34,271 nucleotides of DNA from Dethiosulfatibacter sp. (GTDB lineage: Bacteria > Bacillota_A > Clostridia > Tissierellales > Dethiosulfatibacteraceae): NCBI GenBank assembly GCA_019084435.1, contig JAHRFV010000052.1:1-34271 (forward strand), given 5' to 3'. Shown here piece by piece: positions 1 through 34,271 of this stretch (the first letter of the stretch is position 1; each line of letters begins with the position of its first letter). The notes below the pieces were generated by a model. The model made no database searches and was not told the origin of the DNA. It saw nothing but the letters and a program-made list of their open reading frames with translations. Position numbers and translations under genes: made by a program.

Positions 1-1
1 C

Positions 2-469
2 ACACTGGCTTTTATTAATGCGATGTCAAGCATTATGGTTCCCTTCACAGGGCAGAATTTCGGTGCAGGAAAAATAGACCGGATACGTGAAGGTATGAAA
101 ATCAGCAGGAAAATGATTTTTATATATGGCTTCGTTATATTAATTATTCTAAACTTGAAAGCAAGATTTATTGCACCGATATTCAATGACAGCATTGAGG
201 TGCAAAGAGTGACAATATTGTACCTTTCCATAATCCCTATCAGTTATGGATTTCAAGGTATGCTTCTGAATAATGTCGCAATACTGAATGCAATCAATAA
301 ACCGATTCAAGCTGCTGGATTATCTACTTTACAGATGACCGCGGTGTACCTGCCGATTGCCCTGATACTATCGAGTAATTTTGGAATATATGGTGTGTTT
401 GGCGCTTTGGTTGTCGCTTATGTTATTGGTGGCTTGGTTATGTACTGGTATACTTGGAAGAGCCTATAA
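2..469 (+). CDS. MATE-family multidrug/sodium antiporter, C-terminal part
   Basis: The window opens inside this gene: the frame is open from base 2 and an internal ATG at 23 is not the true start. The readable part (about 155 residues) has the MATE-type motif GQNFGAGKIDRIREG followed by four or five hydrophobic segments, matching the C-terminal half of a 12-helix MATE exporter. Such proteins use Na+ or H+ gradients to export cationic drugs or metabolites across the inner membrane. It ends with TAA at 467-469, and a terminator-like palindrome follows at once. The N-terminal two thirds lie outside the window, so substrate and operon context cannot be judged. The family call is fairly secure; the substrate is unknown. 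Confidence 0.82.
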   Translation, partial: TLAFINAMSSIMVPFTGQNFGAGKIDRIREGMKISRKMIFIYGFVILIILNLKARFIAPIFNDSIEVQRVTILYLSIIPISYGFQGMLLNNVAILNAINKPIQAAGLSTLQMTAVYLPIALILSSNFGIYGVFGALVVAYVIGGLVMYWYTWKSL

Positions 470-485
470 GTATTGAGTAATTTAA

Positions 486-519
486 GAGAATGCAAAATAT
501 TTTGCATTTTCTTTTTTTT
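486..519 (+). terminator. Probable intrinsic terminator after the MATE gene
   Basis: A perfect inverted repeat (489-508, core GCAAAATATTTTGC) is followed by a T-rich run to 519. It lies 17 bases after the MATE stop codon. The stem is AT-rich, so termination may be weak. The same palindrome core recurs at 2375-2388, where no terminator is expected, so it may mainly be a protein-binding site. Confidence 0.55.
489..508. promoter_or_regulatory. Candidate operator for the sigma-54 activator (self-regulation)
   Basis: This 20-bp perfect palindrome shares the 14-bp core GCAAAATATTTTGC with the site at 2374-2389 upstream of the ornithine promoter. Its right half overlaps the apparent -35 element (502-507) of the activator gene at 566. 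A dimeric Fis-type HTH protein bound here would be expected to block its own promoter. The shared sequence is observed; binding is inferred. Confidence 0.5.
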
Positions 520-530
520 AGCGGTATAAT
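502..530 (+). promoter_or_regulatory. Sigma-A promoter of the activator gene
   Basis: TTGCAT (502-507) and a consensus TATAAT (525-530) are separated by 17 bp. The expected start near 537 leaves a short leader with ribosome site AAGAGG at 552-557 before the ATG at 566. Confidence 0.6.
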
Positions 531-565
531 TGTTTTATAAAAATAAAACTTAAGAGGCTTATAAA

Positions 566-1966
566 ATGAACAAGTTAAAGGTCTATGAACAGATATTGGC
601 TAAGCTTGAAGAAGGTGTTCACGTGGTCAATGAAGAGGGCAAAACGGTGATTTATAATAAAGCCATGGCTGAGATTGAAGGTATGAAAGCAGAGGATGTT
701 ATTGAGGAAAATCTTCTCCAGGTCCTTCCAGCTTTGGGTTATGAAAGTACACATATGGAGGTGCTTAAGAAAGGTAAGCCTATTAAATCAAAGTATCAGG
801 AGTATATCTCGAAGCAAGGTAAAAAAATAGTGGCTGTAAACTCTACCTATCCGATTATGGAAAAGGGTAGAATTGTTGGCAGTTTTGAGATATCCAAAGA
901 CATAACCTATATGCGTAAAATGTCAGAAAAAATGCTGGAGCTATATTCGGAGGTTGTTGATTCCAAAAAAGGCTCATTTTCATTTAATGATATATTGGGT
1001 AATTCGAAAGAAATAATAGATATCATCGAGCAATGCAAGCAAGTAGCTGTCACTTCTTCCAATGTCCTTATAGTTGGCGATTCAGGTACTGGGAAGGAAA
1101 TGTTTGCCCAAAGCATCCACAACGCAAGCCTTAGAAGGGATAAGCCCATTGTTGCGGAAAATTGTGCAGCTATCCCAGAGAATCTTTTGGAAAGTATTTT
1201 GTTTGGAACTACTAAAGGCAGTTTCACAGGCGCAGAAAACAAAGAAGGATTATTGAAGCAAGTTGATGGTGGAACATTGATATTGGATGAAATCAATTCA
1301 ATGCCAATGTCTCTACAGTCTAAGATTTTAAGAGTTCTTGAAACCAAGAGATACAGACCCATCGGATCTAATGTGGAAAATCATGTCGATGTTAGGATAA
1401 TAGCCATTACAAATAAAGACCCTATTGAACTGGTAAAGGAAGGAAAGTTGAGAGAAGATCTGTTTTATCGGCTTAGTGTCATTAATATCAGAATACCAAA
1501 CTTACAGGAAAGAAAGGGTGATATAGAGTTTTTCACTGATTACTACATCAAGTACTATGAGGAGGTATTGAATAAAAAGCTTAAAGGGGTTTCCAGTGAG
1601 GTTTTGCGGTTTTTCAAAAAATATGAGTGGCCAGGGAATATAAGGGAGCTCAAGCACATCATTGAAGGCGCAATGAGTATGATGAAAGATGGGGAGACAT
1701 TGCAGCTGAAGCATATGCCTTATTATATCCAGAATATTCTTAATCTAAGTGCTGGTAATTCCAATTCTTTTTACACTGAAGATAAAGCTGAGAAAATTAC
1801 CAGCAAGCAAAGAACACTTGAAGAAGTCATGGGTGAAATTGAAAAGGATATCATCATTAAGTTGTTTCACGAAAATGGCAACAATATCAGTAAAACAGCT
1901 GAAATTTTGGGAATTAAAAGGCAGGGTCTTCAGTATAAGCTTAGAAAATATAGGATAGGAATATGA
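566..1966 (+). CDS. Sigma-54-dependent transcriptional activator (PAS, AAA+, Fis HTH)
   Basis: A 466-residue bacterial enhancer-binding protein. Residues 1-120 look like a PAS sensor domain. The AAA+ core spans about 140-380, with Walker A GDSGTGKE (171-178), the sigma-54 contact loop as GSFTGA (218-223, Ser replacing the usual Ala), Walker B LILDE (238-242) and the arginine-finger region LREDLFYRL. The C-terminus is a Fis-type helix-turn-helix (NISKTAEILGIKRQGLQYKL). The family uses ATP hydrolysis to open sigma-54 RNA polymerase complexes in response to a signal read by the N-terminal domain. A well-spaced -24/-12 promoter lies before ord at 2479, and the palindrome upstream of it also lies at this gene's own promoter. 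The protein is therefore the likely activator of ornithine degradation. The ligand is not known; ornithine or a product is a reasonable guess. Confidence 0.93.
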   Translation: MNKLKVYEQILAKLEEGVHVVNEEGKTVIYNKAMAEIEGMKAEDVIEENLLQVLPALGYESTHMEVLKKGKPIKSKYQEYISKQGKKIVAVNSTYPIMEKGRIVGSFEISKDITYMRKMSEKMLELYSEVVDSKKGSFSFNDILGNSKEIIDIIEQCKQVAVTSSNVLIVGDSGTGKEMFAQSIHNASLRRDKPIVAENCAAIPENLLESILFGTTKGSFTGAENKEGLLKQVDGGTLILDEINSMPMSLQSKILRVLETKRYRPIGSNVENHVDVRIIAITNKDPIELVKEGKLREDLFYRLSVINIRIPNLQERKGDIEFFTDYYIKYYEEVLNKKLKGVSSEVLRFFKKYEWPGNIRELKHIIEGAMSMMKDGETLQLKHMPYYIQNILNLSAGNSNSFYTEDKAEKITSKQRTLEEVMGEIEKDIIIKLFHENGNNISKTAEILGIKRQGLQYKLRKYRIGI

Positions 1967-2297
1967 TGGATCCTATCACCACAGCAAAAAATGACGCTAT
2001 CAGCACCGCTCCAGCTGCCGCGTCTTTTGCTTTCTCAGCACTTTCAAGGTATTCGTCGGTAATCATATCCACAATTTTCTCAATAGCAGTGTTAACAATC
2101 TCCAAAGTCAATACAAGGCATGAAATAATAAAAAGCATAATCCAGTGGATAGAAGAAATGCTCAACAATAATCCGACTACAGTCGTAAGAATCAGCATCA
2201 TCAATTGTATGCGAAAATTTCTTTGGGTTTTATAAACGTATGAGATACCTCTTGAAGCATACTTGAAAGAATTGATAATTTTTTTCAGGACAATCAC
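1941..2297 (-). CDS. dgkA: DgkA-family membrane lipid kinase (diacylglycerol or undecaprenol kinase)
   Basis: 118 residues, the usual length for prokaryotic DgkA. It has the signature LEIVNTAIEKIVD, a later KDAAAGAVLIAS stretch and three hydrophobic helices. In Gram-positive bacteria this family mostly phosphorylates undecaprenol in the cytoplasmic membrane, which feeds the cell-wall lipid carrier. The gene converges on the activator gene and overlaps its last 26 bases. The reading frame begins with GTG at 2297, but the ribosome site GTGGGG abuts that codon and the predicted transcript start is only about five bases upstream. Either the mRNA is nearly leaderless or a rare downstream start is used. 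The family is clear; the exact start and lipid substrate are not. Confidence 0.88.
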   Translation of the reverse strand: MIVLKKIINSFKYASRGISYVYKTQRNFRIQLMMLILTTVVGLLLSISSIHWIMLFIISCLVLTLEIVNTAIEKIVDMITDEYLESAEKAKDAAAGAVLIASFFAVVIGSIIFLSYIF

Positions 2298-2308
2298 CCC
2301 ACTGTATA

Positions 2309-2337
2309 ATCATAAATCCATTTTGCAGTAGTGTCAA
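2309..2337 (-). promoter_or_regulatory. Sigma-A promoter for the DgkA gene
   Basis: On the minus strand TTGACA (2332-2337) and TATGAT (2309-2314) are separated by 17 bp. The predicted start near 2302 is only a few bases from the GTG at 2297. Confidence 0.55.
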
Positions 2338-2373
2338 GAAATTAGAAAGAGCAAAAAAAGTGGCGTATTAAAA

Positions 2374-2389
2374 AGCAAAATATTTTGCT
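2374..2389. promoter_or_regulatory. Candidate enhancer (upstream activating site) for the ornithine operon
   Basis: The perfect 16-bp palindrome AGCAAAATATTTTGCT is centred about 124 bp before the expected sigma-54 transcription start, a normal distance for an enhancer-binding protein. Its 14-bp core is identical to that of the palindrome at the activator gene's own promoter. This is the strongest evidence for which protein binds here, but binding itself is inferred. Confidence 0.65.
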
Positions 2390-2478
2390 AATTTAAACAT
2401 AGAGAAAACGATTTCAGATCTAGAAGCTTAAGGACGTCTGGAATGAATGGGCCTGACAAGTCATTGAATATATGCAAG

Positions 2479-2495
2479 TTGGCATGGTTTATGCA
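2479..2495 (+). promoter_or_regulatory. Sigma-54 (-24/-12) promoter of the ornithine operon
   Basis: TTGGCATGGTTTATGCA has the invariant GG at 2481-2482 and GC at 2493-2494, exactly 12 bp apart as sigma-54 promoters require, and closely fits TGGCAC-N5-TTGCA. Transcription would start near 2505, about 90 bases before ord. No convincing sigma-A promoter was seen in the same interval on the plus strand. Confidence 0.75.
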
Positions 2496-2518
2496 TAATT
2501 TTAGGTAGAATTAAATTT

Positions 2519-2558
2519 TTGACTTACCTATGCCAAGAACTGTCAAGGGTAAGCATAG
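2519..2558 (+). other. Ornithine-operon leader with overlapping complementary segments
   Basis: Three short segments have complements arranged in the same order rather than nested: TTGAC (2519-2523) with GTCAA (2542-2546), CTTACC (2523-2528) with GGTAAG (2548-2553), and CTATGC (2528-2533) with GCATAG (2553-2558). Neighbouring pairs share a base or cross, so they are alternatives or a pseudoknot. The function is unknown and the pairing could be chance. The rest of 2298-2593 holds only the promoters and palindrome listed separately and the GGAGGAG ribosome site. Confidence 0.3.
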
Positions 2559-2593
2559 AAATCTGTTGATAAAATAAAAATTTGGAGGAGAAC

Positions 2594-3637
2594 ATGAAAG
2601 AGAACGTAAAGGTAATTATATGGGGATTGGGAGCTATGGGATCAGGTATAGCTGATATGCTTCTAAGCAAAAAAGGGGTTGAAATTGTAGGCGTTGTTGG
2701 AAGAGGAAAGAAAATAGGAACTAGCATGTATGACTATCTTAATACAGAAAAGGGAGATAGAAAAGATGTTTTATTGGGTTCATATGAGGATATTATTACT
2801 GAAAAAGCTGCAGATGTAGCTGTTTTATGTACCGATTCCTTCACTAAAGAAGCCTTTGACAAAATCAAGTACTGTCTTGAGAAAAAAATTAATGTTGTAT
2901 CAAGTGCAGAGGAAATGGCTTACCCATGGGCTCAGGAGCCTGAACTTTCTAAAAAGATAGACGATCTAGCAAAAGAGAATGGCGTATCGGTTTTGGGAAC
3001 TGGAATCAATCCCGGTTTAATAATGGATTTACTGGCTGTTTGCCTCACCGGTTGTATGACTGATGTGCAATCAATAGAGTGCAAGAGAGTAAACAGCTTA
3101 TCTCCATTTGGTCCAAAGGTTATGGAGGAACAGGGCGTTGGCATCACAAAAGAAGAATTTTTAGCAGGTGTTAAAAATGATACTTTATCTGGGCATGTCG
3201 GTTTTCCTGAATCTGTTCACATGATAGCTGATGCAATCGGTTGGAAAGTTGATAAATTCGAACAACAAATGGATCCCATTATGACAACTGTTGATAGAAA
3301 ATCTAAATACGGATTTGCAAAAGCAGGTAATGTCACAGGGGTCAATATGAGAGGGCAAGGATATGTCAATGGCGAACTGAAGATCGACATGAAGCATCCA
3401 CAGCAGATAGAGCCTGAAATGGAAGGAACCCAAACAGGTGACTATATTACTATAAAAGGAACACCTGAAGTTAACATGTCAATCAAACCAGAGGTAGATG
3501 GCGGTTTGGGAACAATTGCAATGTGCGTCAACATGATTCCACATATTATTAATGCTGCACCAGGATTGAAAACAATGATCGATCTGCCCGTACCGAGAGC
3601 TATCATGGGAGATTTTAGGGATTTTGTTAACAAATAA
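2594..3637 (+). CDS. ord: 2,4-diaminopentanoate dehydrogenase
   Basis: 347 residues. The N-terminus is a Rossmann NAD(P)-binding fold with GLGAMG at 11-16, and the protein resembles the dihydrodipicolinate-reductase-like family that includes Ord of Clostridium sticklandii. It oxidatively deaminates 2,4-diaminopentanoate to 2-amino-4-ketopentanoate, releasing ammonia and NAD(P)H. The start was set at ATG 2594, seven bases after GGAGGAG (2584-2590); a TTG four codons earlier lies inside the ribosome site. It is the first gene of the sigma-54 operon, directly before the thiolase subunits that use its product. Position and neighbours make the assignment firm. Confidence 0.93.
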   Translation: MKENVKVIIWGLGAMGSGIADMLLSKKGVEIVGVVGRGKKIGTSMYDYLNTEKGDRKDVLLGSYEDIITEKAADVAVLCTDSFTKEAFDKIKYCLEKKINVVSSAEEMAYPWAQEPELSKKIDDLAKENGVSVLGTGINPGLIMDLLAVCLTGCMTDVQSIECKRVNSLSPFGPKVMEEQGVGITKEEFLAGVKNDTLSGHVGFPESVHMIADAIGWKVDKFEQQMDPIMTTVDRKSKYGFAKAGNVTGVNMRGQGYVNGELKIDMKHPQQIEPEMEGTQTGDYITIKGTPEVNMSIKPEVDGGLGTIAMCVNMIPHIINAAPGLKTMIDLPVPRAIMGDFRDFVNK

Positions 3638-3650
3638 GAAGGAGGCAATG

Positions 3651-3968
3651 ATGAAAGCGAAAAAAGGAGATTGGGTCAGAATCTACAATATTCTTCTGAC
3701 ACCCGATCAACGAGCTCCGCAAGTTCCAGAGGACACCAGCAAAGTGCCGATGGAATTGTGGGATAAGGGCTTTTTAATAAACGAAACAGCTGAAATAGGT
3801 GAACAAGTAACTGTCGAAACCTATATTGGCAGGGAAATAAACGGGGAACTTATAGAGATTAACCCATCTTATGACCATGATTATGGCAAATGTGTCCCAG
3901 AACTGTTGTATATTGGTCGACAAGTAAAAAGCTTATTGAAAGAAGGTGAATCTGATGACCAGAGATAA
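3651..3968 (+). CDS. ortA: 2-amino-4-ketopentanoate thiolase, alpha subunit
   Basis: A 105-residue protein beginning MKAKKGDWVRIYNILL, the conserved opening of OrtA. With OrtB it cleaves 2-amino-4-ketopentanoate with coenzyme A to acetyl-CoA and alanine (reported as D-alanine). Two adjacent ATGs exist at 3648 and 3651. GGAGG at 3641-3645 is only two bases from the first and five from the second, so 3651 was preferred. It begins 13 bases after ord ends and overlaps ortB by 14 bases, which suggests coupled translation and equal dosage of the two subunits. No catalytic residues can be named by eye. Confidence 0.92.
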   Translation: MKAKKGDWVRIYNILLTPDQRAPQVPEDTSKVPMELWDKGFLINETAEIGEQVTVETYIGREINGELIEINPSYDHDYGKCVPELLYIGRQVKSLLKEGESDDQR

Positions 3969-5361
3969 CAGCTATAATGCGGTTATGGCTAGAAAATCAG
4001 AGATCATGAAAGCCTCTGTTGGGATTGACTATCAGGATTTTGAATCCGGTGGCATAGCCTTTGACTATGATAGAATGATGAGAGAAACCGGCTATTCTTT
4101 AGAAGAAATGATCAAAATTCAGAGTGAGGCTGGTGTCGGGAATACACCTTTGTTGGAGCTTAAAAATATTACAGCTTTAGCTAGAAAATACGCAGGACCC
4201 GGAAAGGGTGCTAGAATCTTTCTAAAGGATGAGGCATCCAATCCATCTGGCAGTTTCAAAGCCAGGAGAGCTGCTATCAGCGTTTACCATGCTAAGAAGC
4301 TGGGATACAAAGGTGTTATAGCAGCCACAAGCGGTAATTATGGTGCGGCGGTTGCCAGCCAAGCATGTATCAGAGGGTTGAATTGTATTATTGTCCAGGA
4401 ATGTTATGATTCCAGAGGAAAAGGGCAGCCTGAAATAGTAGAGAAAGCAAGGAAGTGCGAGGCATATGGCGCTGAAGTTGTTCAACTTTCTGTTGGGCCC
4501 GAGCTTTTTTATTATTTTCTGATGCTGCTGGAAGATACAGGTTACTTCAATGCCTCGTTATACACACCATTTGGTATAGCTGGAGTCGAAACCTTAGGCC
4601 ATGAATTGGCCGACCAGATGATGAAAAGAGAGGGAAGACTTCCAGATGCTGTCATAGCGACAAATGCTGGTGGTGGAAATCTGACAGGAACAGCTAGAGG
4701 ACTAATCAAATACGGAGCTGAAAATGTACAAATCATAGCAGCCAGTGTCAATTTGAAAGGTTTGCACATGGCTAGCGACATACAGTTCAACAAGAAGTCA
4801 TTCACCACAGGGCATACAGGATTTGGCATGCCATTCACAACATGGCCGGATCGTTCTGATGTACCTAGATCAGCAGGAAGACCATTGAGATATATGGATA
4901 GATATGTTACGGTAAATCAGGGTGAAGTTTTTTACACCACTGAAATGTTGGCACAGCTTGAGGGATTGGAACGAGGTCCGGCAGGGAATACTTCACTGGC
5001 AGCCGCTTTCTCCATAGCGCAAGAAATGGATAAAGATCAGATTCTAGTCGTTCAGGAAACAGAATACACTGGCGCTGGCAAACACATACAACCACAGCTG
5101 ACATTTGCTAGGGAGAATGGTATAGACATAATGGCAGGCAATCCAAAAGAAGAGATACCGGGCAAGAATATCATACTGCCTCATCATCCGGGATTGATAA
5201 AAGTTGTTGACTTGGATATGTTGACCTTGAGAGAATCATATGTGAAAAATTGCATAGAAAATACAGGAATTAAAAATCCGACAGATGATGATCTGGCCTT
5301 TATGGCAGCAGATTCCAAAACCAGTATTGAGTTTGTTAAATCTTTAGTAGAAAGGATATAA
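3955..5361 (+). CDS. ortB: 2-amino-4-ketopentanoate thiolase, beta subunit (PLP)
   Basis: 468 residues of the fold-type II PLP family (threonine synthase and cysteine synthase relatives). The motif SGSFKARRA places the cofactor-binding lysine at residue 102, and a glycine-rich phosphate loop TNAGGGNLTG follows later. The OrtA-OrtB pair carries out the CoA-dependent thiolytic cleavage that yields acetyl-CoA and alanine. The start is ATG 3955, eight bases after AAGG; an in-frame GTG at 3946 overlaps that ribosome site. Viewed alone it could be called a threonine synthase-like protein, but its place between ortA and oraS decides the role. Confidence 0.93.
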   Translation: MTRDNSYNAVMARKSEIMKASVGIDYQDFESGGIAFDYDRMMRETGYSLEEMIKIQSEAGVGNTPLLELKNITALARKYAGPGKGARIFLKDEASNPSGSFKARRAAISVYHAKKLGYKGVIAATSGNYGAAVASQACIRGLNCIIVQECYDSRGKGQPEIVEKARKCEAYGAEVVQLSVGPELFYYFLMLLEDTGYFNASLYTPFGIAGVETLGHELADQMMKREGRLPDAVIATNAGGGNLTGTARGLIKYGAENVQIIAASVNLKGLHMASDIQFNKKSFTTGHTGFGMPFTTWPDRSDVPRSAGRPLRYMDRYVTVNQGEVFYTTEMLAQLEGLERGPAGNTSLAAAFSIAQEMDKDQILVVQETEYTGAGKHIQPQLTFARENGIDIMAGNPKEEIPGKNIILPHHPGLIKVVDLDMLTLRESYVKNCIENTGIKNPTDDDLAFMAADSKTSIEFVKSLVERI

Positions 5362-5366
5362 ACCAA

Positions 5367-5744
5367 ATGAAAGGCTATTTGAAACGAGAAGATGATTTTG
5401 AGATTAGAAGACAACATCTTGATGGCTTATCGAATGAAGAACTAAAACAAAAATTTTGGGAGTTGGCGGAAAAAACTGTTGATCCACTATTGGAAATGGC
5501 AAGAACTCACACAAGTCCTTCAATTGAAAGATCTGTCCTACTGAGGATGGGGTTTTCAAGTATAGAAGCGAAGCCATTGGTCGATGGAGCTATCGATAGA
5601 GGTTTGATCGGAAAAGGTGTGGGGCATATTGTTTATAGAATATCAAAAGAAAAAAACATCCCCATTAGAGAAGCAGGTCTTCAGATGATTGAAGGAATGC
5701 ATTGGGATGACGCCTTGTCGATTTTCAAAGGAGGCCAAAAATAA
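5367..5744 (+). CDS. oraS: D-ornithine 4,5-aminomutase, small subunit
   Basis: 125 residues, close to the known small subunit of about 121. OraS binds OraE and is needed for the active heterodimer complex that isomerises D-ornithine to 2,4-diaminopentanoate. The protein is helical and charged with no membrane segment. It starts five bases after ortB ends, with only a weak GAAAGGA ribosome site about nine bases upstream. Its stop overlaps the oraE start as TAATG. The order oraS-oraE is that of the known cluster. Confidence 0.93.
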   Translation: MKGYLKREDDFEIRRQHLDGLSNEELKQKFWELAEKTVDPLLEMARTHTSPSIERSVLLRMGFSSIEAKPLVDGAIDRGLIGKGVGHIVYRISKEKNIPIREAGLQMIEGMHWDDALSIFKGGQK

Positions 5745-7954
5745 TGAAACATTATAATCCGAATGAAAAATTGGATATACACGATATTCTAAATGATCTG
5801 GAGAATTATAGGCCTAAGAGAAAAGGTTGGACATGGCGAAAAAAGGTAGATAATTTGGTGATGGGAGGACATGAGTACTCTGATTGCTCTGAACCACTTA
5901 AGAACTCCATAGGAATACCTGCCGCGGTACAATACTTTGACAATTTGAATCCTCAACCCCAGGAGACAATAACAACTGAGATTGCTTCGGGTAGATTTGA
6001 AGATGATATACGCAGAATGAGAATGGCAGCATGGCATGGAGCTGATCATATCATGGTTATCAGAACTGCAGGACAGTCACATTATGATGGGTTGATTGAA
6101 GGATCACCTCAAGGAATCGGTGGAATTCCTGTAACCAGAAAACAGGTTAGAGCACAAAGAAAGGCTTTGGATTTCATTGAAGATGAGGTGGGTAGACCCA
6201 TCAATTACCATTCATATGTATCAGGTGTCGCAGGCCCCGAAATTGCTGTCATGTTTGCAGAAGAAGGTGTCAATGGAGCGCATCAGGATCCTCAGTACAA
6301 CGTTTTATACAGGAACATCAACATGGTCAGATCTTTCGTGGATGCCGCAGAATCAAAAAAAGTCATGGCGCATGTCGATATGGCTCAAATTGACGGTGCC
6401 CATAACGCAAACGCCACAGCAAGAGACGCATGGAAGGTAATGCCTGAACTGATGGTTCAACACGCGATTAATTCCATGTATTCATTTAAGGCGGGAATGA
6501 AAAAGGAAAATATTGCTTTGTCAACAGTTCCTCCTTCTGCAGCTCCTGTTCCTTGCACAAAATATGACTTGCCTTATGCAGTTGCCCTGCGTGATTTATT
6601 TACAGAGTATAAAATGAGAGCGCAGCAGAACACAAAATACATCACATCATCATCAAGGGAAGCGACAGTGACGCACGTTATGAATATGCTGATATCAAAA
6701 ATGACAAGAGCCGATATACAGTCAACTATCACACCGGATGAGGGCAGGAATGTACCTTGGCACATGTATAATATAGAGGCTTGTGACACCGCCAGCCAGA
6801 CTTTAGTTGGTCTGGACGGATTGTTGGAGATGATTGACCTGAAGACTGAGGGTTTTCTACCGGAGAAGGTAAGGGAGTTAAAAGAGAGATCGGTACTTTA
6901 CTTCGAGGAACTTCTGGAGGTCGGTGGTTATTTCGAGGCTGTGGAAAAAGGGTTTTTTGTCGACTCAGGCATGTATCCTGAAAGAAACGGCGATGGAATC
7001 GGAAGAAAAATCCACGACGGTATCGGGGCAAACACTGTTTACAAGAGAGATGATGATTATTTTGCGCCGGTTACAGCACACTTCGGTTACAATAATGTAG
7101 CTCAATATGATAAAGATGCAGTAGATAATCCAGCCTCATTGATAGGTGGATGTACATTGGAAGATCCGGATAAGATTATTTTTATTGATGAATTAGACGA
7201 AAACGATAATGTGAACGTCAGAATGGTAGAATCAGAAAAGTACAGAAACACCAATATGATTAAACCTGAAATGGAATGGTTGGCTGATGGTACGGTAGTT
7301 GTAGAGATTTGCCTTCCAACATCAAAAAGAGTCGCTGAGTTCGCAGCTGTTGAATTTGCCAAAAAGATGAACCTGAGAGATCCTGAGGCTATTCATGTGG
7401 AAGTTCTCCATCCGTCAGAAGGTGTCAGAGTTCAGGTTAAAGGCAAGCTTGATTTTGATCTGGATATGTCAACGCTGGAAATACCGGAAGAGCCTGAAAT
7501 ACTCAGCTTCGATGAACTGTGGGATGAAATCGAAAAAAATCCCATGAAGGTTGTTGCCGCAACGGTAGGTCAGGATGAGCACTCTGTAGGATTGAGAGAA
7601 GTCATTGATATCAAACACGGTGGTATAGAAAAATTTGGCATAGAAGTTGAGTATCTGGGGACGTCATGTCCTTTGGAAAAACTGGTGGATGCTGCTATAG
7701 AACTAAATGCGGATGCTATAATGGCGTCAACAATTATTAGCCATGACGATGTTCATTACAAAAATATGAAAAGAATCCATGAGCTTTGTGTAGAAAAAGG
7801 CATCAGGGACAAAGTCATCATTATCACCGGAGGAACACAAGTCACTCCGGAAATAGCAGTGCAGAGCGGTGTTGACGCAGGCTTCGGAAAAGGCTCCAAG
7901 GGTATTCATGTTGCAACTTTTCTTGTGAAGAAGAGAAAGGAAATGCAGAAATGA
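5744..7954 (+). CDS. oraE: D-ornithine 4,5-aminomutase, large subunit (B12 and PLP)
   Basis: 736 residues. The N-terminal two thirds form the TIM-barrel part; the C-terminal third carries the cobalamin-binding motif DEHSVG with the cobalt-ligand histidine at 613. Lys624, eleven residues later, matches the Schiff-base lysine of the C. sticklandii enzyme (His618 and Lys629 there), so both cofactor residues are kept at the known spacing. Adenosylcobalamin makes the radical, and PLP carries the migrating amino group from carbon 5 to carbon 4 of D-ornithine. AAAGGAGG at 5727-5734 precedes the ATG. The stop overlaps the next start in ATGA, tying expression to the presumed reactivating factor. Confidence 0.96.
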   Translation: MKHYNPNEKLDIHDILNDLENYRPKRKGWTWRKKVDNLVMGGHEYSDCSEPLKNSIGIPAAVQYFDNLNPQPQETITTEIASGRFEDDIRRMRMAAWHGADHIMVIRTAGQSHYDGLIEGSPQGIGGIPVTRKQVRAQRKALDFIEDEVGRPINYHSYVSGVAGPEIAVMFAEEGVNGAHQDPQYNVLYRNINMVRSFVDAAESKKVMAHVDMAQIDGAHNANATARDAWKVMPELMVQHAINSMYSFKAGMKKENIALSTVPPSAAPVPCTKYDLPYAVALRDLFTEYKMRAQQNTKYITSSSREATVTHVMNMLISKMTRADIQSTITPDEGRNVPWHMYNIEACDTASQTLVGLDGLLEMIDLKTEGFLPEKVRELKERSVLYFEELLEVGGYFEAVEKGFFVDSGMYPERNGDGIGRKIHDGIGANTVYKRDDDYFAPVTAHFGYNNVAQYDKDAVDNPASLIGGCTLEDPDKIIFIDELDENDNVNVRMVESEKYRNTNMIKPEMEWLADGTVVVEICLPTSKRVAEFAAVEFAKKMNLRDPEAIHVEVLHPSEGVRVQVKGKLDFDLDMSTLEIPEEPEILSFDELWDEIEKNPMKVVAATVGQDEHSVGLREVIDIKHGGIEKFGIEVEYLGTSCPLEKLVDAAIELNADAIMASTIISHDDVHYKNMKRIHELCVEKGIRDKVIIITGGTQVTPEIAVQSGVDAGFGKGSKGIHVATFLVKKRKEMQK

Positions 7955-9327
7955 GAATCGACGTATTGGTAGCAGAAATCGGCAGTACAACAACTGTTAT
8001 CAACGCCTTTAATGGAATTGCCACCCCTGACCCATGTTTTATGGGTCAGGGACAGGCGCCTACCAGCGTTTTGGAGGGAGACGTCATCATTGGACTCAAC
8101 AATGCACTTGATGATCTCAAATCAAAGCTAAATATTGCTGAAATCTCTTATGATCGTTTTTTAGCCACTAGCTCAGCTGCCGGTGGACTGAAAATGACTG
8201 TACACGGGCTTGTATATGACATGACGGTTAGAGCGGCCAAAGAAGCGGCATTGGGGGCTGGTGCGAACATACACATGGTAACTGCCGGTAGACTAAGAAG
8301 GACAGATGTGAATAAAATCAAATCAATAAATCCTAATATTATTCTAATAGCGGGCGGTGTCGATTACGGAGAAAGAGATACTGCTATTTATAATGCAGAA
8401 ATCATAGCTGGATTAGGACTTGACATTCCTGTGATTTATGCCGGAAATATTGAAAATCAGGATGAAATAAAAGAGATTTTTGAAGGTAAAAAGATTGAAC
8501 TGCATATTGTCGAAAATGTATATCCAAAAATAGATCAATTGAATATTGAACCGACTAGACATGTCATCCAAGATGTTTTTGAGAAGCATATCATACATGC
8601 TCCAGGAATGGAACACGTCCGAGATATGGTAAATGGAAGCATAGTGCCTACTCCGGGTGCTGTGATGATTGCCTGTCAGCTGCTTTATGACAGGATCGGA
8701 GATACGGTGACCTTTGATGTAGGAGGTGCAACAACCGATGTGCATTCTGTGACTGAAGGATCGGAGGAAGTTGAAAAAATTCTGATTAGCCCAGAACCTA
8801 AAGCAAAGCGAACGGTTGAAGGGGATTTGGGTGTATACATCAACATGAAGAATATAGTCGAATTGATAGGTATTGAAGAAATCACAAAAAGACTAAAGGT
8901 GACAGCAGAGGAAGTGGATAATCTGATATTGAATCATCAACCTATTCCAACCAACGAGCTACAAATTAGATTTGTTGAATTGCTGACTGAAAAGGCTGTT
9001 GCTTTGTCACTGCAGAGGCATGCAGGCAAGTTCAGAGATCTGTATTCGACAGCCGGAAAGAAAAAAGTCGCTGAAGGTAAAGACTTGACAAAGATCAAAT
9101 ACATAGTAGGCACAGGTGGCGCGCTGACAAGACTGCCAGGTCGAACAGATATCATCAAAAAAGTAATAGCCAATGTCAAAGGTAATGAAATGTTTCCAAC
9201 CGCAGAGGCTGAGATATTGATCGATAATGATTATATTATGGCGTCTTTAGGAGTCATGTCGAAGGAGTATCCCGACGTCGCGTTTAAACTATTGATAAAA
9301 TCTTTAGGAATAGAAGTGAAACCATGA
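7951..9327 (+). CDS. MutL/GlmL-family ATPase, presumed reactivating factor for OraE
   Basis: 458 residues of the glutamate-mutase MutL (GlmL) family, unrelated to mismatch-repair MutL. An N-terminal actin-like phosphate loop (VAEIGSTTTVINAF) and a second one at about 256 (DVGGATTDVHSV) mark an ASKHA-fold ATPase. Members lie beside B12-dependent mutases and are thought to exchange damaged cobalamin, as GlmL or diol-dehydratase reactivases do. The four-base overlaps with oraE before it and orr after it support a role in maintaining OraSE. Direct biochemical proof for this subgroup is not known to me, so the reactivation role is inference from family and context. Confidence 0.85.
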   Translation: MRIDVLVAEIGSTTTVINAFNGIATPDPCFMGQGQAPTSVLEGDVIIGLNNALDDLKSKLNIAEISYDRFLATSSAAGGLKMTVHGLVYDMTVRAAKEAALGAGANIHMVTAGRLRRTDVNKIKSINPNIILIAGGVDYGERDTAIYNAEIIAGLGLDIPVIYAGNIENQDEIKEIFEGKKIELHIVENVYPKIDQLNIEPTRHVIQDVFEKHIIHAPGMEHVRDMVNGSIVPTPGAVMIACQLLYDRIGDTVTFDVGGATTDVHSVTEGSEEVEKILISPEPKAKRTVEGDLGVYINMKNIVELIGIEEITKRLKVTAEEVDNLILNHQPIPTNELQIRFVELLTEKAVALSLQRHAGKFRDLYSTAGKKKVAEGKDLTKIKYIVGTGGALTRLPGRTDIIKKVIANVKGNEMFPTAEAEILIDNDYIMASLGVMSKEYPDVAFKLLIKSLGIEVKP

Positions 9328-10406
9328 TAAAAAGCGAGAAATTTATGTATCCAAGAATAATGATTGATTTGAATAAAATTGAAAACAATGTCAAACACAT
9401 AACATCAAAGTGTAATGATAAAGGCATAAAAGTAGCAGGAGTAACTAAAGTTTTCTGCGCGGATAGTTCAATAGCTGATGCCTTTATTGGAGGTGGCGTG
9501 GATTATATGGCTGATTCCAGAGTCGAGAATCTGAAAAGACTTCAAAACAAGGGATTGCCTGTGTATATGTTGCGTTTGCCAATGCCCTCAGAGACCTCTG
9601 AAGTGGTTGAGTTTTCAGATGTATCATTAAACTCAGAGATTAAAACCATTAGACTATTGAATCAGTCCGCTAAAGATCAGAATAAGATTCATGGAGTAGT
9701 TCTGATGATTGACTTAGGCGATTTACGGGAAGGGATTTTCAATGAAGAAGAACTTTTGAAAACTATCACAGAAGTCTTAAAACTCAAAAATATTGAATTA
9801 AAAGGGATTGGCACAAATCTGACTTGCTATGGTGGGGTTATTCCCACTGAAGAAAATCTCGGAAAGCTTGTAGATTACAAGAATAAGATAGAGAATCAAT
9901 TTGACATCAAGCTGGAAATCATCTCAGGAGGAAATTCAAGTTCCTTATATTTACTTGATAAAAGAAATATACCTGATGGCATCAACATGTTGAGAATAGG
10001 TGAAGCATTTGTCCTTGGTAGGGAGACAGCTTACGGCAATGCCATTGAAGGAACCTTTGACGATGCCTTTATCCTTGAGGTTGAAATTATTGAAGTCAAA
10101 GAAAAGCCGTCATTACCAGTTGGAAAGATTGGGATGGATGCATTCGGCAACAAACCTGTTTTCCAGGATAAGGGAATCATGACAAGAGGCATTTGTGCTA
10201 TCGGAAGGCAGGACGTTGAAACGGATGGTTTGATTTGCTGTGATGAGAATATAGTTGTTGTGGGAGCTAGTTCAGACCATTTGATTGTTGATTTAAGCAG
10301 CTGTCAGCACGAATATAAACCAGGAGATGTATTATGTTTTAAACTCACATACGGTGGTTTGTTGAAGGCTTTCACCTCTGAATACGTTTCAAAGGTGTAT
10401 AGATAG
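9324..10406 (+). CDS. orr: Ornithine racemase (PLP, alanine-racemase fold)
   Basis: 360 residues with the N-terminal PLP barrel of the YhfX/alanine racemase family; GVTKVFC gives the cofactor lysine at about residue 42. It converts L-ornithine to the D-form needed by OraSE, the entry step of the pathway. ATG 9324 overlaps the previous stop (ATGA); a second ATG at 9345 would give MYPRIMIDL, closer to known Orr N-termini. Neither has a strong ribosome site, so the first seven residues are uncertain. It is the last gene of the operon; no clear terminator was seen before the next promoter. Confidence 0.92.
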   Translation: MIKSEKFMYPRIMIDLNKIENNVKHITSKCNDKGIKVAGVTKVFCADSSIADAFIGGGVDYMADSRVENLKRLQNKGLPVYMLRLPMPSETSEVVEFSDVSLNSEIKTIRLLNQSAKDQNKIHGVVLMIDLGDLREGIFNEEELLKTITEVLKLKNIELKGIGTNLTCYGGVIPTEENLGKLVDYKNKIENQFDIKLEIISGGNSSSLYLLDKRNIPDGINMLRIGEAFVLGRETAYGNAIEGTFDDAFILEVEIIEVKEKPSLPVGKIGMDAFGNKPVFQDKGIMTRGICAIGRQDVETDGLICCDENIVVVGASSDHLIVDLSSCQHEYKPGDVLCFKLTYGGLLKAFTSEYVSKVYR

Positions 10407-10408
10407 AG

Positions 10409-10436
10409 TTGACATTTCATTATTAGACATTATACT
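10409..10436 (+). promoter_or_regulatory. Sigma-A promoter for the DMT transporter
   Basis: A consensus TTGACA (10409-10414) and TATACT (10431-10436) with a 16-bp spacer begin right after the orr stop codon. The transporter can therefore be made independently of the sigma-54 operon, although read-through is possible. Confidence 0.7.
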
Positions 10437-10466
10437 TATAGATATCGTTATTTTCTGGGAGATCAC

Positions 10467-11369
10467 ATGACTGCGAAAACTAGTAAAACAACATATCTAT
10501 TGATAGCCAGCGTTCCTATTATATGGGGATTGACTCCAACCGTTATGAAAACTGCATTTGACTACATAAGCCCTTTTTTTATGAGCTTTCTGAGACTTAC
10601 TGTAGCATTTTTGACTTCATTTGTTTTTCTATATATTAGAGGAAAGTTAAATATTAGGGACATTCCCAGTTTATTCAGAAAAAATCTTATGATTATTGTT
10701 TTTTTTAATTTATTTCAGATATTTTACGCATTGGGTCTAAGAATTCTTCCTGTAGGAATTATAGGAATCGTTTTCGGTTTGCTACCAGTGACTGTATTAC
10801 TGGTCAATTCAGTGATGGGATTAGAAAAAGCCAGCTCAAGATTAATTGTAAGTGTTACAATGTCTCTGATTGGAGTCATCATCATAACAACCGCTGGCAA
10901 CGCAACTGAGTTTGATGTGATACCAGTTCAGGGTATAGTTTATGTCTTTGTGGCTCAGCTATTCTATGGACTATTCACTATCAATTCTAAAAAAAATGTT
11001 CAGACTAATAACCCAATAGCCATAACAACGGTTGCTACTATACCAACTTCAATTATTTTTTTCCTTTGGTCATTTGAAGAAGCAGTAAACTTCAACTATT
11101 CAACACTACCCATTCAAGTATGGATGAGTATAATTTTCTCAGGTGCCATAGCCATCAGTTTAGCCAATTCCCTTTGGATATGGGGTGCTGATCAGATTGG
11201 TAGCAACAGAGCGTCACTTTACAGCAATCTAAATCCAGTTGTTGCTTTAATTGGTGGATTTTTCATCCATAATGAATTATTGAATGGAGTACAAATGATA
11301 GGAATATTTGTCATCTTCACTGCTATTATTTTAAGCCAGATAAAATCAAAAGCACTCCAGATTAACTAA
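10467..11369 (+). CDS. EamA/DMT-family membrane transporter
   Basis: 300 residues with about ten hydrophobic helices in two EamA halves (IIWGLTPTVMKTAFDYISP near the start, then a second repeat from about residue 150), ending with a short basic tail. Family members often export or take up amino acids and other small metabolites across the inner membrane. GGGAG lies at 10457-10461, five bases before the ATG. It follows the ornithine operon on the same strand but has its own strong promoter, so a role in ornithine or alanine traffic is possible only by position. Clostridial ornithine clusters that I recall often carry an NhaC-type antiporter instead. Confidence 0.88.
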   Translation: MTAKTSKTTYLLIASVPIIWGLTPTVMKTAFDYISPFFMSFLRLTVAFLTSFVFLYIRGKLNIRDIPSLFRKNLMIIVFFNLFQIFYALGLRILPVGIIGIVFGLLPVTVLLVNSVMGLEKASSRLIVSVTMSLIGVIIITTAGNATEFDVIPVQGIVYVFVAQLFYGLFTINSKKNVQTNNPIAITTVATIPTSIIFFLWSFEEAVNFNYSTLPIQVWMSIIFSGAIAISLANSLWIWGADQIGSNRASLYSNLNPVVALIGGFFIHNELLNGVQMIGIFVIFTAIILSQIKSKALQIN

Positions 11370-11383
11370 TCAGAGTGTCTATC

Positions 11384-11517
11384 GATCAACAGGATTCTTG
11401 GGTTCAGGTGGCGTTTCAAACGCCATCTGAACCTTAGAAACCGTTATCCAGGGGCTTTACAGTGCTTATCTCCCACTTATAGAAGTGGGAGTCTTAGCAC
11501 TGTTAGTTATCGGATAA
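11384..11517 (-). repeat. 134-bp structured inverted repeat, copy 1 (argB end)
   Basis: This segment is the reverse complement of 16060-16193, with 8 differences in 134 by eye (about 94% identity) and sharp ends. Read in the argB direction it holds two long hairpins. The first pairs AGCACTGT-type arms around CTCCCACTT...AAGTGGGAG. The second pairs GGTTCAG-ATGGCG with CGCCATCTGAACC, joined by CCCCTGGATAACGG. The size and two-hairpin form resemble IS200/IS605 ends or the omega/HEARO RNAs of IscB and TnpB systems, but no transposase, tnpB or iscB is nearby and that identity is a guess. It contains the last 16 codons and stop of argB and probably ends its transcript. Confidence 0.9.
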
Positions 11518-12323
11518 AAGGTTGTTCCTACCGGTAAGTTTAGTTCAAGTTGTTCCAAAATATTTTTAATTGTACCATTGATGATATGAACACTTTCGAT
11601 GCCTGTATATAACGCATTAATGCAGTTCTTTACTTTTGGAATCATCCCTTCTGATACGATGCCATCATTTATGAGAAAATTACCATATGCAGGTGTTATA
11701 CTTGGAATAACACTTTTTTTGTTTTTGAAATCCATGTAAATACCATCAACATCAGTTATATAAATCAGCTTTCGGGCTTTAAGTGATGAAGCTATTGCAG
11801 AAGCAGCTGTATCGGCATTAATGTTATAGGATAGACCTGTTTCATCTGCGCCTATTGGAGATATTATCGGCACTATATTGTTACTTAACAACAATCGAAT
11901 GATTGACGTGTCAATAGAACAAATCTCGCCTACAAAGCCTAAATCCTGACCATCAGAAGCTTTCTTTTTACACTGAATAAGGTTATGATCCTTTCCACAT
12001 ATTCCAACTGCACTTAGCTTTTTAAGTTGCAATTCTGAGACAATTCTTTTATTATTTTTCCCAGAAAGAACCATTTCCACCACTTCTATTGTTTGCGAAT
12101 CAGTAATTCTGAGACCTTTTTCAAACTTGGATTCAATGCCGAGACGTTTTAGCATATGACTAATGTCATTTCCACCGCCATGTATAATGACGACAAAAAC
12201 ACCTGATGAGTGAAGTTGTTGTATCTGTTTGGCGAAGGCCTTTAAAGACTCATCACAATCCAGAATGGAGCCTCCTATTTTGATCACATAGATTTTTTCT
12301 TGTTCTAACACTTCCCCTATCAT
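11466..12323 (-). CDS. argB: Acetylglutamate kinase
   Basis: 285 residues of the amino-acid kinase family. It has KIGGS at 15-19, the substrate loop IIHGGGNDISH near 46-56, and NINADTAASAIA and YITDVDGIY later. It phosphorylates N-acetyl-L-glutamate in ornithine and arginine synthesis. Its start overlaps the argJ stop (ATGA). The family normally ends near a motif like GTxx; here VGTTFYP is followed by TNSAKTPTSISGR, encoded inside the 134-bp repeat. The last 16 residues therefore seem to come from an inserted element. This tail lies outside the known fold, so the enzyme is probably still active. Confidence 0.94.
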   Translation of the reverse strand: MIGEVLEQEKIYVIKIGGSILDCDESLKAFAKQIQQLHSSGVFVVIIHGGGNDISHMLKRLGIESKFEKGLRITDSQTIEVVEMVLSGKNNKRIVSELQLKKLSAVGICGKDHNLIQCKKKASDGQDLGFVGEICSIDTSIIRLLLSNNIVPIISPIGADETGLSYNINADTAASAIASSLKARKLIYITDVDGIYMDFKNKKSVIPSITPAYGNFLINDGIVSEGMIPKVKNCINALYTGIESVHIINGTIKNILEQLELNLPVGTTFYPITNSAKTPTSISGR

Positions 12324-13540
12324 GTTCTGTAGTCTCCATTTATTCGAATATAATCATATGACATATCACAGCCCCATCCTTTTGCTTCGCTATCACCATC
12401 CAGTAGATTAACCTGTATTTCAATGGAGTTACCCTTTAAAACCTCTGCTGCCAACTCTTCATTAAAGTGTAATGGTATACCGTTTTCTACAAGTCTTATG
12501 CTGCCAAATCTGCTTTTAATCATTAGAGAAACTCCCTCTGGGTTCATGTATGCACCTGAGTAACCCATGGCACAAATAATTCTTCCCCAGTTCGCATCTT
12601 CTCCAAAAAAGGCTGTTTTTACCAAGTTTGAGTTAATAATCGATTTGCATAACAATCGGGCATCATCCTTGGTTTTAGCTCCCTTAATTATCGTTTCGAG
12701 AGTTTTTGTAGCGCCTTCCCCGTCCTTAATAATCATTTTGGCTAATTCAATATTGATGATATTCAAGGCCTTACTGAAGGTTTGGTAATCTTCATTCTCT
12801 TCTATGATTTCGTCATTGCAAGCCAACCCATTGGCTAAAATACAAGCCATGTCATTCGTACTGGTATCGCCATCAACTGAAATCATGTTATAGGTATCTA
12901 TGATACTTTCAGACATTGCCTTCTGAAGCAATGATTGTGAAATATTCAGATCAGTCGTTATAAATGCTAGCATGGTAGCCATGTTAGGATGAATCATTCC
13001 GGAGCCTTTGGCCATAGCGCCAATTTTAATCAATTTTTTACCTATTGTAAATTGCAAAGAGACTTCCTTAGAAACTGTATCGGTTGTCATTATTGCAGAT
13101 GCTGCATCTATAGCGCCCTGACGGTCATCAGACAAGAAGATGCAGGACTTCTCTATACCTTCACTAATTATATCAACTGGTAACTGCACTCCAATTACGC
13201 CTGTAGAAGCAGTCAGTACAGAATTCACATCTAATTTAAGTGCACTGGCCAATGACTCTGCCATTCTCTGGTTGTTGATGATTCCCTGTTCGCCTGTGCA
13301 GGAATTAGCATGGCCGCTGTTGATGACAATTGCCTGAATCAGAGACTTATCATTTAACAGTTGCTTGTTTCTGATAACTGATGCGGCCTTTACTCGATTG
13401 GTTGTAAACACTGCGGCATATTTAGCCGGCACATTAGAATAGACAATAGCTAGGTCTCTTCTTTTGTATTTCATTCCCGTATATCGCCCGCACGCATAAA
13501 ATCCAGATGGTTCAGTTACCCCGTTATGGTTTATTTTCAT
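12320..13540 (-). CDS. argJ: Glutamate N-acetyltransferase / ornithine acetyltransferase
   Basis: 406 residues. The self-cleavage motif KGSGMIHPNMATMLAF places the cut between Ala188 and Thr189, and the new N-terminal Thr is the nucleophile. ArgJ moves acetyl from N-acetylornithine to glutamate, recycling the acetyl group; some forms also use acetyl-CoA. The ribosome site lies in AAGGAGGACAAAATG just before the start. It lies 15 bases after argC and overlaps argB by four, forming argC-argJ-argB. Whether it is mono- or bifunctional cannot be told from sequence alone. argD and argF are not in the window. Confidence 0.95.
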   Translation of the reverse strand: MKINHNGVTEPSGFYACGRYTGMKYKRRDLAIVYSNVPAKYAAVFTTNRVKAASVIRNKQLLNDKSLIQAIVINSGHANSCTGEQGIINNQRMAESLASALKLDVNSVLTASTGVIGVQLPVDIISEGIEKSCIFLSDDRQGAIDAASAIMTTDTVSKEVSLQFTIGKKLIKIGAMAKGSGMIHPNMATMLAFITTDLNISQSLLQKAMSESIIDTYNMISVDGDTSTNDMACILANGLACNDEIIEENEDYQTFSKALNIINIELAKMIIKDGEGATKTLETIIKGAKTKDDARLLCKSIINSNLVKTAFFGEDANWGRIICAMGYSGAYMNPEGVSLMIKSRFGSIRLVENGIPLHFNEELAAEVLKGNSIEIQVNLLDGDSEAKGWGCDMSYDYIRINGDYRT

Positions 13541-13555
13541 TTTGTCCTCCTTGGT

Positions 13556-14599
13556 CTAAACTGGAAACATGGATACTCGATCCAGTCCAGTTTCTTCTTT
13601 AAGCTCAAACATGATATTCATATTCTGCACTGCTTGACCCGCCGCGCCTTTTATCAGATTATCCAATGCTGACGTTATTATGATTTGGTTTGTTCTTTCG
13701 TCAAGAAATACTCCGATATCAATATAATTTGAACCCTTAACCCACTTTGTCTCAGCTGGGATTCCTTTTGGCAAAAGCCTGATAAATTTGTCATTGCCAT
13801 AGGCATCAATGAATGCATCTCTTATTCTGTCATAATTCAGAAGTTGATTAGGTTTACAATAGATGGTTGTTAGAATACCCCTATTAACCGGTATGAGATG
13901 TGGCACAAAACTCAACTGGATTTTTTGTCCTGCCAGAAGTGAAAGGTTCTCTTCTATTTCAGGGGTATGTCTGTGCCCTAAAGGATTATATGAGTTCATA
14001 TTTTCGTTGCATTCGGAATAATGAGTGGACAGACTTAAAGACCTGCCAGCACCGGTTATACCGGATTTGGCATCAATCACAATTGAATCAAGATCAATCA
14101 GAGAATTGATTACTAGAGGTGCAAGACTTAATATGCTACATGTCGTGTAGCAGCCTGGATTAGCTATGAGATTAGTTTTTCTGATAGCTTCCCTATTCAG
14201 TTCACACAGTCCATATACAGCTGAATCAATGAGATCTGGAGTGGGATGGTTCGAATTATACCATTGATTATATACATCTACATTTGTCAATCTGAAATCA
14301 GCGCCTAAGTCGATTACTCTCATTTTTTCGAGAATCTCTTTGCTCAACAAGTTTGAAGAGTGACCATGGGGCAATGCGATAAATAGTACATCAATGTCAA
14401 AATCAATTATATTGGTTGGTGTTTCTATGCATTCAATATTCATTCGATGATAGTAGTTCATGTATAACTCCAAATAGTCTCTCCCAAAATTAGAGGATGA
14501 GGATATGAAGCTAATATCTACATCTGGGTGCTCGAGAAGCAATCTAACCAATTCCTGCCCTGCATACCCCGTTCCTCCAATTATTCCTGCTTTAATCAT
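13556..14599 (-). CDS. argC: N-acetyl-gamma-glutamyl-phosphate reductase
   Basis: 347 residues. The NADPH-binding motif GGTGYAGQELVRLL is at the N-terminus, and the catalytic Cys lies in ANPGCYTT. It reduces N-acetylglutamyl phosphate to the semialdehyde, the step after ArgB. The start was placed at ATG 14599 (MIKAGIIGG) because GGAGG lies eight bases upstream; an in-frame upstream ATG would add 14 residues with no family support. It is the first gene of the argCJB operon, with a strong promoter and a palindromic candidate ArgR site just upstream. Confidence 0.95.
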   Translation of the reverse strand: MIKAGIIGGTGYAGQELVRLLLEHPDVDISFISSSSNFGRDYLELYMNYYHRMNIECIETPTNIIDFDIDVLFIALPHGHSSNLLSKEILEKMRVIDLGADFRLTNVDVYNQWYNSNHPTPDLIDSAVYGLCELNREAIRKTNLIANPGCYTTCSILSLAPLVINSLIDLDSIVIDAKSGITGAGRSLSLSTHYSECNENMNSYNPLGHRHTPEIEENLSLLAGQKIQLSFVPHLIPVNRGILTTIYCKPNQLLNYDRIRDAFIDAYGNDKFIRLLPKGIPAETKWVKGSNYIDIGVFLDERTNQIIITSALDNLIKGAAGQAVQNMNIMFELKEETGLDRVSMFPV

Positions 14600-14615
14600 T
14601 TGTTTGCCTCCAGTG

Positions 14616-14640
14616 TGTAGAATAATATTTTTATTATACA
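14616..14640. promoter_or_regulatory. Candidate ArgR operator over the argC promoter
   Basis: An imperfect AT-rich palindrome with TGTA and TACA outer arms around AATA...TATT covers the -10 box and probable start of argC. ArgR boxes are AT-rich dyads of this general type, placed to repress biosynthesis when arginine is plentiful. The match to a strict ARG box is only partial. Confidence 0.35.
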
Positions 14641-14660
14641 ACTATCAAATATAAAGTCAA
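14633..14660 (-). promoter_or_regulatory. Sigma-A promoter of argCJB
   Basis: On the minus strand TTGACT (14655-14660) and a consensus TATAAT (14633-14638) are separated by 16 bp, about 26 bases before the argC ribosome site. Confidence 0.7.
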
Positions 14661-14710
14661 GAATAATATATAAAAACTTAATAAATTGCATAAATATATT
14701 AATTTAAACA

Positions 14711-14741
14711 ACAAAAAACGGGGTATTTATTTCACCCCGTT
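14711..14741 (-). terminator. Intrinsic terminator of the aminomutase gene
   Basis: AACGGGGT and ACCCCGTT form an 8-bp stem with a 9-base loop. Read on the minus strand it is followed by TTTTGTTGTTT. It begins 13 bases after the aminomutase stop and separates that gene from argC. Confidence 0.85.
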
Positions 14742-14753
14742 AAATTCTTATTT

Positions 14754-15866
14754 CTATTCTATTGGTTTGAGATCATCATCCAGCCAGGTTGCATTTTTGT
14801 TGATAGGTTGCATGAATAATCTGTCGTTGTCTGCTTTATTCTTGCTCTGATGAAACTTGAAAATAAAATCATCCTCAGTTTTTCCGAAAATCTCTATCTT
14901 ACCATCAGGATGGGATAGGGCATACCTAAAGCCTTTGCTGATACCATTTAGCTTGCTTTTAGCTTTGGCTATGATCTCAATTCCTTCATATAGAGGCACC
15001 TGGAAATGGCTTTTGACAAACTGCACAGGTCTACATTGGAACACATAATAAGGATGAACTCCCATAGCCGTCAGTCCACTGAGCAATCGGGCCATTACAT
15101 CCGGATCATCATTCACATCTTTTAGTAGAACCGCTTGATTTCTTACAGAAATACCAATATTTTTAAGTGCATTAATTGATTTTTTTGCTTCTTCAGTTAA
15201 TTCTCTCGGGTGATTAAATTGGGTTATTACGATTGTCTCTTTGATAGCGGAGTATTTTTTTAGAATACTCAGAAGATCTTCATCCAGATAGATTCTTTGA
15301 GGAAAAACTACTGGAGTTCTAGACCCGAGTCTTATGAAGTCCAGATGGTCTATGGAACTTAAATTCTTGAGATATTCTTCAATTACTTTATTGGGAACAG
15401 CAAAAAAATCGCCTCCAGAAAGTAATACGTTGTTTATTTCACCATGATTTCTTATATAGGAAATGGATTCAGTCATTCTTTGGTTAACTTCCTCTGTTGA
15501 ATAACCTACCATTCTCTTTCTAAAACAGTGGCGACAATACATATAACATACATTGGTGGAAAGCACCAATGCTGTGGCACTGTATTTGTGCTGCAGACCG
15601 GGCATTTTTGTATTTGTAGCTTCTCCGCTTGTGTCATAATCACCCGCATTATTCAATTCCATTCCATGAGGAACAGAGAGTTTACGGATTGGATCGTTTT
15701 TATCAGACCAATCAATCAAATCAAAATAGTACTTAGTAATTCGCATAGGATGTCTTTTAGACACTTCAATCAAATGTTGTTTTTCTTCGGGCGACATATG
15801 CAACACCTTGTCTAAATCCTCGATTCTAAGTATGTTATCTTTAAGCATATCTTTCCAAGACAACAT
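14754..15866 (-). CDS. KamA-family radical-SAM aminomutase, substrate unknown
   Basis: 370 residues. The radical-SAM cluster motif CYMYCRHC gives Cys107, Cys111 and Cys114; Lys323 in HPDGKIEI is the likely PLP lysine. The fold matches lysine 2,3-aminomutase, which moves the alpha-amino group to the beta carbon. The two aspartates that bind the lysine side chain there (293 and 330 in C. subterminale) appear as Arg279 (FQCRP) and, allowing a two-residue gap, Ser318. Only one other Cys (278) exists, so the C-terminal zinc site is absent, and the protein is about 45 residues shorter. Glutamate 2,3-aminomutase also has a basic residue at the first position, so an acidic substrate is plausible. The start is ATG 15866; a TTG at 15869 is also possible after GGGAG. 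Confidence 0.88.
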   Translation of the reverse strand: MLSWKDMLKDNILRIEDLDKVLHMSPEEKQHLIEVSKRHPMRITKYYFDLIDWSDKNDPIRKLSVPHGMELNNAGDYDTSGEATNTKMPGLQHKYSATALVLSTNVCYMYCRHCFRKRMVGYSTEEVNQRMTESISYIRNHGEINNVLLSGGDFFAVPNKVIEEYLKNLSSIDHLDFIRLGSRTPVVFPQRIYLDEDLLSILKKYSAIKETIVITQFNHPRELTEEAKKSINALKNIGISVRNQAVLLKDVNDDPDVMARLLSGLTAMGVHPYYVFQCRPVQFVKSHFQVPLYEGIEIIAKAKSKLNGISKGFRYALSHPDGKIEIFGKTEDDFIFKFHQSKNKADNDRLFMQPINKNATWLDDDLKPIE

Positions 15867-15978
15867 CAATACATCACTCCCTACATATTAGATTTTTTTT
15901 GTTAATTTGTTTTAAATTCAGTGAGATTCCGGTAAATTCTAGAAGGGTTTCAGATCAGATTCATAGAAATGTAAAAAT

Positions 15979-16007
15979 ATTATACCATACGGGAGTATTC
16001 AAAGCAA
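15979..16007 (-). promoter_or_regulatory. Promoter of the KamA-family gene
   Basis: On the minus strand TTGCTT (16002-16007) and TATAAT (15979-15984) are separated by 17 bp, with an extended TGG just before the -10 box. The leader to the start codon is about 105 bases. Confidence 0.6.
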
Positions 16008-16059
16008 CAAAACCAAAAGAATGTGATTTTTGGAATGAACCACCTGAATCAATTGCACA

Positions 16060-16193
16060 TTATCCGATGACTAACAGTGCTAAGACTCCCACTTCTATAA
16101 ATGGGAGATAAGCACTGTAGAGTCCCTGGATAACGGTTTCTAAGGTTCAGATGGCGTATGAAACGCCAACTGAATCCAAGAACCCTGTTGATC
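16060..16193 (+). repeat. 134-bp structured inverted repeat, copy 2 (before sdaAB)
   Basis: The inverted partner of 11384-11517, with the same two hairpins. In the second hairpin one pair is A-A here and G-T in copy 1, and the tip of the first (AAATGGGAG) differs by one base. Most remaining changes fall in loops or joins, which fits RNA-level constraint. It is oriented towards sdaAB; copy 1 is oriented as argB is read. Both copies begin TTATCCGAT and end TGTTGATC, which defines the unit. Confidence 0.9.
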
Positions 16194-16293
16194 ATTGCTA
16201 TTTTTATACAAGAAAAAAAACTAATAATCTGATATAATAACAATATCTGACATAATTTACTCACAATGGAATTAAATGAGAGGAATACCGATT

Positions 16294-16983
16294 ATGGGAA
16301 AATATAATTCAATTTTTGACGTTTTAGGACCTATAATGGTCGGGCCTTCTAGTTCGCATACTGCTGGTGCTTCCAGATTAGGGAAAATAGCCAGATACAT
16401 TGCAGATGGCGATATCAGGTCCGTAAAAATCACATTATATGGATCATTCGCTGAAACGGCCAAAGGACATGGTACTGAAATGGCGCTGGTAGCGGGTATA
16501 CTTGGAATGGAACCAGATGATGAAAAATTGAGATACTCATTGCTCATAGCAACGGAAAGAGGAATAGACATTTCATTTGAAAAAGATTATATCTCAGGTT
16601 TACATCCCAATACGGCAAAATTTTCAATTGAAAAAAGCGATGGCTCATACATAACGGTTACAGGATCTTCCATTGGCGGTGGAGCAGTCATTGTCAACGC
16701 TATAGATGCTTTCAATGTAGAACTGACAGGTGATTACTTTACTATCGTGACAAAGCATGTAGACAAGAAAGGTATCATAAGCAAAGTGACTACTTTGTTA
16801 GCAGAGAACAATATCAATATAGGTAATATGAAAGTCAGAAGAGACAATAGCAAGAATGAGGCCTCGATGATTATTGAAACCGATGAAATTGTCTCAAATG
16901 AAGTTCTAGAAAAAATAAAAGGACTGGAAGAAATGATATTCGTCATAGAAATCAAACCTGTGAGGGAGAATAAGAATGTATAG
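16294..16983 (+). CDS. sdaAB: L-serine dehydratase, beta subunit
   Basis: 229 residues: the N-terminal domain with VGPSSSHTAGASRLG (substrate and subunit contact region) and a C-terminal ACT domain from about residue 150 (IVTKHVDKKGIISKVTTLLAE). With SdaAA it deaminates L-serine to pyruvate and ammonia, a common energy step in amino-acid-fermenting Clostridia. ATG 16294 was chosen because AGAGGA lies nine bases before it and it gives MGKYNSIFDVLGP, as in homologues; an ATG at 16276 lies before that ribosome site. It overlaps sdaAA by eight bases. Confidence 0.94.
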   Translation: MGKYNSIFDVLGPIMVGPSSSHTAGASRLGKIARYIADGDIRSVKITLYGSFAETAKGHGTEMALVAGILGMEPDDEKLRYSLLIATERGIDISFEKDYISGLHPNTAKFSIEKSDGSYITVTGSSIGGGAVIVNAIDAFNVELTGDYFTIVTKHVDKKGIISKVTTLLAENNINIGNMKVRRDNSKNEASMIIETDEIVSNEVLEKIKGLEEMIFVIEIKPVRENKNV

Positions 16984-17842
16984 AAATGGTAATGATGTTT
17001 TAAAAGCATGCGACACATTAAACAAGTCTATATGGGAGATAGTACTTCTGGATGAAATGAAGAACAATCATATATCAGAAAAAGATGTATTCAGTAGAAT
17101 GGAAGTCATACTTCAAATTATGGAGAATTCATCATCATTTTCAATAGATAAAAAGGTTGAGACCCTTGGGGGTATTATCGGTGGAGAAGGAAAAACAATG
17201 ATGGAATTTTCCAATTCTGAAAGATCTATGTCAGGAAAGTGGATCACCAAGGCCATGGCAAGGGCATTCGCCTGTTCTGAATACAACGCATCCATGGGGA
17301 AAATATGTGCAGCTCCAACAGCTGGATCCTGCGGTATAATCCCAGCTGCAATCCTGACAATTGCAGAAAAAAACGGTTTAACTCGACAAGATATGATAAG
17401 AGGTCTGTTAACCTCTGCCGGCATAGGCAAAATCATCTCCACCAATGCGACTGTGTCAGGTGCAGAAGGAGGTTGTCAGGCTGAGTGCGGTTCAGCCGCC
17501 GCTATGGCTGCCGCTGCCCTGGTCGAAATGAATGGAGGTAGTCCTTTACAATCACTTGACGCTGCTGCGATAGCACTTAAGAATATTATGGGACTTATAT
17601 GTGATCCAGTAGCAGGTTTAGTAGAATCACCATGTTCCAAACGCAATGCGTCAGGTGTAGTCAATGCTATTATTTCTGCTGACATTGCCCTGTCTGGGAT
17701 TGTATCGGTCATTCCATTTGATGAAGTAGTGGAAGCCATGTATAATGTAGGCAGAGGTATGCATGAAAATTTTAAAGAAACGGCAAAAGGAGGAATATCA
17801 ATAACTGACACAGGCCTTGCTTATTCCAGAAAAATCAAATAA
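16976..17842 (+). CDS. sdaAA: L-serine dehydratase, alpha (iron-sulfur) subunit
   Basis: 288 residues. It contains the conserved stretches KICAAPTAGSCG, GGCQAECGSAAAM and ICDPVAGLVESPC. Cysteines 111, 119, 167, 171, 209 and 220 include the ligands of the oxygen-sensitive 4Fe-4S cluster that activates the serine hydroxyl. GGGAG about six bases upstream supports the ATG. It forms the active enzyme with SdaAB; in this organism the pyruvate would join that from alanine made by the ornithine pathway. Length and motifs are normal. Confidence 0.95.
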   Translation: MYRNGNDVLKACDTLNKSIWEIVLLDEMKNNHISEKDVFSRMEVILQIMENSSSFSIDKKVETLGGIIGGEGKTMMEFSNSERSMSGKWITKAMARAFACSEYNASMGKICAAPTAGSCGIIPAAILTIAEKNGLTRQDMIRGLLTSAGIGKIISTNATVSGAEGGCQAECGSAAAMAAAALVEMNGGSPLQSLDAAAIALKNIMGLICDPVAGLVESPCSKRNASGVVNAIISADIALSGIVSVIPFDEVVEAMYNVGRGMHENFKETAKGGISITDTGLAYSRKIK

Positions 17843-17902
17843 GGACTTTAATAATCAAAAAAATGATGTATAATATAAAGATAACAAATATGGAGGAAAA
17901 AT

Positions 17903-18922
17903 ATGGGATTCAGAACAGATATGGGAATTGATTTGGGCACTGCTTCAGTGCTTGTCTATATAAAAGGAAAGGGGATTGTTTTACAGGAGCCTTCTGTTGT
18001 TGCTATTGATAGAAATACCAACAAAATACTGGCTGTTGGAGAAGAAGCACGCATGATGCTCGGTAGAACACCAGGGAATATTGTTGCAATACGGCCGTTG
18101 CGAGATGGTGTCATCTCTGACTTTGATATTACAGAAAAAATGATTAAATATTTTATCAAAAAGGCGGTAGGAGGCACAATATTTAAACCGAGGGTTATGG
18201 TTTGTGTGCCAAGTGGTGTAACTGAGGTTGAAAAAAGGGCAGTTATTGATGCCTGTAACCAGGCAGGAGCAAGCAAGACTTATCTGATTGAAGAACCAGT
18301 AGCCGCTGCTATAGGTGCTGGAATCGATTTGTCAAAACCATCTGGAAGCATGGTAATCGACATGGGTGGTGGTACTACCGATGTTGCGGTATTGTCACTG
18401 GGTGGTATTGTAGTCAGCAAATCAATCAAGATTGCAGGTGATAAATTTGACGAAGCTATTGTCAGATACATCAGAAAAAAATACAATGTAATGATTGGCT
18501 TAAGAAGTGCTGAAGATTTAAAGATTCAAATTGGGGCAGCTTTTCCAGAGGATGAGGAAAAATTTGTAGAAGTGAGGGGTCGGAATCTTGTTACTGGACT
18601 ACCTAAAAATTTAACCATTTCTTCTACTGATATGCTCGAAGCATTGGAAGAAACAGTCACATCTATTGCGGATGCTGTACACTCAGTCTTAGAAAGGACA
18701 CCACCTGAATTGGCAGCTGACATCAGTGAGAAAGGCATTATTCTGACTGGAGGTGGAGGTTTGTTACATGGATTGGATAAACTTATAGCTAAAAGAACGG
18801 GGGTATCTGTCAGGGTTGCTGATGATGCGATATCTTGCGTCGCCTTAGGAACAGGTAAGGCTTTAGATAATATGGATGTATATTCCAGCTCTCTCTTAAC
18901 AGATGAAAGGAAGAGATACTGA
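17903..18922 (+). CDS. MreB/Mbl-type actin-like rod-shape protein
   Basis: 339 residues with the actin fold motifs: phosphate 1 MGIDLGTASVLVYIKG, phosphate 2 MVIDMGGGTTDVAVLSLGG and the adenosine loop ILTGGGGLLHGLDKLI, plus AVGEEARMMLGRTPGNIVAIRPL. Such proteins polymerise under the membrane and guide side-wall synthesis. It is not followed by mreC or mreD but by galU, with a stop-start overlap (TGATG). It is therefore likely a second, Mbl- or MreBH-like copy, although which paralogue it is cannot be settled here. GGAGG lies just before the ATG. Its coupling to UDP-glucose genes suggests a cell-envelope unit. Confidence 0.92.
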   Translation: MGFRTDMGIDLGTASVLVYIKGKGIVLQEPSVVAIDRNTNKILAVGEEARMMLGRTPGNIVAIRPLRDGVISDFDITEKMIKYFIKKAVGGTIFKPRVMVCVPSGVTEVEKRAVIDACNQAGASKTYLIEEPVAAAIGAGIDLSKPSGSMVIDMGGGTTDVAVLSLGGIVVSKSIKIAGDKFDEAIVRYIRKKYNVMIGLRSAEDLKIQIGAAFPEDEEKFVEVRGRNLVTGLPKNLTISSTDMLEALEETVTSIADAVHSVLERTPPELAADISEKGIILTGGGGLLHGLDKLIAKRTGVSVRVADDAISCVALGTGKALDNMDVYSSSLLTDERKRY

Positions 18923-19785
18923 TGCTGATAAAGAAGGCTATAATTCCGGCTGCCGGTTTGGGCACCAGATTTTTACCGGCAACCAAAGCACAACCGAAAG
19001 AAATGCTACCAATAGTAGACAAACCTACTATTCAATATATTGTTGAAGAAGCAGTCAATTCTGGTATAGAGGACATATTGATCATAACAGGTAGAAACAA
19101 GAGAGCAATAGAAGATCATTTTGATAAATCCTTCGAACTGGAAGTCACTTTGGAGCAAAAGGGCAAGCAAGATTTGCTGAGAATTGTCAAAGATATTTCG
19201 GAAATGGTAAATATTCATTATATAAGACAAAAGGAAGCAAAAGGCTTGGGACATGCCATCCATTGTGCAAAAGCTTTTATCAAAGATGAACCATTTGCAG
19301 TTCTTTTAGGTGATGACATCGTGTATTCGGAGAAACCCTGCCTGCTGCAATTGATGGAACAGTATGAAACATATGAATCAACCATCTTGGGAGTCCAGAG
19401 TGTTTTGCCTGAGGATGTTGATAAGTATGGTATTGTCTCTGGTGAAAAAATAGGTGAGAATCTCTATCTGGTAGATGATTTGATTGAAAAACCGAACATG
19501 GAAAATGCACCGACAAATATAGCTATACTTGGGCGATACATAATAACCCCAGGTATATTCGAGGTGCTTGAACATACCAAACCGGGAGCAGGAGGAGAGA
19601 TACAGTTAACAGATGCTCTTAAAGTATTGGCTCAAAAAGAGAAGATGTATGCTTTTGAATTCCAGGGCGAAAGATATGATGTCGGCGATAAGTTAGGATT
19701 TTTAAAGGCAACTGTAGAGTTTGCTCTTCGAAAAGATGATATCAAGAATGATTTTATGGATTATTTAAGAACCATCACATCATGA
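18922..19785 (+). CDS. galU: UTP-glucose-1-phosphate uridylyltransferase
   Basis: 287 residues. It starts LIKKAIIPAAGLGTRFLPATKAQPKEMLPIVDKP in homologous form, with the nucleotide loop GLGTRFLP and the conserved Lys of KEMLP; later GAGGEIQLTDAL is also typical. It makes UDP-glucose from UTP and glucose-1-phosphate for glycolipids, teichoic acid or exopolysaccharide. The start overlaps the MreB-type stop. The phosphoglucomutase 24 bases downstream would supply its glucose-1-phosphate. Confidence 0.95.
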   Translation: MLIKKAIIPAAGLGTRFLPATKAQPKEMLPIVDKPTIQYIVEEAVNSGIEDILIITGRNKRAIEDHFDKSFELEVTLEQKGKQDLLRIVKDISEMVNIHYIRQKEAKGLGHAIHCAKAFIKDEPFAVLLGDDIVYSEKPCLLQLMEQYETYESTILGVQSVLPEDVDKYGIVSGEKIGENLYLVDDLIEKPNMENAPTNIAILGRYIITPGIFEVLEHTKPGAGGEIQLTDALKVLAQKEKMYAFEFQGERYDVGDKLGFLKATVEFALRKDDIKNDFMDYLRTITS

Positions 19786-19809
19786 TAATGTTTAAGTGGA
19801 GGTGTTTTT

Positions 19810-21522
19810 ATGATATATCTGGATCGTTACAATGAATGGTTGAACAGTCCCTACATTGATCAGGACATAAAAGAGGAGCTTAAAGGAATTTCAGGAGATC
19901 AGGAAGAAATCAAGGATAGATTCTATCAGGAACTTGAATTTGGTACAGGGGGGATGAGAGGAATAATTGGTGCGGGAACCAATCGCATAAACAAGCACAT
20001 TGTTGGTAGAGCCATACAGGGACTGGCTGATTTTATCATTCAATCAGGGCATGAAAGCAAAAGCTGTGTGATAGCACATGATTCCCGTCATAAGTCAAAA
20101 GATTTTTCAGTTATGGCCGCTCGAGTGCTTGCTGCTTCAGGTGTCAAGACTTACTTATATGATGGCATCAGATCCACACCAGAACTATCATTTGCAGTAA
20201 GAGAATTAGGTTGTACTTCAGGTATTGTTTTTACTGCCAGTCATAATCCACCTGAGTATAATGGATTCAAAGTCTATTGGGATTATGGGTGCCAGATGTT
20301 GCCAGAAATGGCCGAAGAGCTTATTGGGATGATTGAAAAGGTATCTTTTGAGGCTATTAAAACAAAATCTTACGATGAAGCTTTGGATAATGGAGACATA
20401 GTTTTGCTTGGACATGAAATAGATGACAAGTTTATTAAAAATGTAAAAGCTATGAGACTGAGAGAAAACTTGGACAAAGATATTAAAATAGTCTATACAC
20501 CATTGAATGGCACTGGTAGCGTTCCGGTGAGAAGAGTACTTAGTGAGTGTGGTTATGAGAAGGTATTTCTTGTCGATGAGCAAATCGAGCCTGACCCTAA
20601 TTTCACAACAGCGAGATACCCGAACCCTGAGGATGAAAAGGCTTTTGAGCTGGCTTACAAAAAGGCAAAAGAGGTTGAGGCGGATATAGTGATTGCCAAT
20701 GACCCTGATTGTGATAGGGTAGGTCTGTCTGTAAGAAGTAAATCTGGTGAGTATAAACTTTTAAGTGGCAATCAAGTTGGTCCTTTGTTCATTAATTATA
20801 TACTATCAACATTGAAAGAAAAAAATTCCATGCCGACTAATCCATTGGTCATCAAAACAATAGTAACTAGCGAACTGGGGAGAAAAGTAGCTGAATACTA
20901 TGACGCAGAATGTTTGGATACATTAACTGGATTCAAGTATATTGGCGAAAAAATGGAGCACTTCTCAAAAACTAGAGAAAAAGATTTCATTATTGGCTAT
21001 GAGGAAAGCATAGGATACACTATGGGTCCTTATGTCAGAGACAAGGACGCTGTCACTATGACTCTGATTGCATGTGAAATGGCCGCCTACTACAAAATGC
21101 TTCAAAGTGATTTATTGACCGAATTGGAAAACTTGTATGATAGGCATGGGTACTATGTTGATAATCTGAAATCCTTGACTATGGAAGGCAAGGAAGGTGG
21201 AGAAAAAATCATTCAAATCATGGATTATTTTAGAAATTCACCTATAGATCAAATGTGTGACTGTAAAGTATCATCGATTTGCGATTATCAGACAGGTAAA
21301 ACGAAAAATCTCGAGAAAAACACTTTTACTAACACCGGACTACCTGAATCCAATGTGCTTAAATTCATTTTAGATAATGGTTCATGGTTTGTATTGAGGC
21401 CATCAGGAACAGAACCCAAAATTAAAATATATTCGTCAGTCGTGGGACAAGATTTTGATACAGCAAATAGATTTAGCAATAGACTGACTAATGAAGTGAT
21501 GGATATCATCAATCAAATTTAG
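19810..21522 (+). CDS. pgcA: Phosphoglucomutase / phosphomannomutase
   Basis: 570 residues, close to Bacillus PgcA (about 580). The phosphoserine loop TASHNPPEYNG has the active Ser at 144; the metal loop is DPDCDR at 298-303; the sugar-binding GYEESIGY and the C-terminal phosphate loop RPSGTEPKIKIY are present. It interconverts glucose-6-phosphate and glucose-1-phosphate via a bisphosphate. GGAGGT lies six bases or so before the ATG. With galU upstream it forms a short UDP-glucose module. A preference for mannose phosphates cannot be excluded. Confidence 0.94.
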   Translation: MIYLDRYNEWLNSPYIDQDIKEELKGISGDQEEIKDRFYQELEFGTGGMRGIIGAGTNRINKHIVGRAIQGLADFIIQSGHESKSCVIAHDSRHKSKDFSVMAARVLAASGVKTYLYDGIRSTPELSFAVRELGCTSGIVFTASHNPPEYNGFKVYWDYGCQMLPEMAEELIGMIEKVSFEAIKTKSYDEALDNGDIVLLGHEIDDKFIKNVKAMRLRENLDKDIKIVYTPLNGTGSVPVRRVLSECGYEKVFLVDEQIEPDPNFTTARYPNPEDEKAFELAYKKAKEVEADIVIANDPDCDRVGLSVRSKSGEYKLLSGNQVGPLFINYILSTLKEKNSMPTNPLVIKTIVTSELGRKVAEYYDAECLDTLTGFKYIGEKMEHFSKTREKDFIIGYEESIGYTMGPYVRDKDAVTMTLIACEMAAYYKMLQSDLLTELENLYDRHGYYVDNLKSLTMEGKEGGEKIIQIMDYFRNSPIDQMCDCKVSSICDYQTGKTKNLEKNTFTNTGLPESNVLKFILDNGSWFVLRPSGTEPKIKIYSSVVGQDFDTANRFSNRLTNEVMDIINQI

Positions 21523-21533
21523 TGGGAGTGCTT

Positions 21534-22991
21534 ATGAAAAAGATTACATTTATTTTAGTTTTTTTGATTTTAATAAATTCAACAGTATTGGCTTATGCAG
21601 ATTACATAAATCCTTCAAGAGAAGAGTTGGAAAAAATGATAACTGAGATCTCCCAAAAAAGAGGGGTGCCATCAGTTATTGTAATGGCATTGGCTAGGGT
21701 TGAGTCTGTTTTCAGGCACTATGATGAGGCAAGCCGTTCAGTGAGAACAGGATCGGCAGGTAGTATCGGACTTATGCAAGTAAATAACTCCAGAAGTCTA
21801 TACGATGATTATAGATTGAGATATGACATTGCTTACAATGTTGAAGCTGGTATAGATGTTCTAATGGAGAAGTGGGGAGCTAGCGCATCAACCTCAAAGT
21901 GGGCTTATCTGCCTTCTGTAGGCAACATGGACCCCAACGTATTGGAAAATTGGTATTTTGCTTTGTGGGGATACAATGGATTTGTAGCAAGCAATAACCC
22001 CAATGTCGCCTATGCTTCAGGGAAAAGCTATACATTTCAGGATTTGATTTATACAGTGATAAGGAATGAATATAACCAACCGATAAATGCGATTGATTTC
22101 AGTTATTTACCTAATACAGGCACACCTAGTAGAACTTTGAATGTGCCCACACCACAGGAAAACCATTCGGGAGATATCATACTCGCAGATATTGGTGATA
22201 AGGTCCAGGTTTCGTTCATGGCTACCACTTCAGGTCTGAATCTTAGAGAGCAACCGGATGGCGGGATAATAGCATCATTAAATGATGGAGAAACATATTT
22301 TGTAGGAAAAGAAGCAGAAATGAAAGGTGGGTATTATTGGTACTATCTTCTGTCAGAAAATGGCGAAGGTTTGGGATGGGCGGCTAGAAACTGGTTAATA
22401 AAGGTTGATGAAATAACTGAAACCATCGATACCGAAAACCATGAGTCTACAGAGGATACAAATTTAAATGGCTTCAAAGATATTGACAATCATTGGGCGA
22501 GACAGTATATACTCGAATTATATGCCGATGGCATTATATTAGGGAAAACCGAGAATTCTTTTGCTCCACAAGAAGATATTACCAGACAAGACTTTGCGCT
22601 ATTACTAAGTAGGTCTTTTGAATTTGGAGATGCTACAGCCAGAAGCTTCAGTGACAAGGCTGATGTGCAGAATTATGCATTGACTGCAGTTGAAAAGATG
22701 GTTTACTTTAATATAATGGATCTTGAAGAAGATAGATTTAATCCAAAAAGACCTCTGACTAGGATTGAGGCTGCTTCAGCAATCAGCAGAATATTAGAGT
22801 ATCCGGAACAGATAAAAGCATTTGAGTTTGAGGATGTGCAGAATATATCCATGGAAGAACTCGCAGGACTCGCTTCAATATACACTTATGGAATCATTGC
22901 AGGAAGAGATACAAAGACATTTGATCCTTACTCTTCAATCACTAGAGGTGAGATATCAAAAGTATTGACAATCACTCGTTCCCATCACTGA
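21534..22991 (+). CDS. Secreted lytic transglycosylase with SH3b and three SLH domains
   Basis: 485 residues. Signal peptide at 1-24 (basic start, hydrophobic core, then AYAD). An SLT-type muramidase domain follows, with the likely catalytic Glu57 in ALARVESVF and the typical SIGLMQVN motif. A bacterial SH3 segment lies at about 215-292 (SGLNLREQPDGG...), then three SLH repeats to the end, which bind secondary wall polymer. It probably cuts peptidoglycan at the cell surface. ATG 21534 follows GGGAG by six bases; an in-frame GTG at 21522 is too close to that site. Its 3' end overlaps the convergent septum gene by 20 bases. Confidence 0.92.
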   Translation: MKKITFILVFLILINSTVLAYADYINPSREELEKMITEISQKRGVPSVIVMALARVESVFRHYDEASRSVRTGSAGSIGLMQVNNSRSLYDDYRLRYDIAYNVEAGIDVLMEKWGASASTSKWAYLPSVGNMDPNVLENWYFALWGYNGFVASNNPNVAYASGKSYTFQDLIYTVIRNEYNQPINAIDFSYLPNTGTPSRTLNVPTPQENHSGDIILADIGDKVQVSFMATTSGLNLREQPDGGIIASLNDGETYFVGKEAEMKGGYYWYYLLSENGEGLGWAARNWLIKVDEITETIDTENHESTEDTNLNGFKDIDNHWARQYILELYADGIILGKTENSFAPQEDITRQDFALLLSRSFEFGDATARSFSDKADVQNYALTAVEKMVYFNIMDLEEDRFNPKRPLTRIEAASAISRILEYPEQIKAFEFEDVQNISMEELAGLASIYTYGIIAGRDTKTFDPYSSITRGEISKVLTITRSHH

Positions 22992-23313
22992 AAAGCTTGT
23001 TTTTAGCTTTATTATTATCAATATAAACTGTTTCATAGGGTTTGACCATTTTATATTCGTCCCGGGCAATTTTTTCTACCATTTGTAGAAATTGTTCCGG
23101 GTCATTTATTTTAGCTAGATCATCTTGAAGATTAAGAAGCTCCAGCTCAATATCTTTTTTTTCCTCAATTTTGGCTTGCTTCTGATTTTCGATATTATTC
23201 AGATCGAGACGCTGGTTAACAATAGTAAAAATCATATACAAAGCTAGGGCATAAAAAATTATGCTAATTAGATTTATTTTGAACTCTTTTTTTTTCCTTT
23301 TCTTTTTGACCAT
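22972..23313 (-). CDS. DivIC/FtsB-type septum formation initiator
   Basis: 113 residues: a highly basic N-terminus (KKKRKKKEF), one membrane helix at about 15-35, a coiled coil of charged heptads at about 40-85, then the conserved end ARDEYKMVKPYETVYI. This is the layout of DivIC/FtsB, bitopic divisome proteins that link early and late septal proteins. ATG 23313 has AGGTG four bases upstream; the open frame extends six codons further without support. Its start is separated from metK by a terminator. The usual neighbours (yabP/yabQ or S1-domain gene) are not here. Confidence 0.88.
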   Translation of the reverse strand: MVKKKRKKKEFKINLISIIFYALALYMIFTIVNQRLDLNNIENQKQAKIEEKKDIELELLNLQDDLAKINDPEQFLQMVEKIARDEYKMVKPYETVYIDNNKAKNKLFSDGNE

Positions 23314-23370
23314 AGCACACCTCATTAACATTATAGTATGATAATTCGATTTAATAAAGAGTTACAATTA

Positions 23371-23399
23371 AAAAAGTTCTGCGCTGGGCAGAACTTTTT
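23371..23399 (-). terminator. Intrinsic terminator of metK
   Basis: AAAAAGTTCTGC and GCAGAACTTTTT form a 12-bp stem with a five-base loop. Read on the minus strand it ends in a T run and lies about 50 bases after the metK stop. Confidence 0.88.
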
Positions 23400-23448
23400 G
23401 GTATGCCTTTGATTATTGACTAATATCCAAGCTCTATGATGTTTTGTA

Positions 23449-24639
23449 TCAACTCGTGGTAAAAGCTAGATTTCTGAGTAAATCGGCTTTATCTGTTTTT
23501 TCCCATGTCAGATCCAGATCTGTCCTTCCGAAGTGTCCGTAGGACGCTAGTTGTTTATATATGGGTCTTCTTAAATCCAGGTTTTTGATGATGGCTGCAG
23601 GTCTCAAATCGAAATTCTCTGAAATTAAAGTCTCGATTTTGGATTCATCAATCTTATTAGTTCCGAAAGTGTCAACCATGATTGAGACAGGATGAGCTAC
23701 TCCTATAGCATAGGCAAGCTGAACTTCACACTTATCAGCCAATCCTGCTGCGACAACATTTTTTGCCACATATCTTGCTGCATAAGCGGCTGATCTGTCA
23801 ACCTTTGTAGGATCTTTTCCTGAAAAAGCGCCACCACCGTGTCTTGAATAACCACCGTAAGTATCCACTATTATTTTTCTGCCGGTTAATCCAGCGTCGC
23901 CTTGTGGACCACCGATAACAAAACGCCCTGTAGGATTAATGAAATACTTTGTTTTCTCATCAAGCAAGGATTCTGGAACAACTGCTTTTATAACGTGCTC
24001 TAACATGTCCTGCTCAATGGTAGTTAATGCGACATTAGCATCGTGCTGCGTAGAGATAACGATAGTATCCACTCTAATAGGTGTGTTATCATGGTACTCC
24101 ACCGTTACTTGTGTTTTGCCATCTGGTCGAAGATATTTAAGTGTTTTGCTCTTTCGCACGAAAGCAAGTCGTTTAGATAGTTTGTGCGCCAATGAGATTG
24201 GAAGAGGCATAAGCTCGGGAGTTTCATTACATGCAAAACCAAACATGATGCCTTGATCGCCAGCTCCTGTGAGATCGAACTCATCGAAGCTTTTATCTCT
24301 GTATTCTTTAGCCTGATTGACACCCTGAGCTATATCTGATGACTGTTCATCAATAGCGGTAAGAACAGCACATGTATCACCGTCAAATCCGTACTTAGCT
24401 CGAGTATATCCTATTTCTTTGATTGTTTCTCTTACTACTTTTGGTATATCGACATAGCAATCGGTCGATATTTCACCTGATACCAGAACCAATCCCGTTG
24501 TAACCGAAGTTTCGCAAGCAACTCTACCATTAGGGTCTTTTTCAAAAACCGCATCTAGAATGCCATCGGATATTTGATCGCATATCTTATCTGGATGACC
24601 TTCCGTAACTGATTCCGAAGTAAAAAGCCATTTTTTCAA
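23449..24639 (-). CDS. metK: S-adenosylmethionine synthetase
   Basis: 396 residues. [33 protein letters not shown] and [19 protein letters not shown] are all signature stretches of methionine adenosyltransferase, which makes SAM from methionine and ATP. The start is TTG at 24639: GGAGG sits seven bases upstream, the N-terminus [15 protein letters not shown] is typical, and no ATG fits. It is preceded by a SAM-I riboswitch and its own promoter, and closed by a terminator. SAM is also the cofactor of the radical aminomutase at 14754. Confidence 0.97.
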
Positions 24640-24677
24640 TATTTTTCCTCCTAAAATAAATTTCCGGGTTTTTCCAA

Positions 24678-24820
24678 TAAAAAACTCTCCCTGAGAAGAG
24701 TGTAGTCCAAATATTGGTCCTCATCTTCCGGATATACCGCGGGAATTGGCACCTCACACCATTAGCTGGCATTGGCTGCCGGGTTTCACAGGGCCCGTCC
24801 CTCCACCTCTCTTGATAAGG
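24678..24820 (-). promoter_or_regulatory. SAM-I (S-box) riboswitch before metK
   Basis: On the minus strand the leader has the S-box core AGAGGTGGAGGGAC, the GAAACCCGGCAGCC stretch, and GGTGCCAATTCC. P1 pairs CCTTATC (24814-24820) with GATGAGG (24719-24725), so the aptamer spans 24719-24820. A terminator follows: ACTCTTC and GGAGAGT (24684-24701) then T residues. SAM binding should stabilise P1 and allow termination, switching metK off when SAM is abundant. Confidence 0.95.
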
Positions 24821-24836
24821 CTTTTTTATCATGCAA

Positions 24837-24864
24837 ATTATATCATATTGATAATTTTTGTCAA
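24837..24864 (-). promoter_or_regulatory. Sigma-A promoter of metK
   Basis: TTGACA (24859-24864) and TATAAT (24837-24842), both perfect consensus boxes, with a 16-bp spacer. Transcription starts just before the riboswitch. Confidence 0.85.
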
Positions 24865-24896
24865 TAACTATCAGTGAATGTTTTTCTGTTGAAATA

Positions 24897-25376
24897 TCAT
24901 CTCATATTGACGAATGCTACGCCTAGAAGACTTAAAGACATGACAATAATACCGGCTGTGATAACACCAAGGCTGATCATCAACAGTGACTTCTTGTAAT
25001 CAAGTTTAAGAAATGAAGCGACCCCACACCCCGTCCATACACCTGTGGTAGGGATTGGAATTGCAACCAGTAGAAATAGCCCAAATAGTTCATATTTCAG
25101 CACTTTCTCAGACCCTTTATCTACCTTTCTCAATATGTAACCGGCAGGTCGTCTGAATACCCGTGTTCTGGCTATATACCGGATGATTGGTTTGAAAACC
25201 TTCAATAGTATGGGAACAGGAAGAATATTTCCAACGACAGAAATTATGAATACCTCAATTGGTGGGAGTCCAAGACTTATTCCCAGCGGGATTGATCCCC
25301 TTAGTTCAGATATAGGCATCATTGCTAGCAAGAAAACAGATAATTCATTCGTGAAATGCTCTAGAATAAAGCTCAT
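24897..25376 (-). CDS. Small membrane protein of the COG2426 "small multi-drug export" family
   Basis: 159 residues with four hydrophobic segments. Conserved stretches include PISELRGSIPLGISLGLPP near the N-terminus, VVGNILPVPILLK, and IPIPTTGVWTGCGVASFL, which mark the COG2426 family. The name refers to a proposed export role, and the true function is not well established. GGGGTG lies about eight bases before the ATG. It runs away from the tRNA thiolase gene on the other strand. The 184 bases between them are AT-rich and hold only promoter-like boxes (TATAAT at 25522-25527 on the plus strand). Confidence 0.83.
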   Translation of the reverse strand: MSFILEHFTNELSVFLLAMMPISELRGSIPLGISLGLPPIEVFIISVVGNILPVPILLKVFKPIIRYIARTRVFRRPAGYILRKVDKGSEKVLKYELFGLFLLVAIPIPTTGVWTGCGVASFLKLDYKKSLLMISLGVITAGIIVMSLSLLGVAFVNMR

Positions 25377-25560
25377 TTAACACCCCTTGTAAGTTTTTCA
25401 TATCCAATCATTATACCGTATTGCACTCACAAATAAAACCCTAAAACTGTCAATTTGTTACACATCATTAATGAATACAATGAATTATTGATATTGTAAT
25501 ATAAAACCTGCTTTATTCTGTTATAATGACAAGAGACAAAGTATTATACGAGAGGTAGAC

Positions 25561-26271
25561 ATGAAACAGATATTGGGCGGAATGAGAAAAGCAATTGAAG
25601 ATTATGAAATGATAAAAGATGGCGATAGAATTGCAGTGGGTGTTTCCGGTGGGAAGGACAGTATGCTGTTACTTTATGCACTCAAACTATATCAAAAATT
25701 TAGTCCTGTTAAATATGAGTTGGCAGGTGTTACTGTTTCACTGGGATTTGAGGATTTTGATTTGAGCTCCGTGGTTGCATTTTGCCATAAAATAGATGTA
25801 CCTTACTATATAGTGGACACAGATATAGCAGAGATTGTTTTCAATGTAAGAAAAGAGAAAAACCCATGCTCTCTATGCTCAAAGATGAGAAACGGTGCAT
25901 TGCACAATAAAATAAATGATATAGGTTTCAACAAAGTCGCCTTAGGGCATCATGCTGATGATGTTATTGAGACAATGTTTTTGAGCATGCTTTATTCGGG
26001 AAAACTTGCAACATTCAAGCCTTTAACATACCTATCAAACAAGGACATATACAACATACGACCATTGATATATCTAAAGGAAGCACAGGTGATAGGCGCA
26101 GTTAAAGATAACCAAATTCCCGTTGTTGAGAGTCCATGCCCTATGGACAAAACGAGCAAGAGAGAAGAAGTGAAAAAGCTTCTCAAAAATATTTACAAAG
26201 ACATACCTGAAGGACGTGAGCGACTTTTACAAGCCATAAAAAATAAAGATCAGTATAATTTGTGGTCTTAA
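25561..26271 (+). CDS. TtcA/TtuA-type tRNA thiolation ATPase
   Basis: 236 residues of the PP-loop ATPase superfamily. SGGKDS at 29-34 binds ATP. Cys103 and Cys106 (NPCSLCSKMR) with Cys193 (ESPCPMD) match the three cysteines that hold a 4Fe-4S cluster in TtcA. GHHADDVIETMF is also typical. TtcA adds sulfur to cytidine 32 of tRNA; relatives act on other positions, so the precise base is not certain. GAGAGGT lies before the ATG. The call is stronger for the family than for the exact substrate. Confidence 0.87.
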   Translation: MKQILGGMRKAIEDYEMIKDGDRIAVGVSGGKDSMLLLYALKLYQKFSPVKYELAGVTVSLGFEDFDLSSVVAFCHKIDVPYYIVDTDIAEIVFNVRKEKNPCSLCSKMRNGALHNKINDIGFNKVALGHHADDVIETMFLSMLYSGKLATFKPLTYLSNKDIYNIRPLIYLKEAQVIGAVKDNQIPVVESPCPMDKTSKREEVKKLLKNIYKDIPEGRERLLQAIKNKDQYNLWS

Positions 26272-26354
26272 CCAGGAACACTAAATTTTTCATTGCGTCT
26301 AAACATATTAAATGGCACCTGTGCGTAAACACAATAATAAATGAGGGAGATAAG

Positions 26355-28958
26355 ATGAAAAGAAAACTAATTGTATTAACTTTGATTATTGCTTTTATTC
26401 TGAGCTTAACTGTTAACGCCCAAATGAAGACGATAATAGATTATCGTTCAGAGAATTCATTATCTGCTGGATTGAAGCATATAAACATTATTAGAGAAAC
26501 AACAGAGGGACCTCTTAATATAAATATTCTTAAGATAGATCTGGACAACGAATTTACAGAATTAAAACCAATTTATTCCAATGAGATTTCAATCAAGAAG
26601 CCTTTATCTGTTATAGCCCAAGAATGGGGTTTGACAGCAGCTATCAATGGCGAGTTCTATTCGATTAATAATCCTTCATTTCCTTTCGGTACTATAATTG
26701 ATCAAAGCGGTATCGTATCAGCCCCTAATAGTTTTCAGTTCGGTTTTCCAACAATTGTCAAAGGACCTGAAGGATTTGATATTTCAGTTTTAGATCCTAA
26801 AATGAAATTATTGGTTAGCGGTATCGAATTTCCACTTCATACAATCAATAAGGTCGGCGCATTGGACAGTGAAATAATCATGCTTAACAGCTCATGGGGG
26901 AACCAATCCCTCGGGAGCACAGTAAACAGGAGGCTGGTGGAGATTCTGGTTTATGGAGATAGAATCAGGAGCATTCATATTGGTGAAAAACCTATTGATA
27001 TACCGGATGATGGATTTGTGATTGTTTTCAATTCTAAAAATATTGAACTTATTAATGTTTTTCAAGAAGGCGCTTTTGTAGAAACAATCGTTGATTTAGG
27101 ATTTGATATGAGTAATATTGAATGGGCGGCGGGAGGAGTTAATCACTTGGTTAAGGATGGACAAGTCTATCAGTTCAATGAAACTATATTGGGAAGACAT
27201 CCCAGAACTGCAATTGGTATAAACAAAGATGAAGATACAGCTTATCTTGTCACAGTTGATGGAAGAAACAGACATTCCATCGGGTCACTTCAATCGGAAT
27301 TAGCTTCAATCCTAATTGAACTTGGTTCTTGGAATGCATTGAACCTCGATGGGGGTGGGTCAACACAAATGGTGGTTGATTCTTATGGCATAGGTGAGTA
27401 TACAGTGGTCAATAGTCCTTCTGATGGAAGAGAGCGACAAATGGTATCGGGATTTGGAGCTTTTAACAGATATCCCGCTAATAATGAAGTGATGAACTTA
27501 GAGATAATCCCAATCACTTCAACTTTATTCAAGAACCAGGTTTATAAGTACGAGTTGAGAGCATTTAATAAATACTACGTACCGATTAGGTTTGAAGCTA
27601 GTAGAGCAATGGTTAATGTGACTGGTCTTGCAAACAAAATAGGCACTGACGGTATATTGTTCGCTGAATCTGGCAAAGCAACTCTAAAGGTTTCTTACAA
27701 TGGTGTCAGCAGCGAGATCGAAGTTGAAGTTTTGGATGATGTTGAGGAAATTGCAACTGATATTAAAGAAATTGCGTTACAAACGTCAGAACAATATAAA
27801 CTACCTGAGTTTATGGGGATTGAGGGTGAAGGTAAGACTGCAACCATTAACGCCAATGAAATCGAGTGGCAAGTATCTAATAATATCGGAAACGTAATAT
27901 CAGGTGTTTTTGTAGCCGGGAAAAACGTTGGATCAGGAATTTTGACAGGTAGATTTGATAGAGGAGAAATCAATATACCAGTTTATGTTGGATATGATGA
28001 GATGCTTATTCATGATTTTGAAAGCCTGAATGGTTTGTTGCTCAACCAATATCCTAGTGATTCAAATGGAAGGATGATAACTTTTGAGAGAAGTGTTGAA
28101 GGTCGAAACAGTATAAAGCTTTTCTACGACTTTACAACAATGAAACCCAATGACCAGGCTATCACATTTGTAGAATTTGGCGAAACAGGGAAACTCCTGG
28201 AGGGTGAACCTAAAAGCTTCTCTATGTGGGTGTTTGGTGATAGGAGCAATCACTGGCTGAGAGCAAGAATCGAAGACGCTGAGGGTGTTTTACATCGAAT
28301 TGACTTTGCTGAAGAAGTTGATTGGTATGGTTGGAAAGAGGTGACAGCTAATATTCCCAATAATGTTGTCTATCCAATTGCATTGAAAAATGTATATATT
28401 GCAAATATTTACAATGACAGAACCAACAAGGGAGCTATTTACATCGACAAGCTGACTGCAAATTACCCTTTAAAGAAAATGGATACTTCTATAGTACCAG
28501 CTAATACTCAGGTGTTAGACATCATGAAAGGCAAGCCATCCGTATACGATGACAAAATCACCATAAATAACACAGGCATTTACACGGGATTGCTACCAAT
28601 AGACAACAGTAATAAACCTTCAAATGTTCATATTGTGGAGATTGACGTGTCAAAAGGTGGCATTAAAAAAACTGACAATAACCAGTGGAGTAACTTGATA
28701 GCATTGAAAGAGCTTAGCAACAATACAATCATTATTCGTTTCAACACTCACATTGATGAAATTGATTCAATTGAGACGGGTGTGCTGAAAAATCTGTTCC
28801 ATTATTTGCACGAGAACAATAATAACAAATTATTTGTAGTATCTTCAGGGTTTGGTGAGAGTGGAGTAACCTATGATAGAGGCGTTAGATACGTTCATTT
28901 CATGCAATACTTTGAACTATATACAATTGGAGACACTCAGCTATATAATTATGAGTAA
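26355..28958 (+). CDS. Large secreted protein with phosphodiester-glycosidase (NAGPA) domain
   Basis: 867 residues. Signal peptide at 1-22 (KRKLIVLTL, then NAQ). The domain at about 75-370 fits the NAGPA/DUF2233 family: AINGEFYSI, RHPRTAIGIN and LDGGGSTQMV, with Asp332 in the last. In animals this fold removes GlcNAc from phosphodiesters; bacterial members are linked to exopolysaccharide or wall polymers. About 490 residues follow with a beta-rich Ig-like segment (to about 470), a carbohydrate-binding-like beta region with IYIDKLTANYP, and a C-terminal stretch I do not recognise. ATG 26355 follows GGGAGA. The frame is open upstream from 26262, but that part lacks a ribosome site. Confidence 0.85.
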   Translation: MKRKLIVLTLIIAFILSLTVNAQMKTIIDYRSENSLSAGLKHINIIRETTEGPLNINILKIDLDNEFTELKPIYSNEISIKKPLSVIAQEWGLTAAINGEFYSINNPSFPFGTIIDQSGIVSAPNSFQFGFPTIVKGPEGFDISVLDPKMKLLVSGIEFPLHTINKVGALDSEIIMLNSSWGNQSLGSTVNRRLVEILVYGDRIRSIHIGEKPIDIPDDGFVIVFNSKNIELINVFQEGAFVETIVDLGFDMSNIEWAAGGVNHLVKDGQVYQFNETILGRHPRTAIGINKDEDTAYLVTVDGRNRHSIGSLQSELASILIELGSWNALNLDGGGSTQMVVDSYGIGEYTVVNSPSDGRERQMVSGFGAFNRYPANNEVMNLEIIPITSTLFKNQVYKYELRAFNKYYVPIRFEASRAMVNVTGLANKIGTDGILFAESGKATLKVSYNGVSSEIEVEVLDDVEEIATDIKEIALQTSEQYKLPEFMGIEGEGKTATINANEIEWQVSNNIGNVISGVFVAGKNVGSGILTGRFDRGEINIPVYVGYDEMLIHDFESLNGLLLNQYPSDSNGRMITFERSVEGRNSIKLFYDFTTMKPNDQAITFVEFGETGKLLEGEPKSFSMWVFGDRSNHWLRARIEDAEGVLHRIDFAEEVDWYGWKEVTANIPNNVVYPIALKNVYIANIYNDRTNKGAIYIDKLTANYPLKKMDTSIVPANTQVLDIMKGKPSVYDDKITINNTGIYTGLLPIDNSNKPSNVHIVEIDVSKGGIKKTDNNQWSNLIALKELSNNTIIIRFNTHIDEIDSIETGVLKNLFHYLHENNNNKLFVVSSGFGESGVTYDRGVRYVHFMQYFELYTIGDTQLYNYE

Positions 28959-28972
28959 TGGGTGGTGAGAGA

Positions 28973-29542
28973 ATGAAAAGCAAAAAAGATGTCAGAAAAG
29001 AAATGCTGAACATGAGAAGTGCTATTACTAAAAGCAGTGTCTTTACTAATAGCAAAAAGATATTGGAGCAGCTATTGACAATTGAAGAATTTGTAGACAG
29101 CAACTGTGTGAGTATATATCTTAGCTTTGGCAATGAAGTGGATACTTTTTTGATTGCTGAATGGTTGAAACAAAACCAAAAAAAGGTTGTCGTACCATAC
29201 ACAGAAAAAAACGAAATCAAACTGACTCCAGTTTTCATAACTGACATGGACGAAGACTTGACGGTGAGTTCATTCGGTTATCCCGAACCAATCATTGAAA
29301 GAGTTAAAATTGCCCAAATTGATGAAATAGATTTTGTGATTGTACCGGGTTTAGCATTTGATGATATGAAAAATAGAATTGGATATGGTAAAGGTTATTA
29401 TGATCAATACCTATCAAGATTTAAACCTGAAGTGAAATTTGTAGGATTGGCTTATGATTTTCAAATATTGGAGTCGGTTCCAACAGAACAGCATGACATC
29501 AGGATGAACATGATCATTTCTGAGAATAGAATAATCCGATAA
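28973..29542 (+). CDS. 5-formyltetrahydrofolate cyclo-ligase
   Basis: 189 residues. GYGKGYYDQYLSRF, from about residue 137, is the ATP and folate site of the 5-FCL/YgfA family; the N-terminal KKDVRKEML and LSFGNEVDT also fit. It uses ATP to turn 5-formyl-THF into methenyl-THF, returning a stored folate to one-carbon metabolism. ATG 28973 follows GGTGGTGAG; the ATG at 28958 overlaps the previous gene's stop and precedes this ribosome site. It ends the transcription unit that starts at 25561 or 26355, with a strong terminator behind it. Confidence 0.93.
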   Translation: MKSKKDVRKEMLNMRSAITKSSVFTNSKKILEQLLTIEEFVDSNCVSIYLSFGNEVDTFLIAEWLKQNQKKVVVPYTEKNEIKLTPVFITDMDEDLTVSSFGYPEPIIERVKIAQIDEIDFVIVPGLAFDDMKNRIGYGKGYYDQYLSRFKPEVKFVGLAYDFQILESVPTEQHDIRMNMIISENRIIR

Positions 29543-29547
29543 ACTAT

Positions 29548-29584
29548 AAAGGAGAACCTGTGATATTGTTCTCCTTTTTTTTTA
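29548..29584 (+). terminator. Intrinsic terminator after the cyclo-ligase
   Basis: AAAGGAGAAC and GTTCTCCTTT form a 10-bp stem with a 10-base loop, then an unbroken T run to 29583. It starts six bases after the stop codon. Confidence 0.92.
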
Positions 29585-29661
29585 CATTTTTCATCATTTA
29601 TTACAAACCAGGTTGTTAATCGATTATAATAGTGATAGAATTATTTTTCAGGAAGTGTGTT

Positions 29662-31029
29662 ATGATTGAGCAAATAAGAAAGAACTTAACCAATCAAATT
29701 GGAATAAGAGAAGGACAAAACATTGTGCTGGGTCTGTCAGGCGGACCCGATTCTGTGTTTCTTTTTCATGTGCTGAGAGTGTTGCAGGATGAAATGGGTT
29801 TTCATCTCATTTGTGCTCATATAAATCACATGTACAGAGGTGATGATGCTGATCACGATGAAGCGTTTGTCGTTTCGATATGCCAGCATTACAATATAGA
29901 GTGTCTAGTGCTAAGAAAAAATGCCTCGGAATATGCCAAAGAATTAAAAATGACAGTCGAAGAAGCAGGAAGAGTCATAAGATACGGCTTTTTCAGAAAA
30001 GTACTAAAGGAGAAAGGTGATGGTTTTATAGCAACTGCACATAATCTCAACGACCAGGTAGAAACGGTTTTGCATAGAATCATAAGAGGTACAGGCATCG
30101 ACGGTCTTGTAGGCATGACCATGAAATCCAATGACATAATTAGACCGGTTCTGGAAATCAGACGTAAAGAGATTGAACACTATCTGCATCAACACAGCTA
30201 TGATTATTGTGAAGACAAGACAAACGAGCAATTGATTTATGGCAGAAATAGATTAAGATTAGACTTGATTCCCTACATCGAGAATGAATATAATTCCAAA
30301 TTTTCAGATAGCCTGATTAGATTATCACGTTCAGCCTCACAAGACCATGACTTACTCTACAAATTAACCCTTGATGCCTATAACGAACTTGGGAATAGCG
30401 TCAAAGGGCAGATACATATTAATTTAAGTGGCTTTAATGCATTAAATGTTGGATTGAGAAGCCGGTTGATAAGGATGGCAATTGAGAAATTAAAGGGAAA
30501 CACTATCAATATCCAATACTCAAATATTGAAAGTGGGGTTGCCTTGTGTGAACTGGAAGAAACAGGAAAGCGTCTTGATTTACCAGGTAATATTGTGTTG
30601 GAAATAGCTTATGACAACATTATCATCAAGAATAAAGCTGAAGTTAAGGATTTTGAATATAATATTATTGTGGGGATACCAGTTTTCATCTCAGAAATCA
30701 ACCTTGAATTAAACTGCTATGAAACAAAAAATCCAAACTTTGCTAAAAAAGACAACAAAATTGCTATCGATTATGATAAAATAATTGGAAATCTTAAAGT
30801 AAGAGCCAGAAGATACGGTGACGCTTTTACGCCACTTGGAATGAATGGAACTAAAAAGCTCAAAGACTTTTTTATAGATGAAAAGATACCTAGAGAGCAA
30901 AGAGAAGAGATACCTATAGTGACTGATGACAAGGAAATTATCTGGGTTGCTCCATACAGAATGAGTGAACATTATAAGATAGATGATACAACTAAAAGAA
31001 TAATTGTTATAGAAATCAAGGAGGATTGA
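29662..31029 (+). CDS. tilS: tRNA(Ile)-lysidine synthase
   Basis: 455 residues. The PP-loop SGGPDS at 26-31 binds ATP, and the TilS-type HINHMYRGDDADHDEAFV follows, along with ATAHNLNDQVETVLHRIIRG. The C-terminal domain ends near KLKDFFIDEKIPREQREEIP, also typical. It adds lysine to cytidine 34 of the AUA-reading tRNA and is essential. ATG 29662 follows AGGAAGTG; ten extra upstream codons are open but unsupported. A TATAAT at 29625-29630 may be its -10 box. The order tilS-hpt-ftsH is widely conserved in Firmicutes. Confidence 0.96.
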   Translation: MIEQIRKNLTNQIGIREGQNIVLGLSGGPDSVFLFHVLRVLQDEMGFHLICAHINHMYRGDDADHDEAFVVSICQHYNIECLVLRKNASEYAKELKMTVEEAGRVIRYGFFRKVLKEKGDGFIATAHNLNDQVETVLHRIIRGTGIDGLVGMTMKSNDIIRPVLEIRRKEIEHYLHQHSYDYCEDKTNEQLIYGRNRLRLDLIPYIENEYNSKFSDSLIRLSRSASQDHDLLYKLTLDAYNELGNSVKGQIHINLSGFNALNVGLRSRLIRMAIEKLKGNTINIQYSNIESGVALCELEETGKRLDLPGNIVLEIAYDNIIIKNKAEVKDFEYNIIVGIPVFISEINLELNCYETKNPNFAKKDNKIAIDYDKIIGNLKVRARRYGDAFTPLGMNGTKKLKDFFIDEKIPREQREEIPIVTDDKEIIWVAPYRMSEHYKIDDTTKRIIVIEIKED

Positions 31030-31575
31030 ATGGATTTAGATAAAATTACCAAAGAAATCATGATTAGTGAAGAAACAATCATCGCGAAAGTAAAAGAGTT
31101 GGGAAAGCAAATTACCAGCGACTACCTCAATAAAGATGTATTGCTTGTATGCGTTCTAAATGGCGCTTCAATGTTTATGTCTGATCTAATGAAGGAGATT
31201 AAGCTTCCTCTGGAGATTGATTTTATGGCGGTATCAAGTTATGGTTTATCCACCAAGTCTTCAGGAGTTGTCAAGATAATCAAAGACCTGGATAAGACAA
31301 TCGAAGATAAACATCTCATCATAGTAGAGGACATTATTGACTCGGGTCTTACATTGTCTTATTTGCTGGAGAATCTGAAATCAAGAGGACCCAAAAGCGT
31401 AGAAATCTGCACCTTATTAAGCAAACCATCCGGCAGGAAGACTCATGTTGAGACAAAATACGTCGGATTTGAGATCAAGGATGAATTTGTTGTAGGATAT
31501 GGGTTGGATTATGCAGAGAAATATAGGAATATTCCTTATATTTTTGTATTGAAAGAAGAAATTTATTCAGCTTAA
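31030..31575 (+). CDS. hpt: Hypoxanthine phosphoribosyltransferase
   Basis: 181 residues. The PRPP-binding motif VEDIIDSGLTLSYLL and the flexible-loop region VSSYGLSTKSSG are present. It salvages hypoxanthine (and usually guanine) to IMP and GMP. GGAGG lies five bases before the ATG, which directly follows the tilS stop, so the two are cotranscribed. In Firmicutes HprT is known to associate with TilS and FtsH regulation; the gene order here agrees. Confidence 0.95.
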   Translation: MDLDKITKEIMISEETIIAKVKELGKQITSDYLNKDVLLVCVLNGASMFMSDLMKEIKLPLEIDFMAVSSYGLSTKSSGVVKIIKDLDKTIEDKHLIIVEDIIDSGLTLSYLLENLKSRGPKSVEICTLLSKPSGRKTHVETKYVGFEIKDEFVVGYGLDYAEKYRNIPYIFVLKEEIYSA

Positions 31576-31584
31576 TACCTATAG

Positions 31585-31613
31585 TTGAAATAAAAAAATG
31601 ATTGTGTTAAAAT
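31585..31613 (+). promoter_or_regulatory. Sigma-A promoter of ftsH
   Basis: TTGAAA (31585-31590) and TAAAAT (31608-31613) with a 17-bp spacer, in the 98-base gap between hpt and ftsH. GGGAGG follows before the ATG. No heat-shock operator was recognised. Confidence 0.6.
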
Positions 31614-31673
31614 AATAAATCGACTATTCGAATTAATAATTTTTAAATAAACGAATGCCGAAGGGAGGTCTAA

Positions 31674-33491
31674 ATGAAAAATTTCGCAAAAGGCATAAGC
31701 ATCTATATTGTGATATTTATTGTTATACTGCTGATTGTCACTATGTTGTCGAACCAGACTGTGGAAACCGTTGAACTTACTTTTACAGAACTGGTCACTC
31801 AACTTGAAGCTAAAAATGTGTCACAGATAAAATTTGTCAATAATACCGTAACTGGGACATTGAAAGACGGAACCAGTTTTAATTCTTATGTACCCGATGT
31901 CGCTCTGTTTTCTGTTTTTGATAAATATTTAGCGGACAGTGTCGCATCCGGACTAGTGGTTATGGAGGGAGAACCAACGCCATCCACACCATTCTATATT
32001 CAAATGCTACCTACAATACTGATGATCGGGTTGTTTGCTATATTCTGGTTTGTATTTATGAATCAATCTCAAGGTGGCGGCGGTGGCGGAAAAGTCATGT
32101 CCTTTGGAAAGAGCCGTGCTAAAATTTTCAAGGAAGACCCTGAGAGAAAAGTATCTTTCGCTGATGTTGCAGGATTGGATGAGGAGAAAGAGGAATTAAG
32201 TGAAATTGTTGATTTTTTGAAAGACCCTAAAAGATTTAGACAACTTGGGGCAAGAATCCCAAAAGGGGTTTTGATGGTTGGCCCTCCGGGAACAGGAAAG
32301 ACCTATATATCCAGAGCTGTTGCAGGTGAGGCTGGTGTTCCGTTTTTTAGCATAAGTGGATCCGATTTTGTTGAAATGTTTGTTGGGGTAGGCGCATCCA
32401 GAGTCAGAGATTTATTTGAACAAGCCAAAAAAAGCGCACCTTGTATCATATTCATCGATGAAATCGATGCAGTGGGACGAAGAAGAGGCGCAGGTTTGGG
32501 CGGGGGACATGATGAGAGAGAACAGACCCTTAACCAACTGCTTGTGGAAATGGATGGCTTCGGTGACAATTCAGGTATCATAATGATTGCTGCTACCAAT
32601 AGGCCTGACATTCTCGACCCTGCTTTGCTTAGACCGGGAAGATTTGACAGACAAGTACATATAGGCATACCTGATATAAAAGGACGAGAAGCTGTTCTAA
32701 AAATTCATGCTAGACTTAAACCAATCGCTGAAGATGTTGATTTTACAGTAATTGCAAGAAGAACTCCTGGATTTACACCAGCTGATCTTGAAAATGTCTT
32801 GAATGAGGCTGCCTTATTGTCAGCTAGAATGGGTGAAACTCAAATCAATATGGATGTTATAGAAGAATCAATCACGAAAGTTATTGCAGGTCCTGAGAAG
32901 AAGAGCAAAATCATCAGCGACAAAGAAAAACGACTAACAGCCTACCATGAAGCCGGACATGCTCTCGTAGCCAGATTGATGCCAAACTCTGATCCTGTTC
33001 ATATGATTTCGATCATACCTAGGGGTAGGGCAGGGGGATTCACAATGATTCTACCTGAAGAAGAGAGATACTATATGTCCAAAACCGAAATGGAAGAAAC
33101 TCTGGTCCATCTGCTTGGAGGAAGGGTTGCTGAAAAACTTGTTTTGGATGATATCAGCACAGGCGCGTCCAATGACATTCAAAGAGCTACAAAGATTGCT
33201 AGAGGAATGGTTACCCATTATGGAATGAGCGATAACCTGGGGCCAATGACTTATTCTGGTGACGATGATGAAGTCTTTTTAGGTAGAGATTTTGCAAAAA
33301 GCAGAAACTATTCTGAAGAAGTGGCTGCTCAAATAGACAGAGAAATGCGTTCTATAATAGACAAGGCATATCATAAAGCAGAATCTTTATTGAGGGACAA
33401 TCTAAATAAACTTCATGATGTGGCGAAAGCTTTGCTGGAAAAAGAAACATTAGATGGAAAGGAATTCGAAAGGATTTTTTTAGAAGCATAA
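31674..33491 (+). CDS. ftsH: ATP-dependent membrane zinc metalloprotease
   Basis: 605 residues. There are two membrane helices (about 7-25 and 103-125) with a short outside domain between. The AAA+ module has Walker A GPPGTGKT at 203-210, Walker [12 protein letters not shown], and the SRH region [21 protein letters not shown]. The zinc motif HEAGH is at 425-429. FtsH degrades misfolded membrane proteins and short-lived regulators. A glycine-rich linker (GGGGGGK) follows the second helix. Length is slightly under the usual 610-640 because the C-terminal tail is short. A terminator follows the stop. Confidence 0.97.
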
Positions 33492-33510
33492 TTAAATGTC
33501 AGCATTAGAT

Positions 33511-33559
33511 ACAGAGACTCAATGGGCAGATTTGTTTTATCTGACAGAGTCTCTTTTTT
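33511..33559 (+). terminator. Intrinsic terminator of ftsH
   Basis: AGAGACTC (33513-33520) pairs with GAGTCTCT (33547-33554), with an inner CAGAT/ATCTG stem in the loop, then a T run to 33559. It starts about 20 bases after the stop. Confidence 0.88.
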
Positions 33560-33998
33560 ATAAAATATGATAAAATATTCGGTAGAAGCTCATAGTAATC
33601 GGAAAATAACATACAATAATAACGATTATAATCTTAGGCAGTAAACCATAACCCAGCCAAAGGATTAAAAGAGGTGCAACCGCTATAAGTGGAACCGTCT
33701 GAGAAATAATTAGAAACGGATATAATAGGCGTTTTATCCAAGGGGATAGGACCATCGCACCCGCTGTGATCAGACTGAGGACGACGGCAAATGCAAAGCC
33801 AACGGTTGTTTCAAGTATAGTGGTGAGATTATGCATCCAGATAAGCTCAGGTTCCTCTATGGCTTCTTCCCACTCCTGCTCAAATCGCCATGGCCTTATG
33901 GGAGACACGTGAGCGGCAGTAACCACTATTTGCCAGGCTCCTAGAACAAAGAGCAAGAACAGTAGGGGTGGGATCACTTTCCACTTTAACCAGCCCAT
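33558..33998 (-). pseudogene. Truncated ThiX-like ABC transporter permease
   Basis: 146 residues of a permease of the SsuC/ThiX type: an N-terminal helix, then about four helices with LETTVGFAFAVVLSLITAGAM and SQTVPLIAVAPLLILWLGYGLLPKIIIVII. Full members have about 250 residues. Here the EAA-loop region (CYFPITMSF) is cut and the frame stops within the ftsH terminator, so roughly 100 residues are missing. The junction appears to be near 33580. The start overlaps the stop of the preceding MTH1187-type gene as TAATG. Together they suggest a thiamine or pyrimidine-precursor importer whose remaining genes have been lost, or an assembly join. Confidence 0.72.
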
Positions 33999-34126
33999 TA
34001 TCTAGTTCGATATTTGTCAATTTTTTCACCAATTGTGGAGCCAGTTGGGACATAATCCATTTTTATTTAGGTCATCACTCTAGAGCCTCCAGCACGAATG
34101 CAAGCTTCCTGAGCTTCTTTTATAAT
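33998..34126 (-). pseudogene. C-terminal fragment of a thiamine-binding (MTH1187/DUF77) protein
   Basis: On the minus strand the frame reads IIKEAQEACIRAGGSRVMT, then TAA at 34067-34069, then IKMDYVPTGSTIGEKIDKY to a final TAA overlapping the permease start. In the family a Tyr or similar residue stands where TAA occurs (VxTYIKID), so one base change from TAC or TAT would explain it. These small proteins bind thiamine or a related compound and often lie beside thiamine-type ABC transporter genes. The N-terminal part is not present in this orientation. Confidence 0.65.
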
Positions 34127-34271
34127 CGCAGCCAGTGGGGTTCCCTATGAAGTTGGTCCTATGGAAACAACCATGGAGGGCGAACCAGATCAACTTTGGG
34201 CAATTATAAAAGAAGCTCAGGAAGCTTGCATTCGTGCTGGAGGCTCTAGAGTGATGACCTAAATAAAAATG
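34058..34271. repeat. Perfect 69-bp inverted repeat (foldback) at the window end
   Basis: 34058-34126 is the exact reverse complement of 34203-34271, with a 76-base unique loop between. The right arm runs to the last base, so the full length is unknown. The arms contain coding sequence of the thiamine-binding gene, including its stop codon, not a transposon end. A contig-end chimera or a recent inversion-duplication would both explain it. Confidence 0.95.
34128..34262 (+). pseudogene. Middle part of the same thiamine-binding (MTH1187/DUF77) gene, reversed
   Basis: The plus strand reads AASGVPYEVGPMETTMEGEP, then DQLWAIIKEAQEACIRAGG and SRVMT before TAA. SGxPYEVGPMxTTxEGE is the family core. 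If the 76-base loop were turned round, this would run straight into the minus-strand fragment at 33998-34126 without a frame break. Both pieces therefore come from one gene rearranged here. The N-terminus is absent. Confidence 0.68.

What the first reader, a model, noticed from the sequence alone, without database searches (positions are those of the whole stretch)
489..2495. Self-contained sigma-54 circuit for ornithine degradation
An enhancer-binding protein gene (566-1966), a -24/-12 promoter with exact 12-bp GG-GC spacing before ord (2479-2495), and a 16-bp palindrome about 124 bp upstream of the start form a complete set. The palindrome core GCAAAATATTTTGC also occurs at the activator's own promoter, which identifies the likely binding protein and motif. 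The promoter and motif are read directly; the regulatory link is inferred from sigma-54 biology.
Basis: partly seen in the sequence, partly recalled or inferred. Interest (0 to 1): 0.72.

Follow-up and report, generated by a model that had tools for sequence, protein, structure and literature searches.

The report
Ornithine-degradation switch with swapped activator
A bacterial gene set for breaking down ornithine carries its own activator gene and the DNA sites that activator should bind; the design is already known from related bacteria, but here the activator protein appears to come from a different lineage while the DNA sites stayed the same.

Summary
The window has an enhancer-binding protein gene (566-1966), a -24/-12 promoter (2480-2495) before a complete ord-to-orr operon, and two exact copies of GCAAAATATTTTGC (492-505, 2375-2388). 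In 53 loci with such a gene beside ord (52 fetched plus the window), GCAA-N6-TTGC lies upstream of ord in 47 (89 sites; 0.72 expected), mostly as pairs 20-24 bp apart. The circuit type is known: OrdR/sigma-54 control of ord was predicted in 2019, and the C. difficile -24/-12 promoter was mapped in 2020. Two points I did not find in print. First, the activator is not an OrdR ortholog: it groups with activators of which several sit beside transporter genes (100/99 support; AU p 0.002), while the window's Ord and OraE nest among OrdR-locus enzymes, so the protein seems exchanged and the DNA site kept. Second, the copy at the activator's own promoter supplies its -35 hexamer, suggesting autorepression; in four loci it is also terminator-like. 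"Self-contained" is loose: in relatives the sigma-54 gene lies elsewhere. No experiment was possible.

The parts
2..469 (+). 3' end of a MATE-family transporter gene (runs off the window's left end), upstream neighbour
   Evidence: Pfam MatE
484..513 (+). terminator-like hairpin followed by a T run, containing the activator-promoter palindrome
   Evidence: 480-520 folds at -13.6 kcal/mol, z -4.8
489..508 (.). perfect 20-bp palindrome AATGCAAAATATTTTGCATT, putative operator of the activator gene (14-bp core 492-505)
   Evidence: near the same position in L001, L002, L003; L004 and L099 keep a copy over the -35 region
501..506 (+). TTTGCA, right half of the palindrome, inferred -35 hexamer (4 of 6 to TTGACA) of the activator's sigma-70-type promoter
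525..530 (+). TATAAT, inferred -10 hexamer of the activator promoter, 18-bp spacer
566..1966 (+). sigma-54 enhancer-binding protein (PAS, AAA+, HTH_8), RocR-like, outside the OrdR clade
1941..2297 (-). diacylglycerol kinase-family gene between activator and ord; also present in L001 and L002
   Evidence: Pfam DAGK_prokar; relatives
2351..2364 (.). second, previously unnoticed UAS-like site GCAAAAAAAGTGGC, centre 24 bp upstream of the perfect site
   Evidence: identical in L001 and L002
2374..2389 (.). perfect UAS palindrome AGCAAAATATTTTGCT (core 2375-2388)
2480..2495 (+). -24/-12 sigma-54-type promoter TGGCATGGTTTATGCA; start of transcription inferred near 2506
   Evidence: a loose match within 200 bp of ord in 53 of 53 activator-ord loci
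2594..3637 (+). ord, 2,4-diaminopentanoate dehydrogenase
   Evidence: NCBIfam NF040740, 530.5 bits against cut-off 400
3648..3968 (+). ortA (ORF listed from TTG 3624; ATG 3648 follows GGAGG)
   Evidence: NF040739; start read from sequence
3946..5361 (+). ortB
   Evidence: NF040741
5367..5744 (+). oraS
   Evidence: Pfam OAM_alpha; no NCBIfam match
5744..7954 (+). oraE
   Evidence: NF040743
7951..9327 (+). or-4, GlmL-related protein
   Evidence: NF040744
9324..10406 (+). orr, ornithine racemase
   Evidence: NF040742

Best explanation
This is an ornithine-responsive sigma-54 switch. Shown by sequence and comparison: an activator gene, a tandem pair of UAS sites (2351-2364, 2375-2388) centred about 148 and 124 bp upstream of the inferred start, a -24/-12 promoter, and the full oxidative ornithine-degradation operon; the same layout recurs beside ord in many genomes. 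Inferred: the PAS domain responds to ornithine or a close metabolite; activator dimers bind the two UAS sites on one face of the helix, assemble, contact sigma-54 polymerase by looping, and open the ord promoter. Inferred: binding to the copy at 489-508 covers the -35 hexamer of the activator's own promoter and represses it. Supported by trees: the activator is not the OrdR ortholog but belongs to a RocR-like clade in which several members sit beside amino-acid or NhaC/ArcD-type transporter genes. It took over the ord operon while the binding motif and promoter layout stayed the same.
For: UAS motif within 420 bp of ord in 47 of 53 loci, 89 sites against 0.72 shuffled; 40 matches in 884,991 bp elsewhere in the same loci. 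Relaxed motif in 52 of 53 and at least two sites in 48 of 53; 44 of 51 spacings are 20-24 bp and 4 are 72-74 bp, near whole helical turns; loose -24/-12 match in 53 of 53. One sigma-54 gene in each of 3 related genomes. At the activator promoter 10 copies were scored (9 of 53 loci plus L099): 8 of 10 have a -10-like hexamer of at least 5/6 at a 15-19 bp spacer, against 8 of 89 ord UAS copies and 136 of 1060 random upstream positions. Activator trees: OrdR rows one clade (99*; 100/99*), window type with its other kin 100* and 100/99*, AU p 0.003 and 0.002 against window type plus OrdR. Ord and OraE trees reject the OrdR-locus enzymes as a clade without the window (AU p 3.7e-5 and 1e-50). Two kin of the activator also have paired UAS sites and a -24/-12 element before an NhaC/ArcD-like gene (L175, L176). 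B. subtilis RocR acts with ornithine/citrulline and is said to be negatively autoregulated (passages of PMC4348106 and PMC4813224).
Against: No experiment. 42 of 53 activators show no exact copy in the up to 150 bp upstream that was searched (two had less sequence), so this autoregulation is not general. In L045 and L047 the copy lies inside the activator's coding sequence. L004's -35 hexamer under the site fits poorly, 2 of 6. The window's second UAS has a TGGC half-site, not TTGC. L048 of 53 has no relaxed UAS; L032 has a related activator about 7 kb from ord and no UAS. Recognition-helix residues differ: RQGLQYK in 5 of 5 window-type rows, RQTLQHK in 21 of 28 OrdR rows. Of 6 kin loci fetched, L175 and L176 have UAS pair plus promoter, L178 one relaxed site, and L177, L179, L180 none beside the activator. 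In a first, larger tree with long branches, activators from other ord loci fell into several groups mixed with proteins of unknown context. L003's OraE groups away from the window's. C. difficile ord is 'NR' in the sigL column of the table seen.
Confidence: 0.82

Rival explanations
1. The palindrome at 484-513 is only an intrinsic terminator of the upstream MATE gene; it is not an operator, and its likeness to the ord site is chance.
For: Stable hairpin followed by a T run in the window, L001 and L003 (folded), and the same palindrome and T run read in L002; it lies just behind the MATE stop codon.
Against: L099 keeps the palindrome over a -35/TATAAT pair with no T run behind it, and its upstream gene is of a different family. 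L004 has a separate terminator-like hairpin further upstream (read in the sequence printed, not folded) and still carries GCAAAATCTCTTGC over the -35 region. The exact 14-mer equals the ord UAS; a terminator needs no such sequence. Both roles may be real together.
Confidence: 0.12
2. The activator is simply a fast-evolving OrdR ortholog; the tree artificially separates it.
For: Same position, UAS and target as OrdR. The trees are single-protein with hand-picked rows, and L004's place within the clade is unsure (83/60). The larger first tree was unruly.
Against: AU tests reject window type plus OrdR as one clade in two row sets (p 0.003, 0.002). No window-type row was flagged as a long branch in those two. 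The helix signature RQGLQYK is shared with 6 of 10 other rows of its clade and 0 of 28 OrdR rows. The enzymes give the opposite placement.
Confidence: 0.15
3. Another regulator binds the palindromes and the adjacent activator acts elsewhere.
For: Binding was not tested. The related genomes G001 and G002 have 26 and 17 matches to the activator.
Against: Adjacent activator, relaxed UAS and -24/-12 occur together in 52 of 53 loci, and 14 of 15 full-length ord loci with neither adjacent activator nor UAS lack -24/-12 as well. Activators of the same clade keep paired UAS sites when they sit before another gene (L175, L176).
Confidence: 0.06

Closest known systems
OrdR/sigma-54 regulon of Clostridiales (Nie et al. 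2019, PMC6615313; abstract, passages and section 7 seen; Fig. 3 and Table S3 with the motif not seen)
   Same: Activator beside ord, -24/-12 promoter, UAS, same operon; Geosporobacter ferrireducens, one of its five species, has GCAAATATATTTGC twice, 24 bp apart, in L046
   Different: The window activator lies outside the OrdR clade. The OrdR entry in Table 1 lists the ord operon and not ordR itself, whereas here a site sits on the activator's own promoter. The operon is followed by an EamA gene where the literature lists nhaC.
C. difficile ord promoter (PMC7438776, passages seen)
   Same: A -24/-12 promoter TTGGCACGATTTATGCTTT mapped before ord and assigned to CD0441/OrdR
   Different: Mapped there, inferred here; the window's sequence is TTGGCATGGTTTATGCA
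Bacillus subtilis RocR (PMC4813224, PMC4348106, PMC4941409, passages seen)
   Same: NtrC/NifA-type activator for arginine/ornithine catabolism with SigL, acting with ornithine or citrulline, negative autoregulation
   Different: Different pathway (roc genes). Bacillus-type rows form a separate clade. Its UAS sequence could not be compared here.

Membership tests
sigma-54 enhancer-binding protein (NtrC/NifA type) | AAA+ sigma-54 activation domain with GAFTGA-type loop and Fis-type HTH | tested here: met
   Pfam domains; GSFTGA and Walker A read in the translation
sigma-54-dependent promoter | -24/-12 element with GG and GC 12 bp apart, conserved among orthologous operons | tested here: met
   2480-2495; a loose match in 53 of 53 loci
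sigma-54-dependent promoter | mapped transcription start and dependence on sigma-54 | not testable with these tools
   none for the window; promoter mapped for C. difficile ord, sigL effect 'NR' there
OrdR orthologous group | beside ord, with the UAS motif shared by OrdR loci | tested here: met
OrdR orthologous group | common ancestry with the OrdR of Geosporobacter ferrireducens to the exclusion of other activators | tested here: not met
   AU p 0.003 and 0.002
Bacillus RocR | groups with Bacillus-type RocR | tested here: not met
   4 Bacillus-type rows and one ornithine-aminotransferase-linked activator form a separate clade, 100/100
Bacillus RocR | ornithine/citrulline as inducer | not testable with these tools
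   needs experiment
negatively autoregulated activator | operator overlapping its own promoter | tested here: inconclusive
   TTTGCA -35 inside the palindrome; no expression data
intrinsic terminator | hairpin followed by a U tract | tested here: met
   484-513; termination itself not tested

The most novel reading that the evidence does not exclude
A regulator exchange with the DNA left unchanged: the ord operon lost its OrdR and came under a paralogous activator, from a lineage in which several members sit beside transporter genes, that reads the same GCAA-N6-TTGC enhancer. In this lineage one copy of the enhancer became a three-in-one element at the activator gene (operator, -35 hexamer, and terminator of the gene before it).
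Probability: 0.55. Interest if true: 0.48.

Novelty: new variant of a known kind. Interest (0 to 1): 0.36.

Why it matters
It turns a single-genome guess into a motif supported across 53 loci (GCAA-N6-TTGC, paired, helically spaced) for sigma-54 control of ornithine breakdown. It also offers a natural case in which an activator protein seems to have been exchanged while its enhancer was kept, useful for asking how activators within one family keep or change DNA specificity. The ornithine pathway itself is of medical interest: a 2022 paper reports that it supports C. difficile colonization (PMC8803604; listing and passages seen).

Tried and rejected
A viral-contig scan with the activator gave no relative. 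The window's own genome is not held, so genome-wide counts come from relatives.

A wider regulon was looked for: GCAAWWWWWWTTGC gives 6, 5 and 4 places in G001, G002 and G006. Of the places outside the cluster, wider regions were fetched and genes listed for three (L153, L154, L155): one lies between an Hsp18-like and a DNA polymerase IV gene with no -24/-12 pattern in the region, and two lie inside ORFs. The others were not pursued. Whether G001 or G002 also hold an OrdR-clade activator was not settled: only some of their activators were fetched, and of these L100 and L103 (both G001) were placed in a tree, outside the OrdR clade.

A further GCAA-N6-TTGC at 161-174 lies in the MATE coding sequence; L001 and L002 have one in their MATE coding region too and L003 does not in the part held, so I do not count it.

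The idea that ord-adjacent activators are one ortholog group was rejected by the trees. The first tree (171 rows) had long branches flagged and scattered the ord-locus activators over several groups (at least 12 label changes forced by starred branches), so smaller sets were built. Rows dropped: L013 (truncated). By hand I took 28 and 16 of the 48 activators of the 53 loci that are not window type (53 less the window and L001-L004). For L003 the first Ord tree used the ord copy next to the activator; it was repeated with the second copy. One search used 28 Ord and 27 OraE rows from OrdR-type loci and 5 window-type rows each.

Full report
What is there. The window carries, left to right, the end of a MATE-family gene, an enhancer-binding protein gene at 566-1966, a diacylglycerol kinase gene on the other strand (1941-2297), and a complete oxidative ornithine-degradation operon (ord, ortA, ortB, oraS, oraE, or-4, orr). 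Five of the seven operon genes pass the cut-off of an NCBIfam equivalog model, orr that of an 'exception' model, and oraS is named by Pfam OAM_alpha. The activator has PAS, AAA+ sigma-54-activation and Fis-type HTH domains, and Walker A and GSFTGA motifs.

The DNA sites. GCAAAATATTTTGC occurs exactly at 492-505 and 2375-2388 and nowhere else in the window; none appears in 300 shuffles. In the two closest genomes (G001, G002) the exact 14-mer occurs only at these two places. The -24/-12 element TGGCATGGTTTATGCA is at 2480-2495. By itself it is not striking (8 hits with up to 1 mismatch, 5.55 expected), but its place is conserved.

Conservation. An alignment of Ord proteins fetched 80 ord loci (the best 80 of 534). 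With the window, 53 of 81 have a related activator upstream in the same direction within 2.6 kb. In those 53, exact GCAA-N6-TTGC lies within 420 bp of ord in 47 loci (89 sites; mean of 50 shuffles 0.72, largest 3), against 40 in 884,991 bp elsewhere in the same loci. With the relaxed form GCMA-N6-TKGC in up to 560 bp, 52 of 53 have one site and 48 of 53 have two; 44 of 51 spacings are 20-24 bp and 4 are 72-74 bp; a loose -24/-12 match within 200 bp of ord is present in 53 of 53; the proximal site is a median 135 bp from the -12. L048 is the one locus without a relaxed site. Of the 28 loci without an adjacent activator, 11 still have the exact UAS. Five of these 11 have a related activator elsewhere in the locus (L015, L024, L061, L067, L079), four are limited by contig ends (L007, L033, L064, L065), and two (L011, L076) show no activator in the 10 kb held on each side. 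The other 17 have no UAS; two of them are cut short (L053, L055), and 14 of the remaining 15 also lack a -24/-12 match. One of those 15, L032, does have related activators farther off in the locus.

Already known. Nie et al. 2019 (PMC6615313: abstract, passages, section 7) predicted control of ord-ortBA-oraSEF-orr-nhaC by sigma-54 and an activator named OrdR in five species, with a UAS motif called distinct. I could not see their figure or tables with the motif. A 2020 C. difficile study (PMC7438776, passages) mapped a -24/-12 promoter before ord and assigned it to OrdR; its table gives 'NR' for ord in the sigL mutant column. My paper searches listed nothing that by title or by the part of the abstract shown reports OrdR autoregulation or another activator lineage at ord; the library holds open-licence papers only, and I opened six of those listed.

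Which activator it is. In a tree of 59 activators, 28 from other ord loci form one clade (99*), including Geosporobacter ferrireducens, one of the five 2019 species. The window activator and those of L001-L004 lie elsewhere (100*), with the database proteins P0022, P0033, P0036 and P0039. Holding window type and OrdR together is rejected (AU p 0.003). A more careful tree of 43 rows agrees: OrdR 100/99, window type plus eight kin 100/99, AU p 0.002. In L175, L176 and L179 the activator sits just before an NhaC/ArcD-type gene; in L175 and L176 there are paired GCAA-N6-TTGC sites and a -24/-12 element between them. L178 faces an amino acid carrier gene with one relaxed site, L180 a D-serine ammonia-lyase gene without a site beside it, and L177 shows no such partner. 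P0036, P0039 and P0033 themselves were not located in a genome. The enzymes tell a different story: the window's Ord and OraE sit among those of OrdR-type loci (those enzymes as a clade without the window rejected, AU p 3.7e-5 and 1e-50). The simplest reading is that an activator of this other lineage replaced OrdR here while the enhancer motif stayed. L003 complicates this: it has the window-type activator and two tandem ord copies, but its OraE groups elsewhere, so exchange may have happened more than once. The direction of change is inferred. An earlier 171-row tree with flagged long branches scattered the ord-locus activators over several groups; the window type was again apart from Geosporobacter's.

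The copy at the activator's own promoter. In the window its right half, TTTGCA, lies 18 bp before TATAAT. Ten such copies were scored (window, L001-L005, L008, L018, L034, and L099 from a genome of the same genus as G001): 8 of 10 have a -10-like hexamer of 5/6 or better, against 8 of 89 ord UAS copies and 136 of 1060 random upstream positions. Several of the ten are close relatives, so they are fewer than ten independent cases, and L004's -35 hexamer fits poorly (2 of 6). In the window, L001, L002 and L003 the palindrome is followed by a T run; window, L001 and L003 were folded and form a strong hairpin. In L099 there is no T run and the upstream gene is of another family; in L004 a separate terminator-like hairpin, read by eye, lies further upstream. 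Promoter overlap is therefore the shared property and the terminator an addition. 42 of 53 loci show no exact copy in the up to 150 bp upstream searched, so this feedback is not general. Negative autoregulation of B. subtilis RocR is a precedent (PMC4813224, passage).

How it most likely works. Ornithine or a close metabolite relieves the PAS-domain restraint (inferred from RocR); dimers on the paired UAS sites assemble and open the sigma-54 promoter; the site over the activator's -35 limits the activator's level. Sigma-54 is encoded once in each of three related genomes, on other contigs, so the circuit is local but not self-contained.

Verdict. Observation confirmed and interpretation supported. 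The circuit type is known; the activator exchange and the operator/-35/terminator overlap make it a modest new variant.

Noticed in passing
window 11466-14641: Amino acid kinase, ArgJ and semialdehyde dehydrogenase genes (an argB, argJ, argC-like set; gene names are my reading of the Pfam hits) on the minus strand converge on the ord operon: ornithine synthesis facing ornithine breakdown.
   Followed up: no
window 10467-11369: An EamA-family transporter follows orr where nhaC is listed for the OrdR operon in the literature; it may move ornithine or its products.
   Followed up: no
L142 6350-8077: Three GCAA-N6-TTGC sites flank a related activator gene, with a -24/-12 element before a lysine 2,3-aminomutase-family gene: the same motif used beside another amino-acid gene.
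   Followed up: partly
L003 2338 and 3431: Two tandem ord copies of different lineages (69% and 84-85% identical to the window's); a -24/-12 pattern was seen only before the first.
   Followed up: partly
L045 and L047, activator 5' coding region: The exact 14-mer GCAAAATATTTTGC lies inside the start of the activator's coding sequence, encoding Q-N-I-L by my reading: coding chance or an intragenic operator.
   Followed up: no
L137 6058-11969: A dispersed version of the system: -24/-12 patterns at the start of an orr-like ORF and before an NhaC-type gene and a divergent ord (48%), with GCAA-N6-TTGC sites before the last two.
   Followed up: partly
window 161-174: A further GCAA-N6-TTGC match inside the MATE coding sequence; probably coding.
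   Followed up: partly
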